From Pseudooctadecabacter jejudonensis (GTDB lineage Bacteria > Pseudomonadota > Alphaproteobacteria > Rhodobacterales > Rhodobacteraceae): a stretch of 64,000 nt of DNA. The notes beneath the pieces are model-generated. The model was not told where the DNA came from and did not search any database. It saw only the letters and a list, made by a program, of their open reading frames with translations. Of the stretch, positions 1-64,000 are shown piece after piece. The translations under genes and the position numbers were made by a program. Location of the stretch: contig NZ_FWFT01000002.1 in NCBI RefSeq assembly GCF_900172275.1, forward strand, positions 1 through 64,000, read 5' to 3'. Position 1 is the first letter of the stretch. Every line of letters starts with the position of its first letter.

Positions 1-1
1 G

Positions 2-124
2 GCCGTGATGGCCGGTGCGAACACCGAAACCAACGTCGACATCCGCCGCTCCAACGTTGACGCGATCGCAGTCCTGAAAGTGGGCGGCCAGATCGTCGAC
101 ACCCAGGAAATCGAGTTCAACTAA
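2..124 (+). CDS. 3' end of an unrecognised protein (partial)
   Basis: The reading frame is open from the left edge of the window and gives 40 residues before TAA at 122-124. The tail alternates hydrophobic and polar residues (VLKVGGQIVDTQEIEFN), which looks like beta strand. It is followed 24 bases later by a strong hairpin, as expected for the last gene of a unit. Too little is present to recognise a family, and I assign no function. Confidence 0.5.
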   Translation, partial: AVMAGANTETNVDIRRSNVDAIAVLKVGGQIVDTQEIEFN

Positions 125-147
125 GTCGATCTTTTCAAGACACAGCA

Positions 148-172
148 CGGGCCGCCCCTTTGGGGCGGCCCG
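148..172 (+). terminator. Probable intrinsic terminator of the partial gene
   Basis: Perfect GC-rich hairpin: ten bases at 149-158 (GGGCCGCCCC) pair with 162-171 around a TTT loop, extended by a C-G pair at 148/172. The following bases (TTGCCGTT) are only moderately T-rich. It lies between the partial gene and nfuA. Confidence 0.6.
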
Positions 173-262
173 TTGCCGTTGCGCAGTTTAGAATCGTTCC
201 AAACCTTGACAGCGCAGCGACGGGCCCGCATATGTAAAGCCTGACAAAAAAGGTTTTCGCAG

Positions 263-823
263 ATGTTCATCCAGACCGAATCCACACCGAACCCCGCCAC
301 GTTGAAATTCCTGCCAGGTCAGCCTGTGTTGGAGATGGGCACAGCCGATTTCCCGTCGGCTGAGGCCGCAGAGAAAAGCCCGCTGGCCCGCCGCATCTTC
401 GCGGTAGAAGGCGTCACTGGCGTGTTCTTTGGCCTTGATTTCGTGACGGTCACCAAGGGCGACGATGTGCAATGGGATCACATCAAACCTGCGATTTTGG
501 GTGCGGTGATGGAACATTACCAATCCGGCGCGCCCGTGATGACCGGCGAACAGGCGGCATCGGGCCACGCCGAACACACCGGCGAAGACGGTGAGGTCGT
601 GAACCAGATCAAGGAACTGCTGGACACGCGGGTGCGCCCTGCTGTGGCCCAAGACGGCGGCGACATCACGTTCCACGGGTTCGACCGCGGTGTGGTCTAT
701 CTGCACATGCAGGGCGCCTGCGCGGGTTGCCCGTCTTCGACCTTGACGTTGAAGATGGGGATCGAGAACCTGCTGCGCCATTACATCCCCGAGGTGGTCG
801 AGGTCCGGCCCGTCGCGGCCTGA
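263..823 (+). CDS. nfuA: NifU/Nfu-family Fe-S cluster scaffold or carrier protein
   Basis: Cytosolic carrier that delivers [4Fe-4S] clusters to apo-enzymes. The 186-residue protein has the two-domain Nfu layout: an Nfu_N domain starting MFIQTESTPNPATLKFLPG (about residues 1-90) and a C-terminal NifU domain (about 110-180) with the cluster-binding CAGC motif at Cys153 and Cys156. The length matches alphaproteobacterial Nfu proteins. An AAGG about 10 bases upstream supports the ATG. tsaB follows after 18 bases, so the two are probably co-transcribed. In this family a dimer binds one cluster through the four CxxC cysteines; this is family knowledge, not seen here. Confidence 0.93.
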   Translation: MFIQTESTPNPATLKFLPGQPVLEMGTADFPSAEAAEKSPLARRIFAVEGVTGVFFGLDFVTVTKGDDVQWDHIKPAILGAVMEHYQSGAPVMTGEQAASGHAEHTGEDGEVVNQIKELLDTRVRPAVAQDGGDITFHGFDRGVVYLHMQGACAGCPSSTLTLKMGIENLLRHYIPEVVEVRPVAA

Positions 824-841
824 GCGGACGCACGCTAAAAG

Positions 842-1429
842 ATGCAGCCTGATCCGACCCTTCTGGCGTTTGATACATCGGCGGCGCATTGCGCCGCCGC
901 TTTGCGTTTGAATGGCATGGTCCATGTGGTCGTCGAAGAGATGGCGCGGGGTCAGGGGGAGCGGCTGATGCCCCTGCTTGAGGGGCTGTTGGCCAAGCAC
1001 GATCAGACATGGGCCGATCTGGATGCGATTGCCGTGGGCATCGGGCCGGGCAATTTTACAGGCATTCGGATTTCGGTGTCGGCGGCGCGGGGCCTCGCCT
1101 TGGCCCTTGAGGTGCCTGCCGTTGGCATGTCGCTCTTCGAGACCACCCAGCATCTGGCCAATTGCGCCATGACGACCGTGCCAGCGCCGCGCGATCAGGT
1201 TTATCTGTTTGACGCTGAAACGATGCAGACCCCTGTGATGACTGACACCCCGCCGGCAATGGCGCGGTCATCGGCTGCGTTCGCCGCCTCTGCGCATATG
1301 GAGGCGATGGCGCACATCGCCGCGGCACGGATCATGCAAGGCGGCGATATTCCCGCCCCCGCGCCGCTGTACGTCAAGGCGCCCGATGCTGCGCCGTCGC
1401 GCGAACACCCCCCCCTGATCCTGCCATGA
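842..1429 (+). CDS. tsaB: tRNA threonylcarbamoyladenosine (t6A) biosynthesis protein TsaB
   Basis: TsaB is the non-catalytic partner of TsaD in the complex that makes t6A37 on ANN-decoding tRNAs. The 195-residue protein starts with the ASKHA-fold signature LLAFDTSAAHCAAAL and has the typical VGIGPGNFTGIRISVSAARGLA segment around residues 62-83. At about 195 residues it is slightly short of enterobacterial TsaB (about 230), as is usual in alphaproteobacteria. The last bases overlap the rimI start by four (ATGA), which indicates translational coupling. The start has a poor Shine-Dalgarno sequence. Confidence 0.9.
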   Translation: MQPDPTLLAFDTSAAHCAAALRLNGMVHVVVEEMARGQGERLMPLLEGLLAKHDQTWADLDAIAVGIGPGNFTGIRISVSAARGLALALEVPAVGMSLFETTQHLANCAMTTVPAPRDQVYLFDAETMQTPVMTDTPPAMARSSAAFAASAHMEAMAHIAAARIMQGGDIPAPAPLYVKAPDAAPSREHPPLILP

Positions 1430-1860
1430 CCGACGGCGTGACCCCCGCAGGGCTGACCGAAACCCATGACGCGGCCTTTGGCGCGGGCAAGGGCTGGCCG
1501 CCAGCGGATTTCGCCCGCTACCTGCACGATCCAACGGTTTCGATCTTTGGCGACGATGCCTGTTTCGCCGTGATCCGCCGCATCGGGCCCGAGGCCGAGG
1601 TGCTGACGCTGGCCACACACCCCCGCGTGCAGGGCCAAGGGCGGGCCAAAGCCATGTTGGCATCGGCTCTCGCCACAATGGCCAAAGCGCGGATCGAAGA
1701 TGTGTTTCTTGAAGTCAGCGACACAAATTTCGCGGCCTCCGCCCTCTATCGCGGGCTTGGGTTCACCGCCTACGCCACGCGGGCTAATTATTACAAAGAC
1801 GGCAGCGGGGCGATCTGCATGAAACGCAGGCTTGACCCCACGTCTGATGCCTCATTCTAA
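1426..1860 (+). CDS. rimI: RimI-like GNAT N-acetyltransferase
   Basis: A 144-residue GNAT-fold protein coupled to tsaB, the classic tsaB-rimI pair. The acetyl-CoA-binding motif A is visible around residues 62-85 (VLTLATHPRVQGQGRAKAML, with the R-x-x-G-x-G/A pattern QGQGRA), followed by LEVSDTNFAASALYRGLGFTAY, a typical RimI motif B. RimI acetylates the N-terminus of ribosomal protein S18 in E. coli; the substrate here is inferred from the family and the neighbourhood. Confidence 0.87.
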   Translation: MTDGVTPAGLTETHDAAFGAGKGWPPADFARYLHDPTVSIFGDDACFAVIRRIGPEAEVLTLATHPRVQGQGRAKAMLASALATMAKARIEDVFLEVSDTNFAASALYRGLGFTAYATRANYYKDGSGAICMKRRLDPTSDASF

Positions 1861-1972
1861 GGCGTTTGCCCGCAAACCTGTCAGAATCAGTTGAACTTCC
1901 CTGTCCTTCGGGGCCTACTTGTGCATGATCAAACATCCGCACCGCATCCTACTGCGGCGCCAAGGATCAACG

Positions 1973-1990
1973 GGGCGCACCAAAGCGCCC
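1973..1990 (+). other. Leader hairpin before the nucleoside-transport operon
   Basis: GGGCGC (1973-1978) and GCGCCC (1985-1990) form a six-pair hairpin with a six-base loop, 27 bases before the start codon at 2017 and just ahead of the Shine-Dalgarno sequence. There is no T-run, so it is not a terminator. It could stabilise the mRNA 5' end. No known purine riboswitch core was recognised in the 150-base leader. Confidence 0.35.
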
Positions 1991-2016
1991 ACCACACGAA
2001 ACGGGGAGACCTCTAC

Positions 2017-3024
2017 ATGAGCCTTACAAAAACACTTCTGGGCGCAACGACCGCCATGGCACTGGCAGCCGGTGCTGCCTTCGCAGACGGCCACAGCGCT
2101 GGCCCAGCCATTATCTATGACCTGGGCGGCAAGTTCGACAAATCCTTCAACGAAAGCGCCTACAACGGGGCACAGCGTTGGGCCGACGAGAACGGCCAGG
2201 AATTTGCTGAATTCGAAATCACATCCGACGCGCAGCGTGAACAGGCGATCCGCCGCTTTGCCGAAGACGGCAACAGCCCCATCGTCATGGCGGGTTTCTC
2301 TTGGGCGACCGCGCTGGAAACAGTGGCCGCCGATCACCCTGACACAGACTTCGTTGTGATCGACGTGTCCTGGATCGACATGCCAAACGTCCGCGCTGTG
2401 GGCTTCAAGGAACAGGAAGGCTCCTACCTTGTGGGCATGATGGCCGGTATGGCGTCTGAAACGGACACCGTGTCCTTCGTGGGCGGTATGGACATCCCGC
2501 TGATCCGTCGTTTCGCCTGTGGCTACGCACAGGGCGCAATGGCGGCCAACGAAGACATGACCATTATTTCCAACATGACCGGCACGACACCAGCCGCTTG
2601 GAACGACCCCGTAAAAGGGTCCGAACTGGCGCTGAGCCAGATCTCTCAAGGGTCTGACGTTGTGTTTGCGGCCGCGGGCGGTACCGGTGTTGGTGTTCTG
2701 CAAACCGCAGCCGACGAAGGCATCCTGTCCATCGGCGTGGACGCCAACCAGAACTACCTGTTCCCGGGTCAGGTCCTGACATCCATGCTCAAGCGCGTTG
2801 ATAACGTGGTTTATGAAAGCTTCTCGGGCACCACAGACGCGGGCATCGTGATCCTCGGTGTGGCTGAAGGCGGCGTGGGCGTGGCCCTCGACGAATTCAA
2901 CGCCGAACTGGTAAGCGAAGACATGCTGGCCTCCGTCGAAGCCGCAACCGCTGCCATGGCATCGGGTGAGCTGATGGTCCACGACTACATGTCCGACGAA
3001 ACCTGCCCTGCGCTTGAATTCTAA
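2017..3024 (+). CDS. BMP-family ABC transporter substrate-binding protein (purine nucleoside type)
   Basis: Periplasmic receptor of a BMP/PnrA-type nucleoside importer. The start at 2017 is preferred because it follows ACGGGGAG and gives a clean signal peptide (MSLTKTLLGATTAMALAAGAAFA, cleavage before DGH). A longer in-frame start at 1891 would add 42 unlikely residues. The mature part begins AIIYDLGGKFDKSFNESAYNGA, the Bmp-family ligand-site region, and has FAAAGGTGVGVLQ and IGVDANQNYLFPG further on; all are hallmarks of the Bmp/Med family. Length is 335 residues. The downstream ATPase, permeases and purine nucleoside phosphorylase support purine nucleosides as substrate; that is inference. 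Confidence 0.9.
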   Translation: MSLTKTLLGATTAMALAAGAAFADGHSAGPAIIYDLGGKFDKSFNESAYNGAQRWADENGQEFAEFEITSDAQREQAIRRFAEDGNSPIVMAGFSWATALETVAADHPDTDFVVIDVSWIDMPNVRAVGFKEQEGSYLVGMMAGMASETDTVSFVGGMDIPLIRRFACGYAQGAMAANEDMTIISNMTGTTPAAWNDPVKGSELALSQISQGSDVVFAAAGGTGVGVLQTAADEGILSIGVDANQNYLFPGQVLTSMLKRVDNVVYESFSGTTDAGIVILGVAEGGVGVALDEFNAELVSEDMLASVEAATAAMASGELMVHDYMSDETCPALEF

Positions 3025-3045
3025 GACCAGTTAACCGAACATGAG

Positions 3046-3077
3046 AAGGCCGCGCCGAGAGATTGGCGCGGCCTTTT
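3046..3077 (+). terminator. Intercistronic hairpin after the binding-protein gene
   Basis: Eleven-base stem (AAGGCCGCGCC at 3046-3056 with GGCGCGGCCTT at 3065-3075) and an eight-base loop, then TTC. It lies between the binding-protein gene and the rest of the transporter operon, where a partial terminator or mRNA-stabilising structure would make the receptor more abundant than the membrane parts. Confidence 0.65.
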
Positions 3078-3116
3078 CAAATCGCCAAACGGGCACCGTC
3101 CACAGGGGAACAGCAC

Positions 3117-3470
3117 ATGGATGACGCACTAGCCACCTTTTTCGCAAGCTGGGGAGAGGCCGACGCCGACGCGCGCAAAGCCATGATCGCAAAGGCCATT
3201 GCCGACGGTTTCACCTATTCGGACCCACGCAGCGGTGGCCGCCTGTCCGGCCTGGATGCAGTGGCCGATTATGTCGGCATGTTCAGCGCCAACGCCCCCG
3301 GATGGACCGCCAGCGTGGACACGGCAGACACCGTAAACGACTACACCCGCGCGACCGTCGCCTTTGGCGGCAAAGGCCCCGATGGATCCGACATGATCCA
3401 GCACGGCACCTATTTTGCGGACACAAACGCCGACGGTAAGCTGGTGATGCTGGCCGGATTTGTTGGGTAA
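3117..3470 (+). CDS. Small NTF2/SnoaL-like protein in the nucleoside-transport operon
   Basis: A 117-residue soluble protein. The ATG at 3117 is chosen because the longer frame at 3063 would begin inside the terminator hairpin. The sequence (ATFFASWGEADADARKAMIAKAIADGFTYSDP...GLDAVADYVGMF) has the helix-then-strand pattern of NTF2/SnoaL-like folds, in which a YSDP-type segment forms part of the pocket. It lies 12 bases before the ATPase gene and belongs to the same operon. No catalytic residues can be assigned. It might bind or process a nucleoside-derived molecule, but that is only guilt by association. Confidence 0.75.
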   Translation: MDDALATFFASWGEADADARKAMIAKAIADGFTYSDPRSGGRLSGLDAVADYVGMFSANAPGWTASVDTADTVNDYTRATVAFGGKGPDGSDMIQHGTYFADTNADGKLVMLAGFVG

Positions 3471-3482
3471 AGGACAAAGCGC

Positions 3483-5072
3483 ATGAACGCCCCCGCCATT
3501 GAACTCAAAGGCATTTCTAAGGCCTTCGGCCCTGTGCAGGCCAACAAAGACATTTCCATCAGCGTGATGCCCGGCACGATTCATGGCATCATCGGGGAGA
3601 ACGGCGCGGGCAAATCCACGCTGATGTCGATCCTGTATGGCTTCTACAAAGCTGACGCCGGTGAGATTTACGTGGGCGGCAACCGCACCGACATCCCCGA
3701 CAGCCAGGCGGCCATCGCAGCGGGCATTGGCATGGTGTTTCAACACTTCAAACTGGTGCAGAATTTTTCGGTGCTGGAAAACGTGGTGCTGGGGGCCGAA
3801 GACGGCGCGATGTTGAAACCGTCCCTTGCCAAGGCGCGCAAGCAGTTGAAATCGCTGGCTGAGGAATATGAGTTGAACGTCGATCCCGACGCGATCATCC
3901 AGGATATCGGCGTGGGCATGCAGCAGCGGGTTGAGATCCTCAAGGCACTGTATCGTGAGGCGGACATTCTGATCCTGGATGAGCCCACGGGCGTTCTCAC
4001 CCCGGCGGAGGCCGACCAGTTGTTCCGCATCCTGCGGCGGCTGAAGCAAGAAGGCAAAACGATCATCCTGATCACCCACAAACTGCGGGAGATCATGGAC
4101 ATCACCGACACCGTCAGCGTTATGCGGCGTGGCGAAATGGTGGGGTCTGTGAAAACGGTCGACACCAATCCGGCTGATCTGGCCGAACGCATGGTGGGCC
4201 GTAAGGTGTTGTTGCGGGTGGATAAAACGCCCGCACAACCCAAAGACACGGTGCTTGAGGTGCGCGGGCTTAACGTCACCGACGCCCAAGGCGTGCACCG
4301 TTTGAAAGACGTCTCCTTCAACATCCGTGCTGGCGAAATCCTTGGCATCGCGGGCGTCAGCGGCAATGGCCAGTCTGAACTGTTGGAGGTTCTGGGCGGC
4401 TATGAAAAGGCCACGGGTGAAATTCTGCTGAACGGGGAGGCGATTGATTTGACCGGCGCCCATTCGGACGGACAATCGCGCCGCAACCGTGGCATTGCCC
4501 ATGTGCCGGAGGATCGCCAGCACGAAGGCCTGATCATGGAGTTTTCCGCCTGGGAAAACACCGCCTTCGGCTACCACCACGACGCGCGTTATCAAAAGGG
4601 TGCGTTGATGGACAACAAGGCCATTCTGGCGGACGCGCAGGAAAAGATGGACCGCTTCGATGTGCGCCCCCCCAATCCAATGTTGGCAGCCAAGAATTTC
4701 TCCGGCGGGAACCAGCAGAAAATCGTCGTCGCCCGTGAGATTGAACGTGATCCCGACTTGCTGCTGGTCGGCCAGCCCACCCGCGGTGTGGACATCGGTG
4801 CGATTGAATTTATTCATCAACAGATCGTGGCCTTGCGTGACAAGGGCAAGGCGATCCTGTTGGTGAGCGTGGAACTGGATGAGATCATGGGCCTGAGCGA
4901 CCGCATCGCGGTGATGTTTGACGGCCAGATTATGGGCGAACGGCTGCCATCCGAGACGGACGAGACCGAATTGGGCCTGCTCATGGCCGGTGTGACCGAT
5001 ACGGACGCGCCTCATTCCGTAAAAGAAATTGAAGACAACCTTGCCCACGCGGGCACAGGCGAAAAGGTGTAA
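3483..5072 (+). CDS. ABC transporter ATP-binding protein, tandem ATPase domains (nucleoside importer)
   Basis: A 529-residue protein with two fused ABC ATPase domains, as in sugar/nucleoside importers of the RbsA/YufO type. Domain 1 (about 1-240) has Walker A GENGAGKST, a signature region GVGMQQRVEILKAL and Walker B ILILDEPTGVLTP. Domain 2 (about 255-505) has a degenerate Walker A (GVSGNGQSE, lacking the GK[ST] lysine), signature FSGGNQQK and Walker-B-like LLLVGQPTRGVDIGA. One intact and one degenerate nucleotide site is normal for this family. AAAGGAC precedes the ATG. The first permease gene begins three bases after its stop. Confidence 0.92.
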   Translation: MNAPAIELKGISKAFGPVQANKDISISVMPGTIHGIIGENGAGKSTLMSILYGFYKADAGEIYVGGNRTDIPDSQAAIAAGIGMVFQHFKLVQNFSVLENVVLGAEDGAMLKPSLAKARKQLKSLAEEYELNVDPDAIIQDIGVGMQQRVEILKALYREADILILDEPTGVLTPAEADQLFRILRRLKQEGKTIILITHKLREIMDITDTVSVMRRGEMVGSVKTVDTNPADLAERMVGRKVLLRVDKTPAQPKDTVLEVRGLNVTDAQGVHRLKDVSFNIRAGEILGIAGVSGNGQSELLEVLGGYEKATGEILLNGEAIDLTGAHSDGQSRRNRGIAHVPEDRQHEGLIMEFSAWENTAFGYHHDARYQKGALMDNKAILADAQEKMDRFDVRPPNPMLAAKNFSGGNQQKIVVAREIERDPDLLLVGQPTRGVDIGAIEFIHQQIVALRDKGKAILLVSVELDEIMGLSDRIAVMFDGQIMGERLPSETDETELGLLMAGVTDTDAPHSVKEIEDNLAHAGTGEKV

Positions 5073-5075
5073 CCC

Positions 5076-6179
5076 ATGGAAAAGATGCCAAAATGGGCCG
5101 ATGTGATCCTTGTGCCGGTGGTGTCGTTGCTGCTGGCGGCGATCATTTCGGTCATTGTGTTCTGGTCCGTGGGCCAAAACCCGTGGGAGGCGATCAAGCT
5201 GATGGCCTTTGGCGCGGTCGGCACCTCGGATTTCCTCGGCTATACGCTGTTTTACGCCACGAATTTCATCTTTACGGGGCTCGCCGTGGCGGTGGCGTTT
5301 CATGCGTCGCTCTTTAACATCGGCGGTGAGGGTCAGGTGCTGGTCGGCGGTCTGGGTGCTGCCATCGTGTGCCTGTTTATCCCTTGGCCCCACTGGACCT
5401 TGGCGCTGTTGGCGGGCGGGGCTGCGGCGGCGGTCTTCGGTGCCCTTTGGGTGACGATCCCCGCCTATTTGCAAGCGCGGCGCGGCAGCCACATCGTGAT
5501 CACGACGATTATGTTCAACTTCATGGCGTCGGGCCTTTTGGTTTACATGCTGTCTGACGCCCTGCGCCCTGCGGGCCAGATGCAGACGGCTACGGCCATC
5601 TTCCCGGAGGCGACGCACCTGCCGTCTTTGAACGACATCGCGGGGCTGTTCGGGTCCGAATTGTTCGGGCGCTCCCCCGTCAATATCTCCATCTTCATTG
5701 CGCTTTTGGCCTGTGTGGGCGTGTGGCTGCTGATCTGGCACACGCGGCTGGGGTATCAGATCCGCGCCTTTGGACAGTCTGAAAGTGCCGCGAAATATGC
5801 GGGCATTTCGGCGGTGAACATCACAATGATTGCCTTGCTGATTTCGGGCGCCTTGGCGGGGATGATGGCGGTGAACAACACCATGGGCATCAACACGCCG
5901 CAACTGGTGGACAACGCCGCCGGCGGCGCGGGTTTCATCGGCATCGCCGTGGCGCTGATGGGACGCAACCACCCCGTCGGCATCATCATCGCGGCCCTTT
6001 TGTTCGGCGCGCTGTATCAAGGCGGGGCGGAACTGTCGGCGGCCACGTCGATCCCCGTCCAGATCGTCGTCGTGATCCAGGCCCTGGTGATCATGTTCAC
6101 CGGCGCATTGGACCAAATGGTGCGCAGCCCGATTGAAGGGTTGTTCATGCGGTTTAGCAGCAAAGCGGTGAAGGAGTAA
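5076..6179 (+). CDS. ABC transporter permease, nucleoside importer subunit 1
   Basis: A 367-residue inner-membrane protein with about 8-10 hydrophobic segments, of the BPD_transp_2 (RbsC/LivH-like) permease family. The segment FHASLFNIGGEGQVLVGGLGAA (about residues 72-93) is the conserved motif of nucleoside (YufP/NupB-type) permeases. It lies between the ATPase and the second permease, separated by three and five bases, so co-translation is likely. The exact substrate cannot be read from the permease alone. Confidence 0.9.
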   Translation: MEKMPKWADVILVPVVSLLLAAIISVIVFWSVGQNPWEAIKLMAFGAVGTSDFLGYTLFYATNFIFTGLAVAVAFHASLFNIGGEGQVLVGGLGAAIVCLFIPWPHWTLALLAGGAAAAVFGALWVTIPAYLQARRGSHIVITTIMFNFMASGLLVYMLSDALRPAGQMQTATAIFPEATHLPSLNDIAGLFGSELFGRSPVNISIFIALLACVGVWLLIWHTRLGYQIRAFGQSESAAKYAGISAVNITMIALLISGALAGMMAVNNTMGINTPQLVDNAAGGAGFIGIAVALMGRNHPVGIIIAALLFGALYQGGAELSAATSIPVQIVVVIQALVIMFTGALDQMVRSPIEGLFMRFSSKAVKE

Positions 6180-6184
6180 GCGAC

Positions 6185-7345
6185 ATGGATTTCTTCACAA
6201 TCGTCCAACTTGGCGACGCCTCGATCCGCATGGCGATCCCGCTGCTTTTGGCCTGTTTGGCGGGGCTTTTTTCTGAACGTGCGGGGATTTTCGACATCGG
6301 GCTTGAGGGCAAGATGCTGGCGGCGGCGTTCCTGTCGGCGGCTGTGTCTTTCGCCAGCGGGTCCGTCTGGGTTGGCCTTTTGGCGGGCATCGGCATCTCA
6401 ATCGCGCTGTCCATCGTGCATGGGCTGGCGTCGATCACGTTCCGGGGCAACCAGTTGATTTCCGGCGTGGCCATCAACTTTTTCGCCGCTGGCCTGACGG
6501 TCGTGATTGCGCAAGGCTGGTTCGCCCAAGGCGGGCGCACGCCGTCGTTGTCGGGGGCCGCGCGGTTTGATGGCATCGATTTCCCCGGCGCGCTGACCCG
6601 TGTCCGTGAGAAAATGCAGGCCTCTCCGGGCATGCAGTTCTATTCCGAATTCGTCTCGGGCCACTCGATCCTTGTGTATATCGGCCTGTTGTCCGTACCG
6701 CTGACGTGGTGGATCTTGTACCGCACGCGGTTCGGCCTGCGCCTGCGCGCCGTGGGCGAAGCGCCAGAGGCCGTGGACACCGCAGGCATCAGCGTCGTGG
6801 GTCTGCGCTATTCCGCCGTCATCATCTGCGGCATCCTGTGCGGCATCGCGGGGGCGTATCTGTCGACCGCTGTGCAAGCGGGCTTTACCAAAGACATGAC
6901 CGCCAACCGTGGCTTTATCGCGCTGGCCGCGTTGATCTTTGCCAAATGGCGCCCGTGGTATGCGCTGGGGGCCTGCCTGCTGTTTGGTCTGTTCTTTGCG
7001 ATTGATAATCGGTTCCAAAACATCCAGCTGCAGGTGCTGTGGATCATGGTGATCCTGATCGGCGCGTCCGCGGCCATGGTCCTCTACGCGATCAAACGCG
7101 AAAAGATCGACGTGATCGTACTGGGCGGGCTGTCGGCTGTGCTGACTGTCATCGCGCTGGCCACTTGGGTTGGCTCAACCGGCGAAGAGGCCGGTCTGGT
7201 CGCAGCCCTGTTCGAAACCGTCAAAGTGCCCAGCCAGCTGATCCAATCCCTGCCCTATCTGTTCGTCGTGATCGTGTTGGCGGGCTTTGTGGGCAAGGCC
7301 ATTCCGCCGCGCGCAGGGGGACAACCCTATGTCAAGGAACGCTGA
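6185..7345 (+). CDS. ABC transporter permease, nucleoside importer subunit 2
   Basis: A 386-residue polytopic permease paired with the upstream one. It carries the family motif ERAGIFDIGLEGKMLAAAF at about residues 31-49, the counterpart of the first permease's NIGGEGQVL, and RGFIALAALIFAKWRPW near residue 240, typical of YufQ/NupC-type permeases. The C-terminus overlaps the phosphorylase start by 17 bases. The length is slightly greater than the usual 300-330 because of a C-terminal extension with two additional hydrophobic stretches (about 305-370). Confidence 0.9.
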   Translation: MDFFTIVQLGDASIRMAIPLLLACLAGLFSERAGIFDIGLEGKMLAAAFLSAAVSFASGSVWVGLLAGIGISIALSIVHGLASITFRGNQLISGVAINFFAAGLTVVIAQGWFAQGGRTPSLSGAARFDGIDFPGALTRVREKMQASPGMQFYSEFVSGHSILVYIGLLSVPLTWWILYRTRFGLRLRAVGEAPEAVDTAGISVVGLRYSAVIICGILCGIAGAYLSTAVQAGFTKDMTANRGFIALAALIFAKWRPWYALGACLLFGLFFAIDNRFQNIQLQVLWIMVILIGASAAMVLYAIKREKIDVIVLGGLSAVLTVIALATWVGSTGEEAGLVAALFETVKVPSQLIQSLPYLFVVIVLAGFVGKAIPPRAGGQPYVKER

Positions 7346-8132
7346 AGACCTCGCGGATAAGATCCGCGAAATCGCAGGCGATGCGCCGGTGCGGCTGGGC
7401 CTGATCCTTGGGTCCGGTCTGGGGCATCTGGCCGGTGCCGTCGAAGGCGTCGCCATTCCTTATGACGAACTGGAGGGGTTCCCCCACGCAGGCGTCAGCG
7501 GCCATGTGCCCCAACTGGTGATCGGCCAGTTGGAAGGCGTGCGCGTCGCCGTCTTCGGCGGACGGGCGCATTACTACGAAAGCGGGCGCGGCGATGCCAT
7601 GCGCCTGCCCCTTGAGGTTCTGAAAGCCTTGGGTGCGGACACGATGATCGCCACCAACGCGGCCGGATCCATGGTGCCAGACATGCCCACGGGCGATATT
7701 ATGATGCTGTCGGATCACATCAATTTCAGCGGCCTCAACCCGCTGATCGGCGAACAGACCGACGCGCGTTTTGTGCCTATGAAAGACTGCTACAACCCCG
7801 CCTTGCGCGATGTGCTGCGTACCGCAGCGGTTACGGCTGATGTCCATCTCCACGAAGGTGTGTATGCGTGGTATTCAGGCCCGTCGTTTGAGACCGTCGC
7901 AGAAATCAAGGCCCTGCGCACCTTGGGTGCCGATGCCGTGGGCATGTCCACCGTGCCTGAGGTCATCCTGGGCCGGTTCCTGGGCCTGCGCTGCGGCGCG
8001 ATCTCAACGATCACCAACATGGCCGCAGGAATGAGCGACGAATCAATCTCCCACTCCCACACCAAAGCGATGGCCCCCATCGGTGCAGCAAAGCTGGAAA
8101 AGGTCCTTCGTGCTGCACTGCCGCATATTTAA
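7329..8132 (+). CDS. Purine nucleoside phosphorylase (trimeric PNP family 2)
   Basis: Phosphorolysis of purine (deoxy)nucleosides to base plus (deoxy)ribose-1-phosphate in the cytosol. The start at 7329 (MSRNAEDLADKIREIAG) is preferred over an in-frame alternative 42 bases upstream. Motifs include LGLILGSGLGHL (phosphate loop, about 24-35), FGGRAHYYESG, ATNAAGSMVPDMPTGDIMMLSDHINF and the purine-site MSTVPEVILGR. Its 267 residues fit the trimeric human/PunA-type family rather than DeoD. Position as the last gene of the importer operon implies that imported nucleosides are split at once. A second, hexameric-type PNP is encoded at 20.3 kb. Confidence 0.92.
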   Translation: MSRNAEDLADKIREIAGDAPVRLGLILGSGLGHLAGAVEGVAIPYDELEGFPHAGVSGHVPQLVIGQLEGVRVAVFGGRAHYYESGRGDAMRLPLEVLKALGADTMIATNAAGSMVPDMPTGDIMMLSDHINFSGLNPLIGEQTDARFVPMKDCYNPALRDVLRTAAVTADVHLHEGVYAWYSGPSFETVAEIKALRTLGADAVGMSTVPEVILGRFLGLRCGAISTITNMAAGMSDESISHSHTKAMAPIGAAKLEKVLRAALPHI

Positions 8133-8222
8133 CCAAAATTCTCGCTGATTGAGACGTCTGGTCTTATCCATAGCCTCAATTGGGCGTTGATCATACGGCC
8201 AACAGGGGCGTATGGAGGCCGC

Positions 8223-9143
8223 ATGCAAATCTACCTCCCCATCGCCGAAGTTTCGGTCAACGCCTTTTTGTTGCTGGGCCTTGGCGGGATTGTGGGCATC
8301 TTGTCCGGCATGTTCGGCGTGGGCGGTGGATTCTTGATGACGCCCCTGTTGTTCTTTATCGGCATTCCCCCCGCCGTGGCCGTGGCGACCGAGGCCAACC
8401 AGATTGTGGCCTCGTCCTTTTCCGGCGTCTTGGCGCACCTGCGGCGCAAGACCGTCGATTTACGCATGGGCACGGTGTTGCTGATCGGGGGGCTTGTTGG
8501 GGCGGCCCTTGGCGTTGTGCTGTTCAACTACCTGAAATCCTTAGGCCAGGTCGATCTGCTGGTGCGGCTGTGTTACGTCGTCTTTCTGGGGATCATTGGC
8601 GGGCTGATGTTCGTTGAAAGCCTGAACGCCATCCGCCGGTCGCGCAATCCGGCAACGGCTGTGCCCACGCGGCGCAAACACGGGCTGATCCATGCGCTTC
8701 CATTCAAGATGAAATTCCGCGTCTCGGGCCTTTATATCTCGGTTATTCCGCCGCTGTTGGTGGGGCTGTGCGTGGGCATTCTGGCCGCGATCATGGGCGT
8801 GGGCGGCGGGTTCATCATGGTGCCTGCGATGATCTATTTGCTGGGCATGCCCACCAAGGTCGTGATCGGCACATCGCTGTTTCAGATCATCTTTGTGACC
8901 GGTTTTACCACCTTGCTGCACGCCACGACAAACTACACCGTCGATGTCGTACTGGCCGTGCTGTTGCTGGTCGGCGGCGTGATCGGGGCGCAGATCGGCA
9001 CCCGTATCGGCGTCAAAATGAAAGCTGAACAGCTGCGCATCCTGCTGGCGATCATGGTGCTGGCCGTGTGCGGTAAACTGGCGCTCGATCTGCTGCTGAC
9101 ACCGGCGGAACTTTATAGCATCGGCGCGGCGGGGGGACACTGA
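8223..9143 (+). CDS. TauE/SafE-family (TSUP) membrane transporter
   Basis: A 306-residue polytopic protein with the duplicated TSUP motif: GILSGMFGVGGGFLMTPLLFFIGIPPAVAVATEANQ near the N-terminus and GILAAIMGVGGGFIMVPAMIYLLGMPTKVVIGTSLFQ in the second half. The start at 8223 follows GGAGG (8214-8218) at good spacing; an upstream in-frame start at 8187 is less likely. The family exports sulfite, sulfoacetate or other organosulfur anions; the substrate is not deducible. The stop codon overlaps the next start by one base, forming a TauE/TIGR02186 pair often seen in alphaproteobacteria. Confidence 0.88.
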   Translation: MQIYLPIAEVSVNAFLLLGLGGIVGILSGMFGVGGGFLMTPLLFFIGIPPAVAVATEANQIVASSFSGVLAHLRRKTVDLRMGTVLLIGGLVGAALGVVLFNYLKSLGQVDLLVRLCYVVFLGIIGGLMFVESLNAIRRSRNPATAVPTRRKHGLIHALPFKMKFRVSGLYISVIPPLLVGLCVGILAAIMGVGGGFIMVPAMIYLLGMPTKVVIGTSLFQIIFVTGFTTLLHATTNYTVDVVLAVLLLVGGVIGAQIGTRIGVKMKAEQLRILLAIMVLAVCGKLALDLLLTPAELYSIGAAGGH

Positions 9144-9907
9144 TGATCCGGGTCCTGCTTCTTTCCGTTCTTCTCATCCTGCCGACAAAGTCGGTCGTGG
9201 CCGAAGAAATCGTCCTTGGCCTCAGTCGGAATGAGGTTGCGATCACCGCGACCTTCGATGGCTCCGACGTGTTGATTTTCGGCGCGATCAAACGCGACGC
9301 CCCCGCCCCCGCAGGCGGCCCGTTGGAGGTGATCATCACCCTCGCCGGGCCTGACCAACCCGTGACCGTGCGCCGCAAGGAACGGGTGGTGGGCATCTGG
9401 GCCAACACCGACGCGGTTGAGGTCGACGCGGCGCCATCGTTCTATGCTGTCGCCACCTCGGCCCCCCTGCGCGACGTACTGAACGATACGGAAGACCTGC
9501 GGCACCATATCTCAATCCCGCGGGTGATCCGGTCCGTGGGCGCACCCGATACGGTCGCCAATGCCAGGGCGTTCACGGATGCCTTGATCCGCATCCGCGC
9601 AGGCAACGGACAATACCAAGTGCTCGAAGATCAGGTGTTGATCGAAGAAGAGACCCTCTTTCGTGGCCAGATCACATTGCCCGCTGCCCTGACCGAAGGG
9701 GCCTACACGGCCCGCATTTTCATCACCCGTGATGGTGAGGTTGTAGACCTCTACGAGACTGAAATCGCCGTGTTCAAAGCGGGGCTGGAACGGTTCTTGT
9801 TTGAGATGTCACGCAATCAGCCACTGTTGTACGGTCTGATGTCGCTGGCCATTGCGATCGCCGCAGGCTGGCTTGCCTCCGCCGCGTTCCGCATGTTCCA
9901 ACGATAA
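9143..9907 (+). CDS. TIGR02186-family membrane-anchored protein, partner of the TauE/SafE transporter
   Basis: A 254-residue protein with an N-terminal signal peptide (MIRVLLLSVLLILPTKSVVA, cleavage near AEE), a periplasmic beta-rich domain containing the conserved opening EIVLGLSRNEVAITATFDGSDVLIFGAIKR, and one C-terminal membrane helix (about 228-248: LYGLMSLAIAIAAGWLASAAF). This matches the uncharacterised TIGR02186 family, regularly encoded next to TSUP transporters. Function is unknown; a periplasmic accessory role for the transporter is inferred from the one-base overlap. Confidence 0.8.
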   Translation: MIRVLLLSVLLILPTKSVVAEEIVLGLSRNEVAITATFDGSDVLIFGAIKRDAPAPAGGPLEVIITLAGPDQPVTVRRKERVVGIWANTDAVEVDAAPSFYAVATSAPLRDVLNDTEDLRHHISIPRVIRSVGAPDTVANARAFTDALIRIRAGNGQYQVLEDQVLIEEETLFRGQITLPAALTEGAYTARIFITRDGEVVDLYETEIAVFKAGLERFLFEMSRNQPLLYGLMSLAIAIAAGWLASAAFRMFQR

Positions 9908-9956
9908 TCTAAATTTCGCGGAATTTAGATCACCAACAAAATTCCGGAATTTTGTT
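9907..9956. terminator. Two adjacent AT-rich palindromes between convergent genes
   Basis: Palindrome 1 spans 9907-9930 (arms ATCTAAATT and AATTTAGAT). Palindrome 2 is a perfect 22-base palindrome at 9935-9956 (half-site AACAAAATTCC). They fill the gap between the convergent TIGR02186 and SDR genes, and the second reaches into the SDR stop codon. Both would form hairpins on either strand, and the T-rich arms suit bidirectional termination. Confidence 0.6.
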
Positions 9957-10684
9957 CAGCCCCGCCCGACATATGGCATTTTCGTTGCCATGATCGTCTG
10001 AAACAAGGTGGTCGCGTGCAACGGCAGGTTCGCCATATGCCACACCGCATCCGCCACAAGATCCACCTCCATCGTGGGCGGCGGGGTCTGGCCATCGGCC
10101 ACCGCGCGGTCCACGATCCCTTGCAACAATTCGGTCTGGGCATTGCCAATGTCGATCTGGCTGACAGCGATATCAAAAGACCGACCATCCAGCGCCAGCG
10201 ATTTGGTCAACCCCGTTACACCATGTTTCGTGGTCGTATAGGTCACTGATCCTTCACGGGGCGCATGGGCCGAGATCGACCCGTTGTTGATGATCCGTCC
10301 GCCCATGGGCTCTTGGCCTCGCATCTGCCCAAAGGCCGCGCGGGCGCACAAAAACATGCCTGTCAAATTGACGTTCACGGCCTGCATCCAGTCGTCCACC
10401 GCGACCTCATCAATGGGGGCAGCGGGCGTGAACAGGCCTGCGTTGTTAAAGAGACAATCCAACCTGCCCGCCTGAGCCACAAAGTCTGCAAAGGCCGTGG
10501 TAACGGTCTTCGGCTGGGTCACATCGCAGGGCAGGACATGGGCGTGATCGCGCCCCTCCGCCACCTCACGCAGTGCCTCTTTGCGTCGTGCGATCAGGCC
10601 GACGGCCCAGCCTTCCTCCAGAAACCGCTCCGCCACGGCCCGCCCGATGCCACTGCTGGCGCCTGTCACGATAAGCGTTTTCAT
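9956..10684 (-). CDS. Short-chain dehydrogenase/reductase (SDR)
   Basis: Classical SDR, 242 residues. The Rossmann motif TGASSGIG lies at residues 7-14, NNAG at about 87-90, and the catalytic Ser (NNGSIS) and YxxxK (YTTTK) at about 150-158. The tail near 185 deviates from the usual PG motif (IDIGNAQTELL). Cofactor preference and substrate cannot be read. The start overlaps the helicase stop by four bases, so it is translationally coupled to it and may be the distal gene of the luxR-luxI unit. Confidence 0.88.
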   Translation of the reverse strand: MKTLIVTGASSGIGRAVAERFLEEGWAVGLIARRKEALREVAEGRDHAHVLPCDVTQPKTVTTAFADFVAQAGRLDCLFNNAGLFTPAAPIDEVAVDDWMQAVNVNLTGMFLCARAAFGQMRGQEPMGGRIINNGSISAHAPREGSVTYTTTKHGVTGLTKSLALDGRSFDIAVSQIDIGNAQTELLQGIVDRAVADGQTPPPTMEVDLVADAVWHMANLPLHATTLFQTIMATKMPYVGRG

Positions 10685-12219
10685 CCCTCATCCTCCTGCG
10701 TCTCAAGTGCCAGAGGTGCCGGTGCCGTGCGCAAATCATCCGTCGTCAAGAGCCCGCTGGGCCGCGCCAGCCGGTTGCGCACCACCCAACACAGTTTGTT
10801 TTCCGCCCGGGTGATCGCCACATAGGCCAGCCGTTTCCACAGCGGCTGCCCCGCCTCGACCCGTCCCATGCGCGAGGCTGCGTAAATGTCCGGCGCAAAG
10901 ACCTGCACCGTGTCCCACTGCGATCCTTGCGCCTTGTGGATGGTCACCGCCGCGCCATGCAAGAAGGTGGCCCCCATCTTGGCTGCAAACGGAATGAACG
11001 GCTCCTCATCCCCTTCGAATTCGATCTTCACAATTGACGCCGCACTCAGCTGCGGGTCTTCGGCCCCCATCACATGCAGGCGCGAGAACCCAGGTTTGCG
11101 ACCGGGCCCCAAGTAGACCACCTGCGCCCCTTTGATCAGGCCACGGGCCTCAAGATCCAGCCGTTTTTTGCGGTGCTTCATGGGCAATTCAATGCCGTCG
11201 CAAATCAGCGGCTCGCCCTCCAGAAGTTCATCATCGGGCGCGCCGTAAGCTGCGCGAAAGGCGTGGATCAGTTTGATCCGCGTGGCATTGCGCCAAACCA
11301 GACAGGGAGACCGTGCCATCAGATCGCTTTCCACCCGCCCGGCCATAACCACACGGTCATCCTTGGCCGCAGCCTCCCCCACAAGCTTTTCAAAGGCGTA
11401 GAAATCCACCGCTGGATCTGCCAGCGCATGCGCCAGATCAAGGATGGGGTTGTCAGCGGTCTGCCGGTGCACGCGGCTCAGCTCCAGCTTGCGCGGGGCA
11501 GGCAAGGTATCAAACACCATCTGCCCGCCCTCCGCCTTAACGGGCGGCAGCTGGGCCGGGTCACCGAACAAAACCAACGTCGGAAAGATATCCTTCAGGT
11601 CTTCGAATTGCTTGGCGTCCAGCATGGAGGATTCATCGACAAACCCGATGTCCAGCGGATCTTCGCGCCGCTTCCAACCGGTGATGAAATCGGACCCACG
11701 CAGCCCGGCCGCCGCAAGGGCCGCGGGCACCGACGAATTCTTCTGATAGCTGTCGAACGCCCGTTCCAGCGCCACATCGGTCAGCCCCTCGATCTCGGGT
11801 TTGTCGCCTTGACCGGCCAGCCATTCGGCCACCTTTTCAAACTCTGGATCATAGACGGGCGTGTACAGAATGCGGTGGATCGTGGTTGCGGGCACACCAC
11901 GTGTGCGCAACACCGATGCGGCCTTGTTGGTGGGCGCAAGGATCGCCAGCGTGCGGCGGTCGCGTTTTTTGCGGCCTTCCCAATCGCCAGACACCACATC
12001 GACGCCCGCCGCCTGCAGCGCCTTGAACAACTGGGCCAACAGCAAGGTCTTGCCGCTGCCTGCTTTGCCCAGGACCGCCAACGTGGAATTGTCAGGATCC
12101 TCAGCGGGGGGCAGCGTTGTCCCCTCCACCAGATCGACGCCGACCGACTGCAACAGGTCCGATACGGTGTCCCACGCATCGGCTTGATCTTCGGAAAGGG
12201 TGAATGCGGGAAGGGCCAT
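10681..12219 (-). CDS. RecD/Dda-like superfamily 1 DNA helicase
   Basis: A 512-residue SF1B-type helicase. Motif I (Walker A) is GKAGSGKT at about residues 51-58, motif Ia APTNKAASVLR, motif II FVDESSML (DExx variant DESS), motif III LVLFGDPAQLPPV, motif V GAAVTIHKAQGSQWDTVQVF and motif VI RLAYVAITRAENKL. The length resembles phage T4 Dda and stand-alone RecD2-like helicases, without a RecD N-terminal extension. It lies 39 bases after luxI on the same strand and overlaps the SDR gene. A role in DNA repair or replication restart is probable, but the partner is unknown. Confidence 0.88.
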   Translation of the reverse strand: MALPAFTLSEDQADAWDTVSDLLQSVGVDLVEGTTLPPAEDPDNSTLAVLGKAGSGKTLLLAQLFKALQAAGVDVVSGDWEGRKKRDRRTLAILAPTNKAASVLRTRGVPATTIHRILYTPVYDPEFEKVAEWLAGQGDKPEIEGLTDVALERAFDSYQKNSSVPAALAAAGLRGSDFITGWKRREDPLDIGFVDESSMLDAKQFEDLKDIFPTLVLFGDPAQLPPVKAEGGQMVFDTLPAPRKLELSRVHRQTADNPILDLAHALADPAVDFYAFEKLVGEAAAKDDRVVMAGRVESDLMARSPCLVWRNATRIKLIHAFRAAYGAPDDELLEGEPLICDGIELPMKHRKKRLDLEARGLIKGAQVVYLGPGRKPGFSRLHVMGAEDPQLSAASIVKIEFEGDEEPFIPFAAKMGATFLHGAAVTIHKAQGSQWDTVQVFAPDIYAASRMGRVEAGQPLWKRLAYVAITRAENKLCWVVRNRLARPSGLLTTDDLRTAPAPLALETQEDEG

Positions 12220-12258
12220 GGCGGGACACTATCCCCGCCACCGGCCATGTTCCAGCGG

Positions 12259-12897
12259 TTACGCGGCGCGCGCCTGCAATTTCAGAGGACGCGATCCAAA
12301 GGCGCGGGCGTACCAGTGTTCCGACACCGTGGACGACACGCCTGCACGTAGCAAAACGCGCATCCGGTCAATCGGGTCAAACGTCCACAGTCCCACGCTG
12401 ATCTTTGCGCGGCCTTCGCCGGTGCTGCCCAAAACATCGGGGCTTGCCCCGATCATGCGGTAAATGCGCACCATGCGCGCATCGAACACGCCGACACATT
12501 GTGTGATGCCAAAGCCGCGCCCGATCTCGATGCCGCCCAGAACCAGCGCCGCCGCCACGCGGCTGTTGCTGTCACACGACAGACAAAAACGGGTGGATTC
12601 CCAGATGTGGGGGCTTTGCACCCTGTCGCCGTCCATCAAATCGCTGAAGTGGTCATTGACCATCGTGGGGCCTGTGGTTGGCAAAAACCGCATGGACCCG
12701 CCGTGGCTGCCATCGGGCTGTTGCCAGATGACATACAGCGGATCGCAGGCGTCGTATTCATCGCGTTCATAGCCTTGGGCATCAACCGCGACATCCCATT
12801 TCAACCGGTCGCGGAATTGCGCGGCGCGGTCGCGAAACATCGTATCTGAAAGTTTGGGGTAAGCGTCGAGTTGTGATCCGTAAAGATATCGTAGCAT
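12259..12897 (-). CDS. luxI: LuxI-family N-acyl-homoserine lactone synthase
   Basis: A 212-residue autoinducer synthase that would join S-adenosylmethionine to an acyl-ACP chain to make an AHL signal. The conserved N-terminal catalytic set is visible: MFRDRAAQFRDRLKW (the R..F..W residues), ERDEYDACDPLYVIW (the paired Asp) and GGSMRFLPTTGP (the Arg). WESTRFCL follows near residue 100 with the E-x-x-R pair. A GGAGGC sequence sits four to five bases before the ATG. It lies 99 bases downstream of luxR on the same strand. Acyl-chain length cannot be predicted. Confidence 0.93.
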   Translation of the reverse strand: MLRYLYGSQLDAYPKLSDTMFRDRAAQFRDRLKWDVAVDAQGYERDEYDACDPLYVIWQQPDGSHGGSMRFLPTTGPTMVNDHFSDLMDGDRVQSPHIWESTRFCLSCDSNSRVAAALVLGGIEIGRGFGITQCVGVFDARMVRIYRMIGASPDVLGSTGEGRAKISVGLWTFDPIDRMRVLLRAGVSSTVSEHWYARAFGSRPLKLQARAA

Positions 12898-12996
12898 GTG
12901 GGCCTCCGTCCGTATGACGAAGACCCTAGGGCGGGTGGTTTAATGCCCTCTTTTCAGACCGTTCGGTGGGTGTTGCGCGGCACGTCGAAACGGGCG

Positions 12997-13779
12997 CTAT
13001 TCCGCAGCCTCAATCGCTTCGCGCCCGGGCCATTTGCCCTGCGCCGCACGGGCAGCGCCGCCCATGATGATATGGCCCTCTGACACCGCGCGGGCAATTG
13101 CGTGCATGGTATTGCTGGCCGACAGTTTGAACCGCGCGCTTTCGATGTAGGCCCGCAACGTGTGCTCCGACAGGTTCAACGTCTGCGCCACCTGGCCCCG
13201 TGAATACCCCATGGCCAAATACGTCAGCACATCCACCTCACGGCCGGACAAGGGTTTGACAGGTTCTGGACGCCGCTTGTCCTCAATCTCCAGCGCTTTT
13301 TGATTGAACGAATGGGCGCACAGGATCAAATCGCGCCGGTGCGTTTCGGTGAAATCGGCCCAGTCCTCATCCGTCGCGTTGTGAGACAGTGAAAACAACG
13401 CGAACTGCCCGCTGGGGCCGCGAATGGGGATGGAATAGCCTTGGTTGCCCACGCCCGCCTCAATCGCTTCCTTGCGAAAGGCGATGGCGGGTTTGCTGGA
13501 CCAATCCAGCTCTTTCCAATCCACGGGGTGGAACCGTTGGAAACAGCCGATGATAACGGGGTCAATGCGAACGTAATCGTTCTGCACGTACCGGGTAATC
13601 CATTCGATGGAATAGGTGCCACAGCCGTATTGTTCGCCATCCGCAGACACCCAATGATAGCCCAGATGGGCCACACCGTAATGGTCGCGCAGGGCTTCGG
13701 TGCAGGTCTGTAGGGCGCTAAGCTCCGTGGCCTGTTCGAGTGTCGCCAAATGGCGGCGAAGGTTGCCTTGCATTCTCAT
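12997..13779 (-). CDS. luxR: LuxR-family quorum-sensing transcriptional regulator
   Basis: A 260-residue regulator with an N-terminal autoinducer-binding domain (about 10-165) and a C-terminal LuxR helix-turn-helix (about 180-235: PLSGREVDVLTYLAMGYSRGQVAQTLNLSEHTLRAYI). Ligand-pocket residues typical of AHL receptors are present: W43, the Y-x3-DYVRIDPV segment, W85-type VDW and the later Gly of NQGYSIPIRG. The start at 13779 (MRMQG) or 13773 is favoured; a longer frame would add an Arg-rich N-terminus. No good Shine-Dalgarno precedes it, but an upstream small ORF overlaps the start by about 60 bases, suggesting translational coupling. Confidence 0.9.
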   Translation of the reverse strand: MRMQGNLRRHLATLEQATELSALQTCTEALRDHYGVAHLGYHWVSADGEQYGCGTYSIEWITRYVQNDYVRIDPVIIGCFQRFHPVDWKELDWSSKPAIAFRKEAIEAGVGNQGYSIPIRGPSGQFALFSLSHNATDEDWADFTETHRRDLILCAHSFNQKALEIEDKRRPEPVKPLSGREVDVLTYLAMGYSRGQVAQTLNLSEHTLRAYIESARFKLSASNTMHAIARAVSEGHIIMGGAARAAQGKWPGREAIEAAE

Positions 13780-13933
13780 TCGCCGCGAACGGCGCCCCCT
13801 CTTGCATCGACGTGAGCTCAGCCTGCGCAACAGTCGAGGTCACTTCAAGCTGGTGAGCCAGCATGGGCAACCCGTTCTGGTCAGCAAATGTGCGAAGGTC
13901 GGCGATTACGTCGATGATCCATTTCTGTCCCAT
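13718..13933 (-). CDS. Small ORF (71 codons) overlapping the start of luxR
   Basis: Starts MGQKWIIDVIADLRTFADQN after a near-perfect AAGGAG Shine-Dalgarno sequence at ideal spacing, much better than the one for luxR. The first 45 residues form an amphipathic helical peptide with Trp5; the remainder after about residue 50 overlaps the luxR start in another frame and looks low-complexity. The reading frame ends inside luxR, so ribosomes finishing it could re-initiate at luxR. I recall similar WIIDV-ADLRTFA peptides beside luxR genes in related bacteria, but this is memory and was not checked. Function unknown. Confidence 0.65.
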   Translation of the reverse strand: MGQKWIIDVIADLRTFADQNGLPMLAHQLEVTSTVAQAELTSMQEGAPFAANENARQPSPPFGDTRTGHGA

Positions 13934-13955
13934 GAATGAGTCTCCTTTTGAGGGG

Positions 13956-13971
13956 TTAACGAAAGGTTAAC
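13956..13971. promoter_or_regulatory. CtrA-type binding box upstream of the luxR unit
   Basis: TTAA (13956-13959), seven bases, TTAAC (13967-13971) matches the alphaproteobacterial CtrA full-site consensus TTAA-N7-TTAAC. The same bases can be read as two GGTTAAC direct repeats 11 bases apart. The site is 22-38 bases upstream of the small ORF start codon, which is a promoter-proximal position for the minus-strand luxR unit. Confidence 0.55.
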
Positions 13972-14228
13972 ACTTGAGGGCCACAGGGGGTTTTCCTGCG
14001 CCTGTTCCTCACTTTTCCATGTTTCTGGGGGCTTACCTACCCGCTGAAACCACCCCGCTATAAATGGGGAGGGTCCGATTCCCTAATATATTGGTTTTTC
14101 ATGGGTCATTCGGCGTCCAAATCCGCGCACTCGCCCATAGGGTGATTCGGGCCATTCGAACTATCGCAGGTCTGCGGCCTGTCTTACAGCCGCGGCCCCA
14201 CCCTAGTTCCCCCCCATCGGATCGATGC
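13972..14228. other. Intergenic region without a gene, upstream of the luxR unit
   Basis: Between the CtrA-type box and the ccr terminator I find no credible gene on either strand. An A/T-rich patch near 14082-14105 and a small GC hairpin near 14172-14192 (arms GCGGC and GCCGC) are the only visible structures. The region presumably contains the promoter of the minus-strand luxR unit; I could not assign -35/-10 boxes with confidence. Confidence 0.4.
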
Positions 14229-14258
14229 AAAAAACCCGCACGACAAAGATCGTGCGGG
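14229..14258 (-). terminator. Intrinsic terminator of ccr
   Basis: Hairpin CCCGCACGA (14235-14243) with TCGTGCGGG (14250-14258), six-base loop, and six A's at 14229-14234, which read as a T-run on the minus strand. It lies 27 bases after the ccr stop codon. Confidence 0.88.
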
Positions 14259-14285
14259 CCAGTCTCAGGGGAAAAGATTTCAGCG

Positions 14286-15572
14286 TCAGCCTTTGGCGGC
14301 AATCACATCTTCAAGGGTGCGCAGACCGGTTGTCGGGGCCTGAACCAGCACCGACATATTGCCCGGCTTGTGTTCATTGCGCAGCATTTTGGTGTGCGCG
14401 TCGGGCAGTTGATCCCAAGGGAACACTTCGGACATGCACGGATCCAGACGACGTTCCACCATCAGGTTGTTGGCCGCCGACGCCTGCTTGAGGTGGGCAA
14501 AATGGCTGCCCTGCAGACGTTTCTGGTGCATCCACATGTAGCGCACGTCAAAGGTGCAGTTGAACCCTGTGGTGCCAGCACAGATCACGACCATGCCGCC
14601 CTTTTTACAGACCAACGTGGACACAGGGAACGTGGACTCACCGGGGTGTTCGAACACCATGTCGACATTGTTGCCCTTGCCTGTGATATCCCAGATGGCC
14701 TTGCCGAACTTGCGCGCCTCAGTGAACCACTCCTTATATTCAGGCGTGTTTACCGTCGGCAGCTGGCCCCAGCAGTTGAAATCCTTGCGGTTGATGACGC
14801 CCTTGGCGCCCAGCCCCATCACGAAGTCCCGTTTGTCCTCGTCCGAGATCACGCCGATCGCATTGGCACCCGCCGTATTGATCAACTGGATCGCATAGGA
14901 CCCCAAACCGCCCGATGCCCCCCAGACCAACACGTTCTGGCCCGGTTTCAGGTCATGGGGTTCATGCCCGAACAGCATCCGATAGGCCGTCGCCAGCGTC
15001 AGCGTGTAACACGCGCTTTCTTCCCACGTCAGGTGCTTGGGCCGCGGCATCAACTGTTGCGCCTGCACGTTTGTGAACTGTGCGAACGATCCGTCCGGCG
15101 TCTCATACCCCCAGATGCGCTGGCTGGTGGAAAACATCGGATCACCGCCGTTGCATTCCTCATCATCGCCATCATCCTGGTTGCAATGGACGACAACCTC
15201 ATCGCCCACTTTCCAGCGTTTCACCTTGTCGCCCACCGCCCAAACGATGCCCGACGCGTCGGAGCCTGCGATGTGATAGGGCGCGCCGTGGCCGTCGAAG
15301 GGGGAAATCGGTTGGCCCAAACCGGCCCAAACGCCGTTGTAATTCACGCCCGCCGCCATCACGAGGACGAGAACTTCGTTGCTGTCCAACGTCGGCACGT
15401 CGACGACTTCAACCTCAAACGCCTTGTCCGGTTCACCATGACGTTCACGGCGGATCGTCCAAGCATACATCTGCGCGGGCACATGGCCCATGGGTGGAAT
15501 TTCACCCATCTCATAGAGGTCTTTCACCGGTGCCTTCGCAGTCGCGGCATTTTCTTGGGTGTCGAGGGCCAT
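14286..15572 (-). CDS. ccr: Crotonyl-CoA carboxylase/reductase
   Basis: Signature enzyme of the ethylmalonyl-CoA pathway: NADPH-dependent reductive carboxylation of crotonyl-CoA to ethylmalonyl-CoA. The start at 15572 gives MALDTQENAATAK; an ATG nine bases upstream sits directly on the GGAG sequence and is too close. The 428-residue protein is a zinc-less MDR enzyme: N-terminal YAWTIRRERHGEP, GVNYNGVWAGLGQPIS near the active site, HCNQDDGDDEECNGGDPMFS, and the Rossmann motif VLVWGASGGLGSYAIQL. These match well-studied Ccr proteins closely. It has its own terminator. ecm lies 1.6 kb away on the other strand. Confidence 0.96.
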   Translation of the reverse strand: MALDTQENAATAKAPVKDLYEMGEIPPMGHVPAQMYAWTIRRERHGEPDKAFEVEVVDVPTLDSNEVLVLVMAAGVNYNGVWAGLGQPISPFDGHGAPYHIAGSDASGIVWAVGDKVKRWKVGDEVVVHCNQDDGDDEECNGGDPMFSTSQRIWGYETPDGSFAQFTNVQAQQLMPRPKHLTWEESACYTLTLATAYRMLFGHEPHDLKPGQNVLVWGASGGLGSYAIQLINTAGANAIGVISDEDKRDFVMGLGAKGVINRKDFNCWGQLPTVNTPEYKEWFTEARKFGKAIWDITGKGNNVDMVFEHPGESTFPVSTLVCKKGGMVVICAGTTGFNCTFDVRYMWMHQKRLQGSHFAHLKQASAANNLMVERRLDPCMSEVFPWDQLPDAHTKMLRNEHKPGNMSVLVQAPTTGLRTLEDVIAAKG

Positions 15573-15686
15573 ATCGCTCATCTCCGTCTAAAACTCCGAG
15601 TGCCGCGCCGCAGAATCGGCGCGTTGAAGCAAGAATTAGAGACGGCAAAGCAATAAAGCAACCCAATGATTGCCAGTATTGTAATT

Positions 15687-17087
15687 TTATGTCTTCTGCG
15701 TTGCGGCATCCTGAGGCAAAATCACAGGATCCTTGAAATGATGCGCGATTGTGTTGGCGTAATATGTGACCACATCAGCCTCTCCCTCGGTGACACGCAG
15801 GATGTCGCCCCTGTCGATCAGCCCCCGGCGCTGCAAAATCCGTACTCCGTCTTGCGCCAATTGCGCTGGATCACGCCGCGGGGTGCGCAGCCCGACCGGC
15901 ATGGCATCAAGGTCAGCGGCGATCTGGGCCACGATCTCCGCCTGGGTTGTGGCGCCGTTCAAGAGCGCGCGGCAGACCAGCGGCACGGGCACCACGGGGA
16001 TGACGGCGCTGATCCGGCCCATCAACTCCTCGCCCAAGGCTTTGGTGTCGCCATCGTGACGGTCAGCAAAGTCGTGCAGGGACAGTGGCGCGCCAAAGCT
16101 GACACTTGCGGTGCCAAACACCGTCATCTTGCGCGTCAACCGCGCCCACAAATACCCCACGACCCCGCCCAACACCGTAAACAAGGGCGGCCGAAACCGC
16201 CGTATACCGGTTGCATGGGCCTTGATCAGGAACCGGTCCTCCAACACGCGGTCATAGTTCAGCGCCACCGGCACAAAGACCACGTCCCGCCCGTCGGGTT
16301 TGAAACCGTCCGTAATATAGCTGAGGATTCCCAACCGGGGCCGCGCAAGGTTGCCATCCAACGACAACCCACCCTCGGGGAAGACCGCCTGCGTAACACC
16401 GCCCTCCGTCGCCATCTGCACGTAGCGGGCCAAAACCCTGCGATAGAGATCACCGCTTTCTTCCTGCCGGCGCGATTTGCGGCGGATAAAGTACCCGCCC
16501 ATCATCTTGATCACCGCCGACAGCGGCCAGACCCGCGCCCATTCGCCCACCGCATAAGACAAAGAGGTCGCGCGGCTGACCAGATAGGTCACCAACACAT
16601 AATCCATGTTGCTGCGGTGGTTCATCACGAAGATCACGGTGGCGTCGGGGTCAATCGCCTCATACTCCGCACGGTCAAATTGTCCCACGCGCAGACGGTA
16701 CAAAAACCGCGACAGCCATTTCGCCGCCCGCATCCCGAAACTGAAATAGGCCGTGGCACTGAACGAGGGCACGATTTCGCGCGCGTAATGGCGGGCCTTT
16801 TCAAACGCCACGTCTTCACGGATCCCCGTGGCCTGCGCGTAGTCATTGATCGCCTGAATAACCTCTGGGTCATAGACCAGACGTTGAATGGTGTCGTAGC
16901 GCCGCGCCAGCTTGAACGGCTCGATCGGTTTTTGCAGCCGCGCATTGACCCGCGCCACCACCCTCTCCGCCCGTCTGCGGAAAAACCAACGCACCGACGG
17001 AAACAGGAAATGGGACGCGAACGTCACCGCCGCGAACAAAACCATCAAAATCAAAAGCCAAAGGGGAATGGCCACAGGCATTGTCAT
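15687..17087 (-). CDS. PlsB/PlsC-type glycerophospholipid acyltransferase
   Basis: A membrane-anchored acyltransferase of the lysophosphatidate/glycerol-3-phosphate acyltransferase superfamily. An N-terminal transmembrane helix (MTMPVAIPLWLLILMVLFAA) is followed by the catalytic block VIFVMNHRSNMDYVLV (H-x4-D type motif I) and the substrate block AVFPEGGLSLDG (motif III). The start at 17087 gives 466 residues and begins right at the helix; an open frame extends upstream to 17204, into the ecm promoter region, without a good ribosome site. The acyl acceptor is most likely glycerol-3-phosphate or a lysophospholipid (family knowledge). Confidence 0.85.
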   Translation of the reverse strand: MTMPVAIPLWLLILMVLFAAVTFASHFLFPSVRWFFRRRAERVVARVNARLQKPIEPFKLARRYDTIQRLVYDPEVIQAINDYAQATGIREDVAFEKARHYAREIVPSFSATAYFSFGMRAAKWLSRFLYRLRVGQFDRAEYEAIDPDATVIFVMNHRSNMDYVLVTYLVSRATSLSYAVGEWARVWPLSAVIKMMGGYFIRRKSRRQEESGDLYRRVLARYVQMATEGGVTQAVFPEGGLSLDGNLARPRLGILSYITDGFKPDGRDVVFVPVALNYDRVLEDRFLIKAHATGIRRFRPPLFTVLGGVVGYLWARLTRKMTVFGTASVSFGAPLSLHDFADRHDGDTKALGEELMGRISAVIPVVPVPLVCRALLNGATTQAEIVAQIAADLDAMPVGLRTPRRDPAQLAQDGVRILQRRGLIDRGDILRVTEGEADVVTYYANTIAHHFKDPVILPQDAATQKT

Positions 17088-17225
17088 GGGGTGGACCGTG
17101 GCAGGGAAAGACGTTGGGGTAAATGGGGTCATGCCGCAGCGCAGCGCGTTGACAAGGGCATAATCTTTCAGATACGTCATTGATTGAGTAATAAAATTGC
17201 GCAACCTGATTCACGAGGCCCGCCC

Positions 17226-19226
17226 ATGACGCAGACGCAGAAAGATCGCCACGTTTCAAAGTCCGATCGCCAAGCCGATCGTCCGTGGCTGTTCAGAACT
17301 TACGCAGGCCATTCCACCGCCAAGGCCTCAAACGCGCTTTATCGGGGCAATCTGGCCAAGGGCCAAACCGGCCTGTCCGTGGCTTTCGATCTGCCGACGC
17401 AAACCGGCTACGACAGTGACCACATTCTGGCCCGCGGTGAGGTCGGCAAGGTCGGCGTGCCCGTCTGCCATCTGGGCGACATGCGCGCGCTGTTTGATGA
17501 CATCCCGCTGGAACAGATGAACACGTCGATGACGATCAACGCGACGGCACCTTGGCTGCTGGCGCTTTATATTGCCGTGGCCGAGGAACAGGGCGCCGAC
17601 GTCAGCGCCCTGCAAGGCACCGTTCAAAACGACATCATCAAGGAATACCTCAGCCGTGGCACCTACATCTGCCCGCCCGAGCCGTCCTTGCGCATGATCA
17701 CCGACGTCGCCGCCTATACCCGCGAATACCTGCCAAAATGGAACCCGATGAACGTGTGTTCCTATCATCTGCAGGAAGCGGGGGCGACGCCGGAGGAGGA
17801 GCTGGCGTTCGCCCTCGCCACAGCGATTGCCGTTCTCGACGACCTCAAGGGCAAAGTGCCCGCCGAACATTTCCCTGCCATGGTGGGCCGCATTTCGTTC
17901 TTCGTGAACGCAGGTATTCGTTTTGTGACCGAGATGTGCAAGATGCGCGCATTTGTCGAACTTTGGGATGAAATCTGTCAGGATCGCTATGGCGTCGAAA
18001 ACCCCAAATTCCGTCGTTTCCGCTACGGTGTGCAGGTCAATTCACTGGGCCTCACCGAACAGCAGCCCGAAAACAACGTCTACCGCATTCTGATCGAAAT
18101 GCTGGCCGTCACGCTGTCCAAAGACGCCCGCGCCCGCGCCGTGCAATTGCCCGCCTGGAATGAGGCCCTGGGCCTGCCCCGCCCCTGGGATCAGCAATGG
18201 TCCCTGCGAATGCAGCAAATCCTCGCCTTTGAAACGGATCTGTTGGAATACGACGATCTGTTCACCGGCAATCCGGCGGTCGAAAAGAAGGTCGGCGAAT
18301 TGAAAGAGGGCGCGCGGGCGGAATTGGCACAATTAGACGGCATGGCCAACGCGCAGGAAAAGATCGAATATATGAAGGCGCGGCTTGTTGATTCAAACGC
18401 CGCCCGCATCGCGGGGATTGAGGCAGGCGACACCACCGTCGTTGGCGTCAACAAATACCAGAACGGCGAACCCTCGCCCCTGACCTCCGGCGACGACGCC
18501 ATTATGGTGAGCGACCCAGAGGCCGAGGCCGACCAGCTGGATCGTCTCAGCACTTGGAAAGACAGCCGCGATGCCGCCGCTGTCGCACGTGCGCTGGCCG
18601 ATCTGAAGGCCGCCGCCCTAGACGGCAGCAACATCATGCGCCCCTCCATCGCCGCCGCGAAAGTCGGCGTCACAACCGGCGAATGGGCCGAAGTCATCCG
18701 TCAGGCGTTCGGCCAGTACCGCGCGCCCACAGGCGTATCGCAGAACCCATCCAACCGCACCGAAGGCCTTGATGACATTCGCGACCGTGTGTCGACCGTC
18801 AGCGCGAAACTGGGCCGCAAGCTGAAATTCCTCATGGGCAAACCGGGCCTCGATGGTCATTCCAACGGCGCCGAACAGATCGCAGCCCGCGCCCGCGATT
18901 GCGGCATGGATATTACCTACGAAGGCATCCGCCTCACGCCGGACGAAATCATCGACGCCATCCAACGGGATGATGCCCATGTCGTCGGCCTGTCGATCCT
19001 GTCGGGGTCTCACATCCCGTTGGTCACCGACATGATGGATAAAATGCGCGCCCTTGGCCTGTCCCACGTGCCGGTCGTGGTCGGCGGCATCATCCCGGAC
19101 GAGGACGCAGATCGCCTGCGTGCCATGGGCGTCGCACAGGTCTACACGCCCAAGGATTTCGAATTGAACCGCATCATGAACGACATCGTTGATCTGGCCG
19201 ACCCGTCCGCCGTCGCCGCCGAATAG
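17226..19226 (+). CDS. ecm: (2R)-ethylmalonyl-CoA mutase, B12-dependent
   Basis: Isomerises (2R)-ethylmalonyl-CoA to (2S)-methylsuccinyl-CoA in the ethylmalonyl-CoA pathway. 666 residues from the ATG at 17226, preceded by GAGG. The N-terminal substrate barrel includes RPWLFRTYAGHSTAKASNALYR and GLSVAFDLPTQTGYDSDH. The C-terminal adenosylcobalamin domain has the base-off motif DGHSNG (D-x-H-x2-G), then GLSILSGSH and VVVGGIIPDEDADRLRAMG. The N-terminal barrel is the Ecm type (TYAGHSTAKASNALY), not that of methylmalonyl-CoA mutase. The partner enzyme gene ccr is nearby. Confidence 0.95.
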   Translation: MTQTQKDRHVSKSDRQADRPWLFRTYAGHSTAKASNALYRGNLAKGQTGLSVAFDLPTQTGYDSDHILARGEVGKVGVPVCHLGDMRALFDDIPLEQMNTSMTINATAPWLLALYIAVAEEQGADVSALQGTVQNDIIKEYLSRGTYICPPEPSLRMITDVAAYTREYLPKWNPMNVCSYHLQEAGATPEEELAFALATAIAVLDDLKGKVPAEHFPAMVGRISFFVNAGIRFVTEMCKMRAFVELWDEICQDRYGVENPKFRRFRYGVQVNSLGLTEQQPENNVYRILIEMLAVTLSKDARARAVQLPAWNEALGLPRPWDQQWSLRMQQILAFETDLLEYDDLFTGNPAVEKKVGELKEGARAELAQLDGMANAQEKIEYMKARLVDSNAARIAGIEAGDTTVVGVNKYQNGEPSPLTSGDDAIMVSDPEAEADQLDRLSTWKDSRDAAAVARALADLKAAALDGSNIMRPSIAAAKVGVTTGEWAEVIRQAFGQYRAPTGVSQNPSNRTEGLDDIRDRVSTVSAKLGRKLKFLMGKPGLDGHSNGAEQIAARARDCGMDITYEGIRLTPDEIIDAIQRDDAHVVGLSILSGSHIPLVTDMMDKMRALGLSHVPVVVGGIIPDEDADRLRAMGVAQVYTPKDFELNRIMNDIVDLADPSAVAAE

Positions 19227-19351
19227 ACCGCCCGATATCAATTCCGACGGCTACGGGGCTGTATAAAAGGACAGATAAACTGAAATAGCCCATTGCGATC
19301 CAGACGATTGGCCTTCACTACGCGCATCACATTCGTGAAAAGGAGCGCGAC

Positions 19352-19684
19352 ATGGCAATTGATCTGAAATCAATGTCCAAAAAGGAATTGGAAAAACTGG
19401 CGCGTGATGTGCAAAAGGCATTGGATCGTCTGCATGCGCAAGACGTGAAAAAAGTACGTCAGGAAATGGAAAAGCTTGCCGCATCACATGGCGTTTCCGT
19501 GGAAGAGGTTTTGGGCGCCCCCGCCAAACCCGGCAAAGCAACCAAGGCCGCCAAATCCCCGTCCAAACCCAAATACGCCAACCCCGCCGACCCCAGCCAA
19601 ACCTGGACCGGCAAGGGCCGCAAACCGGACTGGTTTCACGCCGCCATCAAATCCGGCGCGACCGCGGAGAGTTTGGCAATCTGA
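19352..19684 (+). CDS. H-NS/HvrA-like nucleoid-associated protein
   Basis: A 110-residue DNA-binding protein. An N-terminal coiled-coil (about 5-50: KKELEKLARDVQKALDRLHAQ) is followed by a Lys/Pro-rich linker and the C-terminal H-NS DNA-binding motif KYANPADPSQTWTGKGRKPDWF (about 74-95). HvrA/Spb-type proteins of this kind regulate photosynthesis and stress genes in Rhodobacter; the targets here are unknown. AAAAGGAG precedes the ATG. Its stop codon touches the stop of the convergent DUF4329 gene, with no intergenic base. Confidence 0.9.
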   Translation: MAIDLKSMSKKELEKLARDVQKALDRLHAQDVKKVRQEMEKLAASHGVSVEEVLGAPAKPGKATKAAKSPSKPKYANPADPSQTWTGKGRKPDWFHAAIKSGATAESLAI

Positions 19685-20197
19685 TTATTCCAGCCTCTCG
19701 ACCAATTCATCGTAGGTGTATTCTTCGGCAATAAAGCCGTCATCACCTTCGATGAAATCGGGATCCTGCGCCAGACAGCCAATCCCGCAGATTTGAAATG
19801 TCACCATATCCGTGGTGTCGATATACCAAAGCCGCCCGCCCGGTGTGGCGACCCAACCATCGATGCCTTCTTCTTCGTCCCCTTCCATGTCTGCACCGCT
19901 CGGTGTTTCGGAACTGTACTCGGTCGAAAAATCTCCATGGGTGTGATAAGATGCCGTGATCACCGCAATCTCCGTTGGGTCATCGGACAAACAGCTGCTT
20001 TCGTCCCCTGCTGTCGGAGGCGAGGCAATCAATTCGCCCGCATCATTAAAGCCCACATAACCGCAATACTCGGTCCCCGTCTCGAAAGACTGCAGGTTCA
20101 ATTCCGTCAACGTAGCCCGCATCAACGCCTCTTCGTCGGCCGGTTGGGCCAGTGCCATTGCAGGCAAACACGCGGCGAATAGTGCAAATCTTTTCAT
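19685..20197 (-). CDS. DUF4329-like secreted protein
   Basis: 170 residues from the ATG at 20197, which follows GGGGAGA; a longer frame to 20242 lacks support. Signal peptide MKRFALFAACLPAMALA. The mature protein has GYVGFNDAGELIASPPTAG, SYHTHGDFSTEYSSETPSGADMEGD and GWVATPGGRLWYID, which resemble DUF4329 proteins (a JAB/metalloprotease-like fold with an HTHG motif). Cysteines at CGYVG, SCLSD and CGIGCLA suggest disulfides. The function is unknown. It converges head-on with the H-NS-like gene. Confidence 0.72.
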   Translation of the reverse strand: MKRFALFAACLPAMALAQPADEEALMRATLTELNLQSFETGTEYCGYVGFNDAGELIASPPTAGDESSCLSDDPTEIAVITASYHTHGDFSTEYSSETPSGADMEGDEEEGIDGWVATPGGRLWYIDTTDMVTFQICGIGCLAQDPDFIEGDDGFIAEEYTYDELVERLE

Positions 20198-20322
20198 GAA
20201 TCTCTCCCCGTTTCGGGCATCTTTGATATGTTGCCCAAACAAAAGCTAGGGGAAATTGAAAGAGAATTGATCCCGCAATTGCATCTCAATACGGTGACGG
20301 AAAACGAGAGTATGGGACCAGT

Positions 20323-21030
20323 ATGACACTCCACATCGGTGCGAAAACAGACGACATTGCTGACGTCGTATTAATGCCAGGCGATCCCTATCGCGCGAAA
20401 TGGGTTGCAGAAACCTTTTTGACCGACGCCCGCTGCATCAACAATGTCCGCGGAATGCTGGGTTTTACCGGCACTTGGCAAGGCCACCGCGTCACCGTCC
20501 AAGGGTCCGGCATGGGCATGCCATCGATGTCGATCTACGCCAACGAATTGATCCGCGACTTTGACGTCCAAACCCTGATCCGCATCGGGTCCTGCGGGGC
20601 GATGCAAAACACCATTGCCCTGCGCGACATCATCATCGCGATGACGGCGACCACCTACGCGTCTCCGTCCAGCAGCATCTTCCGCGACCTGAACTTTTCC
20701 CCCTGCGCGGATTTCAGTTTGCTGTCGGCTGCGGCGCAAGCAGCCGCCTCCTTGCAGGTGGGCGTCCACGTCGGCGGCATCTACTCATCCGATACGTTCT
20801 ACGACGAACGCCCTGACCTGAACGAAGCCATGATGCGCCACGGCATCCTCGGCGTCGAAATGGAGGCCGCCGAACTCTATACCCTCGCGGCCCGATATGG
20901 CCGCCGCGCCTTGGCCGTCATGACCGTGTCCGATCACCTGTTAACCAAAGAGGCCCTGCCCGCCGACCAGCGCGAACGAAGCTTTGCCGACATGGTTCAC
21001 CTGGCGCTTAGGGCGGCCTTTGAAGGCTGA
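20323..21030 (+). CDS. deoD: Purine nucleoside phosphorylase, DeoD type
   Basis: Hexameric-type PNP of 235 residues. The N-terminus [23 protein letters not shown] carries the phosphate/nucleoside site; [41 protein letters not shown] and the catalytic segment [19 protein letters not shown] and TVSDHL (catalytic Asp) follow the DeoD pattern. It is unrelated in sequence to the trimeric PNP at 7.3 kb, so the cell has two PNP types. It stands alone and faces a bidirectional terminator. Confidence 0.94.
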
Positions 21031-21074
21031 CCCCCGTTTCTTTGGGTCAAAAATACCTAATACCCCCAGACAAG

Positions 21075-21110
21075 AAAAAGGCGCCCCCGTTTGCGGATGG
21101 GCGCCTTTTT
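21075..21110. terminator. Bidirectional intrinsic terminator between deoD and sdhB
   Basis: Hairpin GGCGCCC (21080-21086) with GGGCGCC (21099-21105), flanked by AAAAA (21075-21079) and TTTTT (21106-21110), so it has a T-run on both strands. It separates convergent deoD and the sdh operon. Confidence 0.92.
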
Positions 21111-21129
21111 CATCGTCTTCAGGGCGCGA

Positions 21130-21909
21130 TCAAACGGACCGTTCGACCATCATCTTCTTGATGTGGGCGATGGCCGCAGCCGGGTTCAAACCCTTGGGGC
21201 ATGTCTTCGCGCAGTTCATGATCGTGTGGCAACGGTACAGCTTGAACGGATCCTCCAGATCATCCAACCGCTCCCCCGTGGCCTCATCACGACTGTCGAT
21301 GATCCAGCGATACGCATGCAACAACGCCGCTGGCCCCAGATACCGATCACCATTCCACCAATACGACGGGCACGACGTCGAACAGGACGCACACATCACA
21401 CATTCATACAAACCATCCAGCTTCTTGCGGTCCGCAATCGACTGCTTCCACTCCTTCGCGGGACGGTTCGTCTTCGTTTCCAACCACGGCATGATCGACG
21501 CGTGCTGGGCATAAAAATGCGTCAGATCCGGGATCAAATCCTTCACCACCGGCATGTGTGGCAACGGATAGATTTTGATGTCGCCCTTGATCTCGTCCAT
21601 GCCATAGATACAGGCCAGCGTGTTGATCCCGTCGATGTTCATCGCACAAGACCCGCAAATCCCCTCACGGCAAGACCGGCGGAACGTCAGCGTCGGATCG
21701 ATCTCGTTCTTGATCTTGATCAACGCGTCCAGAACCATCGGGCCACAGCTGTCCATGTCGACGAAATAGGTGTCCAGACGCGGGTTCTGTCCGTCGTCAG
21801 GGTTCCAACGGTAAATCTGCACCTTGCGCAGATTGTTTGCCCCTTCAGGACGCGGCCAAGTCTTGCCTGTCGTCATTCGGGAATTCTTGGGCAGGGTCAA
21901 TTGAACCAT
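21130..21909 (-). CDS. sdhB: Succinate dehydrogenase iron-sulfur subunit
   Basis: The electron-transfer subunit of complex II, 259 residues. The N-terminal plant-type ferredoxin domain has [12 protein letters not shown] ([2Fe-2S], with the fourth Cys in GINTLAC). The C-terminal domain has [13 protein letters not shown] ([4Fe-4S]) and [17 protein letters not shown] ([3Fe-4S]). It is the last gene of the sdh unit, ending at the bidirectional terminator. Its start lies 55 bases downstream of an inserted sulfotransferase gene instead of directly after sdhA. Confidence 0.97.
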
Positions 21910-21964
21910 GTTAGCCTCCTTCGAACGATGCGATCACCGCATCTTTTGTTTTCAATTTCACACA

Positions 21965-22759
21965 TCACATCGCCACTTGCAGGGACGGGTCAGGCGTCAA
22001 TTCATTGATCCACGACGCGTCCGCTGCATATCCAAGCGCGACCACATCATCTCCAAACCGATCGACGAACGTCTTCGCCACGCTCGGCGGCAATGTAGAA
22101 CGCCAGTCCTTGCGCGCACCTTTTCGCACATGGCCCTTCAGCGTTTCGTCCTGCTTCAGGTTTCCAAACAGACTATTCCGGCGAAACACCGACCGCGCCA
22201 TATCAAGGTCAAGGCCATCGATACCCCAGTGGTCCATCCCGCGATCAAATTCCGTAAACTGTTTGTCGACCATCAGCTTCTCAAAGTGCCAGCGCACATG
22301 CGCCACGCCAGTGGCAATAAACGCACGGATTTCGCCCATCGTCTTTGCAAAATGATGGTCCATCTCAAACCGCATCTGATCTTCAAACGTCGGCAAAGCC
22401 AACATCTCTTCTTGATAGCTGCGGCCGCCAAAATTCTCACGCGGGATGTGCAACCACCGTTCGGTCTGGTTGCGCAGATGATAATGCGTGCCGGACACCA
22501 ACACCTCCCGCGGGTCGCGGACCATATGAATGAACCGTGCGTCGGGGTGCGCCAACATGCCTTGGTTGAATTCCCCGTGCCAGCTGATCAGGATAGATCG
22601 GTCTTCATCCGGCTCCCACGTTGGATCGTTCAACTTCTCGCCCTTGATCACGTTCCGCGCAATCTTCAGACGTCGAGACAGCCGCCGCGTCACCAAATCC
22701 ATCCAGACGGTGCCGGTCTTGTGATGCGTGCCAAGGCATAGGAAACGAGGGGTGCTCAT
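21965..22759 (-). CDS. Sulfotransferase-domain protein inside the sdh operon
   Basis: 264 residues, start at 22759. The PAPS-binding 5'-phosphosulfate loop is visible as CLGTHHKTGTVWM at residues 8-20, and the 3'-phosphate motif as FIHMVRDPREVLVSGTHYH near residues 77-95. These mark a genuine sulfotransferase fold. The acceptor is unknown; in this group such enzymes may sulfate glycans, lipids or small molecules. It is oriented with sdh genes, between the small lipoproteins and sdhB, so it is likely co-transcribed with complex II although no metabolic link is evident. Confidence 0.83.
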   Translation of the reverse strand: MSTPRFLCLGTHHKTGTVWMDLVTRRLSRRLKIARNVIKGEKLNDPTWEPDEDRSILISWHGEFNQGMLAHPDARFIHMVRDPREVLVSGTHYHLRNQTERWLHIPRENFGGRSYQEEMLALPTFEDQMRFEMDHHFAKTMGEIRAFIATGVAHVRWHFEKLMVDKQFTEFDRGMDHWGIDGLDLDMARSVFRRNSLFGNLKQDETLKGHVRKGARKDWRSTLPPSVAKTFVDRFGDDVVALGYAADASWINELTPDPSLQVAM

Positions 22760-22773
22760 CAATTGATCTTACC

Positions 22774-23076
22774 CTACGTCAGACCTGACGTCGCACAGGT
22801 CACTGTCGCAGGCCGTGCAAGAATGTTGGACACCAGTGTGATGTTGTCGGCGCTGGCCCCTTGTGCGGCCAGCACCAAAAGTTCGTCGCCCGTGGCGTTG
22901 TCGATGATACAGTTCGTCAAAACCTGCCCAGCAGGCCCCGGCACAGTGTCGGCCACAATCGGGGCCACAACGGCGCGGGCCGCGTCACGGCCTGTGTCCA
23001 CGGCTGCGATTTCGACCATATCACAAGCGGACAGGGTCAGGGCAGCAGCGGCGAGGAAGGCGAAGGATTTGGTCAT
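22774..23076 (-). CDS. Small predicted lipoprotein between sdhA and sdhB (second)
   Basis: 100 residues from the ATG at 23076, preceded by GGAG at seven-base spacing. Lipoprotein signal peptide MTKSFAFLAAAALTLSAC, with lipobox L-S-A-C and Cys18 as the predicted lipidated residue. The mature part (AVDTGRDAARAVVAPIVADTVPGPAGQVLTNCIIDNATGDELLVLAA...) contains two further Cys that may form a disulfide. I do not recognise a named family. Localisation to the inner or outer membrane facing the periplasm is inferred. Confidence 0.75.
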   Translation of the reverse strand: MTKSFAFLAAAALTLSACDMVEIAAVDTGRDAARAVVAPIVADTVPGPAGQVLTNCIIDNATGDELLVLAAQGASADNITLVSNILARPATVTCATSGLT

Positions 23077-23094
23077 CTGGGTCTCCAATTCAAG

Positions 23095-23376
23095 TCAGCG
23101 CAGCACGGGTGGGCGAATAGGGTCCGCACCGGTGCGGTCTCGAACGCATTCGGTATAGACCTCAAGCGGGTCACGACCAGCGAGGAAATCGGACGACACC
23201 CCCACTTGAACGCCACCAAAGCCGCCCGTTCTGCTATTGGTGCCCACTGTAACACGGCCCGTCGGACCTTGCGCGGCCCGCGCCCGGTCTTCGCAAATTT
23301 CCGCCGCCCGCACCGGATCAACCGGTTGGGGGGTGCAGGCCGCGAGGACCAGCAGGACAGGGGCTGCGCGCCACAT
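23095..23376 (-). CDS. Small predicted lipoprotein directly after sdhA (first)
   Basis: 93 residues, with start codon overlapping the last base of the sdhA stop codon. Signal peptide and lipobox [14 protein letters not shown] (Cys14). The mature part begins TPQPVDPVRAAEICEDRARAAQGPTGRVTVGTNSRTGGFGGVQVGVSSDFL and ends with ECVRDRTG. The Gly-rich centre with alternating hydrophobics suggests a small beta domain; the paired Cys of EICEDRA and TECVRD may bond. No named family recognised. Tight coupling to sdhA suggests co-translation. Confidence 0.75.
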   Translation of the reverse strand: MWRAAPVLLVLAACTPQPVDPVRAAEICEDRARAAQGPTGRVTVGTNSRTGGFGGVQVGVSSDFLAGRDPLEVYTECVRDRTGADPIRPPVLR

Positions 23377-25181
23377 CAGAATGTGCGCTCTTTCGGGGCG
23401 ATGCGCTTCATCTCAATGCCGCCTTCGGCCTCGGTCGTCAGCGGGTCAGTGACCACAGGACGATAGCTAAGCGTCACATCCGCGCCATCGACGTGGGAAA
23501 TGGTATGCACCCGCCAGGTCTCGTCGTCACGCGTCGTGTAATCCTCATGGGCGTGGGCGCCGCGGCTTTCCTTGCGCGCCTCGGCTCCGGCCACCGTGGC
23601 CAGCGCGTTGGGCAGCAGGTTCGTCAACTCAAGCGTTTCCATAAGGTCGGAATTCCACACAAGGCTGCGGTCGGTGACCTTCAGATCACGTTCCTTGCCC
23701 GCAATGGCGGTCATCTTTTCAACGCCCTCTTTCAGCGTTTTGTCGGTACGGAACACGGCAGCGTCTTCCTGCATCGCCTTTTGCATTTCCAACCGCAGAT
23801 CAGCGGTCGTCACGCCACCATCCGCGTGGCGCAGCCCGTCAAAACGGTCAAACGCCTTATCGACAGAGGCCGCGTTGGTCGACGGAATCGCGGCCCCGCG
23901 GTCCACCACATCGCCCGCGCGGATCGCCGCCGCGCGGCCGAAGACGACAAGGTCGATAAGGCTGTTTGACCCAAGGCGGTTCGCCCCATGCACAGACGCA
24001 CAGCCCGCTTCGCCCACGGCCATCAGGCCGGGCACGATCCGGTTCGGATCGTCTTCGGTCGGGGACAACACTTCGCCGTAGTAGTTCGTCGGAATACCGC
24101 CCATGTTGTAGTGCACCGTCGGCAGCACGGGGATCGGCTCCTTCGTCACATCGACGCCCGCAAAAATCTTGGCGCTTTCCGAGATGCCGGGCAGACGTTC
24201 GGCCAAAGCCTCCGCCGGCAGATGGTTGAGGTTCAGGTGAATGTGATCCCCGTTGGATCCCACACCGCGCCCTTCGCGGATTTCCATGGTCATACAGCGG
24301 GAGACATAGTCGCGCGGCGCCAGATCTTTATAGTTGGGGGCATAACGTTCCATGAAACGCTCCCCTTCGGAGTTGGTCAGATAGCCGCCCTCACCCCGTG
24401 CGCCTTCGGTGATCAGACAGCCCGACCCATAGATGCCCGTCGGGTGGAACTGCACAAATTCCATGTCCTGCAGCGGCAGCCCAGCGCGGGCCACCATACC
24501 GCCACCGTCCCCCGTACAGGTGTGCGCGGACGTCGCGGAGAAATAGGCGCGGCCATAGCCACCTGTAGCTAAAACGACCATCTTGGCGTTGAACACATGC
24601 ATCGTGCCATCGTCCAGCTTCCAGCAGACAACGCCGGTGCAGACCCCATCGTCCGACATGATCAGATCGATCGCGAAATATTCGATGTAGAATTCCGCCT
24701 GCTGTTTCAGGGATTGCCCATACAGCGTGTGCAGAATCGCGTGGCCGGTCCGGTCGGCGGCGGCACAGGTCCGCTGCACGGCGGGGCCTTCGCCAAACTC
24801 GGTCGTGTGGCCACCAAAGGGACGCTGGTAAATCTTGCCTTCTTCAGTGCGCGAAAACGGCACGCCGTAGTGCTCCAATTCATACACTGCCTTGGGGGCC
24901 TCACGGGCGAGGTATTCCATCGCGTCCGTGTCGCCCAGCCAATCCGACCCTTTGACAGTGTCGTACATGTGCCATTGCCAGCTGTCGGGGCCCATGTTGC
25001 CCAGCGACGCGGCAATGCCCCCCTGCGCCGCAACCGTATGCGACCGCGTCGGGAACACCTTGGAAATACAGGCCGTCCGCAGCCCCTGTTCGGCCATGCC
25101 CAAGGTTGCACGCAACCCTGCACCACCTGCACCCACTACCACGACGTCATAATCATGCGTCTCGTATTCGTAAGAAGCCAT
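23376..25181 (-). CDS. sdhA: Succinate dehydrogenase flavoprotein subunit
   Basis: Catalytic subunit of complex II (succinate to fumarate), 601 residues, normal length. FAD-binding motif [21 protein letters not shown] near residue 15, the covalent-FAD His segment [61 protein letters not shown] (active-site region) and the C-terminal HAHEDY (R-G-A-H-A-H-E-D). It follows sdhD by 20 bases. Confidence 0.97.
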
Positions 25182-25201
25182 GTGTCAGATATCCTATCTG
25201 G

Positions 25202-25573
25202 TCAAAGCGCCATGCGGGCCAGTGCGAACAGGCCAACAGCGATCAAAGTATAGGCCAGGGCGTTCAACCCCAGCAGCGTCAGTTTTTCGGCCATCCCGTG
25301 CATGTAATCCTCAACCGCCTCAGCCGCTTCGGCGGTGAAGTGGGAAATCAACACAATCAGTGAGGCCGCCATGATAATAACGGGCAGCGGTTTGCTGAAA
25401 TAGGCCTGAACCTCTTCGAATGTGCCGCCCAGGCCCATGCCAAAGGTGAACACAAACAACGGGATCATCACTTGCAGTGCGATCGAACTGCCAATCATTT
25501 TCCAGAAATGCTTGGTGCCCGATTTCGCAGACCCAAGGCCCTCGGCGCGTTTACGGTCGGTCAAATATGCCAT
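25202..25573 (-). CDS. sdhD: Succinate dehydrogenase membrane anchor subunit
   Basis: A 123-residue protein with three transmembrane helices (about 27-49, 60-80 and 92-120). The opening MAYLTDRKRAEGLGSAKSGTKHFWKMIGSS is typical of alphaproteobacterial SdhD, where it contributes to the quinone site. It lies 15 bases downstream of sdhC and 20 before sdhA, in the order sdhC-sdhD-sdhA. Confidence 0.92.
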   Translation of the reverse strand: MAYLTDRKRAEGLGSAKSGTKHFWKMIGSSIALQVMIPLFVFTFGMGLGGTFEEVQAYFSKPLPVIIMAASLIVLISHFTAEAAEAVEDYMHGMAEKLTLLGLNALAYTLIAVGLFALARMAL

Positions 25574-25587
25574 TGTCCACCCCCCCC

Positions 25588-25971
25588 TTACAGTACGATG
25601 ACGACAAACGCCGTCAGCAGGAATGAAATCAGGACCATCGCCTTGGCAAACAACTCGGACTTATCCACGTCCAGCATATAGCCGAAATCCCAGATCACGT
25701 GCCGGAGGCGCCCAAACATGTGGTAGAACAAGGCCCATGTCGCCAGCGCCATGATCAGGTCGCCAAACCAGCTGCGCAACAGCCCGTCGATAAAGCCAAA
25801 GGCGCTTTCGGACGTCGCCGCAGCAATCAGCCACCACACCACCAAAATCGACCCCAGCAAAAGTCCGATCCCCGTGATGCGCACAAAAATCGACGACATC
25901 GACGTCCACTGCGGGCGGTAGATCATCAAATGCGGAGACAGGGGGCGGTTGCCCCGATTCACGTCGGCCAT
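25588..25971 (-). CDS. sdhC: Succinate dehydrogenase cytochrome b556 subunit
   Basis: 127 residues from the ATG at 25971 (MADVNRGNRPLSPHLMIYRPQWTSMSSI), the universal SdhC opening; a longer frame to 26013 is not needed. Three transmembrane helices follow. The heme-ligand His segment is LFYHMFGRLRHVIWDFG near residue 85. It is the first gene of the sdh unit, and two TGTGATCACA-type operator sites lie 140-170 bases upstream. Confidence 0.94.
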   Translation of the reverse strand: MADVNRGNRPLSPHLMIYRPQWTSMSSIFVRITGIGLLLGSILVVWWLIAAATSESAFGFIDGLLRSWFGDLIMALATWALFYHMFGRLRHVIWDFGYMLDVDKSELFAKAMVLISFLLTAFVVIVL

Positions 25972-26110
25972 ATCGGTTCCCTTAGCTTGGACGCAGCAGC
26001 TATGCCGCGACAAATGTTGCTATTCTTTTAACGCAAATCCCCACCGTGTCACGGCACGTGAGCGCCAACAGGTGCGGATTCTTGACGCGGTTTGTTCATT
26101 TTATTGTGTT

Positions 26111-26141
26111 TGTGATCACACATTGAAACGGCGTGATCACA
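26111..26141. promoter_or_regulatory. Paired TGTGATCACA-type operators upstream of sdhC
   Basis: Site A is TGTGATCACA at 26111-26120 and site B is CGTGATCACA at 26132-26141. Their centres are exactly 21 bases apart, two DNA turns, placing both on one face. Identical spacing is seen upstream of sucC. The region (25972-26162) holds no gene, and the gene upstream is co-oriented, so the sites can only serve sdhC. The GTnnnnAC core suits a GntR/FCD-type regulator. Confidence 0.7.
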
Positions 26142-26162
26142 AAAATCGCAACTCCACGGGGC

Positions 26163-26825
26163 TTAGTTGTTTCGTGCAATCGACTGAGTCAATTCGCGGT
26201 AGAGTTTACGAATGATCTGATCGGGGTATTCGTCAAACCCATTCGCGGTGACGGCAAAAGCCCCCGGACCGGTGATCACGTTTTCCTCAAACCAGCCGGT
26301 GAGATCGAACCCCGTGTCCTCGATCACCAGCGCGTTCACCGTGACCTCCGCCGCCGCAAGGGCGGGCCAATGATCAGTGGGAAAGCTGCCCTCATTGCTG
26401 ATCCCATCGCCCGAGATGTCGATGACATGGCGTTCGCACTCATCCACCAGTGCAAAATACGGCAGCGCCAGCTGCATCGCCTCCCCGATCGCGGTGGAAA
26501 AATCCCGCCACAACCGCGGCACGGTCGCGATCTCAAACGCGAAGGCATAAACGTCATCGGGGCTGTTCATCTGCGTCCAGTTGATCACAACCGTTTGCCG
26601 CCCCGTCCCCGTCCATTGCATCAGCGCCAGTTGGACATTCCCCTCGACCAGCGCGCCCAGGACGGCGCGGTCCGTCAGCCCTGCGGCCAACCCGTCCATC
26701 TGCGTGCGGTATTCGCTACCATCCACCGAACCCGACACATCTACGGCCAGCATCAACGCGACCTCGCACGCGGTGGCGGGGGCAGCGCAGATGGTTATGG
26801 CGGCAGCGGTCAGAACACCTTTCAT
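26163..26825 (-). CDS. DUF1194 protein (von Willebrand factor A-like), secreted
   Basis: 220 residues with a signal peptide (MKGVLTAAAITICAAPATA). The VWA MIDAS motif DVSGS lies at about residues 29-33 (LMLAVDVSGSVDGSEY), followed by MQWTGTGRQTVVINW and VIDISGDGISNEG, where the second metal-site Asp is found. This matches DUF1194. Members are periplasmic proteins of unknown binding partner. It stands upstream of sdhC and downstream of mch on the same strand. Confidence 0.85.
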   Translation of the reverse strand: MKGVLTAAAITICAAPATACEVALMLAVDVSGSVDGSEYRTQMDGLAAGLTDRAVLGALVEGNVQLALMQWTGTGRQTVVINWTQMNSPDDVYAFAFEIATVPRLWRDFSTAIGEAMQLALPYFALVDECERHVIDISGDGISNEGSFPTDHWPALAAAEVTVNALVIEDTGFDLTGWFEENVITGPGAFAVTANGFDEYPDQIIRKLYRELTQSIARNN

Positions 26826-26872
26826 CGGGCCAGCCTAACCTGCAAGCCGCCGTGCACCAAATCACAGATGGA

Positions 26873-27904
26873 TCAGATCGGCATCAACGCCCAATAATCG
26901 AGGTCCAGCAGAACATCGGGCAGGTACTTGCCGTCCTCCCCCTTCAGCGCGCCAGCCTCACCGCCTTTGGTCGCCACCAGCCGCAGCCGCAGCGCGCCAA
27001 CCCCCGGCACATCCGTCTCCGCCTTTTCCAACACCTCGGACCAGGCGCGCAGGGTGTCGCCGGAAAACGCAGGGTTCGCATGGGCGCCCGCGTTGATGGC
27101 GGCCATAAACTCCGCCCCTTCAAGCCCGTTGAACGACAGCGCGCGGGCCATGGAAATGATGTGTCCGCCATAGATCAGCCGCCGCCCATCGGGGCGCGAT
27201 GTCACGTCGTAGTGCACCTTGGCCGTGTTCTGCCACAGCCGCGTGGCCATCATGTGCTCCGCCTCAGAAAGCGTCACACCATCAACATGGTCGATCACCT
27301 CCCCCACAGCATAATCGCCCCAGCGATGCGGTGCCCGCACGCCGACCTTATCCCAATGGGTGAAATCGAGGCCCTCGGGCACATGCAGGTCCGCCGCAGG
27401 CACCGCCTCGGGCAAATCCGGCACCACCGTCTCAGGGGCGGGCGCGTCCACGTCGCGTTTGCGCACCATAACCCAGCGCACGAAGGTCAGCACCTCATCG
27501 CCCTGCGCATCCAACCCCACGGTCTGCACCCAGACGATCCCCGTCTTGCCGTTGGAGTTTTGCTTGAGCCCGATCACCCGCGTCACAGCCTCCAACGCGG
27601 ACCCGGGCGGCACCCGTTTCAGCCACCGCAAATCCGCATAACCCAGATTGGCCACCGCGTTCAGCGATATATCCGGCACCGTCGCGCCAAACACCTTGTG
27701 AAAGACGATCATGTCATCCAAAGGCGCGCCCTCAAGGCCCAACGCCATGGCCACCGGATCCGACACAGCGACCGCAAAGCGGGTCGGGTATAGCGCCTGA
27801 TAGAGAGCGCGCTCCCCCTCCTCCACATTGCGCAGGGGGCCGTGGCGGAACACCTGGCCCACCTGATAATCCTCAAAGAAATAACCGGCGTTTGTCTTGG
27901 TCAT
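26873..27904 (-). CDS. mch: Mesaconyl-CoA hydratase (beta-methylmalyl-CoA dehydratase)
   Basis: 343 residues, ethylmalonyl-CoA pathway enzyme hydrating mesaconyl-C1-CoA to beta-methylmalyl-CoA. The opening NAGYFFEDYQVGQVFRHGPLRNVEEGERALYQALYPTRFAV and two MaoC-type hot-dog halves are typical of Mch; FHKVFGATVPDISLNAVANLGYADLRW and the second half VGVRAPHRWGDYAVGEVIDHVDGVTLSEAEHMMATRLWQNTAKVHYD match the known enzyme. Its stop and the neighbouring genes repeat the known mcl2 - NnrU - DUF1737 - mch arrangement. Confidence 0.94.
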   Translation of the reverse strand: MTKTNAGYFFEDYQVGQVFRHGPLRNVEEGERALYQALYPTRFAVAVSDPVAMALGLEGAPLDDMIVFHKVFGATVPDISLNAVANLGYADLRWLKRVPPGSALEAVTRVIGLKQNSNGKTGIVWVQTVGLDAQGDEVLTFVRWVMVRKRDVDAPAPETVVPDLPEAVPAADLHVPEGLDFTHWDKVGVRAPHRWGDYAVGEVIDHVDGVTLSEAEHMMATRLWQNTAKVHYDVTSRPDGRRLIYGGHIISMARALSFNGLEGAEFMAAINAGAHANPAFSGDTLRAWSEVLEKAETDVPGVGALRLRLVATKGGEAGALKGEDGKYLPDVLLDLDYWALMPI

Positions 27905-28110
27905 TATTGCTGTCCCAGCTTCATGTCGGGCGCATACTCTGCCTCGATCTCTTTTGTCACAGCCTGCCCGCAGCGCAGCACGCCGTTGGCATGATCAAAC
28001 GTGTATTGCGGGTCGCCATGCAGCACCCACCCCTTGGCCAGCGCCTCAGACACCTTGTGGCAAAAGGCCGACGTGTCGTCCTCTGTCAAAAATCGATAAA
28101 TTACCCCCAT
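27904..28110 (-). CDS. DUF1737 small protein
   Basis: 68 residues, starting MGVIYRFLTEDDTSAFCHKVSEALAKGWVLHGDPQYTFD, which matches the DUF1737 pattern (a short domain with a conserved LxxGW segment). Stop codon overlaps the mch start by one base and the gene overlaps NnrU-like by ten, so it is translationally linked to both. No function is known; persistence in the ethylmalonyl-CoA cluster suggests a structural or regulatory role, which is inference. Confidence 0.83.
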   Translation of the reverse strand: MGVIYRFLTEDDTSAFCHKVSEALAKGWVLHGDPQYTFDHANGVLRCGQAVTKEIEAEYAPDMKLGQQ

Positions 28111-28646
28111 GGCGTGACCCCCAACCAGTGATGAATAAGCATGACGATGACAGTCACGACGAGGGTTGCGACCACGGAGATGACCTCAGATTTCAAGGGC
28201 GGCGCATGATAAGCCCCGCGCGGGCCCTGTGCGCGGTTGATCAAAACCATTTCCGCCAGCGCCCAAAGGCCCATGCCGCCGAACAGCACGAAAGATGCGG
28301 TGTCCCCGTTCACCAACAGATGCGCCACAGCCCAGACGACCACCGCCGTCAGCTGCGGATGCCGCACCATGCGCGTGACCCGCGTGCCCTTGCCCGATGC
28401 GGCAAACAGATAGAACGCCAGCACCATAGCCAGGTTGTTCAACCACATCAGCCCGTTGCCACGCCCCCAATAGACCGCCCCATCAGCAAGGCGATAGCCA
28501 AGCACCATCAGCACAATCGCCAACACAGACGCCCCCGCCACGATGCCCTTGCCAGTGTCCCCAAAGGTCGCGCGATGCGCCGGCGCCACCCGTTTCCAAA
28601 AATGCGCGCCCGCCCACAGGGCCAGCCCAAGTAGTATAAGTGTCAT
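28101..28646 (-). CDS. NnrU-family membrane protein
   Basis: 181-residue protein with about five or six transmembrane helices. Diagnostic segments are LGLALWAGAHFWKRVAPAHR at the start, and VTRMVRHPQLTAVVVWAVAHLLVNGDTASFVLFGGMGLWALAEM (the NnrU/methyltransferase-like R-H-P...A-H-L motif). NnrU was named from a nitrite/NO reductase locus, but no denitrification gene is present here. It overlaps mcl2 by four bases and DUF1737 by ten. Confidence 0.87.
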   Translation of the reverse strand: MTLILLGLALWAGAHFWKRVAPAHRATFGDTGKGIVAGASVLAIVLMVLGYRLADGAVYWGRGNGLMWLNNLAMVLAFYLFAASGKGTRVTRMVRHPQLTAVVVWAVAHLLVNGDTASFVLFGGMGLWALAEMVLINRAQGPRGAYHAPPLKSEVISVVATLVVTVIVMLIHHWLGVTPWG

Positions 28647-29488
28647 TCCGCCTCCAATGCCGCGATTGCCTTTGCTTTGGCCAAGGTCGCCCGCGCGGTG
28701 ACGATGTGCAAGTTCTCAACGATCTTGCCGTCTACGACGGCAACCCCCTTCCCTGCGGCCTCGGCCTCGGCAAAGGCGGCGATCTGGCGCTCCGCCAGAT
28801 CGATTTCCGCCGCGGTCGGCGCGAATGCGGCGTTCGCGGCGGCCACCTGCGCGGGATGGATCAGTGTCTTGCCATCAAAACCCATGTCGCGGCCCTGTTC
28901 GCATTCCACCTTGAACCCCTCTTCGTCCTTGAACGCATTGTAAACGCCATCCACAGCCACCACGCCGTGGGCGCGCGCGGCCAGCAGGCACAGCTGCAAC
29001 GACGTGATCAGCGGCTCACGGTCCGCGCGGTGGCGGGTGTTCAGATCCTTGGCCAGATCATTGGTGCCCAGAACGACCCCCTCAATCTGCGGGTGTGCCG
29101 CGATCTCGGCCGCATTCAGCACCCCCAGCGGCGTCTCCATCATGGCCCAAATCGGCTTGCCCGTCAGACGCGCCAGCGCATCCACGTCCGCCACGCCGTT
29201 CACCTTGGGCAGAAGCACCGCGTCACATGCCATCGCGTCCGCCGCGCGCGCGTCGGCCTCACCCCACTGGGTGTCCAACCCATTGATCCGCACCACGCGC
29301 AACCGGTTGCCATATCCGCCTTTGCCCAGCTCCTCGGCCAGTGTGTCACGCGCGGTGATCTTTTCATCCGGCGCCACCGCGTCCTCCAGATCAAACAGGA
29401 TCACATCGACAGGCAAGCCCCGCGCCTTGTCCAGCGCACGCACTTTGGATCCGGGGATATAGAGGGCGGAACGATAAGGGCGGGACAT
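28643..29488 (-). CDS. mcl2: (3S)-malyl-CoA thioesterase (Mcl2, CitE-like)
   Basis: 281 residues of the HpcH/HpaI (CitE-like) lyase fold: SALYIPGSKVRALDKARGLPVDVILFDLEDAVAPDEK, METPLGVLNAAEIAAHPQIEGVVLGTNDLAKDL and FDGKTLIHPAQVAAAN. Length (about 285) and N-terminus fit Mcl2, which hydrolyses (3S)-malyl-CoA to malate and CoA, rather than the longer malyl-CoA/beta-methylmalyl-CoA lyase Mcl1 (about 318). The gene order with NnrU, DUF1737 and mch agrees with what I recall for Rhodobacter sphaeroides. A strong GGAGG-type ribosome site precedes the ATG. A lyase function cannot be excluded without assay. Confidence 0.86.
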   Translation of the reverse strand: MSRPYRSALYIPGSKVRALDKARGLPVDVILFDLEDAVAPDEKITARDTLAEELGKGGYGNRLRVVRINGLDTQWGEADARAADAMACDAVLLPKVNGVADVDALARLTGKPIWAMMETPLGVLNAAEIAAHPQIEGVVLGTNDLAKDLNTRHRADREPLITSLQLCLLAARAHGVVAVDGVYNAFKDEEGFKVECEQGRDMGFDGKTLIHPAQVAAANAAFAPTAAEIDLAERQIAAFAEAEAAGKGVAVVDGKIVENLHIVTARATLAKAKAIAALEAE

Positions 29489-29723
29489 GAGGAGACCTCC
29501 AACAGGTAATTATCTTGCGCCACATGGGCCAGATTATTTCGCATCTTGCAAGGCAAAAATGCCGCAACGCAGCGTACCACCCCCCCGGGCTGGCGCCACG
29601 CAACACCACCGAACGGTCGCGTTAACCTTATCTCAAACGGTTATCGTCCATGATTGGTCACAGACGGAAAGCCCATCACACACGCAGCCACCCCACATTG
29701 GTTGCCCCCTGAAGGAGAGACCA

Positions 29724-30043
29724 ATGCACAAAACCCTGACATCACTCGCGGCCACCGCCGCACTGGCCCTGATCGCGGGCGCGGCGCCCACTCAAACCCA
29801 GGCCCAAACCCGCAACTGCGGTGATCATGCCCAAGTCGTCGAACGACTTGCATCGGGGTACGGCGAATCCCGACAGTCCATCGGCATGGGCGCGGACAAC
29901 ACAGTGGTCGAGGTCTTCGCCTCCCTTGAGACGGGCACCTGGACCATCACCGTGACAGCGCCCGGCGGGCCGACCTGTCTGGTGGCCTCCGGTCAGGCGT
30001 ATCAAAACCTCTATGAGGACCTGCCAAATACCGATCAAGGCGC

Positions 30044-30047
<4 letters not shown>
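29724..30047 (+). CDS. Small secreted protein of unknown function
   Basis: 107 residues from the ATG at 29724, preceded by an excellent GAAGGAGAG. Signal peptide MHKTLTSLAATAALALIAGAAPTQTQA. The mature part NCGDHAQVVERLASGYGESRQSIGMGADNTVVEVFASLETGTWTITVTAPGGPTCLVASGQAYQ contains two Cys. The pattern looks like a conserved periplasmic protein of this group, with no known function. Divergent from mcl2. It overlaps the convergent TSUP gene by four bases. Confidence 0.8.
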
Positions 30048-31963
<1,916 letters not shown>

Positions 31964-31981
31964 TCTGAATCAAGACCAAAC

Positions 31982-32014
31982 AAAGGCGCTCTTGTGACAA
32001 GGGCGCCTTTTTTT
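31982..32014 (+). terminator. Intrinsic terminator of mdh
   Basis: Stem AAAGGCGCTCTTG (31982-31994) with CAAGGGCGCCTTT (31998-32010), one internal mismatch, three-base loop, followed by TTTT (32011-32014). It lies 19 bases after the mdh stop codon. Confidence 0.92.
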
Positions 32015-32030
32015 GTGCCATTGTCCCACG

Positions 32031-32047
32031 TTAAGAAACAATTAACC
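32031..32047. promoter_or_regulatory. CtrA-type box upstream of a small lipoprotein gene
   Basis: TTAA (32031-32034), seven bases, TTAACC (32042-32047) fits the CtrA consensus TTAA-N7-TTAAC. It is 112-128 bases upstream of the lipoprotein start codon and just after the mdh terminator. Confidence 0.4.
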
Positions 32048-32158
32048 GTCTTCAGTCGGCCAAAAGCGCAAGTTGCACCAATCTGCGTGACTCAATCCCC
32101 TGAATTTTGTTAAAATTGTGTCATCGCGCAGATCGCGCATCAATCCTTGGGGGATGTT

Positions 32159-32362
32159 ATGAAACGTATTTTTGGTCTTTTGGCCGTTGGTGTGGCTTTG
32201 TCTGCCTGTGCGCCGACCGGCAACAACTCTGTCTTCTTGGACAATGGCAACGACGTGTCGTTCTTGCGCACGGGTGCGACTGCCTGTCCGAATATCGGCA
32301 CCGAAGTCAGCCCGCGTTATCCAATGCGCTGCGGTCCGCAGCAGCAGGTGATCCCGCGCTAA
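32159..32362 (+). CDS. Small predicted lipoprotein
   Basis: 67 residues from the ATG at 32159. Lipoprotein signal MKRIFGLLAVGVALSAC with a clear lipobox and Cys17. The short mature part (APTGNNSVFLDNGNDVSFLRTGATACPNIGTEVSPRYPMRCGPQQQVIPR) contains two Cys in a Pro/Arg-rich tail. No named family recognised. It forms a single-gene unit with its own terminator. Confidence 0.78.
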   Translation: MKRIFGLLAVGVALSACAPTGNNSVFLDNGNDVSFLRTGATACPNIGTEVSPRYPMRCGPQQQVIPR

Positions 32363-32381
32363 ACGGACGATCCGACATTTG

Positions 32382-32420
32382 AAAAGCCGCGTGGCCCAAT
32401 GACCGGCCACGCGGCTTTTT
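32382..32420 (+). terminator. Intrinsic terminator of the lipoprotein gene
   Basis: Eleven-base stem GCCGCGTGGCC (32386-32396) with GGCCACGCGGC (32405-32415), eight-base loop and TTTTT (32416-32420). AAAA precedes the stem, so it may also work on the other strand. Confidence 0.92.
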
Positions 32421-32538
32421 GTCGTTTTGGGCGACGGTGCGGACCTTTGGTTCAGACAAACGCGTGAATGATCCCGCGCCACACAGCTTGTGATTCCTCT
32501 TTAAATCCCTGTTATCCCTAACATCCATTAACAAGTGC

Positions 32539-32579
32539 ACATTTGTGATCACACAATTTTCAAGTGTGATCACAAATGT
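32539..32579. promoter_or_regulatory. 41-base inverted repeat with paired TGTGATCACA operators upstream of sucC
   Basis: A perfect 16-base inverted repeat (32539-32554 and 32564-32579) around a nine-base spacer. Each arm contains TGTGATCACA: site C at 32544-32553 and site D at 32565-32574, centres 21 bases apart. It lies about 96 bases upstream of the sucC start. The same two-site spacing occurs at sdhC. Besides this and the preceding terminator, the 312-base gap 32363-32674 contains no gene. Confidence 0.8.
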
Positions 32580-32674
32580 CGCTTTTTCCGCAGTCACACC
32601 AAAAAAGTCATTTAGAGACGCCTCTTCACGGGTCTATAGCGGTTCTAACGCTTATCAGACCGAAGGACGGCTCT

Positions 32675-33868
32675 ATGAACATCCACGAATATCAGGCCAA
32701 AGCCCTGCTCGCGCAATTCGGCGCCCCCGTCAGCGACGGCCGCGCCGTGCTGAAGGCCGAGGACGCGAAAACCGCTGCAGGTGAACTTGATGGCCCCCTT
32801 TGGGTGGTCAAGGCCCAGATCCACGCAGGCGGTCGCGGCAAAGGCAAATTCAAAGAGGCCGACGCGGGCGACGCAGGCGGCGTGCGCCTGACCAAATCGG
32901 TGGAAGAGGCCGCAGAAGAGGCCAAAAAGATGCTGGGCCGCACCCTTGTGACCCACCAGACCGGTCCGGCGGGCAAGCAAGTCAACCGCATCTACATCGA
33001 AGACGGTTCCGGCATTGAAACGGAAATGTATCTGGCCCTGCTGGTGGACCGCGCCACATCGCGCATCGGTTTTGTCTGCTCCACCGAAGGCGGCATGGAC
33101 ATCGAAGAAGTGGCTGAGGCCACCCCCGAAAAGATCCTGAACTTCACCGTTGATCCCGCCACGGGATACCAGCCCTACCATGGCCGCCGCGTGGCTTTTG
33201 CCCTCGGACTTGAAGGCCAGCAGGTCAAGCAATGCGTCAAACTGATGGGCCAGCTTTACAAAGCGTTCACCGAAAAAGACATGGAAATGCTTGAGATCAA
33301 CCCCCTGATCGTGACCGACAAGGGCGATCTGAAAGTACTCGATGCCAAGGTCGCCTTTGACGGCAACGCCGTCTACCGCCACACAGATATCGCCGCCCTG
33401 CGCGATGAAACGGAAGAGGATCCAAAGGAACTCGCCGCCTCCAAATACGACCTGAACTATATCGCACTCGACGGCGAAATCGGCTGCATGGTCAACGGTG
33501 CGGGCCTTGCCATGGCGACGATGGACATCATCAAGCTGTATGGCGCGGAACCTGCAAACTTCCTCGACGTGGGTGGCGGCGCCACCAAGGAAAAGGTCAC
33601 CGAGGCGTTCAAGATCATCACGTCCGATCCCAACGTCAAAGGCATTCTGGTCAACATCTTCGGCGGCATCATGCGCTGTGACGTCATCGCCGAAGGCGTG
33701 GTCGCGGCCGTGAAAGAGGTCGGCCTGCAGGTCCCCCTCGTCGTGCGCCTTGAGGGCACGAACGTGGAAGCCGGCAAAGACATCATCAACAACTCCGACG
33801 TTGATGTGATCGCCGCCGACGACCTCAAGGACGGCGCGCAGAAGATCGTGAAGGCGGTCAAAGGGTGA
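32675..33868 (+). CDS. sucC: Succinyl-CoA synthetase (ADP-forming) beta subunit
   Basis: 397 residues from ATG 32675, the standard SucC length, with opening [23 protein letters not shown]-grasp domain segments: [20 protein letters not shown] and the metal-binding [29 protein letters not shown]. The C-terminal CoA-ligase domain carries [11 protein letters not shown] and [15 protein letters not shown]. It is the first gene of sucC-sucD-(sulfotransferase-like)-sucA-sucB and is preceded by a paired operator site. Confidence 0.97.
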
Positions 33869-33921
33869 TTGTCGGTTCGGCGCAGCCGATGAGGCATCCA
33901 GCGGATGCCTCAAGACAATCA
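33866..33921. repeat. Three-way palindromic element between sucC and sucD
   Basis: An outer stem TGATTGTC (33866-33873) / GACAATCA (33914-33921) encloses two hairpins: TCGGC-GCA-GCCGA (33877-33889) and GAGGCATCC-AGC-GGATGCCTC (33891-33911). In RNA this gives a three-way junction; in DNA a cruciform. The outer stem starts inside the sucC stop codon. It looks like a REP/mosaic intergenic element, but only this copy is seen in the window. Confidence 0.6.
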
Positions 33922-33990
33922 CGGGCGGAGCCCCGGGGTCAGAAATTTCGCGAAGGTAAAGCCTCGCACCACAGTTAAGGAGCCACCATC

Positions 33991-34875
33991 ATGGCCATTC
34001 TCGTAAACGAAAACACTCGCGTCATCTGTCAGGGCCTCACCGGCTCGCAGGGGACATTCCACTCCGAACAGGCCATCGCCTACGGCACCAAGATGGTCGG
34101 CGGCGTGACACCGGGCAAAGGTGGGCAGACCCATCTGGACCTGCCGATCTTCAACTCCGTGCATGAGGCCAAGCACGTGACCGAGGCCAACGCCTCCGTC
34201 ATCTACGTGCCGCCCCCCTTCGCCGCGGATTCCATCCTTGAGGCGATTGATGCCGAGATGGAGCTGATCATCTGCATCACCGAAGGCATTCCGGTGCTCG
34301 ACATGATGCGCGTCAAACGCGCGCTTGAAAACTCCGCCTCTCGTCTGATCGGGCCGAACTGCCCCGGCGTGATCACACCGGATGCGTGCAAAATCGGCAT
34401 CATGCCCGGCCACATCCACAAACGTGGGTCCGTGGGCGTCGTGTCCCGCTCCGGTACGTTGACCTATGAGGCGGTGAAACAGACGTCTGACAGCGGTCTG
34501 GGCCAGTCCACCGCCGTGGGCATCGGTGGCGACCCGATCAAGGGCACCGAACACATCGACGTGCTGGACATGTTCCTGGATGACGACGAAACCCAATCGA
34601 TCATCATGATCGGTGAAATCGGCGGCTCCGCCGAGGAAGAGGCCGCCGAATTCCTGACCGAGCAAAAGAAGAAAGGTCGTTGGAAACCAACCGCCGGTTT
34701 CATCGCTGGCCGCACCGCCCCTCCCGGACGTCGCATGGGCCACGCCGGTGCTATCGTGGCAGGCGGCAAGGGCGACGCGGAATCCAAGATCGAAGCGATG
34801 AAATCCGCTGGCATCGTGGTGGCCGACAGCCCCGCGACACTGGGCGAGGCCGTGCTTGAGGCGATCGGCAAGTGA
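33991..34875 (+). CDS. sucD: Succinyl-CoA synthetase alpha subunit
   Basis: 294 residues. Start preceded by AAGGAGCC at good spacing. N-terminal CoA-binding Rossmann domain ([27 protein letters not shown]...GGVTPGKGG), then [33 protein letters not shown], and the phosphohistidine segment [21 protein letters not shown] near residue 246. Normal length. The gene after it is a sulfotransferase-like gene instead of sucA. Confidence 0.97.
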
Positions 34876-34927
34876 TGTCTTTTGGGGCAGACGAGCGCAT
34901 GGGCGCACAGCCAGCGAGGGCCATCTG

Positions 34928-35647
34928 ATGGTTCTCGTGTCGCACGCCCACGCCTTCGTCTACCTCAAGACGTTCAAAACGGCCGGCACCTCCGCCGAAA
35001 TGGCGCTGGAGCCGCTTTGCGCGCCCGCAGGCCATGTGCCTCAACACGCCTGCCCCGCCCAGATCAGCGATGTGGGCATCATCGGCGCACGCATGAAACC
35101 GGCCTCCACCGACACCACCGGCTGGTGGGGCCACCTGTCCGCCGCTGCCACGCGCGCCAAATTGGGCGACGCCCTATGGGCCGCTTATGACCGCATCGCG
35201 GTGCTGCGCAATCCTTTCGACAAAGCCGTGTCGTGGTTTTATTGGTCGCGCCGCAAGGACGACACCGAGGGCCGCACCATGATCGACGCCTTCCGCGCCT
35301 TCATCGCGGCCCAAACACAGGCTGGGTTTTTTGGATCCCCTCGTGATTTCGACCTGCACAGCACCCATATCAATGGCACGAACATCATCACCGGTTGGTT
35401 CCGGATGGAAACCCTGCGCCAAGATCTTGATCTCTTCGCCCGCGATAGGGGCATCGCCCCTGCGACCCTTGCGCTGGCCGCCACCAAACGCGGCCGCAGG
35501 TCGTCCGACACCCTGCCTGTCGCCGCCTATTACGACACAAAAACCGCCGATATCATCCGCCGCCATTACGCTTGGATGTTCGACATCGGCGGCTACTCAC
35601 TTTACCCGCAAGACGCCCAGCGCGCCAGCCGAGAGGTTCTTACATGA
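34928..35647 (+). CDS. Sulfotransferase-like protein between sucD and sucA
   Basis: 239 residues from ATG 34928, preceded by GAGGG. An N-terminal PAPS-loop-like segment YLKTFKTAGTSAEMALE (residues 12-28) and a 3'-phosphate-like motif RIAVLRNPFDKAVSWFYW (about 90-107) fit the sulfotransferase_2/heparan-sulfotransferase-like group. Its last four bases (ATGA) overlap the sucA start, so it is translationally coupled to sucA. The acceptor is unknown. It is distinct in sequence from the sulfotransferase in the sdh operon. Confidence 0.76.
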   Translation: MVLVSHAHAFVYLKTFKTAGTSAEMALEPLCAPAGHVPQHACPAQISDVGIIGARMKPASTDTTGWWGHLSAAATRAKLGDALWAAYDRIAVLRNPFDKAVSWFYWSRRKDDTEGRTMIDAFRAFIAAQTQAGFFGSPRDFDLHSTHINGTNIITGWFRMETLRQDLDLFARDRGIAPATLALAATKRGRRSSDTLPVAAYYDTKTADIIRRHYAWMFDIGGYSLYPQDAQRASREVLT

Positions 35648-38601
35648 CCGACCAATCCAACAACGACGTCTTCCATGCCTCCTCCTTCATGCAGGGGCAC
35701 AATGCGGAATATATCGAACAGCTGTATGCCCGCTACGCCGACAACCCCGGCGCTGTGGACGAACAATGGCAAGCGTTCTTCCGGTCGTTGGGCGATGCGC
35801 CGAGCGATGCCAAGGCGGAGGCCGCGGGCCCCTCTTGGGCCCGCACCGATTGGCCCCCGCAGCCCAATGACGATCTGACGGCCGCCCTCGACGGCCAATG
35901 GGCGGCTGAACCCGAGGCCGCTGGCAAGAAGATCAAGGAAAAGGCCGCCGAAAAAGGCGTCGAGATTTCCGAAGAACAGGTGCGGGCCGCGGTCCTCGAC
36001 AGCATCCGCGCGCTGATGATCATCCGCGCCTACCGCATCCGCGGCCATCTGGTGGCTGACCTTGACCCGCTGGGCATGCGCGACCAGACCCCGCACCCCG
36101 AACTCGATCCCGCTTCTTACGGCTTCACCGCCGCCGACATGGACCGTCCGATTTTTATCGACAACGTCCTTGGTCTGGAAATGGCGACGATGAACGACAT
36201 TCTCGCCATCGTGAAACGCACCTATTGCGGCACCTTCGCGCTTCAATACATGCACATTTCCAACCCGGAAGAGGCCGCATGGCTCAAGGAACGGATTGAG
36301 GGCGCGCACAAGGAAATCAGCTTCACCAAGGAAGGCCGCAAGGCCATCCTGAATTCCCTTGTCCAAGGTGAGGGTTTTGAAAAATTCCTGCACGTCAAAT
36401 ACATGGGCACCAAACGGTTCGGCCTTGATGGGGGTGAGGCGCTGATCCCCGCCATGGAACAGATCATCAAACGGGGCGGGCAGTTGGGCCTGCAGGACAT
36501 CGTGATCGGCATGCCCCACCGCGGCCGCCTCTCTGTCCTCGCCAACGTGATGCAGAAACCCTACAAGGCGATCTTCAACGAATTTCAGGGCGGCAGCTTC
36601 AAACCCGAAGACGTCGACGGCTCCGGCGATGTGAAATACCACCTCGGCGCCTCGTCTGACCGTGAATTTGACGGCAACAATGTCCACCTGTCGCTGACAG
36701 CCAACCCGTCTCACCTTGAGGCCGTGAACCCCGTCGTTCTGGGCAAAGTCCGCGCCAAACAAGACCAAATCAATGACGAAGACCGCACAAAGGTCATGGG
36801 CATCCTGCTCCATGGTGACGCGGCCTTTGCAGGTCAGGGCGTCGTCGCCGAAGGGTTCGGCCTGTCGGGCCTCAAGGGGCACAAGACCGGCGGCACCATG
36901 CACATCGTGGTCAACAACCAGATCGGCTTTACCACCGCGCCGCATTTCTCGCGCTCCAGCCCCTACCCCACGGACATCGCCCTGATGGTCGAGGCCCCGA
37001 TCTTCCACGTGAACGGCGACGACCCCGAGGCCGTGGTCCACGCCGCCCGCGTGGCCACCGAATTCCGCCAGAAGTTCCACAAAGACGTGGTTCTGGACAT
37101 CATTTGCTACCGTCGGTTCGGCCACAACGAAGGCGACGAGCCGATGTTCACCAATCCGGTGATGTACAAAAAGATCAAAAAACAAAAGACCACGCTGACG
37201 CTTTACACCGAACGTCTGGTGCGTGACGGGCTGATCCCCGAAGGCGAAATCGAAGACATGAAGGCCGCCTTCCAGGCCCACCTGAATGAAGAATTTGAGG
37301 CCGGCAAGGATTACAAACCCAACAAGGCCGACTGGCTGGATGGGAAATGGTCCCACCTCGATAAGCGCGAAAAAAACAAATACCAGCGCGGCAAGACCGG
37401 CATTGAAAAAGAAACCTTCGACGAGGTCGGCAAAGCCCTGACCACAGTGCCCGACGGCTATCCTCTCCACAAAACAGTGGGCCGGATCCTTGAGGCCAAG
37501 AAAAAGATGTTTGAAACTGGGACGGGCTTTGATTGGGCCACCGGTGAGGCCTTGGCCTTCGGCTCGCTGCTGACCGAAGGCTACCCCGTGCGTCTGTCCG
37601 GTCAGGACTCCACCCGCGGCACATTCTCCCAACGGCACTCCGGCATCGTCAACCAAGAGGACGAGACCCGCTACTACCCCCTCAACAACATCCGCGACGG
37701 CCAATCCCGGTATGAGGTCATCGACTCCATGCTGTCGGAATACGCGGTGCTGGGCTTTGAATACGGCTACTCGCTGGCCGAACCCAATGCGCTGACCCTG
37801 TGGGAAGCGCAATTCGGTGACTTCGCCAACGGCGCGCAAATCATGTTCGACCAGTTCATCAGCTCAGGCGAAAGCAAATGGCTGCGGATGTCCGGCCTCG
37901 TCTGCCTTCTGCCCCACGGCTACGAAGGCCAAGGCCCCGAACACTCCAGCGCACGTCTGGAACGGTTCCTGACCATGTGCGGCGGCGACAACTGGATCGT
38001 GGCCAACTGCACCACGCCCGCCAACTACTTCCACATTCTGCGCCGCCAGCTGCACCGCAGCTACCGCAAACCGCTCATCATGATGACGCCAAAATCCCTG
38101 CTGCGCCACAAGATGGCCGTCAGCAAGGCGGAAGAATTCCAAACCGGATCGTCCTTCCACCGCGTCCTGTGGGATGACGCGCAATACGGCAATTCCGACA
38201 CCAAACTGGTGGCCGACGACAAGATCAAACGCGTCGTCATGTGTTCCGGTAAGGTCTACTACGACCTTCTCGAAGAACGTGACGCGCGCGGCATCGACGA
38301 TGTCTATCTCATGCGGTTTGAACAGTTCTACCCCTTCCCCGCCCAATCGGCGGTCAAGGAATTGGAACGTTTCCCACAGGCCGAAATGGTCTGGTGCCAG
38401 GAAGAACCCAAAAACCAGGGCGCATGGTCGTTCATCGAACCGAACATCGAATGGGTCCTGACCCGCATCGGCGCAAAACACACCCGCCCCTCCTACGCCG
38501 GACGCGCGGCCGCAGCCTCCCCTGCGACCGGCCTCGCCTCCCAGCACAAAGCACAGCAAGACGCGCTCGTGAATGACGCGCTTACCATCGAAGGAAACTA
38601 A
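35644..38601 (+). CDS. sucA: 2-oxoglutarate dehydrogenase E1 component
   Basis: 985 residues, thiamine diphosphate-dependent decarboxylase. Opening MTDQSNNDVFHASSFMQGHNAEYIEQLYARYADNPGAVDEQWQ is the E2-binding N-terminal motif. Active-site segments: IGMPHRGRLSVLANV, SADNPSHLEAVNPVV-like ANPSHLEAVNPVVLGKVRA, and the ThDP motif GDAAFAGQGVVAEGFGLSGLKGHKTGGTMHIVVNNQIGFTT. The C-terminal transketolase-like part has SGQDSTRGTFSQRHS and LLPHGYEGQGPEHSSARLERFL. Length matches other OGDH E1s. Confidence 0.97.
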   Translation: MTDQSNNDVFHASSFMQGHNAEYIEQLYARYADNPGAVDEQWQAFFRSLGDAPSDAKAEAAGPSWARTDWPPQPNDDLTAALDGQWAAEPEAAGKKIKEKAAEKGVEISEEQVRAAVLDSIRALMIIRAYRIRGHLVADLDPLGMRDQTPHPELDPASYGFTAADMDRPIFIDNVLGLEMATMNDILAIVKRTYCGTFALQYMHISNPEEAAWLKERIEGAHKEISFTKEGRKAILNSLVQGEGFEKFLHVKYMGTKRFGLDGGEALIPAMEQIIKRGGQLGLQDIVIGMPHRGRLSVLANVMQKPYKAIFNEFQGGSFKPEDVDGSGDVKYHLGASSDREFDGNNVHLSLTANPSHLEAVNPVVLGKVRAKQDQINDEDRTKVMGILLHGDAAFAGQGVVAEGFGLSGLKGHKTGGTMHIVVNNQIGFTTAPHFSRSSPYPTDIALMVEAPIFHVNGDDPEAVVHAARVATEFRQKFHKDVVLDIICYRRFGHNEGDEPMFTNPVMYKKIKKQKTTLTLYTERLVRDGLIPEGEIEDMKAAFQAHLNEEFEAGKDYKPNKADWLDGKWSHLDKREKNKYQRGKTGIEKETFDEVGKALTTVPDGYPLHKTVGRILEAKKKMFETGTGFDWATGEALAFGSLLTEGYPVRLSGQDSTRGTFSQRHSGIVNQEDETRYYPLNNIRDGQSRYEVIDSMLSEYAVLGFEYGYSLAEPNALTLWEAQFGDFANGAQIMFDQFISSGESKWLRMSGLVCLLPHGYEGQGPEHSSARLERFLTMCGGDNWIVANCTTPANYFHILRRQLHRSYRKPLIMMTPKSLLRHKMAVSKAEEFQTGSSFHRVLWDDAQYGNSDTKLVADDKIKRVVMCSGKVYYDLLEERDARGIDDVYLMRFEQFYPFPAQSAVKELERFPQAEMVWCQEEPKNQGAWSFIEPNIEWVLTRIGAKHTRPSYAGRAAAASPATGLASQHKAQQDALVNDALTIEGN

Positions 38602-38604
38602 GCC

Positions 38605-40113
<1,509 letters not shown>

Positions 40114-40134
40114 CTTTGCATCGTGTCGACATAG

Positions 40135-40198
40135 GGCAGTCCCCGACCTTGTTGGGCGGGGGCAAAGCCCCCTCCCACGGGGCGTGTCGGGGGCTGCC
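40135..40198. repeat. Long nested palindrome after sucB
   Basis: A 13-pair outer stem (40135-40147 with 40186-40198; one G-T pair) encloses a GC-rich hairpin (GGG-GGGGGC at 40154-40163 with GCCCCC-CCC at 40167-40176, AAA loop). No T-run follows. It starts 21 bases after the sucB stop. It could end or stabilise the sucAB transcript, or be a repetitive extragenic palindrome. Confidence 0.6.
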
Positions 40199-40414
40199 TT
40201 TGGACGCACGGACTGAGACTTTCCGAAGCGTCCAGAAGGTCAGCTCCGGAAATGAGTCTTTCTGGCAATTTGGCGATGCAATGGGCGGCATTTTAGGCGG
40301 CTTCACCAAATCCCTAGGATCATAGCATGACCCCAGACCTCATCGCCCTCACCCCGCCAGCCCCGTGTCCGGTCCTACGCCGTGGCCCGTCGTCCGCACA
40401 CCAAAGGCGCTGAC
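40199..40414. other. Intergenic stretch without a credible gene
   Basis: Frames here are not gene-like. At 40327 an ATG starts a 28-codon frame (MTPDLIALTPPAPC...) whose first five residues equal those of the MAPEG protein at 40642, with about 25 of 35 identical bases; it may be a decayed duplicate of the MAPEG gene start. Otherwise I see nothing. Confidence 0.35.
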
Positions 40415-40645
40415 ATGACCGGCATCCTCAAAGCCATCCTTTTCGCCATCCCCTCGTTCGCCGTGGCAATCTTCGCGGCCTTCTTTGCGCGCCTTCGGTT
40501 TGAACAATGGTTGCCGCCCAGCGGCGGCACATGGAATGCGGTACAGGTCAGCCTGCTCACCCTCCTGACGTTCGCCGCGACCATGTGGCTGTGTTCGCGC
40601 CTTGCGACGTGGTGGCTCCAACGACAGCGGAAGGCAAACAAATGA
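40415..40645 (+). CDS. Small two-helix membrane protein of unknown function
   Basis: 76 residues from ATG 40415 (an 11-codon GTG extension upstream is possible). Two hydrophobic helices, MTGILKAILFAIPSFAVAIFAAFFARL and VQVSLLTLLTFAATMWLCSRLATWWL, separated by a short polar loop and followed by a basic tail (QRQRKANK). It overlaps the MAPEG gene by four bases. No family recognised. Confidence 0.65.
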   Translation: MTGILKAILFAIPSFAVAIFAAFFARLRFEQWLPPSGGTWNAVQVSLLTLLTFAATMWLCSRLATWWLQRQRKANK

Positions 40646-41037
40646 CCCCTGATCTCACCGTTCTTGCCCTCGCAGGCTTGCTTCAGGCCCTCCAGTTCGG
40701 CGCCTATTCCGTCCGCGCCAACATGGACGTTGGCCTCGGCTATTCCATGTCTGCGCGTGATCGCGCGCCGTCGCGTCCCCTCTCGGACCAAGCGGGCCGG
40801 TTGCAACGTGCGCTGAACAACCATTTCGAAGGGCTGATCCTGTTCACCCTTGCTGTCGTCTGTGTCGAACTCTCCGACCAGAACTCCGCCTTCACCGCCG
40901 CCTGCGCCTTCACCTATCTTGGCGCGCGCCTCCTTTACGTCCCCGCCTATTACTTCGGCCTGCGTCCATGGCGATCCGTCGTCTGGATGGTGGGCTTCAC
41001 GGCGACCGTCCTCATGCTGATCTCTGCCTTGATCTAG
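40642..41037 (+). CDS. MAPEG-family membrane protein
   Basis: 131 residues, start MTPDLTVLALAGLLQALQFGAYSVRANMDVGLGYSMSARDRAPSRPLSDQAGRLQRALNNHFEGLILFTLAVV, characteristic of bacterial MAPEG (membrane-associated eicosanoid/glutathione metabolism) proteins, including the conserved R-x-x-RA..N..E segment. Four predicted helices. Substrate unknown. Overlaps the preceding small membrane gene by four bases; lpd follows 72 bases later. Confidence 0.88.
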   Translation: MTPDLTVLALAGLLQALQFGAYSVRANMDVGLGYSMSARDRAPSRPLSDQAGRLQRALNNHFEGLILFTLAVVCVELSDQNSAFTAACAFTYLGARLLYVPAYYFGLRPWRSVVWMVGFTATVLMLISALI

Positions 41038-41046
41038 GCAGCTCAG

Positions 41047-41085
41047 CCATACGCGAGCCATACGCAAACCATACGCAAGCCATAC
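41047..41085 (+). repeat. Four CCATAC repeats at 11-base spacing before lpd
   Basis: CCATAC begins at 41047, 41058, 41069 and 41080, a tandem 11-base unit (CCATACGCRAR). The array ends 25 bases before the lpd start codon, in the lpd leader. A spacing of one helical turn is consistent with a multimeric protein-binding site, though a simple tandem duplication is also possible. Confidence 0.6.
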
Positions 41086-41109
41086 CGTCCAAAACGAAGG
41101 AATCTCACC

Positions 41110-42498
41110 ATGGCCAACTACGACGTCATCATCATCGGATCCGGCCCCGGCGGCTATGTCAGCGCCATCCGCTGTGCGCAGCTGGGCCTGAAAACCGCCT
41201 GCGTGGAAGGCCGCGAAACGCTGGGCGGCACCTGCCTGAACGTGGGCTGTATTCCGTCCAAAGCCTTGCTGCATGCCTCCCATATGTTGCATGAGGCCGA
41301 ACACAATTTTGCCGCCATGGGCCTCAAGGGCAAATCGCCATCGGTCGATTGGAAACAGATGTTGTCCTACAAAAACGACACCATCGGCGCCAACACCAGC
41401 GGCATCGAATTTCTCTTTAAAAAGAACAAGGTAGACTGGCTCAAAGGTTGGGGCTCGATCCCTGAGGCGGGCAAAGTGAAGGTCGGTGATGAGGTCCATG
41501 AGGCCAAGAACATCATCATCGCCACAGGCTCCGACGTGGCCACCCTGCCGGGCGTTGAGATTGACGAGAAAACCGTCGTCTCCTCCACGGGTGCGCTGGA
41601 ACTTTCCAAGATCCCCAACAAGATGGTCGTGATCGGTGCGGGCGTCATCGGGCTGGAACTGGGGTCTGTCTACAAACGTCTTGGGGCTGAGGTCACGGTG
41701 ATCGAATACCTTGACGTCATCACCCCCGGCATGGACGCCGAGGTGCAGCGCACTTTCCAAAAGCTTTTGAAAAAACAAGGGCTTGAATTCATCATGGGGG
41801 CTGCTGTTCAGGGAGTTGAGGCCAAGAACAACAAGGCGACCGTCACCTACAAACTACGCAAAGACGACAGTGAGGCGACGCTTGACGCCGATGTTGTCCT
41901 CGTCGCGACGGGCCGCAAACCCTACACCGATGGCCTTGGTCTGGCGGACCTTGGCGTTGAGATGTCGGGGCGGGGCCAGATCAAAACGGACGGTCATTAC
42001 AAAACCTCCGTCGAGGGCATCTACGCCATCGGCGATTGCATCGACGGGCCGATGTTGGCGCACAAGGCTGAGGACGAGGGCATGGCCTGCGCCGAAGGCC
42101 TCGCCGGTCAGAAACCGCATGTTAACTATGATGTGATACCAGGGGTCATCTATACCCACCCTGAGGTCGCGAATGTCGGCAAAACCGAAGAACAGCTGAA
42201 AGAAGACGGGCGCGACTACAAAGTTGGCAAGTTTTCCTTCATGGGCAATGGCCGCGCCAAGGCCAACTTTGCCGCAGATGGTTTTGTGAAAATCCTTGCG
42301 GACAAGGCGACTGATCGAATTTTGGGCGCGCATATCGTGGGGCCCATGGCGGGCGATCTGATCCACGAGATTTGCGTGGCCATGGAATTCGGCGCCGCTG
42401 CCGAAGACCTCGCGCGTACGTGCCACGCACACCCGACATATTCTGAGGCCGTGCGTGAGGCGGCCTTGGCCTGCGGAGATGGCCCAATTCACTCATAA
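41110..42498 (+). CDS. lpd: Dihydrolipoyl dehydrogenase (E3)
   Basis: 462 residues. FAD motif [20 protein letters not shown], redox-active disulfide [13 protein letters not shown] (CLNVGC), NAD motif [20 protein letters not shown] and the C-terminal active-site base [15 protein letters not shown]. It serves the 2-oxoglutarate dehydrogenase complex encoded just upstream, and possibly other 2-oxoacid complexes. Normal length. It ends near a hairpin with a T-rich tail. Confidence 0.97.
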
Positions 42499-42525
42499 GG
42501 TGTGGCGAAAATTCGGCCAACAGAT

Positions 42526-42565
42526 CAATGCCCGTCTTGAAACAGGCGGGCATTGATATTTTCTA
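42526..42565 (+). terminator. Terminator after lpd
   Basis: Nine-base stem CAATGCCCG (42526-42534) with CGGGCATTG (42547-42555), twelve-base loop, followed by ATATTTTCTATTTT. It marks the end of the suc/lpd cluster. Confidence 0.8.
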
Positions 42566-42666
42566 TTTTACTTTCAAATACTTAAATAAATTTACTTAAA
42601 TTTAATCATCGCCATACCTTCGCCCTAAGGGCGAAATAGACCTGTCCCAATCGTAAAATCGATGGG

Positions 42667-43518
42667 ATGAGTATGCGCCGTTTGTTTCTTTCATTTTCCT
42701 CCGCCCTTGCCATGGGTGTCACGCTGTTTGCAGCAACGCCAGCACAGGCCACCGTGGGTCAATATGGCACCGACTTGCGGTTCGTCACGCACACGACAAT
42801 CCCCAGCCCTGGCGGGGGTGAGGCAATCGCCCTGTGTCATTTGGTGGATTACATGCATGTCCTGTTCATCCCCGTCTACACCACCGTCGAAGGCTACGCC
42901 CTCGCGACCGGCGACTGCACCGCGGAGACCTATCGCGACTTGAGCACTGAGAACCTGATGGACCTAAAGGCCGCAGGATTCGTGCCGCAGAACGTCCCAG
43001 ACACACCGCACACCGGATGGGCTGATCTGGCTTGGGGTCACGCCTGGTTGATCATTGGCGCAATCGGGCTTCTGTACCGTGGCCTCACTTTGCTGCCCAT
43101 GGGCCGCCGCAAACGGCGCGCCGCAGCGCCGGACACCCTTGCGATCCATTCGCTTGTCGCCATGTCGCAGGTGGCCGTGGCCGATGGCACAATTGATGAT
43201 CGAGAAATCAGGCAGATTTCCACCATCCTGACCCGTCTGACAGGACAGGGGTATTCAATGGAACGGGTGGCGGAGCTTCTGCAACGCCTGAAGCCCACGC
43301 CTTCCGATCTGGCGCAAGTCGGCGCTGATTTGACGTCCAATGACCGCCAAATCGTGCTGGAGGCCGCGCTGAACATTGCCGTGGCAGATGGCGAAATTCA
43401 CCCCAGCGAATATGCTGTCGTGTCTGATCTGGCGCAGCGGATGAAGATTGGGGCGGATCAGTTCCGCGCCGCACTGCACCGGATATCAGCCCACATGAGC
43501 ATGGGTCAGGCCGCCTAG
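42667..43518 (+). CDS. Membrane-anchored TerB-like domain protein
   Basis: 283 residues. Signal peptide (MRRLFLSFSSALAMGVTLFAATPAQA), a periplasmic N-terminal domain with GGGEAIALCHLVDYMHVLFIPVYTTVEGYAL, a transmembrane helix (about 121-140: WGHAWLIIGAIGLLYRGLTL), and a cytosolic C-terminal TerB-like helical domain (about 155-280) with the paired acidic motifs AVADGTIDDREI and AVADGEIHPSEY. TerB-type domains bind metal via the acidic clusters. Convergent with the GntR gene, sharing four bases. Function unknown. Confidence 0.7.
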   Translation: MSMRRLFLSFSSALAMGVTLFAATPAQATVGQYGTDLRFVTHTTIPSPGGGEAIALCHLVDYMHVLFIPVYTTVEGYALATGDCTAETYRDLSTENLMDLKAAGFVPQNVPDTPHTGWADLAWGHAWLIIGAIGLLYRGLTLLPMGRRKRRAAAPDTLAIHSLVAMSQVAVADGTIDDREIRQISTILTRLTGQGYSMERVAELLQRLKPTPSDLAQVGADLTSNDRQIVLEAALNIAVADGEIHPSEYAVVSDLAQRMKIGADQFRAALHRISAHMSMGQAA

Positions 43519-44165
43519 ACCTTCAGCATCCGAAGGCCTTGCGTGGCGTCCGACCGCACGGCGAGCTTCAGGCTCGCCTCATCTCCGGCCTTCAGGGCGG
43601 CAAGGATCAGTTTGTGGTTGCGCGGCGTTTCCGTGCGGCGCAAGCGACCATAAAGCTTTGACATGGTCGGCCCAAGCTGCAGCCAAATCGTTTCCGCCAT
43701 GGCCAGCATCGCAGGGGCCTGCGCCCGCAGATAAAGGGTGCGGTGAAATTCAAGGTTCAGCCGGATGTATCCCGGCGCATCTTGGCGGGCGATGACCGGC
43801 GCGATGCGGTTGTTGATTTCCTCCAACCGGTCAATCAGCGCCAGATGGGCGCGGGGCAAGGCGCGGGCGGCGAGTTCCGGTTCCAGCAAGGCCCGCAGGG
43901 TGGCCAGCTCCTCGATCCGTTCGTTCGACAGCTCAGGCGTTGAGACACGGCCGGACGAGGACAGGAACAACGCGCCTTCGGCCACCAAGCGCCGCGCCGC
44001 CTCTCGTGCGGGGGTCATGGACACGCCAAATTCCGCGCCAATGCCGCGCAACGTCAAAGCCTGGCCGGGGTGGATTTCGCCATGCATGATCCGCAGCCGC
44101 AAGGCACGGTACACGCGGTCATGGGCGGCGCCTGTTGGCTCTGTCGCTTTGGATTGGATCAACAT
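43515..44165 (-). CDS. GntR/FCD-family transcriptional regulator (candidate TCA-cycle regulator)
   Basis: 216 residues: N-terminal winged helix (about 15-75, HDRVYRALRLRIMHGEIHPGQALTLRGIGAEFGVSMTPAREAARRLVAEGAL) and an FCD effector domain (about 85-210). Of the usual D-x3-H...H...H metal ligands, N-x3-H (NLEFH) and the middle His (RNHKLI) are visible; the last appears replaced (RSDATQG), so metal binding is uncertain. A TGTGATCACA palindrome at 44174-44183 ends nine bases upstream of the start, the same motif as at sdhC and sucC. Autoregulation and control of sdh/suc are inferred. Effector unknown, possibly a TCA acid. Confidence 0.9.
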   Translation of the reverse strand: MLIQSKATEPTGAAHDRVYRALRLRIMHGEIHPGQALTLRGIGAEFGVSMTPAREAARRLVAEGALFLSSSGRVSTPELSNERIEELATLRALLEPELAARALPRAHLALIDRLEEINNRIAPVIARQDAPGYIRLNLEFHRTLYLRAQAPAMLAMAETIWLQLGPTMSKLYGRLRRTETPRNHKLILAALKAGDEASLKLAVRSDATQGLRMLKV

Positions 44166-44173
44166 GGGGTGAG

Positions 44174-44183
44174 TGTGATCACA
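44174..44183. promoter_or_regulatory. TGTGATCACA operator before the GntR gene
   Basis: A single perfect copy of the palindrome found as pairs upstream of sdhC and sucC. It lies in the 31-base gap between the YgjP-like gene and gntR, nine bases from the gntR start codon. No second site is present at 21 bases on either side. Confidence 0.65.
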
Positions 44184-44196
44184 TCACGGGCGGGGG

Positions 44197-44886
44197 TCAA
44201 TCGAAACGGACACGGTGCAGCGCGCTGCCATGATTTTTTAACCAGACGCGGCAGGCTTTGTGATCTGGAAACAAGTCTTCGACGACGCCCCAAAACCGGG
44301 ACGAATGGTCCATGTGCTGCAGGTGGGCAACCTCATGCGCGGCGACGTATTCCAGCACCGCGGGCGGGGCCATAATCAGCCGCCATGAATACATCAGATC
44401 GCCTGCGCTGGAACACGACCCCCACCGGGACCGCGTGTCGCGCAGGGTGATGCGTCCATAAGGGCGGCCCAAGGCCGCCGCATATTTTTCAGACGCGGCG
44501 ACCAATCCGTCCCGCGCCTGAAGTTTCAAAAATGCCTTCACGCGCGCCGCGACCTTCGCAGGCTCATCGGGCACGATCAGGCCCTCTGGGCCCACCCGCG
44601 CCCGCCGCACGTCACCCGCCATGACCCGCAGTTCTTGCCCGCGAAAGGGCACGGTGCCACCAATCTGCACCGCGACCTCGGGCGCGACCTCGGCAAGGTG
44701 TTTGCGCAGCCAGGCCTCACGGTCTTTGAGGAACGCCATCCCCTCACGTTCAGGCACCCGTGTGGGCAATGTCAGCGTTGCACGCCCATCGAGGCGTGAC
44801 ACGCGCAACGACAGCCGCCGCGCCCGCGAGGACCGCCGCAACAACACTTCTACTGGGGGGTTGCCATCAAGGATCAAACAGCCCAT
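44197..44886 (-). CDS. YgjP/SprT-like metallopeptidase (DUF45)
   Basis: 229 residues. Zinc-metalloprotease motif HEVAHLQHMDHSSRFW (H-E-x-x-H with a third His) at about residues 186-201, preceded by DTRSRWGSCSSAGDLMYSWRLIMAPPAVLEYVAAHE, the DUF45/YgjP signature. Likely cytosolic. Substrates unknown. It is directly upstream of the GntR gene on the same strand, 31 bases apart. Confidence 0.88.
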   Translation of the reverse strand: MGCLILDGNPPVEVLLRRSSRARRLSLRVSRLDGRATLTLPTRVPEREGMAFLKDREAWLRKHLAEVAPEVAVQIGGTVPFRGQELRVMAGDVRRARVGPEGLIVPDEPAKVAARVKAFLKLQARDGLVAASEKYAAALGRPYGRITLRDTRSRWGSCSSAGDLMYSWRLIMAPPAVLEYVAAHEVAHLQHMDHSSRFWGVVEDLFPDHKACRVWLKNHGSALHRVRFD

Positions 44887-44991
44887 ATCCGCCTTTCAAT
44901 ATGCACGCGCCAAACCCTTTGACACCATACCGGTGTTATGGCAGTTGGCGACGATCCGGCCAAGTGGCCGCACGGTTCAAAGGAAGATGAC

Positions 44992-45321
44992 ATGCCTAAG
45001 GAAGAGTGGGGAACCAAGCGCGTTTGCCCGACCACCGGAAAGCGGTTTTATGACCTGAACGCTGACCCTATCGTCAGCCCCTACACTGGCGAAGTCGTGA
45101 CCATCGACACCGGCAAAACCCGCACCATGGTTGCGGATGCCGAAGATGCGCAGACCAAGAAGATGAAAGACGAGTCCGAGGATGAGGATCTGGTCCTCGA
45201 TGACGACGATGACGATTCCGACGTCGATCTGGGTGATGATGTTCTGGATGATGATGACGACGACGATGATGTGTCCTTGGACGAAATCGCTGACGTCGCG
45301 GCGCCCGACGACGATTCTTAA
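44992..45321 (+). CDS. TIGR02300/FYDLN_acid-family protein
   Basis: 109 residues from the ATG at 44992, preceded by AAGGAAG. The opening MPKEEWGTKRVCPTTGKRFYDLNADPIVSPYTGE is the FYDLN signature with a CPxxGxxFYDLN zinc-ribbon-like half. The C-terminus is a very long Asp/Glu run (about residues 65-105). Family members are conserved in alphaproteobacteria, function unknown. Confidence 0.88.
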   Translation: MPKEEWGTKRVCPTTGKRFYDLNADPIVSPYTGEVVTIDTGKTRTMVADAEDAQTKKMKDESEDEDLVLDDDDDDSDVDLGDDVLDDDDDDDDVSLDEIADVAAPDDDS

Positions 45322-45335
45322 GAAAACGGGTTTCA

Positions 45336-45362
45336 GGGCGAGAATTCCTCTTGATCTCGCCC
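45336..45362 (+). terminator. Hairpin after the FYDLN gene
   Basis: Eight-base stem GGGCGAGA (45336-45343) with TCTCGCCC (45355-45362) and an eleven-base loop, 14 bases after the stop codon. A U-run is missing, so it may be weak or a mRNA-end stabiliser. Confidence 0.4.
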
Positions 45363-45436
45363 GCCCTGCTGCGTAATCAGCACATCGTTGCCACCGTGAT
45401 ATAAACGGACACCAGACAGGCAACACCCAATGGTTT

Positions 45437-45512
45437 GGGGCATTAGCTCAGCTGGGAGAGCGCCTGCATGGCATGCAGGAGGTCAGCGGTTCGATCCCGC
45501 TATGCTCCACCA
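45437..45512 (+). tRNA. tRNA-Ala (anticodon GGC)
   Basis: 76-base cloverleaf. Acceptor GGGGCAT pairs with ATGCTCC (one G-T pair). D-arm contains AGCTCAGCTGGGAGAGC, anticodon stem CCTGC/GCAGG with loop ATGGCAT (anticodon GGC), T-arm GCGGTTCGATCCCGC, and 3' CCA is encoded. It reads GCC/GCU alanine codons. Confidence 0.96.
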
Positions 45513-45580
45513 ACCATTTCTCAATTCATGAAATATGAGCGGACCGGACACGCAGTGCGTCGAGGCGGTTTGGATTGGGG

Positions 45581-45793
45581 TCAGAGACGGTTGTTCAGCG
45601 CGCGGCTTTGATCGATCACGGCTTGGGCGAGCCGCGCGGTTTCGATCATTTTTTCCGATGCGATCTGCATGCGTTGCGCTGTCGTGCGCATGATCAAGGC
45701 CTCTGCTGTCAGATCAGCAACCTCATCCGAGATACGACGGATTTGGTCCAAAGACTGCGCATTTTGGCGATACATGATCATATCGTGTTTCAT
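45581..45793 (-). CDS. Small helical protein of unknown function
   Basis: 70 residues (MKHDMIMYRQNAQSLDQIRRISDEVADLTAEALIMRTTAQRMQIASEKMIETARLAQAVIDQSRALNNRL). Nearly all predicted helix, with a heptad-like pattern and charged residues, like a small coiled-coil protein. A start at 45793 places it after the terminator of the upstream GST gene; no good ribosome site is seen. It could be spurious, but composition and codon use look gene-like. Confidence 0.45.
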   Translation of the reverse strand: MKHDMIMYRQNAQSLDQIRRISDEVADLTAEALIMRTTAQRMQIASEKMIETARLAQAVIDQSRALNNRL

Positions 45794-45806
45794 GTGTCCG
45801 AAACGC

Positions 45807-45835
45807 AAAACCGGCGAAATGGTTCCGCCGGTTTT
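45807..45835 (-). terminator. Intrinsic terminator downstream of the YghU-like gene
   Basis: Ten-base stem AAAACCGGCG (45807-45816) with CGCCGGTTTT (45826-45835), nine-base loop. The arm gives TTTT at the end on the minus strand. It is 46 bases beyond the stop codon of the GST gene and lies upstream of the small helical protein. Confidence 0.8.
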
Positions 45836-45880
45836 CAACTTTTTTCGACTATTTTCGATATGTCTTTTTACATAGTTGAT

Positions 45881-46714
45881 TTAAGACGATATTTTTTTGA
45901 AATCGCTGGCGTCATGACGTTCTTTTAGCTGCTCATGGGGTTCGCCCCAGGCGCGATTGACCATACGACCCCGCTGATATGCCGGGCGCGACATCACATC
46001 ATCCGCCCACCGGTTCACATGTTCATAGCTGGCCACATCGAGGAAGTCTGCCGCGTCATACAAAAGACCTTTGACCAAGGCGCCGTACCACGGGGCCGTC
46101 GCCATGTCTGCGATCGTATACGCCTCTCCTGCGAGGTAGCGGCGGTCCTCAAGGTTGCGATCCAGGACATCCAGCTGGCGCTTGGCCTCCATCGCGAAAC
46201 GATTGATGGGGTATTCGAATTTCTCTGGCGCGTAGGCATAGAAGTGCCCGAACCCACCCCCGAGATATGGGGCCGACCCCTGCAGCCAAAACAACCAATT
46301 GAGAGTTTCCGTGCGACCTTCCATATCCTTGGGCAGAAACGCACGGAATTTTTCGGCCAGATACAGCAGGATCGCGCCACTTTCGAAAACACGGACGCCG
46401 GTGGATTTGTCGAACAGCGCTGGGATTTTTGAGTTCGGGTTGACGTCTACAAACCCACTTGAGAACTGGTCGCCTTCATTGATGTCAATGAACCAGGCGT
46501 CGTAGTCCGCGCCATAGCCTGCCTCCAACAGCTCCTCCAACATGACGGTCACTTTGACCCCGTTGGGTGTCGCAAGAGAGTGCAGTTGCAAGGGGTGTTT
46601 CCCGGTCGGCAAATCCTTGTCGTGGGTCGGGCCTGCGATGGGGCGGTTGATGCTGGCGAACTTTCCGCCGCTTTCGGAATCCCACGTCCAGACTTTGGGG
46701 GGCGTATAGGTCAT
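45881..46714 (-). CDS. yghU: YghU-like glutathione S-transferase / disulfide-bond oxidoreductase
   Basis: 277 residues from the ATG at 46714, which follows AAGGAG at six-base spacing. N-terminal extension MTYTPPKVWTWDSESGGKFASINRPIAGPTHDKDLPTGKHPLQLHSLATPNGVKV is specific to YghU/YfcG-type GSTs, followed by the thioredoxin-like domain (VTVMLEELLEAGYGADYDAWFIDINEGDQFSSGFVDVNPNSKIPAL) and the helical C-domain (GSAPYLGGGFGHFYAYAPEKFEYPINRF). These enzymes use glutathione disulfide for thiol-disulfide exchange. It stands alone. Confidence 0.9.
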   Translation of the reverse strand: MTYTPPKVWTWDSESGGKFASINRPIAGPTHDKDLPTGKHPLQLHSLATPNGVKVTVMLEELLEAGYGADYDAWFIDINEGDQFSSGFVDVNPNSKIPALFDKSTGVRVFESGAILLYLAEKFRAFLPKDMEGRTETLNWLFWLQGSAPYLGGGFGHFYAYAPEKFEYPINRFAMEAKRQLDVLDRNLEDRRYLAGEAYTIADMATAPWYGALVKGLLYDAADFLDVASYEHVNRWADDVMSRPAYQRGRMVNRAWGEPHEQLKERHDASDFKKISS

Positions 46715-46804
46715 GTCAGGCTCCTTCATATGTCTTGGGACATAGCTAAGGGCCGCGGGCCAAACAACAATGGCCTGACATGATTTTGTCGGAATGTGCC
46801 GCCC

Positions 46805-48421
46805 TCAGGCCATGGCCATCGTGTCTTCAAGGATCAAATCGCTACACTTCTCGCCGATCATGATCGCCGGTGCGTTTGTGTTGCCGGACACGATTTCGGG
46901 CATGATGGAGCAATCCGCAACCCGCAGTCCGGCGATCCCATGGACGCGAAGACGGTCATCCACGACGCTGTCTTTGCCCGCACCCATCTTGCAGGTGCCC
47001 GTCGGATGGTAAATCGATGCGGTGTTGTTGCGCGCCCAATCCAGCGTTGCGTCGTAGTCGTTGATGTCCAGACTGCTGTTGGGCCGGAATTCTTCCGAAA
47101 TTTTGCTGGTCAGCGGCGCATGACGGGCAATCGTGCGGGCGATGTTGACGCCCGCAACCACAGTGTCGCAATCCGTCTTGGTCGACAGGTAGTTCGGAAT
47201 GATCGCCGGATAATCACGCGGGTTCTTTGATTTGAGGCGAATCTCCCCCCGCGATTCGGGCCGCAGTTGGCAGACGGACATTGTGAAGGCGGAAAACTTG
47301 TCCGCCCCCTTGCCCGGATTTTCAGCGGACAGAGGTTGGACGTGGAACTGAATGTCCGGCGTGTCCAGATCATCGCGCGTCTTGAGAAACCCTGTCGCAA
47401 GGCTGGCTGCCATCGTCATGGGGCCCGCGCGGAACATCAGGTACTTTAAACCGATTTTAGCCTGCCCAAAGAGGCTGGAGACCTCATCGTTCAAGGTTGG
47501 CTCATTGCATTTGTAAACCAGTCGCGCCTGCAGATGGTCTTGCATGTTTTTGCCTACGGCAGGCAGATCTGCCACGACATCAATGCCTTGCTCGGCCAGC
47601 TCATCCCCGGCACCTATGCCGGACAGCATCAACAACTGCGGGGAATTGATCGCCCCGCCCGACACCACAACCTCACGGCGGGCGGTCACTTTGACCTGCT
47701 TGCCGGACCGGTCGGTGTAGATGACACCGGTGGCGCGCTTGCCCTCAACCACGATCTTATCGGCTTGTGCATGGGTGACGATCTGCAAATTCTCACGCGA
47801 TTTGACAGGATTAAGGTAGGCCACCGCCGCAGAACACCGCCGACCATTGCGCGATGTCAGTTGGAAAAAGCCGACGCCTTCCTGGTCCACACCGTTGTAA
47901 TCAGGGTTAAATTTATAGCCCGCAGATTGCGCCGCCGCGACCCAGGCGTCAGTAATAGGACGTTGAATGCGCATGTTGCTGACCGACAGCGGGCCTTGGT
48001 CGCCGTGATACGCGTCTGCGCCACGCTCATTGTTCTCGGCCCGCTTGAACAATGGCAGCACGTCATCCCAGCCCCAGCCCTTGTTGCCCATCTGGCGCCA
48101 ACGGTCGTAATCCTGGCTTTGCCCGCGCACATACAACAGGCCATTCAGGGAAGACGATCCCCCCAGAACCTTGCCGCGCGGCCATTCGATTGATCGCCCA
48201 TTCAGGCCAGGATCGGGTTCTGTTTTATAACACCAGTCGACAGACGGGTTATGAATCGTTTTAAAGTAGCCCACAGGGATGTGGATCCATGGGTTCAAAT
48301 CCCGCCCTCCGGCCTCAAGCAGGATGACCTTGTTTTTCGGATCGGCGCTCAATCGGTTGGCCACCACACACCCGGCAGAGCCCGCGCCTACCACAACGAA
48401 GTCGGCCTCAAGGTTTTCCAT
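46805..48421 (-). CDS. GMC-family FAD-dependent oxidoreductase (choline dehydrogenase-like)
   Basis: 538 residues from ATG 48421 (MENLEADFVVVGAGSAGCVVANRLSADP, FAD-binding motif). GMC signatures: RGKVLGGSSSLNGLLYVRGQSQDYDRW and GAINSPQLLMLSGIG. C-terminal catalytic region YHPTGTCKMG with the active-site His and final NTNAPAIMIGEKCSDLI. The fold covers choline, alcohol and other alcohol dehydrogenases; BetA-like activity is not certain. It is divergent from the TRAP transporter genes, and the substrate of the latter may be its alcohol. Confidence 0.87.
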   Translation of the reverse strand: MENLEADFVVVGAGSAGCVVANRLSADPKNKVILLEAGGRDLNPWIHIPVGYFKTIHNPSVDWCYKTEPDPGLNGRSIEWPRGKVLGGSSSLNGLLYVRGQSQDYDRWRQMGNKGWGWDDVLPLFKRAENNERGADAYHGDQGPLSVSNMRIQRPITDAWVAAAQSAGYKFNPDYNGVDQEGVGFFQLTSRNGRRCSAAVAYLNPVKSRENLQIVTHAQADKIVVEGKRATGVIYTDRSGKQVKVTARREVVVSGGAINSPQLLMLSGIGAGDELAEQGIDVVADLPAVGKNMQDHLQARLVYKCNEPTLNDEVSSLFGQAKIGLKYLMFRAGPMTMAASLATGFLKTRDDLDTPDIQFHVQPLSAENPGKGADKFSAFTMSVCQLRPESRGEIRLKSKNPRDYPAIIPNYLSTKTDCDTVVAGVNIARTIARHAPLTSKISEEFRPNSSLDINDYDATLDWARNNTASIYHPTGTCKMGAGKDSVVDDRLRVHGIAGLRVADCSIMPEIVSGNTNAPAIMIGEKCSDLILEDTMAMA

Positions 48422-48538
48422 GGGGAACGGTCTCCTGCTTAAATTTTGGGCTGGGTGAAAAAATTTCTTGCCACACTGCAATAATGCGCGTCAGTATTGA
48501 GACTGCAAGTATCAATCTTGCCTTAGGGAGGAAAATTA

Positions 48539-49771
48539 ATGAAAGCTTCTAAGGTGCTCAGCACCATTTCTCGCCGTGATCTGTTCAAGCTGACAGGTCG
48601 TTACGGCATCTCGTCCGTTGTGATGGGGGCCGCAGGCCTGACAGGTGCAGTGACCCTGCCCAACATCGCAAAGGCCGCCGAATCCGAATACGAAAAGCGT
48701 TTCGCGAATGAACCAAAGCACACCCTGACACTGGGCGCTGCTGGGTTTAACCCGCAGAACCTTTTGATCGAACGCGCTGGCGTTCTGACCTTTGCCCGCG
48801 ATCTGGAGGAGCGCACCGAAGGTGAGATCCGTGTCGAGTTCGTCGGTGACAACCAGATCTGTGGTCAGCTGTCATGTGCCGAGAAGGCCCAGCTGGGCGT
48901 GATCGACATGTATTCTGCATCCACGCAGAACTCCGCCGGATCTACACCTTATCTGAACGTGCTGGACTATGCGTATATGTTCCGCACACGGGCCGACCAG
49001 TACCACTTCCTGTACAGCCCCGAGTCCATGGATCTGCTGCGCAACCCTCTCGAAGAGCGTCACGGCCTGAAGTTCCTCTTCAGCCACTGCGAATTGCGCG
49101 GCATCCAGCTGGGCAACAGCTTTGCTGACAAAGGCCCGATCACATCCGTGACACAGCTGGCCGGCACCAAGAACCGCGTGACAGGCACACAGCTGGGCCG
49201 CATCGCGATGGAGCTGATGGACCTGAACCCTGTGCCAGTGGCATGGGAAGAAACCCTCGACGCCCTGCGCACCGGTCTGATCGACGGCGCGGAAACATGG
49301 GCGTCTGCTGTGGCTTACGCCAACATGTCGCCTGCTGTGACCCAGTCTGTGGACATGGGCTTCTTCTGCGGCACAGAGCACACCGGCATGAACGCCGCCG
49401 TGTTTGACGCCATGGAAGAGCATCTGCAGGAAGCGATCATGGAATCTGCCTACCTAGCACAGGTCTATGTCCAGCACGCCAACGAGGCAGCCTTGGTCAA
49501 CACGGTCGGCTTCACCGATCCGCCGATGCCAGGCACGATCTTTGCGGAAAACGATGTGGCTGTGTCCATCTTCACCGACGAAGCCCGCAAAGAAGCCGAA
49601 GAGATGTGTTCGCCTGAGTTCCAGCCAGCGGCTTGGGAACAGTGGCGTGAGCGCATCAACGGTTGGGCCGGTGGCCGCGACACGTATCAGGAAATCTATG
49701 ACCTGGTCCGCAACGGCAACCCACACACAATCGCCGAAAACGTCGAACCACGTCGTTGGTGGCGCACCTAA
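48539..49771 (+). CDS. TRAP transporter substrate-binding protein (DctP type)
   Basis: 410 residues. N-terminal twin-arginine signal (SRRDLFKLTG, then GAAGLTGAVTLPNIAKAAES) suggests Tat export, which is seen in some TRAP binding proteins. The mature domain has the DctP pattern (YEKRFANEPKHTLTLGAAGFNPQN, TPYLNVLDYAYMFRTR, DKGPITSVTQLAGTKNRVTGTQLGRIAMELMDLNPVPVAWEETLDALRTGLIDGAETW). Ligand not deducible. It heads the TRAP operon; a hairpin follows the gene. Confidence 0.87.
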   Translation: MKASKVLSTISRRDLFKLTGRYGISSVVMGAAGLTGAVTLPNIAKAAESEYEKRFANEPKHTLTLGAAGFNPQNLLIERAGVLTFARDLEERTEGEIRVEFVGDNQICGQLSCAEKAQLGVIDMYSASTQNSAGSTPYLNVLDYAYMFRTRADQYHFLYSPESMDLLRNPLEERHGLKFLFSHCELRGIQLGNSFADKGPITSVTQLAGTKNRVTGTQLGRIAMELMDLNPVPVAWEETLDALRTGLIDGAETWASAVAYANMSPAVTQSVDMGFFCGTEHTGMNAAVFDAMEEHLQEAIMESAYLAQVYVQHANEAALVNTVGFTDPPMPGTIFAENDVAVSIFTDEARKEAEEMCSPEFQPAAWEQWRERINGWAGGRDTYQEIYDLVRNGNPHTIAENVEPRRWWRT

Positions 49772-49802
49772 AAGCGGCTTCAAGACCGCGAAACCAAACT
49801 GC

Positions 49803-49830
49803 GGGGCGGGTGGCACATGCCTCCCGCCCC
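49803..49830 (+). terminator. Intercistronic hairpin after the TRAP binding protein gene
   Basis: GC-rich stem: GGGGCGGG (49803-49810) with CCCGCCCC (49823-49830), extended by GGC/GCC beyond one mismatch, four-base loop, then TCTTTAT. It could reduce expression of the downstream permeases relative to the binding protein. Confidence 0.6.
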
Positions 49831-49919
49831 TCTTTATCCAAGGCCATTCAATTTACAGCCGCCCACACAAGAGCGGCACAGAGTCAGCCAAGATCGTGCT
49901 GACCGTGGGAGGGACCAGA

Positions 49920-50618
49920 ATGTTAGAGCTGTTAAGCGGCACAGGACAAATATTCGCCGGATTGGGCAGTGTATTTGTTGACGTGCTGACCGGCAATGAG
50001 CCGGACTTTTTTCCATTGCGCCGGTTAATGTTGTCGAATGCGGTCTGGATGTGGGGCGTGGTGACGACACTGTTGGGCGGGCTGCTGATCGCGCTCTTGT
50101 ACCGTGCTGTCCCGTGGGTGGAACGCAATCTGGAACCGACATTGATGGTCGTGTCCTACCTGACCATCGGCGCCATCATCTTTGTCGAGGTGATCCGCCG
50201 CTTTATCTTTTCCGAACAATTCCCGTGGTCCACGACGATCCCCGGATATCTGTTCCTGATCATGACCTGGACCGGCTGCAGCTATAACGTGCGGCTGCGC
50301 ACGCACCTGTCGTTCTCAGAATTCCGGTCAAAAATGCCGCGCATGCCGCAATTTGTGTTGCTGATGGCGGATGCTGCTTTGTGGTGGGGGATTTGCCTCT
50401 TGGTCATCGTGACCGCCACGGGCGTGATGGTGAACGCGGGCAACAACTTTATGATCGTCACCGGCACCAACAACGTCATGGTGTGGTGGTTCATGGCCAC
50501 ATTGCCGATTGCCTTTGTGCTGCTGTCGGCGCGGGTCTTTCAGAACCTGTTCCAAGACATCGGCAACTACCGGAACGGTCGTCCCCTGATCGAGCAAGCC
50601 GTGTTGGGAGGGCAGTAA
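49920..50618 (+). CDS. TRAP transporter small permease subunit (DctQ type)
   Basis: 232 residues from ATG 49920, preceded by GGGAGGGA. Four to five predicted helices; WVERNLEPTLMVVSYLTIGAIIFVEVIRRF and SYNVRLRTHLSFSEF, with a helix-loop-helix arrangement typical of DctQ. A longer open frame upstream is an overlap with the dctP gene in another frame. The DctM gene starts one base after the stop codon. Confidence 0.87.
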   Translation: MLELLSGTGQIFAGLGSVFVDVLTGNEPDFFPLRRLMLSNAVWMWGVVTTLLGGLLIALLYRAVPWVERNLEPTLMVVSYLTIGAIIFVEVIRRFIFSEQFPWSTTIPGYLFLIMTWTGCSYNVRLRTHLSFSEFRSKMPRMPQFVLLMADAALWWGICLLVIVTATGVMVNAGNNFMIVTGTNNVMVWWFMATLPIAFVLLSARVFQNLFQDIGNYRNGRPLIEQAVLGGQ

Positions 50619-50619
50619 A

Positions 50620-52026
50620 ATGGATACCGGAACTCTCGTCACTCTCATTTCCATTGGCGTCACCGTGATGTTCATGCTGGGCATGCCTGTCTTTCTGGTC
50701 ATCGCCTATTGGGTGCTGGGCACATCGCTGGCCCTGGGCCAACCGCTGGTCAACATCGGCACGGCCTTGTCGGATGTGTTCACGGACGGTTTTGCCTTGC
50801 TGGCGATGCCGCTCTTTATCCTCACCGGTGACTTGATCAACCGTGCGGGCATCGCGCGGCGGCTGTCGGACTTTGCCTATGCCTGCCTTGGCTGGCTGCG
50901 CGGTGGTTTGGCCATGGCCGCGATCGGAGCCTCTGGTTTGTTTGCCGCGATCTCGGGGTCGAACTCGGCCACGACGGCAACCATCGGGTCCATGCTGCAC
51001 CCTGAAATGGTGAAAGGCGGCTACGATCCCCGCTTTTCAGCGGCAACCGCAGCCGCAGGCGGCACCGTCGGGATCATCATCCCGCCGTCGATCATCTTCA
51101 TCGTCTATGGCTTCATCATGAACCTGTCGATCAACGACCTGTTCATCGCGGGCATTCTGCCCGGTGCCTTGATGGTGCTAGCGATGATCATCACGGCCTT
51201 CATCGTCTCCACGATGAACAAATGGGGCGTGTTGATTGGGCTGGATCCGATCCGCGTGATGAAAACCGCCCTTGGCGGCTGGTTGGGGTTCTTTGCCATT
51301 GGTCTGGTGCTTTGGGGCATCTACACGGGCAAATTCTCCCCCACTGAGGCCGCGGGTGTGACCGTGGGCTTCTGTGTCATCGTTGGCTTCATCTGCCTGC
51401 CGATCTATAAGGCGATGCGGATCGACGAAGAGCGGGACATCAACGAACGCGGGTTCAAGGAAATGGTCGTGGTGCGTGGTTTCGGTCCGCTTGAGCTGCC
51501 GTCCATTACCATGCGGTCCGCCCAGATCACCGGTATTCTGGCCCCGCTGATCGCCATTTCGGTGGTGATGCAGCAGAACCTGTCATCATTGGGCGCAAAG
51601 GAGCTGATCGAAGGCTTCCTGACCTCTATGGGCGGCTACTATCCGGTGCTGTTCACGGCCATGGCGATTGTGTTCGTGTCCGGCATGGTTCTGGAATCGC
51701 TGCCAGTCACGATCATTCTGGCGCCCATCTTGGCCCCTATCGCCCATTCTGTTGGCGTCGATCCGATCCAGTTTGCGGTGGTCTTCCTTGTGGGGGCGTC
51801 CATCGGCTTCATCACCCCGCCGTATGGTCTCAACCTCTACGTGGCGTCAGGGGTGACGGGGGTTCCGTATTTCAGATTGCTCAGATACTCGACCATGTAT
51901 CTGTTCGCCCTGATCTCGGTCTGGTTCCTCGTGGCGCTTGTGCCCGGGATATCGAAGGCCTTGCTGCCGGGCGGCGTGATCTTTGAAATGATCCAGTCAA
52001 TCTTTGGCGGAGGGGCCCCAGCCTAA
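50620..52026 (+). CDS. TRAP transporter large permease subunit (DctM type)
   Basis: 468 residues, 12 predicted membrane helices. Typical DctM motifs: GISGSNSATTATIGS-like ISGSNSATTATIGSMLHPEM (conserved S-G-S/N-x-A-T), GGTVGIIIPPSIIFIVYGFIM (G-x3-PPS) and GFITPPYGLNLYVASG (the second T-P-P-x-G-N). Partners the small permease at one-base spacing. The stop overlaps the IclR start by one base, so regulator and transporter are translationally linked. Confidence 0.92.
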   Translation: MDTGTLVTLISIGVTVMFMLGMPVFLVIAYWVLGTSLALGQPLVNIGTALSDVFTDGFALLAMPLFILTGDLINRAGIARRLSDFAYACLGWLRGGLAMAAIGASGLFAAISGSNSATTATIGSMLHPEMVKGGYDPRFSAATAAAGGTVGIIIPPSIIFIVYGFIMNLSINDLFIAGILPGALMVLAMIITAFIVSTMNKWGVLIGLDPIRVMKTALGGWLGFFAIGLVLWGIYTGKFSPTEAAGVTVGFCVIVGFICLPIYKAMRIDEERDINERGFKEMVVVRGFGPLELPSITMRSAQITGILAPLIAISVVMQQNLSSLGAKELIEGFLTSMGGYYPVLFTAMAIVFVSGMVLESLPVTIILAPILAPIAHSVGVDPIQFAVVFLVGASIGFITPPYGLNLYVASGVTGVPYFRLLRYSTMYLFALISVWFLVALVPGISKALLPGGVIFEMIQSIFGGGAPA

Positions 52027-52793
52027 TGGACGGACAGACCTCGGATACGATCCCGACCAACCTGCGCCTGCTTTTGGTGCTGGAAGAGGTTGCGCGCGTT
52101 GGGGTGCCTGTCACCCCGACGGAGGTCAACGCCCAGTTGGGGCTGCCCAAACCCACAATCCACCGGCTTTTTGCCACATTGGAAGACGAAGGGTTCTTGC
52201 AAAAAGACATCGACGGGCGGGCCTATTCGCCTGGCCGTCGGTTGCGCGGAATGGCGACGGGTGTTCTGTCATCTCTGCGCATTCGCGCCGCCCGTCTGGC
52301 GGTGCTGCGCAAGCTGAGCGCGCAAATCGGCGAGACGTGCAACATCGCCCTGCCCGACCGCGACAGCATGATTTATCTTGAACGGGTTGAAACGGAATGG
52401 CCGCTGCGCATCCAACTCCCCGTGGGCACGACTGTGCCGTTTTATTGCACAGCGTCAGGCAAGATGTACCTATCGACGCTGCCCAAGGCCCATCTGGCCC
52501 GCTATGCCGCATCCGAAGAGTTTGAGGCCAAGACCGCAAACACAATCGCAAATGCCGACGATCTGATCGCCGCCGTGGCCGAAGTCCGCGCGCAAGGCTA
52601 CGCGACCGACAGTGAGGAATTCATGGACGGCATGATCGCACTGGCCGTGCCGGTTATGGATGGCAACGACCGGTTGGTGGCCACGCTGTCCTTCCACGCG
52701 CCAACAGTGCGTTTTGATCTGGACCGGTCGCTGACTTTCCTTGAAGACATGCGATCTGCGGCCACCGATTTGGCGAGTCTGCTTTTGGACTAA
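52026..52793 (+). CDS. IclR-family transcriptional regulator
   Basis: 255 residues, with an N-terminal winged helix (about 10-75: TNLRLLLVLEEVARVGVPVTPTEVNAQLGLPKPTIHRLFATLEDEGFL) and a C-terminal IclR effector domain with GETCNIALPDRDSMIYLERVE and DSEEFMDGMIALAVPV. Encoded with the TRAP genes, so it probably controls them or the GMC gene in response to the substrate or a derivative. It overlaps mrpG by four bases (convergent). Confidence 0.89.
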   Translation: MDGQTSDTIPTNLRLLLVLEEVARVGVPVTPTEVNAQLGLPKPTIHRLFATLEDEGFLQKDIDGRAYSPGRRLRGMATGVLSSLRIRAARLAVLRKLSAQIGETCNIALPDRDSMIYLERVETEWPLRIQLPVGTTVPFYCTASGKMYLSTLPKAHLARYAASEEFEAKTANTIANADDLIAAVAEVRAQGYATDSEEFMDGMIALAVPVMDGNDRLVATLSFHAPTVRFDLDRSLTFLEDMRSAATDLASLLLD

Positions 52794-53188
52794 CCCTTGC
52801 TGAGGGTCTGCTCGGGATGGGCGCCTGCATCCTCTTCGCGCTGGACGAGGGTCGACCACTCCTCCGTCTTGGCCAATTCCGGCGGGGTGTCGCATGACCG
52901 GCGGTGAATGTTCACCTTGCTGATGAAATTCGCCGAAATGGGGGCCGTGACGAACAGGAATGCCATGATCAGCAATTCATGCAGCGATCCCTGCCCCTGT
53001 ACGAACGAATAGACCATCGAGGCCAGCAGGATCATCCCGATGCCCATGGTGCCCACCTTGGTTGGTGCGTGCAGACGCGTCATGCTGTCGTTCAGTTTGA
53101 TTAAACCAAAGGTGCCCACGAGCGCGAAAAACGCACCGACAAACAGGCAAATGGCCGCGAAATAGGTTCCGATCTCAGCCCAGTTCAT
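52790..53188 (-). CDS. mrpG: Mrp Na+/H+ antiporter subunit G
   Basis: 132 residues, three membrane helices; MNWAEIGTYFAAICLFVGAFFALVGTFGLIKLNDSMTRLHAPTKVGTMGIGMILLA is the MnhG/PhaG motif (L-x-D-x-x-x-R-x-H-A-P-T-K). The soluble C-terminal tail after residue 95 is longer than in many MrpG. Last gene of the antiporter operon. It overlaps mrpF by four bases and the convergent iclR gene by four. Confidence 0.92.
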   Translation of the reverse strand: MNWAEIGTYFAAICLFVGAFFALVGTFGLIKLNDSMTRLHAPTKVGTMGIGMILLASMVYSFVQGQGSLHELLIMAFLFVTAPISANFISKVNIHRRSCDTPPELAKTEEWSTLVQREEDAGAHPEQTLSKG

Positions 53189-53472
53189 TCGATGATATCC
53201 CCCCGAAGCACAAAGCGCGCATAAGCCACCGTGGACACAAAGCCCAACATGGCGATGATCAGCGCGGCCTCAAAAAACAACTGCGTGCCCTGCCACAAAC
53301 CGATCAGAACGATCAGGCCAATGGCGTTGACCACCATGGTATCCAGCGCAAGAATGCGGTCCCCTGTGCTGGGCCCGATCACAAGACGCACCATCGACAG
53401 CACCTGCGACACGGCCACAGCAGCAAATGACACGATGATGGCAAGGTTCATCAGTTCGTCTGCGGGCATCAT
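53185..53472 (-). CDS. mrpF: Mrp Na+/H+ antiporter subunit F
   Basis: 95 residues, three membrane helices: MMPADELMNLAIIVSFAAVAVSQVLSMVRLVIGPSTGDRILALDTMVVNAIGLIVLIGL, where GPSTGDRILALDT is the MnhF signature. The start overlaps mrpE by four bases and the stop overlaps mrpG. Part of the multi-subunit antiporter exchanging Na+ (or K+) for H+. Confidence 0.94.
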   Translation of the reverse strand: MMPADELMNLAIIVSFAAVAVSQVLSMVRLVIGPSTGDRILALDTMVVNAIGLIVLIGLWQGTQLFFEAALIIAMLGFVSTVAYARFVLRGDIIE

Positions 53473-53969
53473 ACGAAAATCTCCTTCAGGCGGGCTTCAT
53501 AGCGGGATTTGATATCATCGCGCACGGCATCTGGGTCTTTTGCATCGAGGGCGTGGACAAGCAAATGATGCCCCGTATTGCTCATGTCCGCAGACACGGT
53601 GCCGGGTGTCAGGGTGATTGTCCCTGCAAGGATCGTGATCGCCTCAGGGCTGCGCAGATCCAGCGGGATCGTGATCCAGACGGAGCGCAGGTTCTTGTTG
53701 CGGCGGGTCAGGATGATCCATGCCACTTCGATGTTGGCAATGATGATGTCCCACAGAACGATCAGGACGTAGCCTATCATTTTCACGATACGGAACCCTT
53801 GGGGACGGTCCGGCCACCAGTTGGCTGTCAGCCGTGGAATGATGACGCCAAGGATCACGCCGAAAACAGCCATGCCCCAGGAAAATTCGTTCTGTAGCAA
53901 AATCCAGACCACGGCCATCAGCAGCGTCAGAAAGGGGTGCGGAAACAGCCAGTTGAAGAAACGGATCAT
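53469..53969 (-). CDS. mrpE: Mrp Na+/H+ antiporter subunit E
   Basis: 166 residues from the ATG at 53969, preceded by GGAGGG at eight-base spacing. Earlier codons in the frame lie in the mrpD tail. MIRFFNWLFPHPFLTLLMAVVWILLQNEFSWGMAVFGVILGVIIPRLTANWWP is the MnhE opening; NTGHHLLVHALDAKDPD is near the C-terminal domain. It starts one base after the mrpD stop. Confidence 0.93.
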   Translation of the reverse strand: MIRFFNWLFPHPFLTLLMAVVWILLQNEFSWGMAVFGVILGVIIPRLTANWWPDRPQGFRIVKMIGYVLIVLWDIIIANIEVAWIILTRRNKNLRSVWITIPLDLRSPEAITILAGTITLTPGTVSADMSNTGHHLLVHALDAKDPDAVRDDIKSRYEARLKEIFV

Positions 53970-53970
53970 G

Positions 53971-55509
53971 TTAGGAGCCCTCCGACGGGGTGCTGAGCTT
54001 TCCGGGGGTGTCGACCACGGTGCTGATATAGGCCTCGGGGTTGAAGAGCTGATCGGCGGTCGCAAGGGTGAAATCGTGGACAAAGCCCCCAAACGCCGTC
54101 AACGCAATAGACATCGCCAGCAGCCCCATCACGGCGGCATAAGCCATTGCGTTGGGCGGCTGCGCTGTCTGATCCTCCTGCGTGGCATAGGCTTTGGCCT
54201 TCCAGAACACGGTGCTGCCCGCGCGGCCAAACCCGACGATGGCGATCAAGGACGAGGCCAGAATGACCGTCCAGATCAGGGCCAGCCTGTCGGTGTCGTA
54301 GGCCGCGTCGAGGATCAGCAACTTGCCGATAAAACCGGACAGCGGCGGCAGGCCCGCCATAGCGATGGCCGCAGCAAAGAACAGAGCAGCGGTCAAAGAG
54401 GCACCTGCGACAGGGGGCATCGCCCGCAACACCAAAGACGTGCGGCTGTCTTTCACCATGTCCACGATCAGGAACAAGGCCGCCCCCGCCAACGTGGAAT
54501 GGATGATGTAATACAGCGCGGCGCCAATGCTGGCCGGTGTGAACATGGAAATCGCGACCAGCACCATGCCCATGGACCCGATGACCGCGAAGGTCACCAA
54601 ACGGTCGAGCTTCTTGGCGGCCAGCACCCCGATCATCCCCAACGCCAACGAGATCAGCGCCGCCGGTTGCAACCAGACATCATGCAGGCCCGATGTGACC
54701 TCAAGATCAGGGGGGAAGACGATGGTGTAGACCCGGATGATCGCATAGGCGCCCACCTTGGTCATGATCGCGAACAGCGCGGCCACTGGCCCCGGGGCCT
54801 CGGCGTAGCTGCTGGGCAGCCAGAAATGCAGCGGCACAAGTGCCGCCTTGATGGCAAAGACCAACAAAAGCAACACGGCCGCGACACGGATGCCCACGGT
54901 CTCGCTTGCATCAATCTCCGTCACGCGGCGGGCAAGATCGGCCATATTCAACGTGCCCGCTTCCGCGTAAATCGCGCCCAACGCGAACAAGAACAACGTC
55001 GATCCCAGGAGGTTGAACAGCACATATTGCACGCCCGCGCGCAGCCGTTCGTTGCCGCCCGCGTGGATCATCAACCCGTAGGAGGCGATCAACAGCACCT
55101 CAAAGAACACAAACAGGTTGAACAGGTCGCCCGTCAGAAACGCGCCCATAATGCCCATGATCTGGAACTGGAACAGCGCATGGAAATGGCGGCCCCGATC
55201 ATCCCAGCCGGACCCAATGGCGTACATCAGCACAAACAGCGACAGCACCGCTGTCAGCAGGACCATCATTGTCGAAAGACGGTCCCCCACCAGCACAATG
55301 CCAAAGGGCGCGGCCCAATCGCCCAGCTGGTACAAAATGACGGTCCCGTCTGATGCGACCCACAACAGGCCGATCGCAATCGCAATCTGGGCCAGAATGC
55401 CAACCACCGAAAAGACCCGCTGAATGTTCAGGTGATACCGCGCAGCCAGCACGATAAAGGGCGCCAGAATGGCGGGCAGGATAACGGGGGCGATGATCCA
55501 ATGGGTCAT
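53971..55509 (-). CDS. mrpD: Mrp Na+/H+ antiporter subunit D
   Basis: 512 residues, a NuoL/M/N-related proton-pumping-like subunit with about 14 helices. The conserved Lys/Glu set lies around residues 120-160 and 220-260 (LTGDLFNLFVFFEVLLIASYGLMIH, and AIKAALVPLHFWLPSSYAEAPGPVAALFAIMTKVGAYAIIR with HxWLP). It follows mrpC by a four-base overlap. Confidence 0.95.
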   Translation of the reverse strand: MTHWIIAPVILPAILAPFIVLAARYHLNIQRVFSVVGILAQIAIAIGLLWVASDGTVILYQLGDWAAPFGIVLVGDRLSTMMVLLTAVLSLFVLMYAIGSGWDDRGRHFHALFQFQIMGIMGAFLTGDLFNLFVFFEVLLIASYGLMIHAGGNERLRAGVQYVLFNLLGSTLFLFALGAIYAEAGTLNMADLARRVTEIDASETVGIRVAAVLLLLVFAIKAALVPLHFWLPSSYAEAPGPVAALFAIMTKVGAYAIIRVYTIVFPPDLEVTSGLHDVWLQPAALISLALGMIGVLAAKKLDRLVTFAVIGSMGMVLVAISMFTPASIGAALYYIIHSTLAGAALFLIVDMVKDSRTSLVLRAMPPVAGASLTAALFFAAAIAMAGLPPLSGFIGKLLILDAAYDTDRLALIWTVILASSLIAIVGFGRAGSTVFWKAKAYATQEDQTAQPPNAMAYAAVMGLLAMSIALTAFGGFVHDFTLATADQLFNPEAYISTVVDTPGKLSTPSEGS

Positions 55510-55850
55510 GTCACGTCCTCCGTCTCGTCAGACTTTGGATCGTTCACACGGTCATCATTGGACCCCAGATAGGCCCCCAATGAAATCATCACGACCACAG
55601 CAGTCATCCCGAATGAAATCACAATCGCCGTCAGCACCAAGGCCTGCGGCAACGGATCGGCGTAAACCTCGGCGTCTGTTAGAATGGGCGGCGCGCCCAC
55701 GGTCAGGCGGCCTGAGGCAAACAGGAAGACGTTGACCGCATAGGTCAGCAGCGAAATCCCGAGGATCACAGGGAACGTGCGCAAACGCATGACCAGATAC
55801 AGGCCTGCGGCGGTCATGATCCCGATGGCGGAGGCAACAAGAACTTCCAT
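55506..55850 (-). CDS. mrpC: Mrp Na+/H+ antiporter subunit C
   Basis: 114 residues, three membrane helices, NuoK-related: MEVLVASAIGIMTAAGLYLVMRLRTFPVILGISLLTYAVNVFLFASGRL and PLPQALVLTAIVISFGMTAVVVM, the latter with the conserved DPLPQALVLTAIVI motif. It is two bases downstream of mrpA and overlaps mrpD by four. Confidence 0.94.
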   Translation of the reverse strand: MEVLVASAIGIMTAAGLYLVMRLRTFPVILGISLLTYAVNVFLFASGRLTVGAPPILTDAEVYADPLPQALVLTAIVISFGMTAVVVMISLGAYLGSNDDRVNDPKSDETEDVT

Positions 55851-55852
55851 CG

Positions 55853-58729
55853 TTACACTCCCTCCGGGTTCGTGTTCGGAACGGCCTGATCCCGCGACGG
55901 GTCAATATCCATGGGTTCGTCAGAGTCCTTAATATGGGCGCGGCGCGCCAGACGTGAGAAACTTTCGAGAGACAGCATGACAGCCCCAAGAACGGCGAGG
56001 AAAACGCCAAGGTCAAACAGCAGCGCCGTCGCCAGTTCAAATTCCTGGAAGGGCGGAATGCGCACGTAGGTAAAATCCGTCGTCATGAACGGCTTGCCCA
56101 CGAACCAGGACCCGATGCCGGTCAAGCCAGCGATCAGAACACCGGCCCCGATGATCCCGTGATAGGGGAAGCGTTGGCGGTCTTCGGCCCAGGCAAAGCC
56201 GGAGGCCATATATTGCATCACCACCCCAATCGACACCACAAGGCCTGCGATAAAGCCACCCCCGGGTTCGTTGTGCCCGCGCAGGAAGATGTAGAAGCCA
56301 ACCATCAGCACCACGGGCATCATCACCCGTGTCAGCACCACCATCATCATCGGGTGCTGGGTGCCCGACAGCGGCTTATCCGGCACACGGTTCAACAGCC
56401 GTGCGCGCACTGGCCCGCTGAGCAGTGTTTCGGTCAGCGCGTAAATCAGCAGGGCCGCGATGCCCAACACGATGATTTCGGCGTAGGTGTCAAAGCCACG
56501 GAAATCCACGAGGATCACGTTGACCACATTGGTGCCGCCGCCGCCTTTGTAAGAATTCGCGAGATGGAATTCAGAAATAGGTGCCACTACCGCGTCACGC
56601 AGCAGATAGTGATATGACAACGCCATAGCGGCCAAACCGCCCACAGCAGCCACTGACACATCGCGGATGCGTTTCCACAACGGGCTTTCTTCGGGGGTCA
56701 CGTTCGGCAGGAAATTCAGCGCCAACAGCAGCAGGATAATCGTCACCACCTCAACCGTGATCTGGGTCATCGCCAGATCCGGCGCGCTCAGGTAGACGAA
56801 CCCGACAGACACCATCAGGCCCACGATCCCGATCAGGATCAACGCCAGCAGGCGGTTGTGATGCAACGAAGCAAGGCCTACGGTGGCGGCGGCCAGCATG
56901 ACCCAGCCTGCGACCTCAACCCAACCGATGGGCTGGACCGCACGCACCGCCTCGCCCACAGTCCCTGTCGTCCACGCGTGGTAGCCTGCGGCCAAGATCG
57001 CGATCGTCGCGATCATCGCGTAGCGGGTGAAGGCACCATTGTGCAGCGGGTGGATCGCCCAGCGCGCCCACATCAATAAGGCAGCAATAATATCGTCGAA
57101 GATGGACTTCGCCTCGGGCCGTGGGGTTTTGTCCCACACCGCCAGGAGCGGCTTGAACAGCGCCAGAACGATCAAGCCACCGACAATGGCGATAATGGAC
57201 ATGATCAGCGGGGTGTTCACGCCGTGCCAGATCTTGATCGTGTAGTCCGGCACCTCAGCCACGCTGCCAATGACGGAGGCGGTGACCAGTTTCACAAACG
57301 GGGCCGCCAGAAACGGCGCCACACCGATGGCCACAACCAGCACGATCAAAATCGCAGGCGGCAGCCAGAGGCCGGGGCCCGGATCATGGGGTTTGGCCGG
57401 ATAGCTTTCGGGATCACGTTTCTTCCCAAGGAAGGTGTGCCCGATCAGGCGGAAGCAGTAGGCCGCCGACATGAGAGACCCGAAAGTGACCAAGGCAGGC
57501 ACCAACCATTCAGGACCAAAGAGATACGTCTTCTCCATCTCTTTGAGCATCATTTCCTTGCTGAGGAAGCCATTGAGCAGCGGAATCCCCGCCATGGACA
57601 GCGCACCCAACGTGGCGATGACAAAGGTGATGGGCATCAGGTGGCGCAACCCGCCCAAGATGCGGATGTCGCGGGTTTTGGTTTCGTGATCGACAATCCC
57701 CGCGGACATAAACAACGCCGCCTTGAACGTCGCGTGGTTCAGGATGTGGAACACCGCAACCATTGCGCCAAAGGCCGTGCCCGTGCCCAGCAACATGGTG
57801 ATCAAACCCAGATGCGACACGGTTGAGAAAGCAAGCAACGCCTTCAGGTCATGTTTGAACAGCGCGATGACTGCGCCCAGAACCATCGTGATCAGACCAG
57901 CCGTGGTGACGACGTAGAACCATTCGGGCGTGCCCGACAGCACGGGCCACATGCGCGCCATCAGGAAAATCCCCGCTTTCACCATCGTGGCCGAGTGCAG
58001 ATAGGCCGATACAGGTGTCGGCGCGGCCATCGCATGGGGCAGCCAGAAATGGAACGGGAATTGCGCGGATTTCGTAAAACAGCCGATCAGGATCAGCAGG
58101 AGGGCGGGCACATACAGCGGATCGGCCTGAATGGCCTCACGGTTCTGCAAAATTACGCTCAGGTCATAGCTGCCGGCGATGTTGCCAAGGATCAGCATGC
58201 CGCCAATCATCGCCAGACCACCCATGCCAGTCACCGTCAGCGCCATGCGCGCGCCTTGGCGTCCGGCCTCAAGATGTTTCCAGTAGCCAATCAGAAGGAA
58301 AGACGACAGCGATGTCAGTTCCCAGAAGATCAACAACAAAAGGATGTTATCGGACAACACGATGCCGACCATCGCGCCCTGGAACAACAACAGGTAGGTG
58401 AAAAATTCGCCCATGTTGTCTTCGCGCGCCAGATAATGGCGGCCATAGACGATGATCAACATGCCAATCCCAAGGATCAACAGCGCAAAGAAGAACCCGA
58501 GCCCGTCCAGCATCAACGTCACGTTCAGGCCCAACTGAGGGAACCAATTAAATCCGGTCTGGACAACCTCACCCGCCAAAATCGCGGGAAGATTTGTCAG
58601 AAGACCGATAAACGCGGCCAAGGATACCGTGAATGTCACGCCCCCTACGGCTTGCCGTCCTGCAGAATTCATCAACCCGGGCAGCAGTGCGCCCAAGAAC
58701 GGTAAGGCGACGATAAGAAAGAGGGACAC
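55853..58729 (-). CDS. mrpA: Mrp Na+/H+ antiporter subunit A, fused with subunit B
   Basis: 958 residues, GTG start preceded by CAGGAG. An N-terminal NuoL-like region of about 14 helices (HFWLPHAMAAPTPVSAYLHSATMVKAGIFLMARMWP, SKEMMLKEME) is followed by the MrpA C-terminal extension, then a MrpB-type domain at about 810-935 (MMVVLTRVMMPVVLMVGFYIFLRGHNEPGGGFIAGLVVSIGVVMQYMASGF). No separate mrpB exists, as in fused PhaAB-type operons. Operon order is A(B)-C-D-E-F-G. Confidence 0.95.
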   Translation of the reverse strand: MSLFLIVALPFLGALLPGLMNSAGRQAVGGVTFTVSLAAFIGLLTNLPAILAGEVVQTGFNWFPQLGLNVTLMLDGLGFFFALLILGIGMLIIVYGRHYLAREDNMGEFFTYLLLFQGAMVGIVLSDNILLLLIFWELTSLSSFLLIGYWKHLEAGRQGARMALTVTGMGGLAMIGGMLILGNIAGSYDLSVILQNREAIQADPLYVPALLLILIGCFTKSAQFPFHFWLPHAMAAPTPVSAYLHSATMVKAGIFLMARMWPVLSGTPEWFYVVTTAGLITMVLGAVIALFKHDLKALLAFSTVSHLGLITMLLGTGTAFGAMVAVFHILNHATFKAALFMSAGIVDHETKTRDIRILGGLRHLMPITFVIATLGALSMAGIPLLNGFLSKEMMLKEMEKTYLFGPEWLVPALVTFGSLMSAAYCFRLIGHTFLGKKRDPESYPAKPHDPGPGLWLPPAILIVLVVAIGVAPFLAAPFVKLVTASVIGSVAEVPDYTIKIWHGVNTPLIMSIIAIVGGLIVLALFKPLLAVWDKTPRPEAKSIFDDIIAALLMWARWAIHPLHNGAFTRYAMIATIAILAAGYHAWTTGTVGEAVRAVQPIGWVEVAGWVMLAAATVGLASLHHNRLLALILIGIVGLMVSVGFVYLSAPDLAMTQITVEVVTIILLLLALNFLPNVTPEESPLWKRIRDVSVAAVGGLAAMALSYHYLLRDAVVAPISEFHLANSYKGGGGTNVVNVILVDFRGFDTYAEIIVLGIAALLIYALTETLLSGPVRARLLNRVPDKPLSGTQHPMMMVVLTRVMMPVVLMVGFYIFLRGHNEPGGGFIAGLVVSIGVVMQYMASGFAWAEDRQRFPYHGIIGAGVLIAGLTGIGSWFVGKPFMTTDFTYVRIPPFQEFELATALLFDLGVFLAVLGAVMLSLESFSRLARRAHIKDSDEPMDIDPSRDQAVPNTNPEGV

Positions 58730-58879
58730 GTTAACTCCTGAATCCTAAGGGCCGAAGGTTTGGCCCTATCTGGGTCAGAACTAGTCCTCTCTCAAGAGAA
58801 ACCGACAAAAATCCTCATAATTGACCCCGAAAATCGACATCAACTGACGTAAATTACCAAATTGTGGGTATGTCTTGGG

Positions 58880-59164
58880 CTATAAGCCTTCGACGAATTT
58901 GTAGTCTCGGTCAGATACAGGCAGCGCGTAGGACAGCGCCTCTTGGTATTCGGGGCTGTGATAAAACGTCTTGGCGGTGTCCATGTCTGCGAATTTGACG
59001 ATGACACAGCGGGCACGGGTCGTGCCCTCCATCACCTCAACTTTGCCGCCACGGGCCAGAAATTCACCGCCGTATTTCGCCACGGCTGGTCCGGCCAGTT
59101 CAGCGTATTTGGCGTATTCGTCGGCATCTTTGACGTCCACTTGGACGATGGCATAGGCGGGCAT
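58880..59164 (-). CDS. DUF1330 protein
   Basis: 94 residues, MPAYAIVQVDVKDADEYAKYAELAGPAVAKYGGEFLARGGKVEVMEGTTRARCVIVKFADMDTAKTFYHSPEYQEAL: the DUF1330 signature, a dimeric alpha-beta barrel related fold. Catalytic role unknown. Single gene between the antiporter and the pyrimidine-degradation genes. Confidence 0.9.
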   Translation of the reverse strand: MPAYAIVQVDVKDADEYAKYAELAGPAVAKYGGEFLARGGKVEVMEGTTRARCVIVKFADMDTAKTFYHSPEYQEALSYALPVSDRDYKFVEGL

Positions 59165-59341
59165 GGCGGGGCCTCCGGCTGCAATTGCGTTCAGTTTCCG
59201 CCTTCATCTTAGGCAAATGGTGCTGCGCGTCTACGCAAAGTTCGGCAACATCACACCTTCCCCATGGTTCTAAATTTTACCGTTTGATAAAAAAATATTC
59301 TGTGCCAAGGTGAAATCAGCAACTGACACACGGGAGCCAAC

Positions 59342-60676
59342 ATGAATTCGCCTTACACCCCCGGCATTGCCGCCGCGCGTTTAGCGCCGGATGATCTGGC
59401 CGAGAATTTTGCCGACCTGCATGCGCCCCTTGACGGGCATGAGGCCGCCGTCGCCGCGGACCGTTGTTATTTCTGCCATGATGCGCCCTGCATCACGGCC
59501 TGTCCCACGGACATCGACATCCCCCTGTTCATCCGCCAGATCGCCACGGGCACGCCGGAGGCCGCGGCCAAGACGATCTTTGATCAGAACATTCTGGGCG
59601 GTATGTGCGCCCGTGTTTGCCCGACCGAGGATTTGTGCGAACAGGCCTGTGTGCGCGAGTTGGCCGAGGGCAAACCCGTTGAGATTGGGCGCTTGCAGCG
59701 CTACGCCACCGACACGGTCATGGCCAAAGGCACAATGCCCTACAGCCGCGCACCTGAGACCGGCAAAAAGGTGGCCGTGATTGGCGCAGGCCCCGCGGGT
59801 CTGTCCTGTGCGCACCGGTTGGCAATGTTGGGCCATGACGTGACAATCTATGACGCCATGCCCAAGGCGGGTGGCCTGAATGAATACGGCATCGCCGCCT
59901 ACAAATCGACCGACGACTTCGCCGCGCGTGAGGTTGACTGGCTGTGTTCCATCGGCGGGATTGAGATCAAGACCGGCATGGCTTTGGGCAAAGAATTGAA
60001 GCTCGACGATGTGGTGGGCTGTTTTGCGGCCACGTTCCTTGCGGTGGGTCTGGGCGGGGTGAATGCCCTTGGCGCGCCGGGCGATGACAAAGACGGGGTC
60101 GATGACGCGGTTAGCTTTATTGAGACGCTCCGCCAGACGGACGATCTGTCCTCCCTCCCCGTTGGTCGCAACGTCGTCGTGATCGGCGGCGGGATGACGG
60201 CCGTGGATGCGGCGGTGCAGTCCAAACTGCTGGGGGCGGACACGGTGACAATCGCATACCGCCGCGGCCGGGATGCCATGGGCGCCAGCCGCTATGAACA
60301 GGACTTGGCCGCGTCCCATGGGGTGAAATTGCTGTTCAACGCGATGCCCATTGCAATTCACGGCAATGGATCGGCGGTTGAGATTGAACTGGAACGCACC
60401 GAGACAACAGACGGCACCCTGAAAGGCACGGGCGAGACACTCCGCCTGCCCGCCGATCAAGTGTTCCGCGCAATCGGCCAGACCCTGACGACCGATGCGG
60501 GGCTGGACCTGGACGGACGCAAGATTGCCGTCACGGGCGCGGGCCGTACGTCCCGCGCGGGCGTCTGGGCAGGCGGCGACTGTGCGGCCGGAGGCGATGA
60601 TCTGACGGTAACAGCGGTGGCCGAGGGCCGCGACGCGGCGATGGATATTCATGCAACCTTGATGGGGGACGGATAA
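59342..60676 (+). CDS. preT: Dihydropyrimidine dehydrogenase subunit PreT (NAD(P)H-oxidising, FAD/Fe-S)
   Basis: 444 residues. N-terminal Fe-S domain with the cysteine sets CYFCHDAPCITACPTDIDIP and GGMCARVCPTEDLCEQAC, then FAD domain KKVAVIGAGPAGLSCAHRLAMLGHDV and NAD domain RNVVVIGGGMTAVDAAVQSKLLG. It corresponds to the N-terminal half of eukaryotic DPYD and to E. coli PreT. Electrons pass to PreA to reduce uracil or thymine. Starts after GGGAGCC. The preA ATG follows directly after the stop. Confidence 0.92.
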   Translation: MNSPYTPGIAAARLAPDDLAENFADLHAPLDGHEAAVAADRCYFCHDAPCITACPTDIDIPLFIRQIATGTPEAAAKTIFDQNILGGMCARVCPTEDLCEQACVRELAEGKPVEIGRLQRYATDTVMAKGTMPYSRAPETGKKVAVIGAGPAGLSCAHRLAMLGHDVTIYDAMPKAGGLNEYGIAAYKSTDDFAAREVDWLCSIGGIEIKTGMALGKELKLDDVVGCFAATFLAVGLGGVNALGAPGDDKDGVDDAVSFIETLRQTDDLSSLPVGRNVVVIGGGMTAVDAAVQSKLLGADTVTIAYRRGRDAMGASRYEQDLAASHGVKLLFNAMPIAIHGNGSAVEIELERTETTDGTLKGTGETLRLPADQVFRAIGQTLTTDAGLDLDGRKIAVTGAGRTSRAGVWAGGDCAAGGDDLTVTAVAEGRDAAMDIHATLMGDG

Positions 60677-61981
60677 ATGGCGGACCTGACAACAGATTTT
60701 CTGGGCATCAAAAGCCCCAACCCCTTCTGGCTTGCCTCTGCCCCACCCACGGACAAGGAATACAACGTCCGCCGCGCCTTTGAGGCCGGATGGGGCGGTG
60801 TGGTTTGGAAAACGCTGGGGTCCGAAGGGCCGCCGGTGGTGAATGTGAACGGCCCCCGCTACGGCGTGGTGTACGGTGCGGACCGGCGGGTGTTGGGGAT
60901 CAACAACATCGAACTGATCACCGACCGCGACCTCTATACCAACCTTGAAGAGATCAAACGGGTGAAGGCCGACTACCCCGACCGCGCCGTGATCGTCTCC
61001 ATCATGGTCCCGTGTGAGGAAGAGGCGTGGAAGGCGATCCTGCCGCTGGTTGAGGATACGGGCGCCGACGGGATTGAGCTGAACTTCGGCTGCCCGCACG
61101 GGATGTCCGAACGCGGCATGGGCGCCGCCGTGGGCCAAGTGCCCGAATACATCGAAATGGTGACGCGTTGGTGCAAGCAGTATTACTCCAAGCCTGTGAT
61201 CGTAAAGCTGACGCCCAACATCACCGACATCCGCAAACCTGCGGCGGCGGCGAAACGTGGCGGGGCCGATGCGGTCAGCCTGATCAACACGATCAACTCA
61301 ATCACCTCCGTCAACCTCGACACCATGTCGCCAGAGCCCAGCATCGACGGCAAAGGCACCCATGGTGGCTATTGCGGGCCGGCGGTGAAACCCATCGCCA
61401 TGTCGATGGTCAGTGAAATTGCCCGTGATCCAGACACCGCCGGCCTGCCCATTTCCGGCATTGGCGGGGTGACCACGTGGCGCGACGCGGCGGAGTTCAT
61501 CACTCTGGGCTGTGGCAACGTACAGGTCTGCACGGCGGCCATGACCTATGGCTTCAAGATCGTGCAGGAGATGATCAGCGGGTTGAGCCAGTGGATGGAC
61601 GAAAAGGGCCACACCTCCATTCAGGATTTCATGGGCGCTGCGGTGCCAAACACAACGGATTGGCAGTACCTGAACCTCAACTACGTGGCCAAGGCCAAGA
61701 TCGACCAAGACGCCTGTATTTCCTGTGGGCGGTGCTATGCGGCCTGCGAAGACACATCACATCAGGCCATCGCCATGTCTGAGGATCGCACGTTCAGTGT
61801 GATCGACGAAGAATGCGTGGCCTGCAATTTATGTGTTGATGTCTGCCCCGTGGAAAACTGTATCTCGATGGTGGCGCTTGAACCGGGAACAATTGATCCA
61901 CGCACCGGCAAAACGGTGCAGAAAGATTATGCCAACTGGACAACCCACCCCAACAATCCGGCGGCACAAGCGGCGGAGTGA
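60677..61981 (+). CDS. preA: Dihydropyrimidine dehydrogenase catalytic subunit PreA
   Basis: 434 residues, FMN-binding TIM barrel of the DHOD class (MADLTTDFLGIKSPNPFWLASAPPTD, with conserved NFGCPHGMSERGMGAAVGQ and SGIGGVTTWRDAAEFITLGCGNVQVCTAAMTYGF), followed by a C-terminal two [4Fe-4S] ferredoxin domain: CISCGRCYAACEDTSHQA and CVACNLCVDVCPVENC. Reduces uracil/thymine to the 5,6-dihydro forms, the first step of reductive pyrimidine breakdown. Convergent with the rutR-like gene, with no gap. Confidence 0.95.
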   Translation: MADLTTDFLGIKSPNPFWLASAPPTDKEYNVRRAFEAGWGGVVWKTLGSEGPPVVNVNGPRYGVVYGADRRVLGINNIELITDRDLYTNLEEIKRVKADYPDRAVIVSIMVPCEEEAWKAILPLVEDTGADGIELNFGCPHGMSERGMGAAVGQVPEYIEMVTRWCKQYYSKPVIVKLTPNITDIRKPAAAAKRGGADAVSLINTINSITSVNLDTMSPEPSIDGKGTHGGYCGPAVKPIAMSMVSEIARDPDTAGLPISGIGGVTTWRDAAEFITLGCGNVQVCTAAMTYGFKIVQEMISGLSQWMDEKGHTSIQDFMGAAVPNTTDWQYLNLNYVAKAKIDQDACISCGRCYAACEDTSHQAIAMSEDRTFSVIDEECVACNLCVDVCPVENCISMVALEPGTIDPRTGKTVQKDYANWTTHPNNPAAQAAE

Positions 61982-62584
61982 TCAGGGTGTCAAAATAGCC
62001 TGAAGGGTGCGGTCCAAATGCAGGGCCGCGCCCTCAAACGGGTCTTCGTCGGGTAGAATGGCGCGGACCTGAACGTCGAAATCGGCGTAATGCTGGGTGA
62101 GCGACCAAATCGTAAATATCAAATGGTAGGGGGACACGTCGGCAATCCGGCCCGCCGCCTGCCACCTGCGGATGACGGCGACTTTTTCATCCACCAGATC
62201 TTTCAACTCTCCGCGCAGAACGTCCCCAATACGCGGAGCTCCTTGAATGATTTCATTGGCAAACAGGCGGCTTTCGCGGGGATAATGCTGGGACATCGCC
62301 AGTTTGCGCCGCGCGTATGCAATGATCTGTTCAATCGGATCGCCCTCGGCGTCCAAGGCCTGCAGCGGTTCCAACCAATCGTTCAGCAGCTGGGACAAGA
62401 GGGCGGTGTAAATCCCCTCTTTCGATTTGAAATAATACAGCAAATTGGGCTTCGACATGCCCGCAGCCTCGGCCACTTGGTCCAGTGTCGATCCGCGAAA
62501 CCCGAATTGGGAAAACACCTCCAACCCCGCGCCAAGAATGGCCGCCTGGTTCTTTTTCTGAATGCGCGTGTCTGATTTGGCCAT
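61982..62584 (-). CDS. rutR: TetR-family regulator, RutR-like
   Basis: 200 residues, with an N-terminal TetR helix-turn-helix (QAAILGAGLEVFSQFGFRGSTLDQVAEAAGMSKPNLLYYFKSKEGIY) and the RutR-type ligand domain (IIAYARRKLAMSQHYPRESRLFANEIIQGAP, SPYHLIFTIWSLTQHYADFDVQVRAIL). RutR senses uracil/thymine in E. coli. A perfect RutR box is at 62704-62719, close to the divergent amidohydrolase gene, which is thus a likely target. It converges with preA at its stop codon. Confidence 0.9.
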   Translation of the reverse strand: MAKSDTRIQKKNQAAILGAGLEVFSQFGFRGSTLDQVAEAAGMSKPNLLYYFKSKEGIYTALLSQLLNDWLEPLQALDAEGDPIEQIIAYARRKLAMSQHYPRESRLFANEIIQGAPRIGDVLRGELKDLVDEKVAVIRRWQAAGRIADVSPYHLIFTIWSLTQHYADFDVQVRAILPDEDPFEGAALHLDRTLQAILTP

Positions 62585-62671
62585 GGGGTGAACACTCTGC
62601 TGATGTTTTGGGCAATATGGCCCATATTAGCGGGGTTTAACGTCAACCTGCCCAAGGGTTAAGCAAAATCC

Positions 62672-62699
62672 TTGACGGACAGCGGACCTCTGTTAGCGT
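62672..62699 (+). promoter_or_regulatory. Putative promoter of the amidohydrolase gene
   Basis: A -35-like TTGACG at 62672-62677 and a weak -10-like TAGCGT at 62694-62699 with 16-base spacing. The RutR box begins five bases after the -10, so bound repressor would block the start site. The -10 is poor, so this is tentative. Confidence 0.4.
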
Positions 62700-62703
62700 G
62701 TGT

Positions 62704-62719
62704 TTGACCAGATGGTCAA
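62704..62719. promoter_or_regulatory. RutR-type operator
   Basis: TTGACCA-GA-TGGTCAA, a perfect 16-base palindrome identical to the RutR consensus half-sites as I recall them. It lies 27 bases upstream of the amidohydrolase start at 62746 and 120 bases upstream of the divergent rutR start. No such box is seen in the preT upstream region. Confidence 0.85.
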
Positions 62720-62745
62720 ATATGAGAAGCCTGATTGGAGACATC

Positions 62746-63996
62746 ATGCCAGCAGCCGGTGAGAACCTGAAGACCAACGGCGCCCGCCTCTGGGACAGCC
62801 TGATGGAGATGGCAAAAATCGGACCCGGCGTGGCGGGTGGCAACAACCGGCAAACCCTGACGGACGAAGACAGCGAAGGTCGGCACCTGTTTCAAACATG
62901 GTGCGAAGACGCGGGCTGCATCATGGGCGTGGACGAAATCGGCAATATGTTCGCGCGCCGTGAGGGCACGGACCCTGACGCCCTACCGGTGTATGTTGGG
63001 TCGCACTTGGACACGCAGCCCACGGGTGGCAAGTATGACGGCGTGCTGGGCGTGCTGGGCGGGCTTGAGATCATCCGCACGATGAATGATCTTGGTATCA
63101 AAACAAAGCACCCGATTGTCGTGACAAACTGGACCAACGAAGAAGGCACGCGCTTTGCCCCTGCGATGCTGGCATCCGGCGTGTTCGCGGGCAAACATGA
63201 TCTGGAGTGGGCGCGGGACCGCCGCGATGCCGACGGAAAACGGTTCGGGGATGAGCTGGAACGCATTGGCTGGAAAGGCCCTGAAAAAGTGGGCGACCGC
63301 AAGATGCATGCCTTTTTTGAGTTGCACATCGAACAAGGCCCGATCCTGGAGGCGGAGGGGCGCGACATCGGCGTCGTCACCCACGGCCAAGGCCTGCGCT
63401 GGATCGAATGCACGGTGACGGGCAAGGAAAGCCACACCGGATCGACCCCCATGCACATGCGCAAGAACGCAGGGCGCGGTTTGGCGCTGATCACGGAACT
63501 GGTCCATGAGATCGCGATGAAGAACCAACCCAATGCAGTGGGCGCGATTGGGCATATTGATGTGTACCCGAACTCACGCAATGTGATCCCTGGCAAGGTG
63601 GTCTTCACCGTCGATATGCGCACGCATCTGTTGGATAAGCTCAACGCTATGGTGGACGAACTGATGGAGCGCGCACCAGCGGTCTGCGCTGACATTGGTG
63701 TTGAGTTTTCGGCCGAGATCGTCGGCCAATTCGATCCGCCTGCCTTTGACGAAGGCTGCGTGGGCGCCATCCGCGATGCAGCCGAACGGTTGGGATACAG
63801 CCACATGGATATCGTCTCGGGTGCGGGGCATGATGCGTGCTGGATCAATGATTTGTACCCGACAGCCATGGTCATGTGCCCCTGTGTCGATGGGCTGTCG
63901 CATCACGAAGCCGAAGAAATCAGCCAAGAGTGGGCAACAGCCGGGGCCGATGTTCTGTTGCATGCGGTGCTGGAGACGGCGGAGATTGTGACTTAG
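62746..63996 (+). CDS. Zn-dependent N-carbamoyl-amino-acid amidohydrolase (beta-ureidopropionase-like)
   Basis: 416 residues from ATG 62746, which follows GGAGAC; earlier starts would overlap the RutR box. M20/ArgE-family dimetal hydrolase: GSHLDTQPTGGKYDGVLGVLGGLE (metal His and Asp), TNWTNEEGTRFAPAM (E-E pair), HIEQGPILEAEG and GKESHTGSTPMHMRKNAGRG, ending with SGAGHDACWINDLYPTAMVMCPCVDGLSHHEAEEIS. These fit the N-carbamoyl-beta-alanine amidohydrolase/hydantoin-pathway group, the third step of pyrimidine degradation. The dihydropyrimidinase gene would be expected just beyond the window. Confidence 0.91.
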   Translation: MPAAGENLKTNGARLWDSLMEMAKIGPGVAGGNNRQTLTDEDSEGRHLFQTWCEDAGCIMGVDEIGNMFARREGTDPDALPVYVGSHLDTQPTGGKYDGVLGVLGGLEIIRTMNDLGIKTKHPIVVTNWTNEEGTRFAPAMLASGVFAGKHDLEWARDRRDADGKRFGDELERIGWKGPEKVGDRKMHAFFELHIEQGPILEAEGRDIGVVTHGQGLRWIECTVTGKESHTGSTPMHMRKNAGRGLALITELVHEIAMKNQPNAVGAIGHIDVYPNSRNVIPGKVVFTVDMRTHLLDKLNAMVDELMERAPAVCADIGVEFSAEIVGQFDPPAFDEGCVGAIRDAAERLGYSHMDIVSGAGHDACWINDLYPTAMVMCPCVDGLSHHEAEEISQEWATAGADVLLHAVLETAEIVT

Positions 63997-64000
63997 CGCC

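What the first reader, a model, noticed from the sequence alone, without database searches (positions are those of the whole stretch)
43515..44183. Candidate TCA-cycle regulon run by a locally encoded GntR/FCD regulator
Seen: TGTGATCACA occurs once next to the gntR start (44174-44183) and as same-spaced pairs upstream of sdhC and sucC. Known: GntR/FCD regulators bind palindromes with a GTnnnnAC core and are often autoregulated. Inference: this regulator, encoded beside lpd, senses a TCA-linked metabolite and co-regulates sdh, suc and itself. mdh and lpd lack the site. I know of no described system of this kind in this lineage, though I cannot search.
Basis: partly seen in the sequence, partly recalled or inferred. 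Interest (0 to 1): 0.78.

Follow-up and report, generated by a model that had tools for sequence, protein, structure and literature searches.

The report
Known TCA-cycle regulator AkgR
The DNA sites and the regulator gene are real and belong together, but this is the AkgR switch for energy-metabolism genes already described in a related photosynthetic bacterium, so it is mostly ordinary.

Summary
GTGATCAC palindromes stand as doublets 21 bp apart before sdhC and sucC, and once directly before a GntR/FCD gene. Linking this regulator to these sites is also well supported. But it is not new. The gene is the ortholog of what is almost certainly RSP_0981, AkgR of Rhodobacter (Cereibacter) sphaeroides: 73% identity, reciprocal best hit, same neighbours. 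PMC4344238 predicts that RSP_0981 regulates succinyl-CoA synthetase, succinate dehydrogenase and 2-oxoglutarate dehydrogenase genes. PMC6365646 calls AkgR a transcriptional activator with GTGATCAC among its sites. R. sphaeroides has the same two doublets at nearly the same distances. The exact doublet occurs in 338 of 394 family genomes from 393 genera. Doublets of any spacing occur in 351 of 356 genomes with a strong ortholog and 10 of 38 without. A possible new detail is a single operator across the -10 region of a probably leaderless gntR promoter, suggesting autorepression. It is in 16 of 17 loci of the genus, but not in R. sphaeroides and in only 16 of 80 named loci nearest to it. The effector stays unknown.

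The parts
43515..44165 (-). gntR/FCD regulator gene, ortholog of AkgR (RSP_0981), 216 aa
   Evidence: Pfam GntR and FCD domains; 73% identical to the only close homolog in R. sphaeroides G085; reciprocal best hit and supported clade
44174..44183 (.). single operator TGTGATCACA, 9-18 nt before the gntR start codon
   Evidence: GTGATCAC at the same place in 16 of 17 loci of the genus
44195..44200 (-). probable -35 element TTGACC of gntR, ending 29 nt before the ATG; the operator core begins 12 nt after it
   Evidence: sequence; TTGAC hexamer ending 28-30 nt before the start in 37 of 37 operator-bearing loci scored
26111..26141 (.). operator doublet (GTGATCAC-N13-GTGATCAC), 140 bp before sdhC
32544..32574 (.). 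operator doublet (GTGATCAC-N13-GTGATCAC), 101 bp before sucC
25588..25971 (-). sdhC, first gene of target operon sdhCDAB
   Evidence: NCBIfam TIGR02970 over cut-off; aligns to R. sphaeroides
21130..25573 (-). sdhD (by position; no NCBIfam match at 1e-20), sdhA and sdhB, with two ORFs of unknown function between sdhA and sdhB
   Evidence: ORFs; sdhA and sdhB named; order matched
32675..40113 (+). sucC, sucD, an unverified 263-aa ORF (34856-35647), sucA, sucB: second target operon
   Evidence: ORFs; the four suc genes named, same order in R. sphaeroides; the 263-aa ORF has no Pfam match
41110..42498 (+). lpd, downstream in the same direction; no site of its own
   Evidence: TIGR01350 over cut-off; the predicted R. 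sphaeroides regulon includes RSP_0965-62

Best explanation
The gene at 43515-44165 encodes the AkgR ortholog of this Rhodobacteraceae bacterium. Dimers bind GTGATCAC. Two dimers on one face of the helix (21 bp, two turns) about 100-140 bp before the start codons of sucC and sdhC activate the suc(-lpd) and sdh operons. One dimer on a single operator over the -10 region of its own leaderless promoter represses gntR. Shown here: the sites, their conservation, orthology to the R. sphaeroides protein, and co-occurrence of regulator and doublets. Taken from the literature: activator role and binding motif, in R. sphaeroides. Inferred: binding in this organism, the dimer geometry, autorepression, and control by a TCA-linked metabolite.
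For: Reciprocal best hit at 73% identity, next best 32% and 29%; in a tree of 42 selected FCD proteins a clade of 18 with support 1.0 holds the window and R. sphaeroides proteins. Neighbours ygjP and FYDLN_acid gene are shared, and R. sphaeroides has doublets 106 bp before sucC and 142 bp before sdhC against 101 and 140 here. Of 34 doublet loci examined, 18 lie before sucC, 15 before sdhC, 1 before neither. Exact doublet in 338 of 394 family genomes. Doublet of any spacing (gap 3-32) in 351 of 356 genomes with a strong ortholog and 10 of 38 without, Fisher p about 2e-29, not corrected for phylogeny. Predicted RSP_0981 regulon and AkgR motif match.
Against: No binding was tested here. Ten genomes have doublets without a strong ortholog; their completeness is 70-100% and one of them is 100%, so some may use another protein. 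Five genomes have a strong ortholog but no doublet. A second regulator clade 35-40% identical exists in several family members and could share the sites there, though not in the window's genome, where the next FCD protein is 28% identical. R. sphaeroides lacks the gntR operator, so autoregulation is not expected there.
Confidence: 0.93

Rival explanations
1. The doublets are bound by a different factor, for example another FCD/GntR paralog or a global regulator such as CceR, and the gntR gene only sits nearby.
For: The same palindrome is proposed as the site of another GntR-like regulator, PS417_07240 of Pseudomonas simiae. 10 of 38 genomes without a strong ortholog keep doublets.
Against: Doublets go with this regulator in 351 of 356 genomes, also in genomes where the gene is far from the TCA genes (G198, G233). 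The palindrome stands before this gene in 16 of 17 genus members. AkgR sites include this motif.
Confidence: 0.05
2. The palindromes are chance or a general feature (for example a methylation target or nucleoid signal), not operators.
For: GTGATCAC is frequent in the genome (150 copies), and only two exact doublets exist.
Against: About 0.007 exact doublets expected against 2 found, both before TCA operons (my arithmetic); 338 of 394 family genomes have them, at a narrow distance from the same two genes in 33 of 34 loci examined.
Confidence: 0.01
3. At its own gene the protein is an activator rather than a repressor.
For: AkgR is described as an activator.
Against: The operator core starts 12 nt after a conserved TTGAC hexamer in 33 of 37 operator-bearing loci and 14 nt after it in 4, that is, across the spacer and -10 region, where repression is expected (general knowledge).
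Confidence: 0.1

Closest known systems
AkgR (RSP_0981) regulon of Rhodobacter/Cereibacter sphaeroides (Imam et al. 2015, mBio, not held; predicted in PMC4344238)
   Same: Orthologous regulator, same neighbours ygjP and FYDLN_acid gene, same target operons suc(-lpd) and sdh, same GTGATCAC doublets at nearly the same distances.
   Different: Gene lies beside lpd here and beside sdhB there; a single operator before gntR here, none there.
PS417_07240 of Pseudomonas simiae (PMC6365646)
   Same: GntR-like regulator with the same GTGATCAC palindrome, 32% identical to AkgR per that paper.
   Different: Proposed to control a deoxyribonate oxidation cluster, not the TCA cycle.
McbR (YncC) of E. coli, PDB 4p9f
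   Same: Closest solved structure by sequence.
   Different: Different targets (recalled); weak similarity, E about 1e-19.
PdhR regulon expanded to TCA genes in Shewanellaceae (PMC5343134)
   Same: A GntR-family protein controlling sdhCDAB and other TCA genes (passages).
   Different: Pyruvate-responsive PdhR, a different regulator in a different lineage.

Membership tests
AkgR ortholog group | GntR winged-helix plus FCD domain | tested here: met
   Pfam PF00392 51.1 bits and PF07729 74.7 bits, both over cut-off
AkgR ortholog group | Orthology to the R. sphaeroides protein | tested here: met
   Reciprocal best hit, 73%; clade support 1.0. The G085 = R. sphaeroides identification rests on a 100% match to PDB 4l9y, whose organism is given in PMC3832036. 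That the G085 gene is RSP_0981 is inferred from its place just past sdhB and from being the only close homolog; no locus tag was seen
AkgR regulon | GTGATCAC sites before sdh and suc operons | tested here: met
AkgR regulon | Direct binding and activation of TCA genes | not testable with these tools
   Needs gel shift or ChIP and a deletion strain; for R. sphaeroides known to me from PMC6365646 and from memory of the mBio 2015 abstract (paper not held)
AkgR regulon | Effector that modulates activity | not testable with these tools
   No ligand data; the name suggests 2-oxoglutarate (recalled, from no call)

The most novel reading that the evidence does not exclude
The same AkgR protein acts in two geometries: as an activator from 21-bp-spaced doublets far upstream of sdhC and sucC, and as an autorepressor from one operator across the -10 region of a leaderless gntR promoter. 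This feedback loop is present in the window's genus and in many other family members (among named ones Ruegeria, Phaeobacter, Roseobacter MED193) but missing in R. sphaeroides and most of its near relatives, the clade where AkgR was described.
Probability: 0.6. Interest if true: 0.35.

Novelty: already known. Interest (0 to 1): 0.2.

Why it matters
It extends a regulon studied in one model species to most of a large bacterial family: the doublet is in 338 of 394 genomes sampled, nearly all from different genera. It also gives a clear spacing rule. The autoregulatory operator, missing in the model species, points to lineage differences in how TCA-cycle expression is kept steady. That is useful for annotation and modelling but not a new kind of system.

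Tried and rejected
Rejected: chance, and a new TCA regulon without precedent. Considered whether the doublet regulon is larger: with up to 3 mismatches the pair pattern gives 56 hits per strand in the window's genome and 43 in R. sphaeroides. The list is sorted by mismatches and capped; in the window's genome it shows no further hit with 0 or 1 mismatch, and R. sphaeroides has one further hit with 1 mismatch (C4:318302), not followed up. Singles and other spacings were not pursued as targets. The tool's reversed-pattern control was ignored because the reversed word contains CTAG, which is rare in many bacteria (recalled). The E <= 1e-70 cut for a strong ortholog was chosen; at the cut E <= 1e-30 the table is 355 of 367 against 6 of 27, so the conclusion does not depend on it. 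Seven genomes without a match were not listed; I inferred them by comparing its list with that. Of 131 gntR loci, 57 were dropped before the promoter count (56 without a clear aligned start or enough upstream sequence, 1 duplicate). The 80 named loci were chosen by likeness to the R. sphaeroides protein, so the share with an operator is not a family estimate. The doublet loci cover 30 of the 338 genomes, one doublet each; 1 of the 30 (L101) had no TCA gene beside it. The tree used 42 hand-picked loci. Promoter elements of sdhC and sucC were looked at but are not clear enough to call. Structure prediction was not run, as sequence settled the identity.

Full report
Observation. TGTGATCACA occurs four times in the window, at 26111, 32544, 32565 and 44174, against 0.06 expected in shuffles. 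The fifth copy, 26132-26141, has one mismatch outside the 8-bp core. The core GTGATCAC forms two doublets, 26112/26133 and 32545/32566, each 21 bp start to start. They lie 140 bp before sdhC and 101 bp before sucC. The core occurs 150 times in the 3.41-Mb genome; by my arithmetic about 0.007 exact doublets of this spacing are expected, and exactly these two exist. The list, sorted by mismatches and capped, shows no doublet with one mismatch in this genome. Of the 11 TGTGATCACA copies outside the window, 9 lie inside an ORF of at least 250 aa. The target genes were named with NCBIfam models over their cut-offs: sdhC, sdhA, sdhB, sucC, sucD, sucA, sucB, lpd and mdh; sdhD had no match at 1e-20 and is named by position.

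The regulator. The ORF at 43515-44165 carries GntR and FCD domains. The genome has 11 FCD proteins. G085 has one close homolog at 73% identity, the next at 32%. Searched back against the window genome's FCD proteins, it finds the window gene first at 73% and the next at 29%. In a tree of 42 selected proteins both fall in a clade of 18 with support 1.0. In G085 the gene order is lpd-sucB-sucA-sucD-sucC-mdh, then mcl2, mch, sdhC-D-A-B, gntR, ygjP, FYDLN_acid gene (mcl2 and mch are recalled names). The window has the same genes, with gntR-ygjP-FYDLN_acid (Pfam names) beside lpd instead of sdhB; a TerB-domain ORF (42667-43518) lies between lpd and gntR.

What is known. [quoted passage not shown] sphaeroides. 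The primary paper, Imam et al. 2015 in mBio, is not held; its title was seen in reference lists. From memory, its abstract equates AkgR with RSP_0981, reports direct activation of several TCA-cycle genes, and predicts conserved orthologs in other alphaproteobacteria. No locus tag was seen for the G085 gene; its place just past sdhB fits RSP_0981. The finding is therefore a known system met in another genus.

Conservation. In 394 genomes of the family, from 393 genera, the exact N13 doublet occurs in 338, and a doublet with a gap of 3-32 in 361. The regulator is found at E <= 1e-30 in 367, of which 356 have E <= 1e-70. Of these 356, 351 have a doublet; of the other 38, 10 do (Fisher p about 2e-29; related genomes are not independent). 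For the exact N13 doublet the figures are 328 of 356 against 10 of 38, and with the looser protein cut the any-spacing table is 355 of 367 against 6 of 27. Of 34 doublet loci examined (30, two of R. sphaeroides, two of the window), 18 precede sucC, 17 of them by 101-112 bp and one by 177, and 15 precede sdhC by 107-191 bp; one has neither gene. The gene need not be near its targets: in G233 it lies about 117 kb from the nearer doublet, in G198 about 58 kb, and in G126 on another contig.

Autoregulation. A GTGATCAC starts 16-17 nt before the gntR start in 16 of 17 loci of the window's genus. It occurs within 150 nt upstream in 21 of 33 other family loci, in 16 of 80 named loci nearest to the R. 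sphaeroides protein (79 with full upstream sequence), and not in R. sphaeroides. In 74 distinct loci with a clear start, 37 carry the operator. All 37 have TTGAC with its hexamer ending 28-30 nt before the start codon, and none has AGGA, GGAG or GAGG in the Shine-Dalgarno region; in mononucleotide shuffles TTGAC falls in the searched 20-40 nt range in 1.6%. The operator core starts 12 nt after that element in 33 of 37 and 14 nt in 4. A gap of 29 nt is what a leaderless transcript would show (17-nt spacer, -10 hexamer, 6 nt; general knowledge). I infer that the operator covers the -10 region and represses gntR. Of the 37 loci without operator, 31 keep the TTGAC and 1 has a Shine-Dalgarno-like word. 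These loci are related and not independent.

Limits. Binding, activation and effector were not tested here. The four-ligand metal site typical of FCD domains (recalled) looks incomplete in the alignments; I did not test this further. Other literature searches were seen as listings, with passages of some hits opened; in what I saw there was no other report on this protein. Subscription papers are mostly not in the library.

Noticed in passing
L041, position 1501 (own genome C13:189450): A single TGTGATCACA lies between clpP (Pfam CLP_protease) and clpX (Pfam ClpX zinc finger) ORFs, about 110 bp before the probable clpX start; conservation not checked.
   Followed up: partly
G023:C3:32190, G020:C5:28969, G021:C1:2917512, G004:C31:6581, G008:C3:50226, G002:C30:4348: A second group of homologs, 35-40% identical to the window protein, occurs in several family members; in G021 it lies about 25 kb from the AkgR ortholog. 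Targets unknown.
   Followed up: no
L101 (G076:C16:228293) and genomes G298, G296, G169: Extra doublets beyond two per genome: L101 has none of the searched TCA-region genes within its 3 kb, and G298 has 11 pairs with gaps of 3-32. Possible regulon growth or repeats.
   Followed up: partly
28 of 394 family genomes, for example G022, G048, G117, G200: Both a strong ortholog and any doublet are missing, which suggests loss of the whole regulon in some lineages (some of these assemblies are incomplete).
   Followed up: partly
G319:C7:69515, G397:C12:171250, G351:C35:117190, G168:C9:429968: Some genomes carry a doublet with a 12-nt gap instead of 13.
   Followed up: no
window 22774-23088 and 34856-35647: ORFs without a Pfam match sit inside the sdh and suc operons: a small lipoprotein-like one between sdhA and sdhB, and a 263-aa one between sucD and sucA.
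   Followed up: partly
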